Part shown: positions 1-45,489 of the stretch, one piece after another
Layout of the letters: the number at the start of each line of letters is the position of its first letter
How positions within the stretch are numbered: position 1 is the first letter of the stretch
Source of the DNA: Prochlorococcus sp. AG-402-L18
Lineage (GTDB): Bacteria; Cyanobacteriota; Cyanobacteriia; PCC-6307; Cyanobiaceae
Length of the DNA stretch: 45,489 bases
Reading direction: 5' to 3'
NCBI GenBank assembly: GCA_003216725.1
Contig: QCIL01000011.1
Location: 1 to 45,489 of the forward strand
Notes under the pieces: model-generated
The model's input: only the letters and a program-made list of their open reading frames with translations
Databases searched by the model: none
Told to the model about the DNA's origin: nothing
Made by a program: the position numbers and the translations under genes

Positions 1-484
1 GAACTACGGAGGAATTATGTGGATAATTTCATGCACTGCAGCATTATTTTTACCCTCATTAACTAAAGTTTCGGAATTAGGAGATGGATTTTTTTTAAAT
101 TTGAATAATTTTATTTTATTTATAATTTTAATTTGCATCATATGTCTAATTGGAATAGGTGCATCAACTGCTTACCTAATACCATGGTCACTTCTCCCAG
201 ATGCCATAGATGAAGATCCAGAGAAACCAGCAGGGCTTTACACTGCTTGGATGGTGCTCATTCAAAAAATTGGTATTGGCCTAAGTGTTCAAATATTAGG
301 AATTTTATTGTACCTTTCTGGTTATCAATCATGTTTTGTGGAAAACAATAGCTTAAATATCATCGAACAATCATCACTAGCTCAATTAACGATCAGACTA
401 TGCATTGGTTTTATACCCTCTTTGTTGGTAATAATTGGTCTACTAATAATGAAAAAATGGGATCAAAAATTAATTACTAATTAA
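1..484 (+). CDS. GPH/MFS-type sugar:cation symporter, C-terminal part
   Basis: Partial gene: the frame is open from base 2 and runs off the left edge, so the ATG at 17 is internal. About 160 residues remain, with roughly four hydrophobic segments and a cytoplasmic-loop motif LLPDAIDEDPEKPAG typical of glycoside-pentoside-hexuronide (MelB-like) MFS transporters. It is expected in the inner membrane; the substrate cannot be read from the sequence. It is followed after 9 bases by an MlaE-type permease on the same strand, suggesting co-transcription. Family assignment is fairly confident, specificity unknown. Confidence 0.75.
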   Translation, partial: NYGGIMWIISCTAALFLPSLTKVSELGDGFFLNLNNFILFIILICIICLIGIGASTAYLIPWSLLPDAIDEDPEKPAGLYTAWMVLIQKIGIGLSVQILGILLYLSGYQSCFVENNSLNIIEQSSLAQLTIRLCIGFIPSLLVIIGLLIMKKWDQKLITN

Positions 485-493
485 TATAGAATA

Positions 494-1249
494 ATGTACT
501 ACCCAAAATTTTTTAAACGACTATTGAGCAGCCTAATCATTGGTGGGCAGGCAATTAATTTTATTTTCAAAGGGAAAATTTCCAGGAATGATCTTTTTGA
601 GCAACTTTTGGAATCTGGTCCAGGAAGCTTATTAATTGTTTTAATTACAGGCATTGCTGCTGGCACAGTTTTTAATATTCAAGTTGCCTCCCAACTCACA
701 AGTATGGGGGTTTCAAGCGAAATAGGCGGGTTACTAGCTGTAGGTATGGCAAGAGAGATGGCTCCCTTACTCACTGCTACATTAATGACTGGTAAAGTTG
801 CAACTGCCTATGCTGCTCAACTAGGTACTATGAAAGTTACAGAACAAATTGAGGCTATAACAATGTTAAGAACTGAACCTATTCAATATTTAGTAGTACC
901 AAGATTACTTTCTATGGTAATAATGTCGCCAATACAATGCCTTTTATTTTTATCAGTAGCTTTATGGAGTGGACAAATATGGAGCACAGTATTTTATAAA
1001 GTTCCTCCAATAGTTTTTTGGACATCTGTAAGGTCAGGGAATGTCAGTTTAAGCAATTCGGATTTGACTTCTATGTTAATAAAATCTGTAGTTTTCGGAT
1101 TACTTATTTCGATTATTGCTTGTGGATATGGACTCTCCACTAAAGGAGGGCCAAAAGAAGTTGGAACAAGTACAACAGGTGCCGTTGTAATGACCCTTGT
1201 TACTGTATCTTTAATGGATGTAGTTCTAACACAACTCTTATTTGGATAA
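494..1249 (+). CDS. MlaE/YrbE-family ABC transporter permease
   Basis: A 251-residue membrane protein of the MlaE (DUF140, TGD1-like) family, the permease of phospholipid-transport ABC systems that move lipids between membranes. Diagnostic features are the hydrophobic block around residues 45-70, the conserved stretch GGLLAVGMAREMAPLLTATL and the EQIEAITMLRTEPIQYLVVPR coupling region near the middle, then three further hydrophobic segments. ATG start at 494, close to the preceding stop. No ATPase or MCE substrate-binding gene is in the window, so the partners must be encoded elsewhere. The downstream DUF3119, DUF3086 and plsY genes on the same strand fit a lipid/envelope context. Confidence 0.88.
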   Translation: MYYPKFFKRLLSSLIIGGQAINFIFKGKISRNDLFEQLLESGPGSLLIVLITGIAAGTVFNIQVASQLTSMGVSSEIGGLLAVGMAREMAPLLTATLMTGKVATAYAAQLGTMKVTEQIEAITMLRTEPIQYLVVPRLLSMVIMSPIQCLLFLSVALWSGQIWSTVFYKVPPIVFWTSVRSGNVSLSNSDLTSMLIKSVVFGLLISIIACGYGLSTKGGPKEVGTSTTGAVVMTLVTVSLMDVVLTQLLFG

Positions 1250-1253
1250 ATCT

Positions 1254-1658
1254 ATGTTTAAAATTAAATCAAAAGTACAAGAACCAGTAACAATATCTCC
1301 TTCATTTCAATTGCCAATTATTCTTATAATCTTAAGTTTTATGCTTTTATTTCTGAATATTGGATATTGGCCTACAATAGTTTTTGCTTCTTTTAGCTTT
1401 TTTTTATTAATTCAATCATTTACTTTAAGAATAAAAATAACAAATGAGGCCTTTATTGTTTTACAACTAGGTAAAGAGATTAGAACTTTTCCATTCAAAA
1501 ACTGGATTTCATGGAAATTCTTTTTTCCAATAATTCCAGGTATTTTTTATTTCAGAGAAAAGTCTAGTCCCCATTTACTACCAATATTATTTAATCCAAA
1601 GCAACTTAAAGATGAACTTATAAAAAAAGTTGAATCTATGGAAATTACAAATTCCTAA
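1254..1658 (+). CDS. DUF3119 family membrane protein
   Basis: About 134 residues with two adjacent hydrophobic segments near the N terminus (residues about 20-60 from the ATG) followed by a soluble domain with the pattern RIKITNEAFIVLQLGKEIRTFPF and WISWKFFFPIIPGIFYFRE, as in the cyanobacterial and plastid DUF3119 family of unknown function. I prefer the ATG at 1254; a TTG at 1242 in the same frame would overlap the upstream permease by 8 bases. It sits between the MlaE-type permease and DUF3086 on the same strand, so it is probably part of that operon. No function can be assigned. Confidence 0.75.
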   Translation: MFKIKSKVQEPVTISPSFQLPIILIILSFMLLFLNIGYWPTIVFASFSFFLLIQSFTLRIKITNEAFIVLQLGKEIRTFPFKNWISWKFFFPIIPGIFYFREKSSPHLLPILFNPKQLKDELIKKVESMEITNS

Positions 1659-1687
1659 AATTTTGACAAAACACACAAATTATAAAA

Positions 1688-2701
1688 ATGAAAAATACAG
1701 AAATTTCAAATAATAATAATCCTGAAAAGGAATTAATTTTAGATCAAACAATCACTAATGTGCAAAAACCGGAAAATAGCAAAAAAAATACTACTCAAAA
1801 TAAAAAAGTAACTGCAAATAATAAAAAATTAATCAAATCTTTAGATGAATTATCTAATGAAATTTTAAGCGATCTAATATCAAAAAAAGACTGTTTAATA
1901 AAAGAAATAAAAAACTTGGAAACAAAAAAAAATGAATTGAATAGTGATATTGAGTCAAATTTCAAAGGACAATCAGATAATATCGCAAAAAGAGTAAAAG
2001 GTTTTCAAGAGTATTTAACTGGTGCTTTACAGAATCTTTCACAAAATGTAGAAAAACTTGAATTAGTTTCTCAGCCGATAATAGTAAAGCCATCTCCTCT
2101 TGATGAAAAACAGAAAATCTCAAGCAAACCTGAAGTAGTAAACGTCCCTGCACTTTCTGAAACATTTAAACCAGATGAACAAATCATAAGAAGCTGTTTC
2201 TCAACTTTCAAGGATCAACCTGATTTTTATGCTGAGCCTTGGAAATTAAGACGAAGTCTTGATTCATTAGATATTGAATTAATGGATGACTGGTTTTTTA
2301 ATATGGGAGGGAGAGGTTCTTTAGAAAGCAGAGGTTCGAGACAAAAAAATGCTTTAATATCAGCAGGTTTAATAGCAATTCTTGGAGAGCTTTATGGAGA
2401 CCAATTCCAAACTCTCATCTTAGCTTCACAACCAGAAAGACTAGGAGAATGGAGGAGAATCTTACAAGATTCTCTTGGTCTTACAAGAGATGATTTTGGA
2501 CCTAATAGTGGAATTGTTCTTTTTGAAAGACCTGAAGGTGTCATTGAGAGAGCTGACAGACTAGAGTCTAACGAAGAATTACCATTTATAATTGTTGACG
2601 CTGCTGAAACATCTGTTGAAATTCCAATCCTTCAATTCCCGTTATGGCTTGCATTCGCTGGCTCTAATAATGAAATTTACGATGATTTAGAACTCAATTA
2701 A
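1688..2701 (+). CDS. DUF3086 domain protein with N-terminal coiled coil
   Basis: 337 residues. The first 45 are low-complexity and rich in N, K and T; residues about 48-130 are a probable coiled coil ([19 protein letters not shown] region). The conserved C-terminal DUF3086 domain, from about residue 165, includes [20 protein letters not shown] and the [21 protein letters not shown] block. The family is restricted to cyanobacteria and has no established function. No signal peptide or membrane segment is seen, so it is probably cytoplasmic. ATG start; plsY follows after 5 bases, indicating one transcription unit. Confidence 0.8.
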
Positions 2702-2706
2702 CTAGT

Positions 2707-3300
2707 ATGAATACTTCTATAATTTTAATTAGTTACCTTTTAGGATCATTCCCCACAGGTTTTTTGATTGGGAAAAATCTTAAAAATATAGATCTAAGAC
2801 TAGTAGGCTCTGGATCTACAGGTGCAACAAATGTCTTAAGAAATGTAGGGAAATGGCCAGCACTTTTCGTTTTTATCATTGACGTAGGGAAAGGTCTTAT
2901 TGCAGTAAAGATTGCTCAATACTATTCTGATCAAAACTTAATGGAAATCCTAGCAGGGGTATCAGCCATCTCAGGGCATTTATGGCCAATATGGTTAAAG
3001 GGGAAAGGAGGTAAAGCTGTTGCAACTGGGTTAGGTATGTTTTTAGCTCTTTCTTGGAAAGTTGGATTAGCATCTCTGGGTATTTTTTTAATAGTCTTGG
3101 CAAAATCTAAATTTGTATCTTTGTCTAGTATTTCAGCAGCAACCTTTTTACCTATTCTTATGTTTCTTTACCTCGGAAATTTTATGCATTCATACTTTTT
3201 TATCAGTTTGGTTGTTTCATTATTAGTTATCTGGAAACATAGAACTAATATCAATAGATTGATTAAGGGAAAGGAATCTAGGATTAATCAGAAGCAATAG
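2707..3300 (+). CDS. plsY: Glycerol-3-phosphate acyltransferase PlsY
   Basis: 197 residues, full length for PlsY, the membrane enzyme that transfers an acyl group from acyl-phosphate to glycerol-3-phosphate in the first step of phospholipid synthesis. It has the family motifs [13 protein letters not shown] near the N terminus, [15 protein letters not shown] (residues about 35-50), and the [21 protein letters not shown] loop near residue 90, with about five hydrophobic segments. ATG start 5 bases after DUF3086. Its last 17 bases overlap the convergent pyrF gene. Confidence 0.95.
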
Positions 3301-4009
3301 ATTTACATATATCATTGAAAGTCTTATTAGGATTTGTTGCTTTTGATATTGTTCTACCAACAACTAATTTTGAAGCCCCATTTTTTAAGGCTTGAGATGG
3401 GGTCATAATTCTATTTTGATCATCTTTATTTTCAATCTTTGTCCTGATACCAGGTGTAATTAATTCGAAATTATATTTATAAATCGATCTCAACTTTTTT
3501 ACTTCCCAAGGGGAACAGACACATCCATCTAATCCAGCCTCAAAAGACAACTTTGCGAGTCGAAGGACATTCTCCTCAATTGAAGTATTCCTATCAAGAT
3601 CATTTTGATAATCTTCGAGAGAAAAACTTGTTAGTACCGTTATTCCAATAACTGATGGGGGATTTAAATTAACTCTTTTTGCCCCCTCTAAAGATGCTTT
3701 TTTTGTCTCCCTAAGAGCTTTTAAACCTGCTGAAGCATGTACAGAAATTATATCTACCCCTAATTTGGAAACTTGATAACAAGCTGAACTCATCGTATTT
3801 GGAATATCATGAAACTTTAAATCTAAAAAAATTTTCTTATTTAAACCTTTCAATATTTCAATAACGCCTGGACCCTCTCTAACAAAAAGTTCTAAGCCAA
3901 CTTTAACCCATTTAATATTTGGGCAATTTTCTAAAAGCGATTTTGCTTCAATTATATTTAACCCATCAATTGCTAATATAATTTTATCTTCTGAATAAGA
4001 TCTGTTCAT
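3284..4009 (-). CDS. pyrF: Orotidine 5'-phosphate decarboxylase
   Basis: 241 residues. It catalyses the last step of UMP synthesis, orotidine monophosphate to UMP. The beta-barrel motifs are clear: ILAIDGLN at the N terminus, WVKVGLELF, the catalytic [12 protein letters not shown] (the DxKxxD triad) and the phosphate-binding [14 protein letters not shown] near the C terminus. ATG start at 4009, 6 bases after the tyrS stop, so it is probably co-transcribed with tyrS. Its 3' end overlaps convergent plsY by 17 bases. Confidence 0.96.
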
Positions 4010-4015
4010 ATATCT

Positions 4016-5254
4016 TCAGTTCTCAAATCTTTTTGTTATTTTTTTTCCAATTTGCAAAATTTTACCAACTAAATCTTGCTTTGAATTAAATACCATATCC
4101 GGTTCTATTACTTTCTCACTATCAATTTTCACACCTCCCCCTTTAATTAACCTCTTTGATTCACTACTAGATTTAAACAAATTCAATGCACTTAAAAGAT
4201 AAAAAAATTTCACAGGGAACCTTATCTCCTTTAATGAAATTTCAGGAATATCCTCTACCTTTTCTTTGAGGCCAAGGAATAGTTTTTCACAATTAGATTG
4301 TGCTTTTAAGGCTTCTTCTTTACCATGAAATAAAGAGGTGACTTCAAAAGCCATGCGTCTTTGCAAATCTCGTGGACTTTTTTCTTTAATAAGATCTAAA
4401 TCTAATTCTGTAAGTAATTCAAAGTAAGAAGGGATCAAATTATCAGGAACTTTTTCTAATTTTGAATACATTGAAAGAGGATCTTCACTTAAACCTATAG
4501 TATTAGACTCAGATTTGCTCATCTTCTTAATTCCATCTAAACCTGTAAGGATTGGAAGCAATATTCCATATTGAGGTTTTTGCTTGAAGTATCTTTGAAG
4601 ATCTCTACCTATTGCAATATTAAATTTTTGATCTGTACCTCCAAGTTCAATATCTGAATTTACTGCTACAGAATCGTAACCTTGCAGTAGAGGATATAAA
4701 AACTCATGCAAAGCAATTGGAATTTGAGAATTATATCTTTTATTGAAGTCCTCTTTAGATAGCATTTGACTAACTGTTGAGCTACCCATTAACTCAATAA
4801 TTGAGTTAAGATCAAGTCCTTTTAACCATTCACTATTATATCTAATCTCTATCTTATCCTTTGAATCAAAATCTAAAATTGACTCATTAGAAGGTTTCCC
4901 AAAACCTAGTTGAGTTAAGTATGTTTTTGCATTTTCTTTAACTTGTTGTTCTGATAACTGTATTCTTGTTTTATTTTTGCCAGTCGGATCACCTATTTGC
5001 GCAGTAAAATCTCCAATAATTAAAACTGCTGTATGACCATTATCTTGAAATGCCCTAAGCTTTTTAAACAAAATACTATGACCAAGATGAATATCTGTCC
5101 CTGTTGGATCTATACCAAGTTTAACCCTTAATTTCTTACTGTTTTTATAAGCATTATTAATACAGTCAGAAAGGGTTTTATCAGAATTCTGTGTTGGAAA
5201 GCATTCTTCAATTCCTCTATTAAGCCATTTTGGCAACATTGGTATTTCGAACAT
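4016..5254 (-). CDS. tyrS: Tyrosyl-tRNA synthetase
   Basis: 412 residues, a class I synthetase charging tRNA-Tyr. The HIGH-like signature is HLGHS (about residue 57), the tyrosine/ATP pocket is seen around [21 protein letters not shown], and the KMSKS loop is intact ([10 protein letters not shown]). The C terminus holds an S4-type RNA-binding domain ([15 protein letters not shown]). It is the longer bacterial TyrRS type. The start is ATG at 5254; a second in-frame ATG five codons later (MLPKW) is also possible. It lies between the DUF1825 gene and pyrF on the same strand. Confidence 0.96.
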
Positions 5255-5273
5255 ATAGTTGTAAATCTAAAAT

Positions 5274-5598
5274 TCAGGAGGTTTTATCAAGTTCATCTTT
5301 CATTCTTATCAATGTTTTATTCATTTGATCGAACATTTGATCAGGGGTAATCCCAAATTGGCTTAGTTGTGTTTTTAATTGTTCCACAGTCATTTTTGCT
5401 TGAAAATCCTCTGATAATTCAAATCTCTTCATAAAAACTTTATAACGATCCATAAGGGACTCCATTTTTTTTATAAACATTTTTTTTCCCTTCTCTATCA
5501 AACTTTCCATAATCAGAACCAATTTTCATGAGTTCTTGATAGTCTGTAAAAAGCTTTTTAGCTTCTTCTTGTACAATGTCAGATTCAAAAAAACCCAT
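5274..5598 (-). pseudogene. DUF1825 family protein, frameshifted in a poly-A run
   Basis: DUF1825 is a small cyanobacterial family of about 108 residues with unknown function. Reading from ATG at 5598 gives MGFFESDIVQEEAKKLF and onward to GKFDREGKK in one frame. The rest, from MFIKKMESLMDRYKVF to the end at 5274, is in the next frame. The junction is a run of eight A on the coding strand (5480-5487); seven would restore one 107-residue protein, and the total length of 325 bases is exactly one base too many. As written, translation ends after about 52 residues. It may be a real mutation, a slippage-tolerant gene or a sequencing error. The TTG at 5522 for an 82-residue protein is not a convincing start. 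Confidence 0.8.
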
Positions 5599-5748
5599 TT
5601 TTTATTTTTGATCTTCGCAAAAAGAGTTCTATTCCAAGATAACAAGAATCTTTTAAATTGATCAGAACATTAATAAAATTTTAGTTTATAAATAATTCTC
5701 AAAATTTTATTTATAAATAATTAAAATAAATTTAAATGAAAAATAATC

Positions 5749-6363
5749 TTGAAAAATAACGGTATAAAAATTGTTTCAAAAAAATCTAGACAAACTGAAT
5801 TATTTGATTTAAAAACAAATACTTCAAATTACTCGCCACATATGAACAATCTAAAAATCAAAAGTAAAACTTTATTGACATGGAGAAATAAAATTTATGA
5901 ATATCAATCAAAAATTGTAGAGGAGAAAACAAGTCCAGTTTCTCAAAAAACAATTCTTCCTATTACTGATAGTTTTGATAATAAAAATATTGATCCATTC
6001 TCATTGCAGCCTTTATCATTAAATTTTTGGAGGTCCAATAAGTATGTGCACAATGGTCCCGCCATCTATTTCGTTATTGACAATATGGTAAGTTCTAAGA
6101 TAATCCTTTATATTGGAGAGACTTATTCTGCGAATAAAAGATGGAAGGGGGAGCATGATTGCAAAAATTACCTCACAAATTACAAAGAATCCCTAGCCTC
6201 TAATAATCTCTCAAGTCACCAAGATATACGTTTTTTTTTAGATGTTCCCAAAGAAGTAAAATTGAGGCGTAAATTAGAACAAAAACTAATTAATCTTTGG
6301 TTACCTCCATTTAATAAAGAAACAAAAGATAGGTGGTTAACTACTTTCACAAACAACCAATAG
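5749..6363 (+). CDS. GIY-YIG nuclease-domain protein
   Basis: 204 residues. The central part (about 100-180) carries a GIY-YIG nuclease fold: [21 protein letters not shown] followed by the expected arginine in the [10 protein letters not shown] stretch, and a later EQKLI glutamate. The first 95 residues are a lysine/serine/asparagine-rich leader without recognisable domain. The apparent start is TTG at 5749. An ATG 13 bases upstream opens a 7-codon ORF in another frame whose MKNN residues resemble the proposed start, so a one-base difference would give an ATG start. No partner DNA-modification or repair gene is adjacent. The DNA or RNA substrate is unknown. Confidence 0.7.
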
Positions 6364-6385
6364 TAAATTAAATCCCATTTTTAAA

Positions 6386-7870
6386 ATGCATTTTTCCACA
6401 TTCAATAAAAATTTAGAAAGCTGGCAAGGAAATTCATTAATATTAGGACTTGTTGAAGGAGACATTGAAACCCAATTAGAAAAAATTAAATTTGTCATTG
6501 ATCCAAATTTACTTTTAAAAAAAATAATACAAAAAAAATTCAAAGGTGAAAAAGCAAAAACTTTAAGTTTTGAATTCTTAGATCAGAGATTAGAAAACTT
6601 ATCGATTATTGGCCTTGGAAAATTAGAGGATATTAAAAAAAACGATATCATAAATTCCTTGTCAGATATAATAAGAAAGTATGTTGATAAAGATGAAAAA
6701 ATTAGTATTTTATTACCTTGGCAATTAATTAATTCAGAGGAAGAAATTAATCATATTGCAGGCGCAGCAAGATTATCAGTCTATAAAGATAATAGATTTA
6801 ACAGCAAAAGAAATGATGAGGATATTCTTAAAGAAATAGAATTTTTAGATTTAAAGAAATATGAAAAAATCAATTTTAAAGATACAGAATCAATATGTGA
6901 AGGTGTGGAACTAGCAAGACGTCTTGTAGCTGCTCCTCCAAATAGTCTTACCCCTTTAGAAATGTCAATACAAGCCTCTCAAATAGCTAGAGAACATGGT
7001 TTGGAAATTAAAATACTAGATAGAAAAGAATGTGAGGATCTAGGAATGGGAGCATATTTATCAGTAGCAAAAGGTTCTGACTTAGAACCTAAATTCATAC
7101 ACCTTACATTAAGGGCAAAGGAGCCAACTAAAGAAAAAATTGCATTTGTCGGTAAAGGTTTAACCTTTGACTCAGGAGGATACAATTTAAAAGTGGGAGC
7201 CTCCCAAATTGAAATGATGAAATACGATATGGGAGGAAGTGCTGCAGTTTTAGGAGCCGCAAAAGCACTTGGCGCTTTAAAGCCTAAAGGCCTAGAAATT
7301 CATTTTATAGTTGCAGCATGCGAAAATATGATTAACGGATCTGCAGTACATCCTGGAGATGTAGTGACAGCATCAAATGGCAAGACAATTGAAATAAATA
7401 ATACTGATGCAGAAGGAAGACTTACATTAGCGGATGCTTTAACTTATGCATCAAATTTAAAGCCAAACACAATAATTGATCTTGCAACATTAACAGGTGC
7501 GATCGTAGTTGCATTAGGGAATGATGTAGCTGGATTTTGGAGCAATAATATCGATTTAGCAAAAGATTTAAAAAAGGCATCAGCAGAGATGGGAGAAGAA
7601 TTATGGCAAATGCCTTTACAAAAATCTTATAAAGAAGGTTTAAAATCTCATATAGCTGACATTAAGAATACTGGACCAAGAGCAGGTGGTTCAATTACTG
7701 CAGCTTTATTTTTAGAGGAATTTTTTGATAATGAGATTAATTGGGCTCATATTGATATAGCAGGAACTTGTTGGACTGATAAGAATAAAGGAATAAATCC
7801 CTCGGGAGCTACAGGTTTTGGAGTTAAAACTCTAATTCAATTAATTAGAAATAAAGCTAATAATTATTAA
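6386..7870 (+). CDS. pepA: Leucyl aminopeptidase (M17 family)
   Basis: 494 residues, full length for cytosolic M17 leucine aminopeptidase, a hexameric two-metal enzyme that removes N-terminal residues from peptides. The catalytic C-terminal domain has the metal-binding block [16 protein letters not shown], the [13 protein letters not shown] segment, and the signature [18 protein letters not shown] that supplies the D/E ligands and the active-site arginine. The N-terminal half is the weakly conserved regulatory domain. ATG start. It converges with msrA with only 3 bases between the stop codons. Confidence 0.96.
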
Positions 7871-7873
7871 GTA

Positions 7874-8476
7874 TTATTTAGTCCAAAGATTTATCGATCT
7901 AGCATTATCTCCCCATAATTTATCTAATTTTTGATCCCTCCCACAAGAGAATCTATAGAACTTGTATTTTAGTTCATTTTTATCAGCGAAATCTTGATGA
8001 TAATCTTCGGCTAACCAAAATCTACCTTTTGATTTTAATTCAACTGAAATTTCTTCTAACGGCACTCCTAATTCCTTAGATGCCGATATCAATGCGCCTC
8101 TTGCATCATCCTCTTCCTGATTATTTTTATAAAAAATTACAGGCTTGTATGAATCTCCTCTATCACAAAATTGACCTCCTCCATCAAGAGGATCAACATT
8201 TCTCATATAAATTCTCAATATATCTAAAAAAGTTATTAGGTTTGAATCATATTCAACTAAAACAGCTTCTTGATGTCCATCATGATTTTGGTAAGTAGGT
8301 CTTTGAAGATTTCCTCCAGAATAACCACTTTTTACAGAAATAATCCCATTAACATCCTGTAAATCATGTTCTAAACACCAAAAACATCCACCCGCAAGAA
8401 TTACTTCTTCTGCATAAGTAGTAATGGGGTTTACCAATATCAATGCAGCAATAAATAATGAAAAAAGATAATTCAT
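7874..8476 (-). CDS. msrA: Peptide methionine sulfoxide reductase MsrA, exported
   Basis: 200 residues. It reduces methionine-S-sulfoxide in oxidised proteins. The catalytic motif appears as AGGCFWCLEHDL, followed by the conserved GYSGG, GHQEAV and CDRGDSYKPVIF blocks and a late cysteine (FSCGRD) that may act as resolving residue. Unlike most MsrA proteins it begins with a hydrophobic leader (MNYLFSLFIAALILVNPI) ending near TTYAEE, which looks like a signal peptide, so I infer a periplasmic or lumenal location. It lies just downstream of lpxB on the same strand. Confidence 0.93.
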   Translation of the reverse strand: MNYLFSLFIAALILVNPITTYAEEVILAGGCFWCLEHDLQDVNGIISVKSGYSGGNLQRPTYQNHDGHQEAVLVEYDSNLITFLDILRIYMRNVDPLDGGGQFCDRGDSYKPVIFYKNNQEEDDARGALISASKELGVPLEEISVELKSKGRFWLAEDYHQDFADKNELKYKFYRFSCGRDQKLDKLWGDNARSINLWTK

Positions 8477-8492
8477 AACTTTAGTATAGAAT

Positions 8493-9672
8493 TCAAATTA
8501 TAGAATCAATAATTTCTTTCGCCGCTCTTTCAACTACCCCTTCTTCACCCAATTCTTTTTTTAATAAACTATAACCTTTTTTAATTTTTGTTTTTTCTGA
8601 TATCTGATCAAGAAGTCTGCAAGCTTTATAGAAAATTTTCATATCATCAAAATCTTTCTGGACATACTCAGGAATTATTAACTTCTTTACTAATAAATTA
8701 ACAGGAGAAATAAACCTTACTTTAAAATTTAGAATTTTTTTTTGCTATGAAAGCGGTAACTCTACTAACTCTATATCCTACGATCTGTGGTATTTCATAT
8801 AAAGCTAATTCCATATTTACTGTTCCTGATTTACAAAGAGCTAATTTAGTTAATGAATAAATATAAGGCTTTAATTCTGAATTATCTTGTTGCGAAATAA
8901 CTACACCTTTTATTCCATATTTATTTAAGGCTTTTCTAAATCTTTCTTCAAAAATTTTTCTACAAGATGGAATATAAACAACAAGATTAGGATATTTTTT
9001 CTGTAATCTTCTTGCAGTCTTCATAAAAGTAGGTAATACATACCTTAATTCTTGGTATCTTGATGCAGGCATTAATAACAAGATATATTGATTTGCGCGT
9101 AGTTTAAGAATTTTTCTTGATTCCTTCTTATTAGGAAGTTTTTTAGTCAAGTCAATCATTGGATGACCAACCCAAGAAACATTCCCTCCTCTTTTTTTAT
9201 AAAAACTAGCCTCCTGCTTAAAAATCGCGAATATCTTATCTGAAAAATTTATCAAATCTGTGGTGCTATTATTCCCAACCCTCCAAGCCCACTCTTGAGG
9301 AGCTATATAATAGTAAATAGGAATTTTATAATTTTGAGCCTTTAATTTTCTTCCAATTTTAATATTTGGACCCATATAATCAATTAAAATTAGGCAGCTA
9401 GGTAATAATTTTTTCAGTGATTTATAAAAATTTCTCTGAATTTTAATAGTAGGAATTATTAGCGGCAAAGACTCCCAAATTCCAATTGCACTTATAGAAG
9501 TAGTGTCTTGTAAAATTTTAACTCCCTCTTTTTGCATCTTTTCTCCTCCCAAACCATATATCTCTAAATCAATTGAACGTTTTTTTGCTTCATTAAATAA
9601 TGCATAAGCTAATAGACTTCCATGCAAATCACCTGAAACTTCCCCAGTACTTATGAATATCTTTTTATTCAT
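8493..9672 (-). pseudogene. lpxB: Lipid-A-disaccharide synthase LpxB, frameshifted in a poly-A run
   Basis: LpxB joins UDP-diacylglucosamine and lipid X to form the lipid A disaccharide. The N-terminal 310 residues are normal for the family: FISTGEVSGDLHGSLLAYAL, DYMGPNIKIGRKLK, YYIAPQEWAWR and GHPMIDL. The frame then hits nine A on the coding strand (8735-8743) and stops at 8722. With eight A the frame continues as ILNFKVRFISPVNLLVKKL to a stop at 8493, giving about 392 residues, the normal LpxB length. The extension is clearly the missing C-terminal domain. So there is a one-base insertion, real or artefactual. ATG start, overlapping lpxA by 8 bases. Confidence 0.88.
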
Positions 9673-10510
9673 AAATTTTTGAAGGCATTGGTCCTCTTCT
9701 ATTCTTAGTAATAGATTTTTTTAAAAAATTGCATAGTTTTTTAGAAGAAAAATCTAATTCCCCCTTCATTGCAATCTCCAATGAATTTGAGATCACTTCA
9801 TCAGACCTAAATAATAAATTCCAAGTATTTTGTAGTAATTTATAATCAAAATCCTTTCTAGCCATCAACCCACTTCTTTTAATTCCCACCCTATTTAAGC
9901 CTCTCAATCTACCAGGGTGACCTTCAGCCAAGCAAAATGAAGGTACATCTCGATCTACTCTTGTCATTCCTCCTATCATTGCGAGATAACCAATATGCAC
10001 AAATTGATGGATTCCTAAACAGCCCCCAATAATTGCATAATCTTCGACTTTTACATGACCAGCAACTTGTACACCATTTGATAGAACAATTCCATCACAA
10101 AGTTCGCAATTATGTCCAATGTGTGTGTAAGCCATTAGTAAATTATTGTTTCCAATGATTGTTTTTTCTCCATTATCAGTAGCTTTGTTTATAGTTACAC
10201 ATTCCCTAAAAGTATTTTTATCTCCAATGATTACTTCTGTTAATGCACCTTTATATTTAAGATCTTGAGGCTCAAGTCCTATGAAAACGTTTGGGAAAAT
10301 TTTATTATCTTTTCCTATTGTGGTTTTCCCCTCAATAACTGAATTTGCACCTATTTGAGTACCTGATCCTATTTTTACATTTGGGCCAATAATTGCCCCA
10401 CTAGCAACAGAGACTCCATCATGTAGCTCAGCACTTGGATCAACAATTGCATTTGGATGGATTTGTACACCTTTGAAATCAGATTCTAATTTAGAATTTT
10501 TAAAATCCAT
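9665..10510 (-). CDS. lpxA: UDP-N-acetylglucosamine acyltransferase LpxA
   Basis: About 281 residues. It performs the first acylation in lipid A synthesis, adding a 3-hydroxyacyl chain from acyl carrier protein to UDP-GlcNAc. The left-handed beta-helix repeats are obvious (IHPNAIVDPSAEL, IGPNVKIGSGTQIGANSVIEG), with the catalytic-histidine region AYTHIGHNCELCDG and a helical C-terminal end. I take ATG at 10510 (MDFKNSKLESD); an upstream in-frame TTG at 10522 would overlap fabZ. It lies in the run bamA-lpxC-fabZ-lpxA-lpxB. Confidence 0.95.
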   Translation of the reverse strand: MDFKNSKLESDFKGVQIHPNAIVDPSAELHDGVSVASGAIIGPNVKIGSGTQIGANSVIEGKTTIGKDNKIFPNVFIGLEPQDLKYKGALTEVIIGDKNTFRECVTINKATDNGEKTIIGNNNLLMAYTHIGHNCELCDGIVLSNGVQVAGHVKVEDYAIIGGCLGIHQFVHIGYLAMIGGMTRVDRDVPSFCLAEGHPGRLRGLNRVGIKRSGLMARKDFDYKLLQNTWNLLFRSDEVISNSLEIAMKGELDFSSKKLCNFLKKSITKNRRGPMPSKIYE

Positions 10511-10514
10511 TTTA

Positions 10515-10973
10515 TTAATCAACTAAAGAAAACATCAATTCCCCTTCGCAAACCAACTCTCCTTCAACATGGACTTGACCCTTTACTTTACCAAATCTTT
10601 TTCTTTTAATACCTAATAATTCACATGTAATTACTAATTGATCCCCAGGGACAACAGGCTTTCTAAATTTAACATTATTAATACCTGCAAAAACAAAAAG
10701 ACCTTTTGGAAGATCAGGCATTTGAGTTACAATTATCCCTCCGACTTGAGCCATAGACTCCACTATTAAGACCCCAGGCATTAAAGGCCTTTCTGGAAAA
10801 TGACCCTGGAATTGAGGCTCGTTAATAGTTACATTCTTCAATGCAGTGGCCTTCTGGCCTGGCACATGCTCTATAACTTTATCAACAAGAGCAAAAGGAT
10901 ATCTATGAGGTAGAAGACCTAATATTTCCTCAGAAGATAATTGATTATTTTCATTTGATAATAGCTTTTCCAA
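10515..10973 (-). CDS. fabZ: 3-hydroxyacyl-ACP dehydratase FabZ
   Basis: 152 residues. It dehydrates 3-hydroxyacyl-ACP in fatty acid elongation and competes with LpxA for the same substrate, which fits its place beside lpxA. The hot-dog-fold motifs are [14 protein letters not shown] with the catalytic histidine nearby in [22 protein letters not shown], which also holds the catalytic glutamate. The start must be TTG at 10973: an in-frame stop lies two codons upstream and there is no earlier ATG before the conserved domain. It is 19 bases downstream of lpxC. Confidence 0.96.
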
Positions 10974-10992
10974 AATTTAAAAAAAGATAAAA

Positions 10993-11829
10993 TTAATTTT
11001 TTAGTGATGAGGCCAATAGAGCATTTAAAGAATGAGATCCTTTATAGACTAGTATTTGTGCCTTAGGTAACCCTACCAAAGCCAAGTCCCCAATGAGATC
11101 TAAAATTTTATGTCTTATTGGTTCATTATTAAATCTTAATGGAGGATTAATCCATTTATCTCCATCACAAACAATTGCATTATCCAAACTACCTCCTTTG
11201 ATTAATCCTAATTCACTTAACTGTTGTAACTGATCTTTAAAACCAAATGTTCTTGCTGGAGCAATCTTTTCCACAAAACATTTTGGATTTAAATCAATTA
11301 CAAAAGTTTGATCTCCAATTGCTTTATATGAAAAACTTATAGTTGAAATAATTGTTGTTTTTTTGGATGGAGTTAAGGCTATAACGGAACCATCTTGATT
11401 AAATATCATAGATTCTTTTATTTCTCGGAAAAAGTTTTTCGGTTTAGGAACCATTTTTATACCAACCTCCTCAAATGCTCTAACCCATTGCAGTGCAGAT
11501 CCATCTAAAAGTGGTATTTCCTTCCCATCAACTTCAATATGAATATAACTCAATCCACAACCAGCTAATGATGATAATAAATGCTCAATAGTATATAAAT
11601 TTTTTTCATCTAGCTTGACTGCCGTACATAACATTGTGCTTCCTATTAAATCCTGATCTAACTTAAAAATCTTTTCTGGATTATCTGCGAAGGAAACATA
11701 ATATCCTTCTTTTTCATAAGGTGAAATTTTAACTCTTGTTTTTTCTCCACTATGAAGACCAATTCCTTCTCTAGTAATTACACCAGAAATTGTATAGCAA
11801 GAATCGTAATTAGAAGGCCAAGAAAACAC
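10993..11829 (-). CDS. lpxC: UDP-3-O-acyl-N-acetylglucosamine deacetylase LpxC
   Basis: 278 residues. This zinc enzyme carries out the committed step of lipid A synthesis. Zinc and catalytic motifs are visible: YTIEHLLSSLAGCGLSYIH, the VDGKEIPLLDGSA loop, PARTFGF, and RHKILDLIGDLALVG near the C terminus. It is slightly shorter than proteobacterial LpxC. The GTG start at 11829 abuts the bamA stop directly, implying translational coupling in the outer-membrane operon. It is followed by fabZ. Confidence 0.95.
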   Translation of the reverse strand: MFSWPSNYDSCYTISGVITREGIGLHSGEKTRVKISPYEKEGYYVSFADNPEKIFKLDQDLIGSTMLCTAVKLDEKNLYTIEHLLSSLAGCGLSYIHIEVDGKEIPLLDGSALQWVRAFEEVGIKMVPKPKNFFREIKESMIFNQDGSVIALTPSKKTTIISTISFSYKAIGDQTFVIDLNPKCFVEKIAPARTFGFKDQLQQLSELGLIKGGSLDNAIVCDGDKWINPPLRFNNEPIRHKILDLIGDLALVGLPKAQILVYKGSHSLNALLASSLKN

Positions 11830-13974
11830 TTAAAATTTCCAACCAACTCCTAATGTATATCTCCAATCATCACCAAAGTCTTTACTTGCCACATCTAACC
11901 TTAATGGTCCAATTGGTGTTTTAACCCCAACACCTCCACCAATAGAGAAACCTGATCCTTCTTTTTTTAATAATTTACCAGGTTTCCCGGAGATATAATC
12001 TTGTGATCCTAAATCACTACCTGCATCAGCAAATAGAGAACCTGATATCATTCTCCAAACAGGAAATCTATATTCTGCTGTTGCTTCAACAAAAGTTTTG
12101 CTAACGGCCAGATCACATGATCCCCATCCTCTTACAGACGATGAACCTCCCATACAAAATGCTTCATAAGGAGGTACATTACCAAAAATTGTTCCCGCTA
12201 AAAACTGAAACCCAATTGCCTGAGGGCAATCTTCATTAGCAGAGTCAGAAGACTGGCATGCTTTAGTTAGATTTATCAACTTTGTTGGAATAAAAAATGA
12301 ATAAGAGGCCCTCATCCTATTGAAATTAGGAGAATTATTACCAACTGGGAAAAATTGTTCACTACCAAAACTTAATTTATTTCCTGAAGTCGGATTTACA
12401 GAATTATTTAAATTATTCCTGGATGCACTTGCTAAAAAACTAACAAGCGTATTTTCAGCAGGGCAAGTATTATCTTCTGGAGAAAAACCTATACAAATAA
12501 TTTCATCTATATTTGCTTTTGTTGGTGTTAAATCTCCATAAGGCTTTTTATTGCCACTACTATCAATCAATCTTACTTTTTTAAAATTCATCCCTGAAGA
12601 AACTCTCCATTTGGATTTCTTAAATGGGTCTCCATCGTTAAGTGGTCTTGAAAATGAAAAGCCACCTCCAGTTTTTTCTAATACTATTGAGGAGAAAGAA
12701 TCAGTACTAACAGCAGATTTGTCGTTGACTGCGTATATTTTGCCATTATTTTCGCTTCTAAATTCTTGAGGATAATCCCTACTTAGATAAACATTTGTTC
12801 TAAATGCTGTTCTATTTTTATCTCCTTTAATCCAGGGATCTGATATTGAGAAACTAAAAGTAGTTGAATACTCCCCAAAATTAAGATTAAGATTACTCGA
12901 CCATGCTCTTCCTAATGCATTGGCTTCCTGAAGTCCAACTGATGCAAATAATCCAGAGCTATTACTAAACCCAAGGCCACCTGTTAATGAACCTGTTCTT
13001 TGTTCACTCAAATCCAAAATAATTACAACTTCCCCACTATTTGAGTTATCTGAGCCCAAAGATACCTTGACGTCATCAAACAAAGAAGTTGCGTAGAGTC
13101 TTTTTATATCTTCCTCTAATATTTTTCTGTTAAATATTGATCCTGGCTTTGTCTTCAATTCTCGTTTAATGACCCAATCTTTGGTTTTACCTTTTCTTGG
13201 CTTTCCGTCAACAAAAGGTTCTCCATCAGATCCTAAAAACCTTAATTGAATATCAGAAACAAAGCCTTCAGTAATATTTAAGCTTACAATTCCATTTTCG
13301 GTAATTCTTTCAGGCCCACTAACTCTTGCTAAAGAAAAACCCTTTTCTTCATACCAATTTTTAATTAAATCTATCCTATTTTGAAGTTCATTTAAATTTA
13401 AAGTTGTTCCATAATAATCATTAAAAATATCATCAACAAATTCTTTAGGAATAAGAATATCAATTGGATCAAGTTCGACTTTATTTAGGATTGGATTAGG
13501 AATAACATTAACAATGAGCCTTACTCCTAATGGGCCATCCTCAGAATTGATCTTAACGCCTGAGAACCATCCACTAGCATAAATTGAATTTAAATCATTC
13601 TTTAAAAGTTGATTATTGATTATACTTCCAGGCTTAATAGTCATAGAATCATATGCCGCCAATTCTAACTTTCTTCCTTCAGGATGATTTTCCCATCCTT
13701 CAATAATTATCTCAGAGATAAAAACGCTATCTTCAGAAGTCTTTTCACCATTATTTACTATCAAAAAATCATTTTTTTTACTTATTTTAAATTTTGATGC
13801 TGGATAATTTTTATTTTGATTTATATCTCGAATTTTTAACTTTTTTTCATATAGTTGAACTTCGTTATTAATAAGAAATTTAGCTGCCAATTCTGAGTTA
13901 TTTGATATTAAAATCAACGTAAAACAAGTCAAGCTTGTTAAAGCTTTATTAAATTTTAGAAATTCATTTCTCAT
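11830..13974 (-). CDS. bamA: Omp85/BamA-family outer membrane assembly protein
   Basis: 714 residues. It is expected to insert beta-barrel proteins into the outer membrane. It starts with a hydrophobic signal-like segment (TSLTCFTLILISNNSEL, residues about 13-30), then three POTRA-like repeats between about residues 80 and 330 (for example GWFSGVKINSEDGPLGVRLIV and LFDDVKVSL), then a C-terminal barrel domain ending in an aromatic residue (TLGVGWKF). The surface-antigen signature FCMGGSSSVRGWGSCDL is present. It heads lpxC-fabZ-lpxA-lpxB and follows purC. It may equally be named Omp85/Toc75-like; paralogues elsewhere cannot be excluded. Confidence 0.92.
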   Translation of the reverse strand: MRNEFLKFNKALTSLTCFTLILISNNSELAAKFLINNEVQLYEKKLKIRDINQNKNYPASKFKISKKNDFLIVNNGEKTSEDSVFISEIIIEGWENHPEGRKLELAAYDSMTIKPGSIINNQLLKNDLNSIYASGWFSGVKINSEDGPLGVRLIVNVIPNPILNKVELDPIDILIPKEFVDDIFNDYYGTTLNLNELQNRIDLIKNWYEEKGFSLARVSGPERITENGIVSLNITEGFVSDIQLRFLGSDGEPFVDGKPRKGKTKDWVIKRELKTKPGSIFNRKILEEDIKRLYATSLFDDVKVSLGSDNSNSGEVVIILDLSEQRTGSLTGGLGFSNSSGLFASVGLQEANALGRAWSSNLNLNFGEYSTTFSFSISDPWIKGDKNRTAFRTNVYLSRDYPQEFRSENNGKIYAVNDKSAVSTDSFSSIVLEKTGGGFSFSRPLNDGDPFKKSKWRVSSGMNFKKVRLIDSSGNKKPYGDLTPTKANIDEIICIGFSPEDNTCPAENTLVSFLASASRNNLNNSVNPTSGNKLSFGSEQFFPVGNNSPNFNRMRASYSFFIPTKLINLTKACQSSDSANEDCPQAIGFQFLAGTIFGNVPPYEAFCMGGSSSVRGWGSCDLAVSKTFVEATAEYRFPVWRMISGSLFADAGSDLGSQDYISGKPGKLLKKEGSGFSIGGGVGVKTPIGPLRLDVASKDFGDDWRYTLGVGWKF

Positions 13975-14007
13975 AGTATTTGAAACAAGATAAACAAAAT
14001 TTATTTT

Positions 14008-14745
14008 TTAATTGCACTTAATGAAATTATCTATTCTTTTATTAATTTCACTGTAAGCATCAATTAAACCTCCTAAATCATTTCTAAATCTATCTTTATC
14101 TAGACTTACTATTGTATCATTTTTCAGATTAAGATCCCATAATCTGCAATTATCTGGACTTATTTCATCTCCTAATACAATTTCCCCTTTTGAATTATAT
14201 CCATATTCCAACTTGAAATCTACAAGATTTAAGTTAATACTTTTGAAAAAAGCTTTTAGCAGATTATTAATCTTTAGGGTGAGATTGTATATAAATTCAA
14301 AATCATCATCATCAATAATTTTCAGTAAATTGATTCTATCTCTGGTAAGAAGAGGATCATTTAAAGAATCATTTTTAAGATAAAAATCAATTAATGGTTT
14401 CTCCAAAATTTTGCCTGGTTTGAAAGTTGTCTCTTTGCATAGAGAACCATAAGCTGTATTTCTAAGAACAACTTCAAGAGGAATAATTCTAATTTTTTGA
14501 GCAATCATTGTATTATCATTTTTAAGCCCAAGATAATGATTCGGAATATTATTTTTGATCAGGTACTCGAAAATTTTTGAACTTATAAGACAATTCAACT
14601 CTCCTTTCCCTTCAAATTTAGCTTTCTTGAGCGCATTAAAAGCCGTTGCTTCATCCTTAAACTCAATAAAAACTTTATCAGGATCTTGATGAGCAAATAT
14701 TTTTTTTGCTTTTCCTTCGTAAATTAATTCATATTGACTGTTCAT
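14008..14745 (-). CDS. purC: SAICAR synthetase PurC
   Basis: 245 residues. This is phosphoribosylaminoimidazole-succinocarboxamide synthase of purine synthesis, which ligates aspartate to CAIR using ATP. The motifs ELIYEGKAKKIF at the N terminus, VVLRNTAYGSLCKE in the middle, and KLEYGYNSKGEIVLGDEISPDNCRLWD near the C terminus are intact. ATG start at 14745. It is divergent from purD across a 127-base AT-rich gap that must hold promoters for both, pairing two steps of the same pathway. Confidence 0.96.
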   Translation of the reverse strand: MNSQYELIYEGKAKKIFAHQDPDKVFIEFKDEATAFNALKKAKFEGKGELNCLISSKIFEYLIKNNIPNHYLGLKNDNTMIAQKIRIIPLEVVLRNTAYGSLCKETTFKPGKILEKPLIDFYLKNDSLNDPLLTRDRINLLKIIDDDDFEFIYNLTLKINNLLKAFFKSINLNLVDFKLEYGYNSKGEIVLGDEISPDNCRLWDLNLKNDTIVSLDKDRFRNDLGGLIDAYSEINKRIDNFIKCN

Positions 14746-14872
14746 CTAAAACACCCTATTTATTTAAAGATATAGTAAGAATATTTACCAAAAATGGAAT
14801 TAGTTTATTAAGTAGATTTGTCTATATTAGCTAATTGTTGATCAAAAGTTTAAAATTTTAATAAACGAATTC

Positions 14873-16204
14873 ATGAGTATTAATTCAACAAACTCAACAA
14901 GTTCTAATAAACTAGAAAATATTTTAATCATTGGTAATGGAGGTAGAGAAAATGCCTTGGCATGGGCTATTCAAAAAAATGATTTAATCAAAAAAATTTA
15001 TATCCTTCCTGGAAACGCTGGTTCAAATAAAATCAACAAATCTGAGCAAATCAGTTTTGATTTAAATAATATAAATGCATTAATAAAGAACTTAAAAGAT
15101 TTAAGTATAGACTTAATTGTGATAGGACCAGAAACACCTCTAGCAAATGGTTTAGGAGATATCCTCCGTAAAAACAACTTCAACGTGTTTGGTCCAGGCG
15201 AGGATGGGGCAAAATTAGAATCAAGCAAGTCATGGGCTAAAGATTTTATGATAGGTGCTAATATTCCCACAGCTAAATTTTGGAAATTAAATACGTTAGA
15301 AGAAGCTAAAGAAATCCTTTTAACCTCAGAGAAACCTTTGGTAGTTAAAGCTGATGGATTAGCTTCTGGTAAGGGAGTTTTTATCCCTGATACAAAAGAG
15401 GAAACTTTAGATGCAACAAAACAAATACTAAACGGAAAGTTTGGGAAAGCTGGTCAAACAGTATTATTAGAGGAAAAAATAGAAGGCCCAGAAGTTTCAG
15501 TTTTTGCTCTTTGTGATGGTAAAAAATATGTTTTACTCCCAATAGCACAGGATCATAAACGTATTTTTGATGGTGACAAAGGTCCAAATACAGGGGGTAT
15601 GGGTGCTTATGCTCCCACTCCACTTGTGACAGAAAATTTTCTTAGCAAAATTACTAAAGAAATAGTTGAACCTACAATTAATGAATTGCAAACAAGAAAC
15701 ATTGAATATAAAGGAGTTCTATACTTTGGACTAATGATCACTAAATCTGGTCCCAAGGTTATAGAATATAATTGTCGATTTGGGGATCCAGAGTGTCAAA
15801 CCATAATGCCCTTAATGGACAAAAATTTTGTAATACTTTTACAAAAATGTGCTATGGGAAATTTAATTGGCAATGAAGTTATCGAAGAAACCAATATGGT
15901 TAGCGGCTGTGTTATTGCAACTTCAGAAGGTTATCCTAATGAATATGAGAAAGGTTTCCTTATAAAAATAACAGATGTTGATATTGAAAATTTTCAAATT
16001 TTTGATTCAGGAACTGCTTTTAATAAAGAAGGTAATTTAATAACAAGTGGAGGAAGGGTTCTTAGCATAGTTTGTCAAGAACAAAACTTTGATAAGGTTT
16101 TTGGGAAAGCTTATCGAAATTTAAATAAAATAAGTTTCAAAGGAATGTTTTACAGAAAAGATATAGGTCATCAAGTAAGAACAAAAATGAATTCGGAGAA
16201 ATAA
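14873..16204 (+). CDS. purD: Phosphoribosylamine-glycine ligase PurD
   Basis: 443 residues. An ATP-grasp enzyme making glycinamide ribonucleotide, the second step of purine synthesis. Seen are the N-terminal GNGGRENALAWAI nucleotide-binding loop, the ATP-grasp core KPLVVKADGLASGKGV, the GPNTGGMGAYAPTP block and YNCRFGDPECQ with metal-binding residues. ATG start at 14873 with a short serine/asparagine-rich leader. nblS begins 4 bases after its stop, so the two are probably co-transcribed. Confidence 0.96.
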   Translation: MSINSTNSTSSNKLENILIIGNGGRENALAWAIQKNDLIKKIYILPGNAGSNKINKSEQISFDLNNINALIKNLKDLSIDLIVIGPETPLANGLGDILRKNNFNVFGPGEDGAKLESSKSWAKDFMIGANIPTAKFWKLNTLEEAKEILLTSEKPLVVKADGLASGKGVFIPDTKEETLDATKQILNGKFGKAGQTVLLEEKIEGPEVSVFALCDGKKYVLLPIAQDHKRIFDGDKGPNTGGMGAYAPTPLVTENFLSKITKEIVEPTINELQTRNIEYKGVLYFGLMITKSGPKVIEYNCRFGDPECQTIMPLMDKNFVILLQKCAMGNLIGNEVIEETNMVSGCVIATSEGYPNEYEKGFLIKITDVDIENFQIFDSGTAFNKEGNLITSGGRVLSIVCQEQNFDKVFGKAYRNLNKISFKGMFYRKDIGHQVRTKMNSEK

Positions 16205-16208
16205 CTTT

Positions 16209-18263
16209 ATGACAAATGGTAATCAAAAAAATAATTTAAAAATTCCTTCCCATGATCAAAATGATGATTATTTTTTGGACAGAATAATTACTTGGTGGAG
16301 CCGATTTAGCTTAAGAACAAAACTATTAGCAATTGCGACATTAGTAGTAAGTCTTTTAATGACAGGAATAACTTTTTTTGCTCTCAATAGTATTCAACGA
16401 GATGCAGGAATGAATGATACGAGATATGCCAGGGATTTAGGCTTACTACTTTCTGGGAACGTCACTGAGTTAGTTGCAAATAACCAAAAAAAAGAGATCT
16501 CAAACGTTGCAGAAAAATTTTGGAGATCAAGTAGAAATTTGCGTTATATATTTTTTACTGATGCGGAAGATATTGTGCAACTTGGTATTCCAATTAGCGC
16601 TACACCCAAAAGCTCAGATAGTCAGTTTCAATTAACTAGAAAGCTTAAATTACCAGCCGAATTAAAGAAAAGGCCTCAATTCCCTCTAGTCAGACAGCAT
16701 GCGACCCCTCAAGGACAAGTAACAGATGTGTTTGTTCCAATGTTGTGGAAAGGTAAATATCTTGGAACATTAGCTTTAGGAGTTACTCCCAATAAGAAAG
16801 CCCTAGCCAGTGCAGCTTTAACTAGAGAAGTTACAATAGCGGTATTTATTTCAATATGGGTTTTAGTTATCCTCGGAGCAGTATTTAATGCTCTCACGAT
16901 AACTAGACCTGTTAGAGAATTAGTAAGAGGAGTTCGAGAAATCTCAAAAGGTAATTTTAAATCAAGAATATCCTTACCAATGAATGGAGATCTTGGAGAA
17001 TTACTAACAGGTTTCAATAGAATGGCATCTCAACTAGAAAATTATGATGAGGCAAATATCGAAGAACTCAAAGCAGCCCAGATAAAACAACAATCTTTGA
17101 TAGCAACAATGGCTGATGGGGCAATCCTATTAGATTCTAAAGGAAGAATTGTTCTAACTAATCCCACAGCAAAAAGACTATTCCGTTGGGAAGGTAGATT
17201 TTTAGAAGGTAAATACCTTTTAAACGAAATTCCTGAAATTTTATCTAATGACTTACATACAAATATTGAATCAATATTAAATAGAGAGAAGGAAAATGAT
17301 GATTTAAGATTTAGCCTTGGAGAACCAACAAGAACTTTAAGAATTGTTTTACAATCTGTTTTAGATACAAATAAAATCGAACTTAAAGGAATAGCAGTTA
17401 CAATACAAGATTTGACAAGAGAAGTTGAATTAAATGCAGCACAAAATAGATTTATAAGTAATGTATCGCATGAATTAAGAACTCCACTTTTCAATATTAA
17501 AAGTTATGTTGAAACTTTATATGACTTAAAAGATCAACTTTCTAATGAAGAGCAACTTGAATTTTTAGGAATAGCTAATTCAGAGACAGATAGACTAACA
17601 AGATTAGTAAATGATGTTCTTGATTTGTCCAGGTTGGAATCAGGCAAAATAATTCAATTAGAGCCTATGGATGTTAAACCAGCGATAGAACAAACACTTA
17701 GAAACTACAGACTTAATGCAACCGAAAAAAATGTCTCATTAGCTCACGACGTTGAAGAAAATATCCCATCAATTCTTGGAAACTTTGACTTAATTCTACA
17801 AGTTTTTGATAATTTACTGGGTAATGGTTTGAAATTTAGTCCAAAAAACAGCACTCTGAAAATTAGAGCATATACTTGGCCTGACACTTGTCCTGCATAT
17901 CCTCCTAATACTAATAAAGAGGTTCCACAATGTGAATTAGTCTCACCATTACCCAAAGTAAGGATTGAAATCGCTGACACTGGTTCTGGAATATCGCAAT
18001 CCGATCAAGAAAAAATATTTGATCGTTTTTATAGAGTTGAAAATGCCGTGCATACTGAACAAGGTACTGGATTAGGTTTATCAATAGTGAGGGGGATAAT
18101 TGAAAAGCATGGAGGTGAAATTAGAATGGCAAGCGAGTTAGGCGTAGGCACAACTTTCTGGTTTGATTTACCTCTTGAACAATCTGATAAAGACGAACTA
18201 GTTGCTCAAACTATAAACAATGAAAAAAAATTCTCTGAATTTCAGGTAGGTGAAGTTAACTAA
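16209..18263 (+). CDS. nblS: Sensor histidine kinase NblS (Hik33/DspA family)
   Basis: 684 residues. NblS is the conserved cyanobacterial/plastid membrane kinase that responds to high light and other stresses. The order is a transmembrane segment near residues 38-60, a periplasmic sensor region, a second transmembrane segment near 205-232, HAMP (TITRPVRELVRGVREISKGNF), a PAS domain (about 295-405), HisKA with the phospho-accepting histidine at about residue 421 (SNVSHELRTPLFNIKSY), then HATPase_c with DNLLGNGLKFSP, DTGSGIS and GTGLGLSIVRGIIEKHGG. ATG start. It converges with kaiC; the stop codons overlap by 4 bases. Confidence 0.94.
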   Translation: MTNGNQKNNLKIPSHDQNDDYFLDRIITWWSRFSLRTKLLAIATLVVSLLMTGITFFALNSIQRDAGMNDTRYARDLGLLLSGNVTELVANNQKKEISNVAEKFWRSSRNLRYIFFTDAEDIVQLGIPISATPKSSDSQFQLTRKLKLPAELKKRPQFPLVRQHATPQGQVTDVFVPMLWKGKYLGTLALGVTPNKKALASAALTREVTIAVFISIWVLVILGAVFNALTITRPVRELVRGVREISKGNFKSRISLPMNGDLGELLTGFNRMASQLENYDEANIEELKAAQIKQQSLIATMADGAILLDSKGRIVLTNPTAKRLFRWEGRFLEGKYLLNEIPEILSNDLHTNIESILNREKENDDLRFSLGEPTRTLRIVLQSVLDTNKIELKGIAVTIQDLTREVELNAAQNRFISNVSHELRTPLFNIKSYVETLYDLKDQLSNEEQLEFLGIANSETDRLTRLVNDVLDLSRLESGKIIQLEPMDVKPAIEQTLRNYRLNATEKNVSLAHDVEENIPSILGNFDLILQVFDNLLGNGLKFSPKNSTLKIRAYTWPDTCPAYPPNTNKEVPQCELVSPLPKVRIEIADTGSGISQSDQEKIFDRFYRVENAVHTEQGTGLGLSIVRGIIEKHGGEIRMASELGVGTTFWFDLPLEQSDKDELVAQTINNEKKFSEFQVGEVN

Positions 18264-19789
18264 TTTTTTTCTATTCCTTTAAAAATATTTTGAACATTTT
18301 GATCAGGAATAATTCTGTGTGGTGCGCCACTAAATATCTGTTCAAAATTAGAAAATGAATCTTTTATTTCAGGTCCTTTACTCGTAATAATGAATTCTCT
18401 TATTCTTTTATCATGCCATGATCCTCTCATTTTAAAAACATTTAATGCTCTAGCCATCTCCCCTTTAATCTCAACATATTGTAGCAAGAGAATGGTATCG
18501 GTAATAGTTGAAATATGCGAATCAGTAATAGAATGGCTTCCCATAAATTCTTCAGCAGTATTTGTAAAAAACCCTGCTATCTCTTCTTGTTTTGAATAGC
18601 CAGTTACACCAATAACAAATTGCCTAAATGCGTTTAAACTTACACCCCTTGCAAGTGCTGAAAGGGAATCAATTGCCATTCTCTTGGGTTTAAATTGATT
18701 AATTTGCGTTTTTATTATTTGCAAGTGATCCTCTAAGCCAGTTGATTCAGGATATGCACAAATAATTTTTAGTAATCCATCACTTTCCATTTTTTCAAAA
18801 TCTATTCCCCAACTAGTTGCATTTCTTAAAAGTTGAGCTCTGGATTCTTCATATGCGAAAAGTATCGCCCTCTCATTATTATTGTATGCATCTTCGACGA
18901 ATTTCGATACAAGCATTGTTTTACCGGTACCTGTAGCACCTGTTGCCAAAATTATTGAATCTTGAAAATATCCTCCACCACACATATCATCAAGATCTTG
19001 AACACCAGAACTAATTCTAATATTTGAGGATCTTTGCGTTAATCTCATCGCTCCAAGAGCAAACACACTTATTCCATCATTACCCATTGTGAATGGGAAT
19101 TCCCCCTTCATATGAACAGTTCCTCTCAACTTTAAAACTTCAAGGGTTCTTCTCCTCTTCTCGGATTCAAGAACATTTCTCAGTAATACAACATTGTCTG
19201 ATACGAATTCTTCAACACCATATCTAGCAATTGGCCCATAATCGTCCACTCTTTCTGTAGTCATAATGGTTGTAACTCCTATCTCTTTTAACCTAGCTAT
19301 AAGCCTAAAAATTTCTCTTCTTACAACATAAATTGCGTCATACTGCTGAAAAACAGCCGTAATTGAATCAATTGCCACTCTTTTAGCTTTATATTTTCTT
19401 ATCGCATAACTTATTCTCTCTATTAATCCTGATAAATCGAAGTTGCCTGCTACATCTTGACCATCAGGATCAGGTGAAGCATCTAAAATAAAAAGTTTAT
19501 TTTGATCAACTAATTTTTGTAAGTCCCAGCCAAAACTAGCAGCATTTCTAATTATATCTAAAGGTGATTCTTCAAAAGTAATAAAAATACCTGGTTCATC
19601 AAAATTACAAATTCCATGATGTAAATATTGAAGAGAGAAAACAGTTTTACCAGTTCCAGATGTTCCACTTACAAGTGTACTTCTAGCTGCAGGTAAACCT
19701 CCCCTACAAACATCATCAAAACCTTCTATACCAGTAGGTAATTTCTGGACTTGCATTTTATTTGACTTGCTAGAGTTTTTATCTTTCAT
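18260..19789 (-). CDS. kaiC: Circadian clock protein KaiC
   Basis: 509 residues. A double RecA-like ATPase that autophosphorylates and times the daily cycle. CI has Walker A GTSGTGKT (42-49) and catalytic glutamates E73-E74; CII has GATGTGKT (284-291) and E314-E315. The serine-threonine phosphosite pair is kept at S427-T428 (DSHISTITD). The C-terminal A-loop region (KGPEIKDSFSNFEQIFSGAP) is present although its partner KaiA is not encoded nearby. ATG start; kaiB lies 80 bases upstream on the same strand. In Prochlorococcus this pair is known to behave as an hourglass-type timer. Confidence 0.97.
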   Translation of the reverse strand: MKDKNSSKSNKMQVQKLPTGIEGFDDVCRGGLPAARSTLVSGTSGTGKTVFSLQYLHHGICNFDEPGIFITFEESPLDIIRNAASFGWDLQKLVDQNKLFILDASPDPDGQDVAGNFDLSGLIERISYAIRKYKAKRVAIDSITAVFQQYDAIYVVRREIFRLIARLKEIGVTTIMTTERVDDYGPIARYGVEEFVSDNVVLLRNVLESEKRRRTLEVLKLRGTVHMKGEFPFTMGNDGISVFALGAMRLTQRSSNIRISSGVQDLDDMCGGGYFQDSIILATGATGTGKTMLVSKFVEDAYNNNERAILFAYEESRAQLLRNATSWGIDFEKMESDGLLKIICAYPESTGLEDHLQIIKTQINQFKPKRMAIDSLSALARGVSLNAFRQFVIGVTGYSKQEEIAGFFTNTAEEFMGSHSITDSHISTITDTILLLQYVEIKGEMARALNVFKMRGSWHDKRIREFIITSKGPEIKDSFSNFEQIFSGAPHRIIPDQNVQNIFKGIEKN

Positions 19790-19869
19790 TGATTTTTATC
19801 CAGAAAAATTATTAAATTTAATTATTTGTGTTATTTAACTACATACGTTATATTTTACAACAAAAGTGT

Positions 19870-20196
19870 TTATTTATTATTCATACCTCCGCTATATTCA
19901 CCTTCGGTTAATTCATCAAAAAGTAAATCTAAACCAATTAAAACTCTTTCTCTATCTGAGAGATCACCGATAATTCTTCGCACAGGAGGTGGTAAAATTT
20001 TAGCAAGCGTTGGCGTAGCTAAAATTTTATCTTCTTCTGCAAGTTGTGGTTGTTTAAGAACATCTATTACTTTTAAAGCATAAACACCTTTAAATTCATT
20101 TTCCAAAATTTCCTTTAGGGTATTTAAAGCTCTCATTGAATTAGGAGTATTGCCCGCAACGTAAAGCTTTAAAATATATGTTTTTCTTGCTATCAT
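19870..20196 (-). CDS. kaiB: Circadian clock protein KaiB
   Basis: 108 residues, thioredoxin-like fold-switching partner of KaiC. The sequence follows the family closely: [64 protein letters not shown] and [12 protein letters not shown], with an acidic/glycine-rich tail (TEGEYSGGM). ATG start. The 144-base gap to the divergent rplU gene, where other cyanobacteria carry kaiA near this locus, contains no kaiA-like ORF. Confidence 0.96.
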
Positions 20197-20292
20197 TTTT
20201 AATCCTCAAATTTTTTACTATTATTTTAAGAAGAAACCTTGACTAATCCCACTATAAAATAAGAAAATAAATAATACTCTATGACTGTTTAA

Positions 20293-20324
20293 CAGGCAAA
20301 ATCAAATTTTAATATTTGAGCCTG
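20293..20324 (+). promoter_or_regulatory. Hairpin in the rplU-rpmA leader
   Basis: Seventeen bases before the rplU ATG, CAGGC (20293-20297) pairs with GCCTG (20320-20324), and adjacent AAA/TTT can extend the stem around a small bulge. The local GC is higher than the surrounding sequence. Ribosomal protein operons are often autoregulated through leader structures, so this may be such an element, but no known leader class is recognised. Structure seen; function inferred. Confidence 0.35.
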
Positions 20325-20340
20325 GGTGCGTCCTTAAATT

Positions 20341-20781
20341 ATGGCTATTTCAAAAAAAACACCAGATACCAAATCAACAAATAATAATTTGTATGCAATT
20401 GCAGAGACTTCAGGTCAACAATTTTGGTTCGAAGTCAATAAATACTATGATATTGATAGGTTAAATGCTAAAGAAAAAGACAAAATAGTACTAGAAAAAA
20501 TATTGCTCATAAAAGATGAAAATAATATTTCCATAGGTAAACCTTATATAAATAATGCGAAAATAGAACTTGAAGTTGTTTCTCACAAAAGGGATAAAAA
20601 AATCTTAGTTTATAAGATGCGTCCAAAAAAAAAGACCCGAAGAAAAATGGGACATAGACAAGAACTAACGAGAGTTATGGTAAAATCAATATCAATTCCT
20701 AAAAACACTCCCAAATCATCTTCGAATACAGAAGCTGTAAAAAAGACTACCAAGTCAAAAGCTGCAAAAACTTCAAACTAA
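20341..20781 (+). CDS. rplU: 50S ribosomal protein L21
   Basis: 146 residues, longer than the usual ~103. The L21 core (about residues 18-115) runs from LYAIAETSGQQFWFEVNKYYDID to the conserved KKKTRRKMGHRQELTRVMV 23S rRNA-binding end. An extra N-terminal leader (AISKKTPDTKSTNN) and a lysine/serine/threonine-rich tail of about 30 residues flank it. ATG start; rpmA follows after 9 bases, the standard L21-L27 pair. Confidence 0.96.
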   Translation: MAISKKTPDTKSTNNNLYAIAETSGQQFWFEVNKYYDIDRLNAKEKDKIVLEKILLIKDENNISIGKPYINNAKIELEVVSHKRDKKILVYKMRPKKKTRRKMGHRQELTRVMVKSISIPKNTPKSSSNTEAVKKTTKSKAAKTSN

Positions 20782-20790
20782 TTAAAACTA

Positions 20791-21051
20791 ATGGCACATA
20801 AAAAAGGTACAGGCTCAACTAGAAATGGGCGAGATTCCAACTCGAAAAGGCTTGGAGTTAAAGCTTATGGAGGACAAAAAGTCACTGCAGGATCTATCAT
20901 TATTCGCCAAAGAGGTACCTCCTTTTTACCAGGAATTAATGTGGGTAGAGGTAAAGATGATACTCTATTTGCTTTAAAAGAAGGTACAGTAAGTTTTGAG
21001 AGTATAAAAAGAAACTTAAGAAACAGAAAAAGAGTTAATATAGTTCTCTAA
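20791..21051 (+). CDS. rpmA: 50S ribosomal protein L27
   Basis: 86 residues, normal length. It begins [20 protein letters not shown], the flexible N-terminal extension that reaches toward the peptidyl-transferase centre, followed by [21 protein letters not shown] and the small beta-barrel. There is no N-terminal cleavage leader of the Firmicutes type. ATG start. The stop overlaps the convergent methyltransferase gene by 4 bases. Confidence 0.97.
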
Positions 21052-21785
21052 TACTTCTTATAAGATCTTGTAGTTATAAGAATAGGATGAAAAACTTCTA
21101 TATATTTTGATTGAAGAGTCTTAAAAAATTCATCTATAATTTTCTTATCATCAATATGAAAGGGGTATTCGTTGTTTTCTCCTTTATAAAAATACCAATT
21201 AAATAATCCAATAGAATTTTCATCCATTACTTCATAAAAATAATTAAGTTGTGAGGAAGGATTAGATAAATGCTCCAATACATCAAGGCAAATAATAGTA
21301 TCAAATTTTGTTATTTTTGTTTCTTCAATAGTTTTAAAAAAAGAAATTTTTTTTTCTACTCCTAACTTTTTAGCCCTATATTCAACAAAATTTCTATTTG
21401 TTTGATTTATATCCACAAAAAAAACATGTTCAACTTTTGATGACATCGCATTAGCCAAAGCATGAGTCCCAATACCTCCACCAAAATCCAGTACAAAATT
21501 TTTCGAAAATTTCTGCTGAAGCTTTAGTGTATCTGCAATATAAAATTTACTTGAAATATGCCAAGACGATAAATCAGCTAAATGCATATCACCAACAATA
21601 TCTTTATAAAAACTTGAAGCTTCTCTCAAATTTTCTCTAGGATGAAGATTTGCTAAATTTGTTTTTGCGTTTTTAAGAAACTTTTCTAAGTCTTCGCGGC
21701 TTATGGAGAGAAATTCCATTAAGTGTGATTTCAAATCAAACGCATCATCCAAAAATTCTTTTAATATATGTTCATCTTTTTTCAA
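21048..21785 (-). CDS. Class I SAM-dependent methyltransferase
   Basis: 245 residues. The SAM-binding motif is [20 protein letters not shown] (about residues 95-115), followed by motif [15 protein letters not shown] and the post-motif [14 protein letters not shown]. The first 75 residues are a helical leader of unknown role. The substrate cannot be inferred; the type resembles small-molecule or lipid methyltransferases. The start appears to be TTG at 21785. It sits in opposite orientation between rpmA and truB and may be an insertion in an otherwise housekeeping block. Confidence 0.72.
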
Positions 21786-21862
21786 TTTTTTATTTATTTA
21801 TACTTCTATTAAAAATAATAAAATAGTAAGAATTAATTTTCAAAATAAATTTAATAAGTAAA

Positions 21863-22777
21863 ATGATATTTAATAATGGTTTCCTCATAATAAATAAAGA
21901 AAAAGGATGCACCTCACATGATTGCGTAAAAAAAATAAGAAAATTATTTGATATCAAAAAAGTTGGTCACACTGGAACCTTGGATCCCCAAGTTACAGGT
22001 ACATTACCAATAGCAATAGGTAGTGCAACAAAATTTATTCAATATTTACCCCAAGGCAAAACTTATATTGGACAAATCCAACTAGGGATAAGCACAACTA
22101 CAGATGATATTCAAGGTGAAATAATAAACAAAAAAGATTGGCCTATTTTAAGTAATAATCAATTAAACAAATATTTAGATAAATTTAGAGGCATTGTCCA
22201 ACAAATTCCGCCAAAAGTATCCAGTGTCCACATAGATGGAGTAAGAGCTTATAAAAGGTTTTTAAATAATGAAGAATTTTTATTACTTCCAAGAGAAGTA
22301 AAAATAGATGAATTGGTTCTTAACCAATGGGACCAAAAGAATGGAATTTTAGAAATAAAAATTTCATGTTCATCAGGAACTTATATAAGGGCAATTGCTA
22401 GAGATTTGGGCAAGCTGTTAGATTCTGAAGGATGCCTACTAAACCTGAAACGAATTTCGGCTTGCGGATTTCATGAAAATAAATCAGTAAAAATTTCAGA
22501 TTTAATTAATTCAAAAGATAATAAAAAAAGTTTTATAATTCCTACAATTTCTGCTCTTGACCATATTCCAACAATTGTTTTAAGTAATGCAGGAGAAATA
22601 AATTTTTGGCGAACGGGTAGAGTAATTAATCTTAAGCATAAGACCGCTAAAAACTCGCGATTTGATCACAAAAAACCTATAAAAATTATTGATACTAAGG
22701 CATGTCTCTTAGGAATTGGTTTTGTAAATGAAAAAAATAATAAATTACATCCAAAATTGGTTCTCAATGCAAAGTAA
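21863..22777 (+). CDS. truB: tRNA pseudouridine-55 synthase TruB
   Basis: 304 residues. It converts U55 in the T-loop of tRNAs to pseudouridine. Motifs: [22 protein letters not shown] at the N terminus, the catalytic aspartate in [20 protein letters not shown], then [17 protein letters not shown] and the [15 protein letters not shown] block. The C-terminal part is a weaker PUA-like region. ATG start at 21863. It converges on the SpoIID-domain gene with only 2 bases between the stops. Confidence 0.95.
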
Positions 22778-22779
22778 TT

Positions 22780-23970
22780 TCATAAGTGATTTTTATCGAA
22801 AGGTCTTATTTTTACGCCTTTATAAAAATGCCTTAAAATCATCTCAGCTTTTTTACCTTTAGAAGCCATATATTTTGCACCCCATTGACTCATACCAACA
22901 CCATGACCCGAACCTTTTCCTACAACTATTAATTTTTTTTCAAGAGTTAGATTGGGGGTTTTAATATCAGAAATATTTTTTTCTTCAATAAATTTAAAAC
23001 GTACTAATGTGCTTTTGAGATTCATTTTTTTTCTTAAATCTACTCCCGATATTGGAGAAGAACCATACTTTCCAAAAAGTTTTGCGTTTTTTACTCTGCC
23101 AGAATTTGTGATGTTTAAAATTTCAATTTTCTTAATTCCTCCTATCTTGGGAAATAATTTATTTAATTCTTGACTAGAAAAATTTTTTTGCCATATTAGT
23201 TTTGGATTGTTTTTATCAAAATCCTTTACGCTTACTAAATAAGGATATTTGTTCTTCCATACATCTTGACTATTTTCTGTCATACCTCCAGAGCTACTAT
23301 GAAATAAAGCATTAATCAATTTATTTTTATGAATCAAAACTAATGATCTTGTACTTCTTACAGCTCTTATAGTTTTAAAAGTTCGTGATTCTAGACCATT
23401 GTAAACTTGATTCTTCTGAGTAGAGTCAATATCATAAAAATAATTTCCTTTCTGCTTTAACGCATAAGTTCTTGAAGCAATAGCTTGTGCTTTTAATGCC
23501 TCAAAAGGCCATTTAGTAGGCATTTCCGAACCAACTACACTACTTAAATACTTTTCAATACCAAGAATATTTATAACCAATATCTCAGAATCAAGTACTA
23601 TTAGATTCAGCTTACCAGGATATCTTTTCTGTCCCACCCAGATACCTCTTCCATCTATTGAGTTAACCTCAAATTTCTCTTTATTTTTCAGATCATATAT
23701 TTTTTGTTTATTCTTATCAAAAAATAATGTTATTTTGTTATTTACTTTTTTTAAAGTTAAACCTTTAATTTTTTTGTTTGAGAATTTTTGTCCCTTAATA
23801 ATTAGTGGAATTGATTTATCTGATCTAATTCTTAAATTATTATTTCTTGATACAAGAACTCTTATCAAAGGCTCTCTTAAGGCTAGTACAGGAAGATTCT
23901 GTAAAAGACAAAAAGATATGAGTCCAATGAAACAAAATTTATTAGAAATTTTTATAGTTTTTGAGAGCAC
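22780..23970 (-). CDS. SpoIID/LytB-domain protein, exported
   Basis: 396 residues. After a hydrophobic leader (FCFIGLISFCLLQNLPVLAL, signal peptide-like) it carries an SpoIID/LytB domain: NILGIEKYLSSVVGSEMPTKWPFEALKAQAIASRTYAL and, near the end, GSGHGVGMSQWGAKYMASKGK. SpoIID proteins bind or cleave peptidoglycan glycan strands; the conserved glutamate lies in the GSEMP motif. It is probably periplasmic with a cell-wall role, not sporulation. GTG start at 23970. Confidence 0.87.
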   Translation of the reverse strand: MLSKTIKISNKFCFIGLISFCLLQNLPVLALREPLIRVLVSRNNNLRIRSDKSIPLIIKGQKFSNKKIKGLTLKKVNNKITLFFDKNKQKIYDLKNKEKFEVNSIDGRGIWVGQKRYPGKLNLIVLDSEILVINILGIEKYLSSVVGSEMPTKWPFEALKAQAIASRTYALKQKGNYFYDIDSTQKNQVYNGLESRTFKTIRAVRSTRSLVLIHKNKLINALFHSSSGGMTENSQDVWKNKYPYLVSVKDFDKNNPKLIWQKNFSSQELNKLFPKIGGIKKIEILNITNSGRVKNAKLFGKYGSSPISGVDLRKKMNLKSTLVRFKFIEEKNISDIKTPNLTLEKKLIVVGKGSGHGVGMSQWGAKYMASKGKKAEMILRHFYKGVKIRPFDKNHL

Positions 23971-24058
23971 TTTGTTTGAAAAACAAATTTTGTATTTGCC
24001 TAAGTTTGACTAAAAGTCTAAATTTAATCCATATTTAAAAATAAAAATATTTTAATAA

Positions 24059-24997
24059 GTGAACATCACATTCTTAGGAACAAGCTCTGGAGTCCCAACA
24101 TTAACAAGAAATGTATCATCTCTAGCACTTAAATTATCTCAAAGTGCTGAAGTATGGCTTTTTGACTGTGGGGAAGGTACACAGCATCAAATAATGAAGA
24201 GTAACATTAAATCTTCACAAATAAAAAAAATATTTATTACACATATGCATGGAGATCATATATACGGTTTACCTGGCCTTCTAGCGACATTAGGATTATC
24301 AGGAAATAGTAAAGGGATTGAAATTTATGGTCCTTCAGGGTTGAAAAGTTTTGTTGTTTCTTCGCTTAGTACTAGTTTTTGTAAGCTATCGTTTCCTTTG
24401 AGTTTTATAGATGTAGAAAATTTTGCCTCAAACAAAAAAACTTTATTTGAAAATAATGATATTAAAGTAAATTGCGTTGAGCTTAAACATAGAATTCCTG
24501 CTTATGGCTATCGCGTCAGCGAAAAAGATAAGCAAGGAATATTTAATATTAAAAAAGCTGAAAATGAAAAAATACCGCCTGGACCAATATATGCAGAATT
24601 AAAAGCAGGGAAAATAGTTAAATTGGAAGATGGAAGATCTTTTAATGGTAGTGAGTTCTGTGGTCCACCCAAGAAAGGCAAAAGTTTTGTTTACTGTACT
24701 GATACCGTTTTTAGTGAATCCGCGGTTTACCTTTCCAAAAATGCTGATTTATTAGTTCATGAATCTACATTTTCAAAAGAGGATGAGAAAATGGCTCACG
24801 AAAAATTACATTCAACAACAATAATGGCTGCTAGAACCGCTTTGTTATCTAATACAAAAAAATTAATTATTACACATTTAAGTCCAAGGTATACGCAAAA
24901 AAGTGCAATCACACCAAGCGATCTGCTTAAAGAAGCTCAAGAAATTTTTCCTGAGACTTCTCTCGCAAAAGATTTTTTAACCGTCGAAATTAATTAA
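24059..24997 (+). CDS. rnz: Ribonuclease Z
   Basis: 312 residues. A metallo-beta-lactamase-fold tRNA 3'-processing endonuclease, needed because the tRNA in this window does not encode CCA. Motifs: FLGTSSGVPT at the N terminus, zinc-binding THMHGDHIYGLPGLL, then FVYCTDTVFSESA, the HESTF block and LIITHLSPRY. The start is GTG at 24059. Length is typical of the short bacterial enzyme. Confidence 0.95.
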   Translation: MNITFLGTSSGVPTLTRNVSSLALKLSQSAEVWLFDCGEGTQHQIMKSNIKSSQIKKIFITHMHGDHIYGLPGLLATLGLSGNSKGIEIYGPSGLKSFVVSSLSTSFCKLSFPLSFIDVENFASNKKTLFENNDIKVNCVELKHRIPAYGYRVSEKDKQGIFNIKKAENEKIPPGPIYAELKAGKIVKLEDGRSFNGSEFCGPPKKGKSFVYCTDTVFSESAVYLSKNADLLVHESTFSKEDEKMAHEKLHSTTIMAARTALLSNTKKLIITHLSPRYTQKSAITPSDLLKEAQEIFPETSLAKDFLTVEIN

Positions 24998-25086
24998 ACT
25001 GCAACAGTTCGTGAGCAGCAGGTTTGTAAACGGCCAACCCATGAAATAATAGTGATATGGTTTTTTTTAATTTGATGTTGATCGAA

Positions 25087-25635
25087 ATGGTTACTATTTT
25101 TTCGTCACTAAAAAAGTCTTTTAAAACACTTTTTATTTTTCTTCCCTTGATTATTGGTTTAATTTTAAATCCAATATCTGCAAATGCACTTTACCCAAGT
25201 GATCCCTCATCAGTAGATGTACTGAAGGAAGATCTTCATGGTAAAGATCTCCAAAATACTGAATATGTAAAATATGATTTATCTGGACAAGATCTTGGGG
25301 AGGCCAACCTTCAAGGAGCTTATATGAGCGTTACAACTGCTAAAAATGCCAGTTTTAAAGGTGCTAATATGAAAGACCTTATTGCGTATGCAACTCGTTT
25401 TGACAATGCTGACCTTTCAGATGCAAACTTAACCAATGGTGAACTAATGAAAAGCGTCTTTGATGGTGCAATTATAGATGGAACAGATTTTACTGATGCG
25501 AATCTTGATTTATCACAAAGGAAATCTTTATGTGCCAGAGCAACTGGAACTAATTCACAAACTGGGGTTGATACTATTGATAGTCTAGAATGTACTGGTT
25601 TAAAAGGATATATGCCTCCTACCCCAAAAGGATAA
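25087..25635 (+). CDS. Lumenal pentapeptide-repeat protein
   Basis: About 182 residues from the preferred ATG at 25087; an in-frame ATG at 25057 would add ten residues. A hydrophobic leader (TLFIFLPLIIGLILNPI) ends in SANA before LYPSD, a typical cyanobacterial signal cleavage site, suggesting the thylakoid lumen or periplasm. The mature part has A(D/N)LxxA-type pentapeptide repeats (GEANLQGAYM, ADLSDANLTNGELM, GTDFTDANLDLS), which form a right-handed beta-helix. A C-terminal cysteine pair (LCARA, LECTG) is present. Function unknown. Confidence 0.8.
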   Translation: MVTIFSSLKKSFKTLFIFLPLIIGLILNPISANALYPSDPSSVDVLKEDLHGKDLQNTEYVKYDLSGQDLGEANLQGAYMSVTTAKNASFKGANMKDLIAYATRFDNADLSDANLTNGELMKSVFDGAIIDGTDFTDANLDLSQRKSLCARATGTNSQTGVDTIDSLECTGLKGYMPPTPKG

Positions 25636-25643
25636 AAAATATA

Positions 25644-26009
25644 CTAGTTAATTTCTGGCAATACATTACCAGGTTCTCTTGAACCTGGTTTTTTACTGTA
25701 CCACCATTCTTGAATTTCAGAAGAAAATTTCTTAGAAAAGAGTGTTATGACAGTTTCAACGGGTTTTGTTCCAGGTTCAAGTATTTGAACTGAATATGAT
25801 GGACATTTTCTCGATGCCATATCAGCTACAAACCTTGCTCCAATCCTTCTCCAACTTGGCTCTTTGCTTCTCCAAGAAAGTCTTGAGCAAGGCCAAGGTA
25901 ATTCCTCCCTATCGTATAACCTACAACAAGGACCAATTACTCTATAGCTAAATTGACCACCATAACTAGAATATATAGCTCCAGATTTAAAAAAATCAAA
26001 CTTACTCAT
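25644..26009 (-). CDS. Conserved hypothetical protein, basic and aromatic
   Basis: 121 residues with no recognised domain. The sequence is rich in W, R, S and P (for example LPWPCSRLSWRSKEPSW) and has several cysteines (GPCCRL, PWPCS, RKCPS), unusual for the AT-rich neighbourhood and consistent with a real conserved gene. No signal peptide or membrane segment. ATG start at 26009, just beyond the ferredoxin terminator. It converges with the pentapeptide gene (8 bases between stops). Confidence 0.7.
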   Translation of the reverse strand: MSKFDFFKSGAIYSSYGGQFSYRVIGPCCRLYDREELPWPCSRLSWRSKEPSWRRIGARFVADMASRKCPSYSVQILEPGTKPVETVITLFSKKFSSEIQEWWYSKKPGSREPGNVLPEIN

Positions 26010-26015
26010 AAACGC

Positions 26016-26045
26016 AAAAAAAAGCCACCTCTTTAAGAGAGTGGC
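26016..26045 (-). terminator. petF: Rho-independent terminator of the ferredoxin gene
   Basis: On the minus strand a stem formed by GCCAC/GTGGC (26041-26045 with 26024-26028), extended by CTCTT/AAGAG with a one-base bulge, is followed by eight T (26016-26023). It lies 46 bases downstream of the ferredoxin stop and before the next minus-strand gene. It is the clearest intrinsic terminator in the window. Confidence 0.8.
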
Positions 26046-26090
26046 AGATAAAAATAATTTTTACAAGTAAATAAAATTATTTATTTATAA

Positions 26091-26390
26091 TTAATATAAT
26101 TCTTCCTCAGCATGTGTAGTAATTGTAACGTCAGAAGATGGATAAGCTACACATGTAAGAACAAAACCAGCCTCTAATTGATCATCATCTAAAAAACTTT
26201 GATCTGATTGATCAACTGTTCCTGAAGTAATCTTTCCCGCACACGTAGAGCATGCTCCAGCACGACAAGAGTATGGTAGATCAACACCCTGCTCTTCAGC
26301 AGCATCAAGTATGTATTGATCGTCAGGAACTTCAATTGTTGAATTGAGACCTTCACTTTCACTGATTAGTGTAACTTTGTAAGAAGCCAT
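26091..26390 (-). CDS. petF: Plant-type [2Fe-2S] ferredoxin
   Basis: 99 residues. It carries electrons from photosystem I to FNR, nitrite reductase and other enzymes. The cluster cysteines fit the plant-type pattern: [13 protein letters not shown] (C-x4-C-x2-C) and a fourth in FVLTCVAYP. The acidic surface typical of photosynthetic ferredoxin is visible ([19 protein letters not shown] end). ATG start. It has its own terminator and about 130 AT-rich bases upstream, so it is probably monocistronic. Confidence 0.95.
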
Positions 26391-26518
26391 TTAAATAAAA
26401 AGTTGTTGGTAATTAATACCTATTAACTACATTTTTAACATTGATTAGGTCGATATGTGAGATTTTGAAGTAAAAAATGACACAATAAAATGTATTAATG
26501 AGGATTCATAAGGAAAAC

Positions 26519-27436
26519 TTATGCATTAGTTTGATTGCTGAATTTTTGTGCAGCAATACATACCCAATCCTTTTTAGACGATACGTCAATTATTTTCAAG
26601 TAGTTTTGGTTCAATTTAGTCATTATTTCATCTTTTTGTGAATTCAAAATTCCACTTAAAATAACCTCTCCATTATTTCTTAAACTACTAGTTATAAATG
26701 GAATTATGTCTTTTATGACTTCAGCAAGAATATTGCATAGCACGATATCGAAATTATTAAATGAATTTTCTCTAAATACTTCACTAAATGATCCCAAATA
26801 CGTATCCAGGGTATCTAAACTGCCAAAATTTAAGTGGAAATTTGATTTAGTAGAGTTTATTGCCAGATAATCATTATCCACAGCGCAAATTTCTTTAGCT
26901 CCAAGAAAAGCTGCGGTTACGCTTAAAATACCACTACCACTTCCAATATCTAATACCTTTTTACCTGAAAAAAAAATATTTTCCATTCTTTCTAAACAAA
27001 GATATGTCGAAGGATGGCTACCTGTTCCAAACGCTGCTCCAGGATCTATTTTAATTATTTTCTTATTTATATACTCATTTTTAGTCTTCATCCAACAGGG
27101 CAAAATTACTAAATTATTACCTATCAATTCTGGGCCCCAATACTTTTTCCAACTATTTAACCAATCTTCTTCTTCAATAACAGTCCATTTGAAAAATTTA
27201 TTAAAAGAACATTGTATATTAAATAGTTTGCTAATTTCTAGTTCAAGATTGTTCCTCTTACTTTCATTCCAATTTTCTTTTAACAACCATATAATTACAT
27301 TTCTTTCGTTCTTTGTGTTCAATAAATATTCAAATGAATAAGTATTGATTCCTAAATCATTTAATTTCCAAATTATAATATCTTCTAAATTAGAATCGAT
27401 ACCAAAAATAAGTTTATACCAATTTTTAAGATTCAT
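26519..27436 (-). CDS. prmA: Ribosomal protein L11 methyltransferase
   Basis: 305 residues. It methylates lysines and the N terminus of ribosomal protein L11. The C-terminal SAM domain has the PrmA-specific [21 protein letters not shown] followed by [20 protein letters not shown] and [14 protein letters not shown]. The N-terminal half is the divergent L11-recognition domain ([14 protein letters not shown]). ATG start; 19 bases after the serA stop, probably the same transcript. Confidence 0.94.
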
Positions 27437-27455
27437 AAACTTAGTAAGACTCTAT

Positions 27456-29042
27456 TCATAAAGTAACTGGATTAGCATTTGTAATTCCTTCAACTTTAAG
27501 AATTGACTTAAGTAAATCATTGGGGATCGGATCATCAATACTCAGAACCATAACAGCCTCTCCTCGAACAATTTTGCGACCAACTTGCATAGAGGCAATA
27601 TTTACATTGTGGCCACCCAACAGAGAACCTAACTTACCAATAATACCTGGCATATCTCTATGTCTCGTTAACAACATATATCTACTAGGAGATACATTAA
27701 CTGGATATTGATCAATACTAATAATTCTTAGTTCTCCATCTGCAAAAATACTTCCTGCTACACTATGCTCACCATTATCACCAAAAGTAGTTAAATGAAG
27801 TGATCCACTAGCAAATTCAGGTCTCGCCTCATCTTTATTTTCGACTACCGAAATACCTCTTGAATCTGCTTCTACAGAAGCATTCACATAATTAATCCTA
27901 TCTCCCAAAGCTTTACTTAGAAGGCCTTTTAGACTAGCTATTATTAATGGCTGAGAAGGATGTTGAACAAATTCACCTTGAAGCTTTACTTCTAGTTTTT
28001 GAATTTGCCCACCTGAAAGCTGGCTTATAAGCAGACCCATTGTTTCAGCCAACTGCAAATGAGGTTTTAGACTATCCATAATATCAGGGCTCAAACCTGG
28101 AATATTTACTGCAGTTCTAGCAGATAAACCAAGCAAGACATCTCTTATTTGTTCTGCAACATCAACAGCTACATTTTCTTGTGCTTCCCGTGTAGATGCC
28201 CCTAAATGTGGGGTAAGTATAAGATTCTTTTCAACCTTCAAAAGTGGTGAATTAGATTCCAAAGGTTCTTTAGAAAAGACATCTATTGCAGCACCTGCAA
28301 TCAATGATTGATTTAAAGCTTGTGCTAATGCCTCTTCATCAATTAAGCCTCCTCGAGCACAATTAATCAATTTTGCGCTACTTTTCATACTTTTAAGTAC
28401 GTCAATATTTACTAAATTCTCTGTCTCTGGTGTGCGAGGCAAATGCAAAGTTACATAATCAGATTGTTTGAATAAATCCTCTAGTTCAGATAGTTTAACT
28501 TGTATTTGTTGAGCCCTTTCACTTGATACAAAGGGATCATATCCGTAAACTTCCATTCCTAATGAATTAGCAACTTTAGCTACATGAGCACCAATTTTCC
28601 CTAAACCTACTACACCTAATTTTTTCTTATAAAGCTCATTACCAACAAATTTCTTTCTTTCCCATTTACCTGACAAAGTACTAATATTAGCAATTGGAAT
28701 ATGTCTAGATAAAGCCAACATCATAGCTATAGTATGTTCAGCAGCAGCTATTGTGTTGCCCCCTGGAGAATTAACAACAAGAACTCCTTTTTGCGTAGCA
28801 GCCTTAACATCCACATTATCAACGCCAACTCCTGCTCTTCCAATAATTCTCAGTTTACTTGAAGAGTTAATAATTTCTTCGGTCACTTGAGTACCAGAGC
28901 GAATCATTAAAGCATCATAATCTTTAATAATGGAAGCTAGCTCAGAGTCTGAGATTCCTATCTTCTGATCAACCTGAGCAACTTGTGAAAGAATATCGAT
29001 TCCTGTTTGATCAATTGGATCTGTAATGAGAACTTTTGTCAT
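27456..29042 (-). CDS. serA: D-3-phosphoglycerate dehydrogenase
   Basis: 528 residues, the long form of SerA that starts serine synthesis by oxidising 3-phosphoglycerate. Motifs: GRAGVGVDNVDVKAATQKG, the AAAEHTIAMMLALSR block, NAD-binding GVVGLGKIGAHVAKVANSLG, INCARGGLIDEEALAQAL and the catalytic-histidine TPHLGASTREAQENVA. The C terminus has an intervening ASB-type domain and an ACT regulatory domain (MLLTRHRDMPGIIGKLGSLL). ATG start. Confidence 0.97.
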   Translation of the reverse strand: MTKVLITDPIDQTGIDILSQVAQVDQKIGISDSELASIIKDYDALMIRSGTQVTEEIINSSSKLRIIGRAGVGVDNVDVKAATQKGVLVVNSPGGNTIAAAEHTIAMMLALSRHIPIANISTLSGKWERKKFVGNELYKKKLGVVGLGKIGAHVAKVANSLGMEVYGYDPFVSSERAQQIQVKLSELEDLFKQSDYVTLHLPRTPETENLVNIDVLKSMKSSAKLINCARGGLIDEEALAQALNQSLIAGAAIDVFSKEPLESNSPLLKVEKNLILTPHLGASTREAQENVAVDVAEQIRDVLLGLSARTAVNIPGLSPDIMDSLKPHLQLAETMGLLISQLSGGQIQKLEVKLQGEFVQHPSQPLIIASLKGLLSKALGDRINYVNASVEADSRGISVVENKDEARPEFASGSLHLTTFGDNGEHSVAGSIFADGELRIISIDQYPVNVSPSRYMLLTRHRDMPGIIGKLGSLLGGHNVNIASMQVGRKIVRGEAVMVLSIDDPIPNDLLKSILKVEGITNANPVTL

Positions 29043-29141
29043 TTAAGATTGGTTCTTTAATCTTTTACTTTAACTTAATCTATAGTGTATGTATCTTATT
29101 TTATTAATTTGAATAACACACAAACATTTGAGGATTGAAAT

Positions 29142-29708
29142 TTGACTAAAAGTATTGTGATATTTGAAGACATTGATAAATGTATCCAACTATTTGAAGT
29201 TTTCAACGAAAAATCAGTAATGCTGTCTGAAGCTATTTTGATCCCACCAAAAAGTGAGGAAATATCATCAGATGAAACAAAATTGCTAAATGAGAAAGCA
29301 AATATCTTATTCAAATCTCAAAAATTTGAAGATATAAGAATTTTAAATCCAAAACTTGATAGAAAGATTAGACAAAAAGAAATGAGTAGATGGCTAATGC
29401 CATTTGGTTTTATAGCTGGAATAGCTTTTTCTAATATGACAAATTTATCTACTTTCAGTTTTCTTGGTTTGAATAACATCGGTGAATCCCTCATTGGAGG
29501 ACTTTTAGGAATGGGTTCAGGCTATTTAGGTAGTGTTGTTTCTTCTGCGAGTATAAACATTAATAGAAATAAAGAGTTGAGACCAATTATTAATTTTAAT
29601 AAAGAGGGTAAATGGCTTGTTCTGCTTGAAAATCAAATTGGAGCTGAATTACCTTGGGCTTTGATAAAAGAATCAGAAGCAAAAGATATAATTTTTTTAG
29701 AAGGATAA
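29142..29708 (+). CDS. Conserved hypothetical protein with glycine-rich membrane segment
   Basis: 188 residues, unrecognised. A soluble N-terminal part of about 85 residues is followed by a hydrophobic, glycine-rich region (FGFIAGIAFSNM and GESLIGGLLGMGSGYLGSVVSSAS) that looks like two short membrane helices with glycine zippers, then a soluble tail. The apparent start is TTG at 29142. It abuts the S4-domain gene with no gap (stop TAA then ATG), so the two are translationally linked. Membrane association is inferred; function unknown. Confidence 0.65.
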   Translation: MTKSIVIFEDIDKCIQLFEVFNEKSVMLSEAILIPPKSEEISSDETKLLNEKANILFKSQKFEDIRILNPKLDRKIRQKEMSRWLMPFGFIAGIAFSNMTNLSTFSFLGLNNIGESLIGGLLGMGSGYLGSVVSSASININRNKELRPIINFNKEGKWLVLLENQIGAELPWALIKESEAKDIIFLEG

Positions 29709-30500
29709 ATGATTGACTTAAAAGAAATCTTAATAAATTCAAATTACAAAAAAGAAACTGAGGAATTAATAAATATTGCTAACTTAGCTTACAAACACTG
29801 GGAAACTTATTGGACTGGGTTTAATTCAACTTATGTTTGCGAGGAGATTTTAAAAGATTTTGAAAATTTAAATGATTTCAAATTTTTTATTTATGGAGGA
29901 TTCTCCTCTTCACAAAGATCTAGGATAGCTTGCTTTAGAGGAGATAGCATTCCTGAAGAGGATGCTCTAAAAAATAATTTTCCAGCTCAAGGAATAAAAA
30001 TTAATGGAAATTTTTTATTTGATAATGCTACACAAGATGATTTTAGATCCCTCTTAATTGAAAATGGGGTAAATCAAAGCAAAGTAGGAGATATATGGAC
30101 TATTGGCGATAGGGGAGCACAAGGGATAATTGATAATTTAGATATTGAGCATCTAGATGAAAAGATTTTTTATTTAAGAGACGTTAAAGTAAAAATTAAT
30201 GTATTAGGGATAGATGAATTACAAATACCTTCTGGAAGAACAAAAAAACTTGTCAATACAGTAGAAGCTTCAACAAGATTAGATGCTATAGCTTCAGCTG
30301 GCTTTAGGATATCACGAACCAAAATCATTGAAAGGATAGAAAATGGAATGCTCAGATTAAATGGAAGCAAAGTTAATAAACCAACTATTAATCTAAAAAT
30401 TGGCGACAAATTAGAACTTGAAAATAAAGGATTTATTGAAATTCTAAATTTAGAAATAACCAAAAGAGAACGATGGAAAGTTAAATTACTTAGAAAATGA
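29709..30500 (+). CDS. Photosystem II S4 domain protein (YlmH-like)
   Basis: 263 residues. This is the cyanobacterial/plastid family named photosystem II S4 domain protein, related to YlmH. The C-terminal S4 RNA-binding domain (about 185-245) is clear: RLDAIASAGFRISRTKIIERIENGMLRLNG. The N-terminal two thirds contain YGGFSSSQRSRIACFRGDSIP and GDIWTIGDRGAQGI. The family is linked to photosystem II by its name and distribution, while the fold suggests RNA or ribosome binding. ATG start directly after the upstream stop codon. tRNA-Val follows 50 bases later. Confidence 0.85.
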   Translation: MIDLKEILINSNYKKETEELINIANLAYKHWETYWTGFNSTYVCEEILKDFENLNDFKFFIYGGFSSSQRSRIACFRGDSIPEEDALKNNFPAQGIKINGNFLFDNATQDDFRSLLIENGVNQSKVGDIWTIGDRGAQGIIDNLDIEHLDEKIFYLRDVKVKINVLGIDELQIPSGRTKKLVNTVEASTRLDAIASAGFRISRTKIIERIENGMLRLNGSKVNKPTINLKIGDKLELENKGFIEILNLEITKRERWKVKLLRK

Positions 30501-30550
30501 AACGCAACCTGCTATTTTCTTATAAGGGGAATAAAAAATTTCTTCAATTT

Positions 30551-30622
30551 GGGCGATTAGCTCAGTGGTAGAGCACTACCTCGACACGGTAGTGGCCACT
30601 GGTTCGAATCCAGTATCGCCCA
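30551..30622 (+). tRNA. tRNA-Val (GAC)
   Basis: A complete cloverleaf: acceptor GGGCGAT/ATCGCCC (7 perfect pairs), D-arm GCTC/GAGC, anticodon stem CTACC/GGTAG with a 7-base loop TCGACAC, five-base variable loop, T-arm ACTGG/CCAGT with loop TTCGAAT, discriminator A at 30622. The anticodon is GAC, for valine codons GUU and GUC. CCA is not encoded. Oddity: the base before the anticodon (position 33, base 30582) is C where U is nearly universal. Confidence 0.95.
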
Positions 30623-30689
30623 TTAAAACTTTTGACGACTTAGGTTAGATCCACAGAAAATAATTTCATTTTTTAGATTATTCAAAAAG

Positions 30690-31307
30690 ATGAAACTTAA
30701 TCAAATAATTAATCTTCACAAGGGGCTCACTGCATTTGTAGTGATAGGTCTTATGATTTTTTTTGATAATTTTACAATCGCTCCCTACGTTTATTTAGCT
30801 CTGCACGGTACTTATGGATTACTTTGGCTTTTAAAAGAAAAGATATTCCCAGATCCTTATTTTAAAGAAAAAATCAATTTTTTAACTTCAGTTACTGGTT
30901 TTATTTTCCTTGGAAGTTACTGGGTTGCTCCGTACATTCTTATCTCATCTCAGAAATCTGTTCCAAATTTTGTAATAGCTGCTTCTGTATCTATAAATAT
31001 AATTGGTGTGTTTTTACACTTTGCTAGTGATGCCCAAAAATATTTTTCTCTTAAATTAAAAAAAGATCTAATTAAAGAAGGATTTTTCGAAAATATAAGG
31101 AATACAAATTATCTAGGAGAAATACTAATTTATCTATCATTCGCCATCCTCTCAATGAGTTTCGTTCCATTAGCAATTCTTGCAGTATTTTTCTCTATAG
31201 TTTTTCTCCCAAGAATGATAAAAAAAGATAAATCACTCTCAAAATATGATTCATTCGAAGAATACAAAAAGAAAAGTGGTCTTATTTTGCCTAAATTAAA
31301 TGCTTGA
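30690..31307 (+). CDS. ICMT/steroid-reductase-like membrane protein (DUF1295-type)
   Basis: 205 residues with about five hydrophobic segments. The C-terminal region resembles the isoprenylcysteine carboxyl-methyltransferase/DUF1295 superfamily: LIKEGFFENIRNTNYLGEILIYLSF and a late DSFEEYKKKSGLILPKL. These are membrane methyltransferases or reductases acting on lipid-like substrates; which reaction applies here is unknown. ATG start. It overlaps the following PPOX-type gene by 8 bases. Confidence 0.72.
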   Translation: MKLNQIINLHKGLTAFVVIGLMIFFDNFTIAPYVYLALHGTYGLLWLLKEKIFPDPYFKEKINFLTSVTGFIFLGSYWVAPYILISSQKSVPNFVIAASVSINIIGVFLHFASDAQKYFSLKLKKDLIKEGFFENIRNTNYLGEILIYLSFAILSMSFVPLAILAVFFSIVFLPRMIKKDKSLSKYDSFEEYKKKSGLILPKLNA

Positions 31308-31851
31308 TAACAACTTACCAAGTTGGAGACAAGATTTAAAATCTTCTAGAAAAAAAGAGGGTAAATTACCCTCTAATAGATGGATACAGCTTGCAACAGT
31401 TAGCGAAGAGAATGAGCCAAGATTAAGAACAGTTGTTTTCAGAGGATGGCATAAAGATAATTCAATGATAATTTTTACAGATAGAAGAAGTGAAAAGATT
31501 GGGCATTTAAAATCCAACCCTAATGCAGAAATATTATGGTTCTTTTTGAAATCCAAATCACAATATAGATTTAAAGGAAAAATACGTGAATTAATTGATA
31601 ACAAAAATTATTGGGATTCATTATCAGAAAAATCAAAATATTCTTGGTTTTGGGGGTCTCCTGGAGAGAAAATAAACCCAAAAGTCCAATCTACTCATGA
31701 AATATTATCCAATCTACCCAAGTCAGAAAATTTTGTGGTTCTAAATTTTGAAATCGATTCAGTAGATCTTCTTAAATTAGAACAGCCTGTTCATAAACGA
31801 TATCTTTGGGAAAAGGTTAAGAAATGGGAAAAAGTGGAAATAAATCCTTAA
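31300..31851 (+). CDS. FMN-dependent PPOX-type flavoprotein
   Basis: 183 residues of the pyridoxamine-5'-phosphate-oxidase-like split-barrel family, cyanobacterial subgroup related to Npun_F5749/Alr4036. Seen are NRWIQLATVSEENEPRLRTVVFRGW, the FMN-phosphate region MIIFTDRRSEKIGHLKSNPNAEILWFF, and a C-terminal VHKRYLWEKV. It may act on a pyridine or flavin-type substrate; true PdxH activity is not shown. The ATG at 31300 overlaps the preceding stop region, indicating translational coupling. Confidence 0.83.
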   Translation: MLDNNLPSWRQDLKSSRKKEGKLPSNRWIQLATVSEENEPRLRTVVFRGWHKDNSMIIFTDRRSEKIGHLKSNPNAEILWFFLKSKSQYRFKGKIRELIDNKNYWDSLSEKSKYSWFWGSPGEKINPKVQSTHEILSNLPKSENFVVLNFEIDSVDLLKLEQPVHKRYLWEKVKKWEKVEINP

Positions 31852-31925
31852 ATATTTCTAAATTGTATATTTAGGTTGAAAAAAATATAGTGATCAGTCA
31901 GTTTTAAAAAAGAAGTATTATTTAT

Positions 31926-32099
31926 ATGAATTTCTCAGAAATTCCAGAAAACCCTTTTATTTTTTTATCTTGGGTGACTGCTATAGGGCTCTTTATAAGT
32001 CTTTCTGAAGCAACGATTAAGATAAAACTTGAGAAGAGAAACAGTTATCGGAAAAGGTTAGAACTAATAAATAGTCTCTATCCTAAAAAGTTAGCTTGA
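31926..32099 (+). CDS. Small membrane protein, 57 residues
   Basis: ATG at 31926 opens a 57-residue ORF: a short N terminus (NFSEIPENP), one hydrophobic segment (FIFLSWVTAIGLFISLSEA), then a basic tail (KLEKRNSYRKRLELINSLYP). The single-span-plus-basic-tail layout and the LESLYP/INSLYP-type ending resemble the 78-residue protein at 42620. Its last 9 bases overlap the convergent DoxX gene. Function unknown. Confidence 0.6.
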   Translation: MNFSEIPENPFIFLSWVTAIGLFISLSEATIKIKLEKRNSYRKRLELINSLYPKKLA

Positions 32100-32642
32100 A
32101 GTATCTGAAAGTATGTTTGCTTGCAGGAATTGAAACAAACCACCCTTGCTTGTTTCTTCTTTAACTTCAACTTGCTTAGAAGGTTTAACTTTTGTTGAAG
32201 GTATAGTTTCCTTTTCATCTTCTGATTTCAAAATTCTGATGATGACTTCATCCAAGGAAAAATTACCAGGCCCTGTTAATGCAATTGAAGTTGCTGAAGC
32301 GAAATACAAAAGTAAAAGCTCTAGTAAGAAAATATTAAAACCTGAAGTAACAAGTGCATGATATATAGCTACAGAAATTGTTCCAACAATTGCCAAAGCT
32401 CCAAATCTTGTAGCTAAGCCGATAATTAGTAACCAACTACCACCTATTTCTGAAAACGCCGCTATGTATGATAAAAATATTGGGAATGGAAGATGTAATG
32501 GCCTGACAAAAGCATCAGCGAAATTTTCTATATTTGCTAATTTTTCATATCCGTGATGAATAAGAACAGTCCCAGTTATAACTCTAAGAATTAATAAAGC
32601 AGTATCTTTGCTAAACGACTTGGTAAGAATTGTTGAAAGCAC
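32091..32642 (-). CDS. DoxX family membrane protein
   Basis: 183 residues with four hydrophobic segments and the DoxX family pattern: LILRVITGTVLIHHGYEKLANIENFADAFV, PFPIFLSYIAAFSEIGGSWLLIIGLATRFGA and GPGNFSLDEVI. DoxX proteins are small membrane proteins, some involved in redox or thiol stress. The C-terminal 45 residues are a charged linker rich in K and E (STKVKPSKQVEVKEETSK). GTG start at 32642. Confidence 0.82.
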   Translation of the reverse strand: MLSTILTKSFSKDTALLILRVITGTVLIHHGYEKLANIENFADAFVRPLHLPFPIFLSYIAAFSEIGGSWLLIIGLATRFGALAIVGTISVAIYHALVTSGFNIFLLELLLLYFASATSIALTGPGNFSLDEVIIRILKSEDEKETIPSTKVKPSKQVEVKEETSKGGLFQFLQANILSDTSS

Positions 32643-32720
32643 TATAAAAAAATTATCCTTAAGTAAAAATAACTAGTCACAGTATCCATCGTGGATTTAA
32701 GAGCAAAAGTCGCGCCTAAA

Positions 32721-32736
32721 TAAGTATTTATACTTA
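32721..32736. repeat. Perfect inverted repeat between DoxX and photolyase-like genes
   Basis: TAAGTAT-TT-ATACTTA, a perfect 7-base inverted repeat around two T. It lies 79 bases upstream of the DoxX start and 42 bases downstream of the photolyase-like stop (both minus strand). It could be an operator or the stem of a weak terminator. No T-tract of intrinsic-terminator type follows. Confidence 0.4.
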
Positions 32737-32777
32737 ATTACCGAAAGGGTTATTTTCTGATTAGGAATTCAACTAAG

Positions 32778-33932
32778 TTAAAAATTATGTTTTGAATAAT
32801 TTTCTAATATTCTCTTATTTATTTTTGGAATATTTTCTTTAAATTTGAAAAAACCTTTTTTAGCAAATTTCCAAGCAAATAAATCTTCATCCCTCACAAG
32901 ATTAAAAATTTTTTTATGGTGTAAATTTTTAAACTCAGTTATGAAATCATAATTTTCTCCCACTCCAGGATAAATAATGTCTATTTCGTTGGTATTTTTA
33001 AAAGTATTTTTCAGTGAATAAGGATCAATCTGTTCAACATTATCAAAATCCTCTACAAATTCAGAGACCAAATCTTGTTTAAATTTCAAGACAGATTCAG
33101 ACAATTTAATTTGTCTTTGTTCATTTTTTAAAAGGATAATGAATACTTTTTTATAGCTTGTAAGTAAATTTTTTAGGGATGCAAGGTGCAGATCATTTTC
33201 AAACATAATCAGATTATCTGATTTAGGATACATATCATTTTTATAAATCTCATCTTCTAATGGTATTTGATTAGATTCTTCAAGAAAAATTTGTTGATTA
33301 CTTATTTTTTCTGCATTAAATCTATTATTTGAAAATTTTCTGAGGTTTGATGATGAAAAAAGATATTGTTTTCCCTTCGTTTGCAATCCTCCGACCCATC
33401 TCCAGCTAAGGAGATTAGATGCAGCATCACCATCAAAAAGATATTTAAAGAAAAACTTTGCTCCCAATTGCCATGGAAGGCCTAAATTAAATATCCAAGT
33501 ACTCGCAAACCACATTCTTGTATGGTTATGCAAATAGTTGTACTGCTTTAATTCATGGACCCAAGAATTAAAAAAATCTAATTCTGTATTGCCATTAATT
33601 GCACTTTCATATAGCTCATAATCAAAATCGAGATTATTTTCTGAAATAAAATTTCTCCAAACTTTAGGTCTATTTTCCATCCACCCTTTCCAGTAAACTC
33701 TCCAAAATATTTCTTCAACAAATTTATTTGCATTTTTGATTTTGTACTTACTTTTAATATCATGAATCAGATCATATTCCGATAAAATTCTATGACTAAT
33801 AAAAGGCGATAATTTTGAAACTGAACTTTCGTTATTTGGCCCAAAATCAAAATTTCTTAATTTTGCATAATCATTAATTTTGTATTTCGCAAAATTTTCC
33901 CAAGTATTTTGGGCTTTTAATAAAAATGACAT
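32778..33932 (-). CDS. Photolyase/cryptochrome-like protein with FAD domain first
   Basis: 384 residues. Residues 1-215 match the FAD-binding catalytic domain of DNA photolyases and cryptochromes: FVEEIFWRVYWKGWMENRP (72-90), then LHNHTRMWFASTWIFNLGLPW (134-154) and LFDGDAASNLLSWRWVGG (165-182). The usual N-terminal antenna domain is missing from the front. Residues 238-384 instead look like that alpha/beta domain placed at the C terminus: LIMFENDLHL, VFIILLKNEQ, EIDIIYPGVGENYDFI and DEDLFAWKFAKKGFFKFKENIP. So this appears to be a domain-swapped photolyase homologue. Repair activity and chromophore are unknown. ATG start. Confidence 0.8.
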   Translation of the reverse strand: MSFLLKAQNTWENFAKYKINDYAKLRNFDFGPNNESSVSKLSPFISHRILSEYDLIHDIKSKYKIKNANKFVEEIFWRVYWKGWMENRPKVWRNFISENNLDFDYELYESAINGNTELDFFNSWVHELKQYNYLHNHTRMWFASTWIFNLGLPWQLGAKFFFKYLFDGDAASNLLSWRWVGGLQTKGKQYLFSSSNLRKFSNNRFNAEKISNQQIFLEESNQIPLEDEIYKNDMYPKSDNLIMFENDLHLASLKNLLTSYKKVFIILLKNEQRQIKLSESVLKFKQDLVSEFVEDFDNVEQIDPYSLKNTFKNTNEIDIIYPGVGENYDFITEFKNLHHKKIFNLVRDEDLFAWKFAKKGFFKFKENIPKINKRILENYSKHNF

Positions 33933-34081
33933 TTTCTCATAACTTTAAAAAATTTTTTTTTGTATTGATAGAAAATTCAAAATTCGCCTGCAAATTAATT
34001 CTTAAAATTTTCTATTTCACTTTTAGGTAAATATGTTTGATTAAAGTATTTAATTTAAACGTCTTATCAGTACATTTTATA

Positions 34082-34107
34082 CTCCTAAATCGCTCTCTGC
34101 GTAGGAG
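34082..34107. promoter_or_regulatory. GC-rich hairpin between photolyase-like and ligase-like genes
   Basis: CTCCTA (34082-34087) pairs with TAGGAG (34102-34107), and inside it CGC (34091-34093) pairs with GCG (34099-34101), leaving an AAT bulge and a TCTCT loop: nine pairs in a 275-base gap that is otherwise extremely AT-rich. No T-tract follows. The TAGGAGGAT strand resembles a ribosome-binding site but no sizeable ORF follows at the right distance. It may be a 5' leader structure or a small RNA. Nothing else is visible in the gap. Confidence 0.4.
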
Positions 34108-34207
34108 GATATTTAGTGGTCAATTACTTTTAAAATCTAATTTTAATTTTCAAATCTTTACTCAAATGATTTTTCTAAAAGATTTTTAAATATTTATCAA
34201 AATTATT

Positions 34208-34957
34208 ATGAATAATTTATTAGTTAGAAATGTTAAGTATCTAGATGAACAATACAGATTAGGTGAAGGCATAATTTCGGATGATGCATTTAAGCAACTT
34301 GAAAAGCTCTTTATTCCTGTTGATCCAGAGCCTGACTACTTTAATCAAAAAAATAATAAACTTTTGCCAAAATTAGCTAAAGAAAACTATAAAGAATTTT
34401 TGGAAAGTTTATTAACAAAAACAAGATTAAGCATTCAACCAAAAATTGATGGTTGTGCTGTTGCAATTAGATATATAGATGGCAAATTTAATAAAGCTAT
34501 TACAAAAAAAGGATTAGATGTCTCAAGCAAAATTAAACAAATTAAAAATGTCCCCGATTGTATTCCTATCAAACGAGATTTTCAAATTAGAGGTGAACTA
34601 TACTCTACAAACCAAGTTGCCGGCATTTCCCAAAGAATTACAAGAAAATACCTCAATGATAAGAAAGGGATTGGAGAAAGTCTCCGCTTTTGCTGTTTCC
34701 AAATACTTAATGGAAGACTTAATCAATACGAAACCCTTAACTATCTTAAAAAATGTGGCTTCAGCACCCCTGATAGTTACTTCACAAATCATACAAGCGA
34801 AATCCAAATATATAAAAAAAATTGGTTAGAGAGAAAAATATTTGCGAAATATCCAACTAACGGGATAGTTATAAAAATAAATAGTAGGAAATTACAGTTA
34901 CTTAGAGAGAAAAGTTTATCTCAAAATAACGAATGGCAATATGCAATTCAAAAATAA
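34208..34957 (+). CDS. Stand-alone NAD+-dependent DNA ligase adenylation domain
   Basis: 249 residues. It matches the adenylation (nucleotidyltransferase) domain of LigA: motif I PKIDG with catalytic K79, motif III RGE with E130, motif IV NGIVIKI with K223, and motif V EWQYAIQK with K249. K249 is the very last residue. The N-terminal 35 residues (YRLGEGIISDDAFKQLEKL) resemble the NMN-binding Ia domain. The OB fold, zinc finger, HhH and BRCT domains of full LigA are absent. It may ligate nicks, only adenylate a substrate, or act on RNA. Divergent from the photolyase-like gene. ATG start. Confidence 0.82.
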   Translation: MNNLLVRNVKYLDEQYRLGEGIISDDAFKQLEKLFIPVDPEPDYFNQKNNKLLPKLAKENYKEFLESLLTKTRLSIQPKIDGCAVAIRYIDGKFNKAITKKGLDVSSKIKQIKNVPDCIPIKRDFQIRGELYSTNQVAGISQRITRKYLNDKKGIGESLRFCCFQILNGRLNQYETLNYLKKCGFSTPDSYFTNHTSEIQIYKKNWLERKIFAKYPTNGIVIKINSRKLQLLREKSLSQNNEWQYAIQK

Positions 34958-35065
34958 TATTAAATAGTAACTTCAAAAAGAGCTCACGATACTTACTTCC
35001 AGTATTTACAGTGTAAAAGTAATTAAATTTTGGTTAAATTCCAAAGTAATTTGCAGGATTACTAA

Positions 35066-35995
35066 ATGACTGCCACTATTTCAAGACCTAAAATCTCTAA
35101 CTGGGAAACATCTAATATTCCAAACCTTACAGGCAAAACAGCGCTAATTACTGGTGCTAATAGTGGTCTTGGATACTACACTGCAAAGGCCTTAGCAGAA
35201 AAAAATGCTCATGTTGTTATAGCTTGTAGATCGCTTGAAAAAGCTAATCAAACTATCAAAAAACTTAAAGGTCTTAATCCTGAAGGATTATTTACACCTT
35301 TAGAATTAGATTTATCAGATTTAAAAAATATTGTTGAAGTGCAGTCCAAAATTTTTGATAATTTTGAAAATTTGGATTTACTGATAAATAATGCAGGCAT
35401 TATGCATCCGCCTAAAACTCTTAGTGCCCAGGGATATGAAATACAATTTGCAGTTAATCATTTAGCTCACATGCTTTTGACGCTAAAGCTGCTTCCAATT
35501 ATTGAAAAAAAAGAAGAATCTAGAATAGTGACGGTTACTTCTGGAGCACAATTTTTTGGCAAAGTTGGTTGGAAAAATCTTAAAGCTGAGAACTATTACA
35601 ACAAATGGGAATCTTACTCTAATAGCAAATTGGCAAATGTAATGTTTGCTTTGGAACTAAATGAAAACTTAAAGCACAAAAATATACTTTCTTTAGCGGC
35701 TCACCCAGGAATTGCAAAAACAAATCTCTTTACTGCTCAAAAACCTAATCCTAGTCCATTAGAAATTTTCTCCTTGGAATTATTTAGCCCTATTTTTCAA
35801 ACTGCTGAGATGGGTGCTTTACCTCAACTTTTTGCATCTACTTCACCAGATGCAAGAGGCGGTGACCATTATGGTCCAAGATTTAATTTCAGAGGTCATC
35901 CAAAACTATCCCCTACTTCTCCTTTCGCTATGAATAAAAAGGAAAGAAAAAATTTATGGGAGAAAAGCCTTGAAATACTTAGTAACTTCTTATAA
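35066..35995 (+). CDS. Short-chain dehydrogenase/reductase
   Basis: 309 residues of the SDR superfamily: NAD(P)-binding TGANSGLGYYTAKAL (about 29-43), CRS specificity turn (VVIACRSLEKA), NNAGIM, and the catalytic SYSNSKLAN (YxxxK). The extended C-terminal part and overall pattern resemble the retinol dehydrogenase/protochlorophyllide-reductase-like branch. The substrate is not predictable and it is not POR by sequence length or motifs. ATG start. It converges with the next gene, with a 6-base overlap. Confidence 0.88.
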   Translation: MTATISRPKISNWETSNIPNLTGKTALITGANSGLGYYTAKALAEKNAHVVIACRSLEKANQTIKKLKGLNPEGLFTPLELDLSDLKNIVEVQSKIFDNFENLDLLINNAGIMHPPKTLSAQGYEIQFAVNHLAHMLLTLKLLPIIEKKEESRIVTVTSGAQFFGKVGWKNLKAENYYNKWESYSNSKLANVMFALELNENLKHKNILSLAAHPGIAKTNLFTAQKPNPSPLEIFSLELFSPIFQTAEMGALPQLFASTSPDARGGDHYGPRFNFRGHPKLSPTSPFAMNKKERKNLWEKSLEILSNFL

Positions 35996-36256
35996 ATTTT
36001 TCATTTTTACTAACTTTAGAAAATACTTCAAGATATGTAATTCACTCTCTGAGAGTTTCATAAATTCTGTTAAGGCATCATAATTTTTTTCATCAATTTT
36101 TTTTGACAATTTAATTAAACTATCATGGTTTTCATTAACAAAGCGCTCAGCAATCTGAGACGGAGTTAAACCCTGTTCAATTAATTCACCTGGAACATTT
36201 TTCTCCCACTTTTCATAAAACCAAGAGAACCAATATTTTGCAGTATTTTCTTCCAT
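35990..36256 (-). CDS. Conserved hypothetical protein, 88 residues
   Basis: A small soluble, helical protein without recognised domain. The start is aromatic (KYWFSWFYEKWEKNVPGELIEQG), and the stretch LTPSQIAERFVNENHDSL looks like a helix-turn-helix-sized unit but is too short to call. ATG start at 36256; overlaps the SDR stop by 6 bases. Divergent from murD with about 100 bases between the starts. Confidence 0.6.
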   Translation of the reverse strand: MEENTAKYWFSWFYEKWEKNVPGELIEQGLTPSQIAERFVNENHDSLIKLSKKIDEKNYDALTEFMKLSESELHILKYFLKLVKMKNL

Positions 36257-36356
36257 TAATTAACTTTTCTTTGGCAAATACTATCAATACTTGAGAAAGA
36301 TCTCATTATTGAATTACCCCTTAAACACAATTAATATAAATGCAATTATAAATTTA

Positions 36357-37787
36357 ATGATAGATAATCATTCTAGTCAAGAAAATATTAATCTTGTAAT
36401 TGGATTAGGTAAATCTGGATTTTGGGCTGCCAAGTATTTGAGAAGTATCAATAAGAGAGTAATTGTTTGGGAAAGTAAAGATGGGATAGAATTCTTAGAA
36501 AGAAAAACAGAATTAGAAGAGCTTAATATACTAGTTTTTTTGAATAAAGAATTTGTATTTGAAGAAATTCAACCTTTTGTGAAAGAGATCGAATCTGTTG
36601 TTGTAAGTCCATCAATACCTTATGACCATATAACTATTATTGAATTAAAAAAAAAGGGAATTAAAGTAATTGGAGAAATTAATGTTGCATGGGAAATTTT
36701 AAAAGACACAAATTGGATAGGTATTACTGGCACTAATGGCAAGACTACTGTTACTCATCTACTAAGCCATATACTCTGTGATACTGGATTATATGCTCCT
36801 TTTGCTGGAAATATTGGTACACCTTTATGTAAATATGCTCACTTCAAAAAACATGAAAAAATTGATTGGGTTGTAGCTGAATTAAGCAGTTATCAAATAG
36901 AAATATCTCCAGAAGTAAAACCTAATATTGGAATATGGACAACCTTCACAGAAGATCATCTTGAAAGACATAAAACACTTGAAAACTATTTCAACATAAA
37001 AAAAAGCTTGCTAGAAAAATCTGATTTTAGAATTTATAATTATGACGATAAAAACCTAAGAAATCACTACAGTTCGCTATCAAGAGGGGTTTGGATAACA
37101 ACTAGTTTCGATAAATCAAATTTTATTAAATGCGATTATTGGATAGATGATCAAGCATACATTGTTGAGAGAGGAAAGAAATTATTCAAACTTGAACATT
37201 TTTCTTTAAAAGGAATGCATAATCTTCAAAATCTTTTATTGGTAATTGCAGCAGCAAGAAAAGTTGGATTATCTGGGAAGAAAATTAAAGATTCTTTATC
37301 TAATTACAAACAATTACCCCATAGGATGGAAACAATTTATAAAAATAATGGTCTGGAAATAATTAATGATAGTAAAGCTACAAATTTTGACTCATCTATT
37401 GCAGGAATAAGTTCAATTGAAGGTCAAATAATAATCATTGCTGGGGGTAGATTAAAAGGGTATGAATATAGTGAGTGGATCAAAGTTTTAAAGAAAAAAG
37501 TTAAATGTGTTTTCCTTTTTGGAGAAAGCTCAAAAGTCCTCAAAATGGCGCTTATTAATGAAGGATTTAAAAAAAATATTTTTGAATTTTCAGAACTGAA
37601 AGAGCTTTTAAATTTTGTTTTTCATTATTTACAAAATAATAAGGTTGGAACATTATTATTCTCACCTTCATGCTCTAGTTTTGATCAATTTAAAAATTAT
37701 GAAGAGCGTGGAGATTATTTCAAAAAACTAATAAGTGAAAAATTAAAGTTTAATAAATCCATTTTTTGTTCAAGTATCATTTCGTAA
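36357..37787 (+). CDS. murD: UDP-N-acetylmuramoylalanine-D-glutamate ligase
   Basis: About 476 residues from the preferred ATG at 36357. A TTG at 36291 would add 22 residues that are not conserved-looking. MurD adds D-glutamate to UDP-MurNAc-L-Ala in peptidoglycan synthesis. Motifs: N-terminal [14 protein letters not shown]-loop [68 protein letters not shown] and [20 protein letters not shown] near the end. Confidence 0.95.
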
Positions 37788-37873
37788 TTTTCAGGTCGGT
37801 CATCACAACCGTCTCCCCTCTAGCAAATATTCACTTAATTAGTTAAATTCTGACTATAAATTAATTACTAGTG

Positions 37874-38188
37874 ATGAGTGAATCTAACAATTTACCTCAA
37901 GCAATAAGTCATAAAAAATTAAGTTACTTGATGCTTAAGGCTCAAAAGGATTCTCATTTTTCTGATCAATTAGCAGAAATAGAAAGCCCCGAAAAAAGAG
38001 AATTTGAAGATTTAATAAATAATTGGGAAGCTTCAACTAAGAAATTAGTTAATGAGTTATCAAAAAGAAAAGAGAATTTACTAAAAGATAAATCACCGAA
38101 TTCTTTAATTGCTCTTGGTGCTTTAGAAGTCCACCTTAATATGGCTTTGCAAGCCTTAAATGCATTTAATAAGGGAATTGATGGGTAA
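37874..38188 (+). CDS. Conserved hypothetical protein, 104 residues
   Basis: A soluble, charged, probably all-helical protein without recognised domain (SHFSDQLAEIESPEKREFEDLINNWEAS; last third SLIALGALEVHLNMALQAL). GTG at 37871 lies directly before the ATG at 37874; I prefer the ATG. The 83-base gap after murD contains a short GC-rich patch (CAGGTCGGTCATCACAACCG) but no clear terminator. Function unknown. Confidence 0.6.
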   Translation: MSESNNLPQAISHKKLSYLMLKAQKDSHFSDQLAEIESPEKREFEDLINNWEASTKKLVNELSKRKENLLKDKSPNSLIALGALEVHLNMALQALNAFNKGIDG

Positions 38189-38203
38189 AAAGTAACACAT
38201 AAA

Positions 38204-38935
38204 TTACAAGGAAGGCATTGAAAATAAGAGAAAATCTAGGTCTTTTTCAGTATCTATAGAGACATCATCATAATAATTAACTTCAAAACCCAAGCCATCT
38301 CCAGATTCGAAACATATATTTGAATTAGAGTTTTTACTTTTTAATAAAAGATTACCTTCTATTATTTGTATCCAATTATATTTATCGATTTTAAATGGCA
38401 ATTTTTTTTCTTTAATTGGCTTATATTTACAACGCCATAAAGAGATACTTTGATTTAGAAAAAGCTTATTATTTTTAACGTCTTTGTAATTAAAAATAAG
38501 ATTATCCCACAACTTTTCACTTAATGAAATTTGATCATATCGGGGTTTGATATTTTCTTTTTGAGGGTATATCCAAATCTGGAACAACTTACAGGTCTCA
38601 TTTTCTTCATTCTTCTCGCTATGAGAGATTCCAGTACCTGCAGACATAACTTGTACTTCATCTTTGTGAATTTTTCCAAGATTATTTAACGAGTCTCTAT
38701 GAGTTATGGCTCCTTTTGTTACGACAGTAATTATTTCCATATTTGTATGAGAATGTGTATTAAATCCTGCATTAGGAGAAATAATATCTTCGTTTATAAC
38801 TCTAATTTTCCCAAAATTATCCCATTTTGGATCTCTATGCTCTGCGAAAGAAAATGAATGCATCGAATTTAGCCATTCTCTAGTCGATCTAAATCTTTCT
38901 TGAGATTTCCTTATTTTAATTATTTTCAAAGACAT
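38204..38935 (-). CDS. Pirin family protein
   Basis: 243 residues, two cupin halves. The N-terminal cupin has the conserved pirin start SFAEHRDPKWDNFGKIRVINED and the metal-binding FNTHSHTNMEIITVVTKG (HxH) with later SHSEKNENE. Bacterial pirins are metal-binding proteins; some have quercetinase activity, others bind enzymes. The role here is unknown. ATG start. It converges with the 104-residue gene (15 bases between stops). Confidence 0.9.
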   Translation of the reverse strand: MSLKIIKIRKSQERFRSTREWLNSMHSFSFAEHRDPKWDNFGKIRVINEDIISPNAGFNTHSHTNMEIITVVTKGAITHRDSLNNLGKIHKDEVQVMSAGTGISHSEKNEENETCKLFQIWIYPQKENIKPRYDQISLSEKLWDNLIFNYKDVKNNKLFLNQSISLWRCKYKPIKEKKLPFKIDKYNWIQIIEGNLLLKSKNSNSNICFESGDGLGFEVNYYDDVSIDTEKDLDFLLFSMPSL

Positions 38936-39022
38936 AAATACTAAGAAATAAATATGATGAATTTGTGTAAATTAAATATTTTTAAAAATTATATATTATT
39001 AATAAGTGAAATTACTTTTTAT

Positions 39023-39151
39023 TTATTTGTTAATTTTGCTTTGTGCTTTATTTGCTTTATTAATTATTTTTTTTGCCTCTTCTCTTGTCGAACATTTTTC
39101 TGCTTCAACGTTTAAGTTTTTTAGTTTATGTAATTGCTTTGAAATTTTCAT
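39023..39151 (-). CDS. Small basic protein, 42 residues
   Basis: ATG at 39151 to TAA at 39023 gives a 42-residue, lysine-rich, helical ORF (KISKQLHKLKNLNVEAEKCS, then TREEAKKIINKANKAQSK). No membrane segment. Such small helical basic proteins are frequent in Prochlorococcus, but none is recognised here. Support is the open frame, ATG and amphipathic character only. Confidence 0.5.
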   Translation of the reverse strand: MKISKQLHKLKNLNVEAEKCSTREEAKKIINKANKAQSKINK

Positions 39152-39233
39152 ATAAGTTTAAATTACCAAGTAGAAATTAACACATATTTAATGGAATAGC
39201 TAAAAATACTGGTTTGCATTTGAACCTTAGTAA

Positions 39234-39770
39234 CTAAAAATAAGATTGGAGGATGGAATTATCAGAACAATATAGAGGATGTATTGGATTATCTTTGATT
39301 GTTTTTTTAATAAAAAGCGGTCCGAGAGGGTTATCAAAATTATTTTTCCTAATTAAATTATATTGCATTATTTTTTTTGCTATTTTTTTATTTCTATTCA
39401 GAAATTTCCCTTTGTTTCCCCAACCCAACCATAAATCACAATTTTTATCTTCAGACCAGTGTTTTAAGTTTTTATAAATATGATTGTTGTTTAGATAACC
39501 CACAGGGTTTTTGTGATTAAAAAGTTTCTCTGGTTTGCTTGAAATAAGAGCAAATAGATTGATTAATTTTATTTTGCCGTAATTATTATTTTTCGAAATT
39601 TTGATTATCTTTTTTGTTGTATTATCCAAGAAAACTTCATCCGATAATGAGGGATTTAAACCAATAAAAATAATTTCTTTTGTAGATTTAGAAATCTTAT
39701 AACTTAAACTCCATCTATATAGTTTGTTAGCGCTAATTGAACAATTTCTTTTTAAAAAATAATTTTTCAA
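39234..39770 (-). CDS. DUF1643 family protein
   Basis: 178 residues of DUF1643, a family of unknown function. Typical parts are YRWSLSY, the core IIFIGLNPSLSDEVFLDNTTKKI, NLFALISSKPEKL and WGNKGK, ending in the NPLGPLF and PIHPLY region. The start is TTG at 39770, overlapping the DUF2214 stop (TTGA), so translation is coupled. No membrane segment. Confidence 0.82.
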   Translation of the reverse strand: MKNYFLKRNCSISANKLYRWSLSYKISKSTKEIIFIGLNPSLSDEVFLDNTTKKIIKISKNNNYGKIKLINLFALISSKPEKLFNHKNPVGYLNNNHIYKNLKHWSEDKNCDLWLGWGNKGKFLNRNKKIAKKIMQYNLIRKNNFDNPLGPLFIKKTIKDNPIHPLYCSDNSILQSYF

Positions 39771-40252
39771 CCTAAACCTACACCTCTAGCCATAAGAGTT
39801 GCAAACAACGGTATTGTCGCAAAGCCAACTAATTCTGTGGTAATTATGAGTCTAAACCTCTTAACAAGATTCTCTGAAATTTCTGGTAATTTATTTTTGC
39901 TTAATGGAATAGCCCAAAGGATATAGGTTGTTGTTGGGTATAAAGAAAGTAACCCTACCAAAATGTAAAGAGAAACCTTTATCCAAAACACTGGATTCCC
40001 TGTATAAAAATCACCTCCTTGACCAAAATACTTAACGCGCAATATACCAGTAAACAATATTGCAACTCCTGCCAAACCATAAACAACATCAGCAATAATC
40101 ATTGAGATCGTCTGATTTCTATTAAGGTCTACTTTGAGGGTCAATCTTTCAAACAATAATGATCCGAAACACAATATAATTCCCAAATAATGGATATATG
40201 CCACTAATGCACTTTTGGCAATTTCGCCTGTGAATAAAGTTCCTAATAACAT
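39767..40252 (-). CDS. DUF2214 family membrane protein
   Basis: 161 residues with four hydrophobic segments: about 13-33 (ALVAYIHYLGIILCFGSLLF), 52-70 (IIADVVYGLAGVAILFTGI), 88-108 and 135-157. The pattern fits the DUF2214 family, sometimes noted as a putative membrane protein with histidines in the first helix (YIHYLG) that could bind heme, which is speculative. ATG start. Overlaps DUF1643 by 4 bases. Confidence 0.78.
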   Translation of the reverse strand: MLLGTLFTGEIAKSALVAYIHYLGIILCFGSLLFERLTLKVDLNRNQTISMIIADVVYGLAGVAILFTGILRVKYFGQGGDFYTGNPVFWIKVSLYILVGLLSLYPTTTYILWAIPLSKNKLPEISENLVKRFRLIITTELVGFATIPLFATLMARGVGLG

Positions 40253-40339
40253 TTTCTAGTCAAAATTTATACAATACTAACCACCAAATGAAGAATTTGT
40301 TTAGAAATTTCCTATTAACTTATAAGCAAGGTATTGAAT

Positions 40340-41089
40340 CTAAGACTTTAAATACCTCCTTTCACCATCTTTAAAGAAATCTTTTTTGTTCCATACTTCG
40401 ATCACATCTGGGAAATGTTTTTCCATGCAATTATCACAAACCCCATGACTAAATCTAATATCACTAATTTTTGATAAATATTTTTCCAAGTGCATCCAAT
40501 CACCCTCCTTATTTTTTACTTCTCTGCAATATGAACACACAGATAAAATTCCTTCCTGTTTATGCAAATTAGACAATGCGTCTAACAAGTTTAATGACTT
40601 TTTTCTAAGCTCTAAGAATGAAACTATTTGCTTGGATAATAATTCCATAATTTTGAATTGTTGGGTAGTTAGATTTCCTGGCTTTCTATCTATTACACAA
40701 AGAGTACCAAGTTTATTCCCATCACTATTTCTAAGGGGAAAACCTGCATAAAAACGAATCTTTGGATCTCCAGTTACCAATGGATTATTTATAAATCTTT
40801 CATCTTTGAAAGCATCATTAATAATTAATGGATTATTTTCTTTTATTGCATGGGTACAAAAAGACCAATCTCTTCTGGTTTCTGATATTTGAAGTCCAAC
40901 TTTGGATTTAAACCATTGTTTATCTTTATCTACCAAAGTCATTAAAGAAATAGGCACATTACAGGTTGTAGCTGCAATTTTTGTAATATCGTCATAGCAT
41001 GATTCTGGCTTGGTTCCCAAAATCCTGTATTCAGCTAAAGCTTTTAATCTTCTTTCCTCTTCTTCTTTTTTTGATACAAGATTCTGCAT
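40340..41089 (-). CDS. GAF-domain protein with C-terminal cysteine (zinc-ribbon-like) motif
   Basis: 249 residues. Residues about 30-165 are a GAF domain (ISLMTLVDKDKQWFKS, DWSFCTHAI, FYAGFPLRN, LGTLCVID). The last part has paired cysteines C185-x2-C188 and C218-x2-C221 around GDWMHLEKYLSKISD and FSHGVCDNC, a module often found at the end of bacterial PAS/GAF signalling proteins. There is no kinase, cyclase, GGDEF or DNA-binding domain, so the output is unknown. A conserved bilin-binding cysteine cannot be established. ATG start. Confidence 0.85.
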   Translation of the reverse strand: MQNLVSKKEEEERRLKALAEYRILGTKPESCYDDITKIAATTCNVPISLMTLVDKDKQWFKSKVGLQISETRRDWSFCTHAIKENNPLIINDAFKDERFINNPLVTGDPKIRFYAGFPLRNSDGNKLGTLCVIDRKPGNLTTQQFKIMELLSKQIVSFLELRKKSLNLLDALSNLHKQEGILSVCSYCREVKNKEGDWMHLEKYLSKISDIRFSHGVCDNCMEKHFPDVIEVWNKKDFFKDGERRYLKS

Positions 41090-41175
41090 TAATCTTCACC
41101 AATAATTAAAACTTTAAAATTAAATTTTCTTCAAAAAACTTTTTTCTACTAATACTTAATAAAAAAAAGATAAAC

Positions 41176-42423
41176 TTATTGATTTGTTACTTTATGACTT
41201 AACTTAGAGACTGCCATCCCAGCAATCCATCCACTTGTCCAACAATGTTGAAAATTAAATCCACCCGTAATCCCATCAACATCTAAAACTTCTCCAGAAA
41301 AAAATAATCCTGGACAAATTAAACTCTCCATAGTTTTAAAATTAACTTCATTTATTTTTACGCCTCCGGAAGTAACAAATTCCTCTCCAAATGGCCCTTT
41401 ACCCGAAATGATATATTTATCCCTCGTAAGAATGTTTATCATTTTATCTCTTTCATCCGCCAGTAAATCAGCCCACTTTTTATCTTTATCAATATCTATT
41501 TTATTTAATAAAAATATCCATAATCTTTTTGTTAATAATGGCACAGGTCTACTGTTAATTAAATTCATCCTACCTTTTTTAAATCTTAAACAATTAATTT
41601 TTTCTTTTAACTCGTCATAACTTAAAACTGACCATTTAATGATTAGATTAAATTTATATTTTTGGCTAAAAAGTTCCCTCGCTGCAATTGATGAAAGTTT
41701 TAACACTGCTGGGCCACTAAAACCCCAATGAGTAATTAGTAAATCCCCTCTATTTTGAAAGGTCTTATTGTTTAATTTAATTTCTATATCTATACCTTTT
41801 ATAGATACGCCACTACATTCATTTAAATTTTGTTCTTTTGTAGAAAAAGTAAAAAGAGATGGTACAGGTTTAACAATGTTGTGTCCAAGATTTTGAGCCA
41901 ATTTATAACCGCTTGGGTGGCCACCTGTACAAAGAATAATATTTTTTGTAATTATCTTTTCTTTTTTAAGACTAGAAATATTAAATGAATCATCACGAGT
42001 TTTTAAAATTTCCTTTACAAAAAATTTTGTTAATAACTCTACATTTTTTGATAAAGCACTTTTTCTCAAACAATCAATAACTTCTGCAGAAGAATTAGAT
42101 ACTGGGAATACTCTTAGATCTTCTTCAATTTTTAATTTTAACCCTTTTTTCTCAAACCAATCAAATACATCTCCAGCAGCAAAACGATTAAATGATTCCA
42201 AGAGCTGAATACCACCTCTAGGATAATTTTCAACTAATTCATTTGGTATCCATGTAGCATTAGTGACGTTACATCTTCCCCCTCCACTAATCCTTATCTT
42301 CTCCATAAATTTTGAAGTACCTTCAAGAATTATTATTCTCTTTACCCCATTTTCAGCAGCAGTTATTGCTGCCATAAAACCGGCAGCGCCGCCTCCTACA
42401 ACTGCTAAATCAAAAGGTTCCAA
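41176..42423 (-). CDS. HI0933-family FAD-dependent oxidoreductase
   Basis: 415 residues. An N-terminal FAD Rossmann motif (LAVVGGGAAGFMAAITAAENG), the family signature ISGGGRCNVTN, a mid-protein GHPSGYKLAQNLGHNIVKPVPSL, and C-terminal VDGITGGFNFQHCWTSGWIAG define the HI0933/YhiN (BaiN-like) flavoprotein family, whose reactions are mostly uncharacterised. The start appears to be TTG at 42423, as no ATG lies upstream in frame before a stop. Confidence 0.9.
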   Translation of the reverse strand: MEPFDLAVVGGGAAGFMAAITAAENGVKRIIILEGTSKFMEKIRISGGGRCNVTNATWIPNELVENYPRGGIQLLESFNRFAAGDVFDWFEKKGLKLKIEEDLRVFPVSNSSAEVIDCLRKSALSKNVELLTKFFVKEILKTRDDSFNISSLKKEKIITKNIILCTGGHPSGYKLAQNLGHNIVKPVPSLFTFSTKEQNLNECSGVSIKGIDIEIKLNNKTFQNRGDLLITHWGFSGPAVLKLSSIAARELFSQKYKFNLIIKWSVLSYDELKEKINCLRFKKGRMNLINSRPVPLLTKRLWIFLLNKIDIDKDKKWADLLADERDKMINILTRDKYIISGKGPFGEEFVTSGGVKINEVNFKTMESLICPGLFFSGEVLDVDGITGGFNFQHCWTSGWIAGMAVSKLSHKVTNQ

Positions 42424-42619
42424 AAACTTATCCTTCAGTATTTTTTAATCTGATAATAGCAAGGAGATACCAAGAAAAATTATTTTAAAAAACTATAAAA
42501 AATATATAAAATATATAAAAAACTTAAGAAACTTAATAATAAATACCTTCAAATTAATAATCTTTTGAATTTTTAAAAAAATCAACGCAGTCGTTATTTT
42601 AATGCTGTAACTTAATTAA

Positions 42620-42856
42620 ATGAGTCCAATATTTTCTTACGTTAAATATTCTGAGGCTAGCTTTCCTATGACTGGCCAATACACAGCTCTTCTTTTAATA
42701 ACTTCCGTTATTTGGGTTCTACTTTGGTTGGGCTACAGGCAGAACAAGATAAATGATGAGATCAAGAAAAAAGAAAAAGAAGAAAGAATTAATGCAAAAG
42801 TTCAAAGGAGAAAAAAGTTAGAAAGTTTATACCCTAATAGTAAAAAAACTGTTTAA
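42620..42856 (+). CDS. Small single-span membrane protein, 78 residues
   Basis: A short N terminus (SPIFSYVKYSEASFPMTGQ), one hydrophobic segment (YTALLLITSVIWVLLWLGY, about residues 21-39) and a long basic/acidic helix (NKINDEIKKKEKEERINAKV) ending LESLYPNSKKTV. ATG start. About 190 very AT-rich bases precede it, with nothing recognised. The layout is similar to the 57-residue protein at 31926. Function unknown. Confidence 0.65.
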   Translation: MSPIFSYVKYSEASFPMTGQYTALLLITSVIWVLLWLGYRQNKINDEIKKKEKEERINAKVQRRKKLESLYPNSKKTV

Positions 42857-42882
42857 AATTAAGAAATAATAATTAAGTCAAT

Positions 42883-42981
42883 ATGAAAACAAATAATTTA
42901 AAATCTTTAGTCCAATACTTACCAGGGCTCTTGATTCTTAGTTATGTATTCTTTTTAGCATTAACTCAATTTATAAAATAA
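42883..42981 (+). CDS. Microprotein with one membrane helix, 32 residues
   Basis: ATG at 42883, TAA at 42979-42981. The peptide is a short polar start (KTNNLKSLVQYLP) followed by one hydrophobic helix (GLLILSYVFFLALTQF). Small photosystem and NDH subunits have this shape, but no known one is recognised. It lies 26 bases after the 78-residue gene and 21 bases before the EamA gene, so the three may share a transcript. Confidence 0.5.
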   Translation: MKTNNLKSLVQYLPGLLILSYVFFLALTQFIK

Positions 42982-43002
42982 AATTTTCTAAAAATAATCA
43001 TT

Positions 43003-43875
43003 TTGATTGGAATCCTTTCTGCTTTTGGAGCCGCTACGTCTTGGACTTATGCATGTTATATTTGGCGCTTACAAACTCAAAAAAATAAATCAATAGATAT
43101 TAATTTAATAAAAAATATAATAGCTTTTTTAGTTTTTACACCTGCTTTTATAAATCTCAGTTCTGAAACTGAATTAAAATATATATTTATCCTTCTTATT
43201 AGTGGAATAATAGGTATTGGTTTAGGTGATACCTTCTACCTAAAGTCATTACAAACAATTGGTACAAGAAAGACTCTATCGGTAGAGACTCTTTCTCCTT
43301 TAATGGCTGCTTTGTCGGGAGAATTTTTTATTAATGAAAATTTAACCCCTAAATCATGGATTGGAGTAATTATAGTATCGATTTCGCTTTTCATAATCCT
43401 CAAAAAAGGGAATGATTTTAAGGAAGAAAAATCTCCATTTTCAGAAAAAAATAACCTAAAGATTTACGCTTTTCCTTTCTTATCAGTATTGTGTGCTGTT
43501 GTAGGAGGTCTTTTTTCAAGGATAGTTTTCCTTCAAAATAATTTATCCCCTTTCCTTACAACTGAGATTAGATTATTAGGTGCAATAATTTTTTTAATTA
43601 GTTTAAAAAGATTTAAAATTAATTTTTTCTTAAAAAATATAGAAAAAAATCAAAAGAAAAGATTTTTGCTTTCAATATTTCTAGGAACCAATATAGGAAT
43701 ATTGCTACAACAAATTGTATTTAAAACTCTTCCTATAGCAATTGGATGGACTTTATTAAGTACATCTCCAGTAATTTCTTTGTTTTTTGCTAAGAATGAG
43801 GAAAGAAAAATTACAAAAAGAACAATATTCTTTACTTGTTTTTTATTTTTTGGCTTAACATTAATAATTCTTTAA
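43003..43875 (+). CDS. EamA/DMT-family transporter
   Basis: 290 residues with ten predicted membrane segments in two EamA repeats (about 1-130 and 150-290). Typical parts are GILSAFGAATSWTYACYIWR, GIIGIGLGDTFYLKSLQTIG, VETLSPLMAALSGEFFINE and the second-half equivalent LGTNIGILLQQIVFKTLPIA. These are drug/metabolite exporters with unknown substrate here. The start is probably TTG at 43003; there is no ATG nearby in frame. Confidence 0.85.
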   Translation: MIGILSAFGAATSWTYACYIWRLQTQKNKSIDINLIKNIIAFLVFTPAFINLSSETELKYIFILLISGIIGIGLGDTFYLKSLQTIGTRKTLSVETLSPLMAALSGEFFINENLTPKSWIGVIIVSISLFIILKKGNDFKEEKSPFSEKNNLKIYAFPFLSVLCAVVGGLFSRIVFLQNNLSPFLTTEIRLLGAIIFLISLKRFKINFFLKNIEKNQKKRFLLSIFLGTNIGILLQQIVFKTLPIAIGWTLLSTSPVISLFFAKNEERKITKRTIFFTCFLFFGLTLIIL

Positions 43876-43901
43876 TCTCGGATTTAATGTAATAAATACT
43901 C

Positions 43902-44069
43902 ATGTTAATAGAAATAACTTTAAATAAAATTATTTTAGAAAAAACTCAGATAATGAAAATCTTAAAGAAAAAAAAACTTGGAACATTTGAGGTTTATTTT
44001 ATTTTCTTAAGCTGTATTTATATCGGTTTTATATCTTATAAATCATTATTGAACATTTTTTTTACTTGA
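43902..44069 (+). CDS. Small membrane protein, 55 residues
   Basis: ATG at 43902, stop at 44067-44069. A lysine-rich N-terminal part is followed by one hydrophobic segment (FEVYFIFLSCIYIGFISY). An internal ATG at 43953 (MKILKKKKLG) would give a 38-residue protein and may be the real start. No homologue recognised. It lies 26 bases after the EamA gene on the same strand. Confidence 0.45.
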   Translation: MLIEITLNKIILEKTQIMKILKKKKLGTFEVYFIFLSCIYIGFISYKSLLNIFFT

Positions 44070-44071
44070 AA

Positions 44072-44206
44072 TTAATTAATTCTTTGAGCTGATTTAATTA
44101 ACTTGCCTCCATCTTGGTCATCATCATCATTTGAAGTAAAAAATAAGAAAAATATCCCAAGAGAAGCTATAGATAAGGAAATTGATAATACAGAAAGCTC
44201 ATCCAT
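44072..44206 (-). CDS. Acidic-tail membrane microprotein (DxDxDG motif), 44 residues
   Basis: ATG at 44206. One hydrophobic segment (LSISLSIASLGIFFLFF) is followed by an acidic run SNDDDDQDGGKLIKSAQ. The DDDDQDGG motif is nearly repeated in the partial gene at 45304 (DDQDGG), after a similar membrane segment. The D-x-D-x-D-G spacing resembles calcium-binding loops. It converges with the 55-residue gene (2 bases between stops). Function unknown. Confidence 0.55.
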   Translation of the reverse strand: MDELSVLSISLSIASLGIFFLFFTSNDDDDQDGGKLIKSAQRIN

Positions 44207-44327
44207 AATTAATAAATTTTTTCAATAATAAACCAAAAAAAACAAAAGTCAGTAAAGAAATACACATCCTAGAAATAAAAATTTCTTTTATTTGTAAAAT
44301 AAAATAAAAGTAAATTCGAACTATATC

Positions 44328-44603
44328 GTGAAAGTTCTAATAACTTCCCCCTGCAGTGCAAGTGTAATCATTCAATATGGAATAAAAAATTGGCCTATTT
44401 GGGAACGTGAGCCAAGCAAATTTCAATGGTATTACGATGACAAGGAAATTTGCTTAATTATCAAAGGCCAAGCGACTATAAGTACCCAACAAGGTGATTT
44501 TTATCTTATAAAAGCTGGAGATCTAGTTGAATTTCCTGCGGGACTTTATTGTGAGTGGGAGGTAACTAAGAGTATTAAAAAACATTATCGATTAGGTAGA
44601 TAA
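44328..44603 (+). CDS. Cupin-domain protein (Cupin_3/DUF861-like)
   Basis: 91 residues, a single cupin barrel: WPIWEREPSKFQWYYDDKEICLIIKGQATISTQ followed by FYLIKAGDLVEFPAGLYCEWEV. The WPIWEREPSKF(x)W(x)Y start and FPAG turn fit the small Cupin_3 family. The usual metal-binding histidines are not evident, only acidic and aromatic residues, so the ligand is uncertain. GTG start at 44328. About 120 AT-rich bases lie upstream. Confidence 0.8.
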   Translation: MKVLITSPCSASVIIQYGIKNWPIWEREPSKFQWYYDDKEICLIIKGQATISTQQGDFYLIKAGDLVEFPAGLYCEWEVTKSIKKHYRLGR

Positions 44604-44695
44604 TTGTAAGGAAAAAGATTTTTACTTGTTTTTTTATTAATTCAATGAAGATAAAATATAATTAATAATTAATTTCCAAAAGGCAGACTGGTATT

Positions 44696-44866
44696 ATGAC
44701 CTTTACTGATCAAGAATATTTTGATGTTATCGAGAAAAACGAAACGGTAAAAGACGCTTATGAAAAAATTAAGCAAATTTGCATTGATCTACAAAAACAA
44801 ACAAATTGTCCTGAAGAGGATCTAGAAAATTTTCTTGAATTTATTTCTAGACAATGGAATAAATAG
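44696..44866 (+). CDS. Small soluble acidic protein, 56 residues
   Basis: ATG at 44696, stop TAG at 44864-44866. A helical, acidic ORF (TFTDQEYFDVIEKNETVKD, then NCPEEDLENFLEFISRQW) with two cysteines. No domain recognised. The good amino-acid composition, ATG and position after the cupin gene support it as real. Function unknown. Confidence 0.55.
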   Translation: MTFTDQEYFDVIEKNETVKDAYEKIKQICIDLQKQTNCPEEDLENFLEFISRQWNK

Positions 44867-44931
44867 TATTAAAAAGCCCTTAAAAAATATTCGAATTAAA
44901 TTTTTAATTTATTTTACTGGCTGAATAGGTT

Positions 44932-45063
44932 TTAATCCAATTCCTTTTTTGGCTTAGTATTTATGCTTGAAGTTCCCTTAGCAGCAGAAACAAAGAAAAA
45001 GAAACCTACAATTCCTGCTATACCGAATATTGCAGCCAAAGGATCAAAAGTGAAAGAAAACAT
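44932..45063 (-). CDS. Membrane microprotein, 43 residues
   Basis: ATG at 45063. A short N terminus (FSFTFDPL) leads into a hydrophobic, glycine-rich helix (AAIFGIAGIVGFFFFVSAA), then a polar tail (KGTSSINTKPKKELD). The composition is like small thylakoid-membrane subunits, but none is identified. It is on the opposite strand to the neighbouring small genes. Confidence 0.5.
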   Translation of the reverse strand: MFSFTFDPLAAIFGIAGIVGFFFFVSAAKGTSSINTKPKKELD

Positions 45064-45303
45064 AAAATTTAAAAAATTAAGATAAATAATAGTTTTCGAA
45101 TTCTAATTGCACAATTAATGTAAAGTAACATTTGCTACAAGTATGCATTTCATTAGGTCAAAATTTAACAAATTAACAGGAATCATTCGAAAAATATTTT
45201 CAAATTCAGTACACGGGAGATGAATATGTATACGGAGCTACCTATGGAGGGATTAAACAACCACATATCCACACATTAAATTTCTTTTGTTTATTATTTA
45301 TTA

Positions 45304-45489
45304 ATGCCTGAACTACTTCCAACAACTTCATCTATAACTCCTTTAGCTGCAATAGTCTGGTGTTTCTACCCTGTTGCTTTGCTGATCATTGTTGAACTTT
45401 TTCTTGGAGGTGGATTCGATGATGATAATAATGACGATCAAGACGGAGGTATGATGATACCTGCTTACTCCGCTTCTAACTTCAGAAAC
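45304..45489 (+). CDS. Acidic-tail membrane protein (DxDxDG motif), runs off the window
   Basis: ATG at 45304; the frame is open for 62 codons to the window end with no stop. A hydrophobic segment (PLAAIVWCFYPVALLIIVEL) is followed by GGGFDDDNNDDQDGG and then MMIPAYSASNFRN. The acidic motif closely resembles the tail of the microprotein at 44072-44206. Upstream (45064-45303) lies a moderately GC-richer patch with only tiny ORFs. Function unknown. Confidence 0.55.
   Translation, partial: MPELLPTTSSITPLAAIVWCFYPVALLIIVELFLGGGFDDDNNDDQDGGMMIPAYSASNFRN

Follow-up and report, generated by a model that had tools for sequence, protein, structure and literature searches.

The window analysed here, a stretch of 45,489 nucleotides, comes from a Prochlorococcus assembly of 1.4 Mb that is 85% complete, and its nearest relatives are Prochlorococcus. 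Its reverse strand carries an uninterrupted open reading frame of 384 codons with an ATG start and no internal stops, which is described below as phr7 and whose parts are listed in Table 1. The encoded protein aligns end to end with 21 relatives of 57-85% identity; a protein of the same length in strain MIT 9302 (P0004) is 85% identical to it, one of MIT 9515 (P0078) 69%, and metagenomic proteins (P0093-P0120) about 57-62%. On these sequence comparisons, namely full-length copies in the same genus and end-to-end relatives, a chance open reading frame is ruled out. One row of alignment A1, P0091, deviates from the other rows in its N-terminal part and is near Prochlorococcus in the remainder; it is perhaps a recombinant or a product of a chimeric contig.

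Table 1. Positions of the phr7 gene and its parts in the window.
Feature	Positions	Strand	Basis
phr7/NewPHL-type photolyase gene, FAD domain first	32778..33932	-	Open reading frame; PF03441 at E 2e-14; identity of relatives; Phr7 as described in the available text of PMC9426592
FAD-binding (catalytic) domain, residues 1-212	33297..33932	-	
FAD-contact motif D167-G-D169-AAS-N173	33414..33434	-	Alignment to D388/D390/N394 of L134
N136-HTR-M140, presumed lesion-pocket Asn and Met	33513..33527	-	Asn and Met identical in 8 of 8 class-I-like rows
Interdomain linker, residues 213-237	33222..33296	-	Lies between the domain edges of the structure matches
Predicted antenna-like alpha/beta domain (Z-domain) core, C-terminal, residues 238-347	32892..33221	-	
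C-terminal helices, residues 348-384, with conserved W-x2-A-x2-GFFKFK-x2-IP	32781..32891	-	28-row alignment A3

Divergent from phr7, at 34208-34957 on the forward strand, lies a gene for a 249-residue protein whose only Pfam match is the NAD-dependent DNA ligase adenylation domain (PF01653, E 7e-18). Of 81 loci, 74 have a homologue of this protein next to phr7; flanks are short in several of the others.

The FAD domain and its catalytic residues

A sequence-only reading of the gene had placed the FAD hallmarks of a photolyase in the N-terminal half, and they were indeed found there, with the motifs at the residues it had named and a Pfam match to FAD_binding_7 (PF03441) at residues 71-196 (E 2e-14). 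The match spans only positions 1-131 of the 203 in the profile, leaving the final third of a classical FAD domain missing or unrecognisable. Solved photolyases align via the FAD part of their chains, as in 1iqr, where residues 37-190 of the query match chain residues 208-364 (E 5.3e-11), and the structure match of the domain covers residues 1-212, starting at the first residue.

The protein was compared, residue by residue, with the class-I-like photolyases of eight cyanobacterial loci. It keeps Y22, S39, S42, E74, W77, R78, N136 and M140, as well as W154 (one of the rows has Pro here), D167, D169, N173, W177 and W179. Its V38 stands where all eight rows have Thr, its F71 where they have Trp, and its S172 where they have Ala in six cases and Ser in two. 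We take E74, W77, N136, M140, D167, D169, N173, W177 and W179 to be class I positions of FAD contact or of the cyclobutane pyrimidine dimer (CPD) pocket, with N136 and M140 presumably among the lesion-pocket residues, and the columns of W154, W177 and Leu101 to be those of the class I Trp chain. Class I CPD photolyases and the window protein have the same FAD and CPD-pocket residues, yet the former have an N-terminal antenna domain, a complete FAD domain and a third Trp (W322 in the numbering of L134, one of the eight loci) where the window protein, which keeps the other two members of the chain, has Leu101. A Trp dyad is also stated for the Dinoroseobacter shibae member of the NewPHL proteins in the available text of PMC8948257.

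Two of the eight loci were checked against the NCBIfam 8-HDF photolyase model; L134 lies above its cut-off, and L137 has it as best match, below the cut-off. L134 numbering is PCC 6301 numbering plus 8, its D388, D390 and N394 being D380, D382 and N386 in a legend of PMC9426592. The window protein has no cysteine among its 384 residues and hence no Fe-S cluster.

The C-terminal domain

The C-terminal part was modelled as an alternating beta/alpha domain at residues 238-347; in the full-length model, pLDDT is below 50 at residues 168-223. Foldseek ranked CoaD chains at the top for this domain, and after re-alignment photolyase/cryptochrome chains took ranks 1-16 of the 50 rows to which the structural comparisons were limited, families missing from these rows not being counted as evidence. 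The best matches of the domain alone were, after re-alignment, photolyase antenna domains, which outscore other Rossmann-like folds by less than 2 Z units. The antenna-like C-terminal part and inverted domain order proposed in the sequence-only reading are thus supported at the level of the fold, and the domain is predicted to be of antenna type.

In sequence searches the two halves fared differently, the FAD half matching its classical profile as described and residues 222-384 giving no Pfam match to PF00875. The C-terminal half reached the curated cut-off of no Pfam or NCBIfam family, and a PDB sequence search with it returned nothing usable; matches to Focal_AT (E 0.02-0.1) and HAD_SAK_1 (E 0.017), both under the cut-off, were dismissed as chance. 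As to the proposed likeness of MFENDLHL to the antenna motif WFRxDLRL, a profile alignment superposes the FENDL strand (TEEDC in P0121, a relative) on the strand that carries WHRRDLR in true antenna domains, but this alignment has little weight of its own (E 0.032, probability 1.6%).

More can be drawn from distant relatives. Homologous proteins occur on five alphaproteobacterial plasmids (Ruegeria, Niveispirillum, Asticcacaulis, Peteryoungia and Novosphingobium) and are 27-33% identical to the window protein in A3, values for these plasmid homologues, the characterised NewPHL proteins being those of D. shibae and M. mesophilicum. The tblastn alignments of the window protein reach residue 332 in the Ruegeria record and residue 293 in that of Peteryoungia, both inside the C-terminal domain. 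The Ruegeria protein itself has at least 120 relatives, of which the few named are nearly all alphaproteobacterial. The 38-row alignment A2, with 22 relatives of the Ruegeria protein, has eleven invariant residues in this domain, of which five remain so in the 28-row A3, where the plasmid proteins were added; W354 and G360 are invariant in A3, plasmid rows included, and A357, F361, K365 and P369 are nearly so. Profiles of the Prochlorococcus-type (157 rows) and alphaproteobacterial-type (123 rows) domains match each other at E 4.1e-7 and 93% probability, with a score of 48.4 over 61 columns as against at most 17.8 in 39 scored shuffles.

For the alphaproteobacterial-type domain, a profile pooling 30 antenna domains of cyanobacteria with 11 domains of the Phr5 type gave a match at E 8e-5 (probability 61%, score 34.9), the controls giving at most 23.9 in 60 column shuffles and 12.8-15.9 with Usp, CoaD-like and response-regulator profiles. 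When the profile is not pooled, the match is at E 0.0026 (12%) for the antenna domains and at E 0.001 (22%) for Phr5; an earlier, smaller hhalign round was likewise weak (E 0.0017 and 15% for antenna, E 0.00087 and 23% for Phr5). The Phr5-type and antenna domains themselves match at E 1.9e-13 (98%) in profile comparison. The Prochlorococcus-type domain alone gives no signal against the antenna profiles (scores 9.8-13.9), and pooled with the alphaproteobacterial type it scores 19.3, under the best shuffle at 22.6. The kinship of the window domain with antenna domains thus rests on the chain through the alphaproteobacterial profile together with the predicted fold.

The competing explanation of greatest weight is that an unrelated Rossmann-like domain of the HUP group, and not a displaced antenna, was fused to the FAD domain. 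It would fit the first place of CoaD in Foldseek, a weak NCBIfam CoaD match at residues 249-339 (E 0.024), the silence of the Prochlorococcus domain when used alone and the HMMER search of the 28 members of A3 with antenna and Phr5 models, in which the best E-value, for a file of 28 sequences, is only 0.0029. We nevertheless consider it unlikely, since photolyase/cryptochrome chains lead once re-aligned, since its alphaproteobacterial homologue clearly outscores the shuffles and the three control profiles, and since Deinococcus and cyanobacterial proteins of the sister branch, likewise FAD-first, have an antenna domain that can be recognised as such.

A published enzyme class and its likely function

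The domain inversion is real but not new, because the same order is published for the class Phr7/NewPHL in the accessible parts of PMC9426592 and PMC13274461. In the available text of the former, a survey of 81 picocyanobacterial genomes by Haney et al. 2022, Phr7 is named as a protein with an N-terminal FAD domain and a C-terminal short photolyase 'Z-domain', without Fe-S cysteines, that occurs in HL and LLI strains of Prochlorococcus. The same source connects it with the inverted class NewPHL, photolyases for CPDs in ssDNA from Emmerich et al. 2020, and PMC13274461 describes NewPHL/SPL proteins as having inverted topology and repairing CPDs in ssDNA. The window protein shows no difference of substance from this Phr7, being of the same genus, with FAD domain, then short Z-domain, and no Fe-S cysteines; it is another allele. 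P0004 is, to judge by strain and architecture, the Phr7 of the figure in PMC9426592. With NewPHL proteins the window protein shares the inverted order and the Trp dyad, and its clade also takes in alphaproteobacterial proteins.

Marine Synechococcus and Cyanobium have the reversed Phr4/Phr5 and Phr6 according to the available text of PMC9426592. These proteins and the SPL proteins likewise have FAD and antenna parts, FAD-first where linked, in two genes or one, and the partner protein of Phr4/SPL resembles PF00875, under the cut-off. They differ from the window protein in forming a separate clade and in the C-x2-C that seven aligned SPL rows contain and the window protein does not. From SPL regarded as a stand-alone FAD domain the window protein differs by its predicted alpha/beta domain at residues 238-347.

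Taken together, the gene is best explained, with a probability of about 0.87, as Phr7 of the NewPHL class, with the FAD domain first, a predicted antenna fold second and light-driven CPD repair in ssDNA as its likely activity. The repair of cyclobutane pyrimidine dimers in single-stranded DNA by Phr7 would follow from the literature on its class. The C-terminal domain may pack on and close the FAD pocket, of which the last third is missing or unrecognisable by PF03441, rather than hold a light-harvesting pigment. For NewPHL, this domain has reportedly been proposed to seal the FAD site.

Some members of the photolyase/cryptochrome family elsewhere are sensors, which leaves some room for a cryptochrome-like light sensor that has lost DNA repair. 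This is improbable, as the checked CPD-pocket residues are kept and CPD repair is reported for NewPHL proteins in the available text of PMC13274461. A (6-4) photolyase, as the accessible part of PMC9426592 suggests for the relatives Phr4 and Phr6, has very little chance despite the kinship with the SPL/Phr4 group, because the suggestion is grounded on an Fe-S cluster, which a protein with no cysteines would not have, and because position 140 is Met, as in class I CPD enzymes.

Phylogeny and distribution

A tree of the FAD domain (IQ-TREE, 46 rows, 193 columns) joins the Prochlorococcus rows, at 95/89 support, in a branch with 13 alphaproteobacterial-type rows, i.e. the five plasmid proteins and eight relatives of the Ruegeria protein. 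The other, weaker branch (84/63) unites 11 cyanobacterial SPL proteins with Deinococcus and Persicobacter; a long-branch warning applies to the class I rows, Persicobacter, Deinococcus, L104 and two alphaproteobacterial rows.

A full-length phr7 is present in 22 of the 24 other genomes of the genus that were searched, G003 (94% complete) having a short weak match only and G020 (81% complete) none. Among 24 genomes of other genera in the same family, 15 have the SPL form, one has a full-length Phr7 (G065, locus L104) and eight have neither, for which reason Prochlorococcus probably gained phr7 laterally. A short-chain dehydrogenase homologue adjoins phr7 in L104, whereas in the window the two are separated by one gene and stand on opposite strands; this neighbourhood lends weak support to a single old gain. 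Prochlorococcus is a dominant phototroph of the ocean, and phr7 may contribute to its UV tolerance.

Plasmid records covering more than 80% of the tblastn query number one of 121, that of Ruegeria, and none of the ten phage records with a match covers as much. The sole viral contig found (IMG/VR contig L004, 1-5099) has a phr7-like gene end, in a 96-base match at the contig edge, and beside it an ORF resembling the DoxX gene of the window; its further ORFs we take to be genes of a T4-like cyanophage. Since edge match, DoxX-like ORF and cyanophage-like ORFs lie side by side, it is treated as a host-phage junction or a misassembly.

Short photolyases and separate antenna genes

The SPL proteins are described as being without an alpha/beta domain, and as a possible ancestor, in the available text of PMC9649867; they have been proposed as antenna-less ancestors of all photolyases. 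Of 291 cyanobacterial genomes sampled (FAD-domain search, E <= 1e-20), an SPL-type FAD domain was found in 63, in open frames of 250-384 residues except for one of 582, and a full-length Phr7 in 13, the genome of the window included. The antenna search employed ten Phr5-type queries, nine of which came from beside SPL genes of the same sample, and gave strong matches (E < 1e-24) in 64 genomes, comprising all 63 SPL genomes and G098, where an SPL may lie under the search threshold; none of the 13 Phr7 genomes had a Phr5-type match. Thirteen weaker Phr5 rows (E 1.7e-8 to 9.2e-7, one 3.8e-9) were excluded as likely ordinary photolyases, 12 of them lying in open frames of 467-586 residues.

In 44 of the 63 genomes the two matches lie on one strand, FAD then antenna, 80-349 bases apart (43 with the antenna gene directly downstream and one, G277, fused in the single frame of 582 residues). 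In the remaining 19 the antenna match lies 1-2 kb downstream (three), elsewhere on the same contig (ten, at 88 kb to 4.9 Mb from the SPL gene) or on a different contig (six). Since these genomes are related, belonging to nine families, the pairings are not independent events. Loci such as L113, L115, L119 and L120 are examples of a stand-alone Phr5-type antenna gene.

Three of four Deinococcus plasmid records carry a single FAD-first protein of 456-472 residues (L220, L221, L222), whose C-terminal part scores 134-148 bits with the Phr5 profile, which itself includes one Deinococcus sequence; two of the three match PF00875 at E 0.0007 and 0.001, under the Pfam cut-off. The fourth has two genes with a four-base overlap; for the second, the match to PF00875 has an E-value of 0.00023, again under the cut-off. 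In the FAD-first proteins of Persicobacter plasmids (L126, L223) the C-terminal domain is unmatched by the antenna and Phr5 models.

The presence of a Phr5 gene in every SPL genome of the sample, together with the fused or overlapping FAD and antenna genes of Deinococcus, suggests that the 'short' photolyases could be two-piece enzymes with the antenna in trans, and that the FAD-first order could be ancestral to the SPL/NewPHL branch, a reading to which we would give even odds. The 'short' class may then not lack an antenna domain, an FAD-first arrangement may date far back in the branch, and the Z-domain of the window protein would be a fused, shrunken descendant of a separate antenna subunit. 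The antenna-like fold of the Z-domain and the strict pairing of SPL and antenna genes bear on whether photolyases possessed an antenna domain from the start, and it is this pairing that goes beyond the published Phr7 finding and is worth following. That the Phr4 and Phr5 genes are adjacent in marine picocyanobacteria, and that Nostoc punctiforme has the same set of genes, is reported in the available text of PMC9426592; in a literature search with incomplete journal coverage, no other paper on the SPL/Phr5 pairing was found. The Phr5 matches of five genomes (G121, G131, G147, G153 and G299) contain one in-frame stop each, as might be seen in a pseudogene, at the edge of a match or with recoding.
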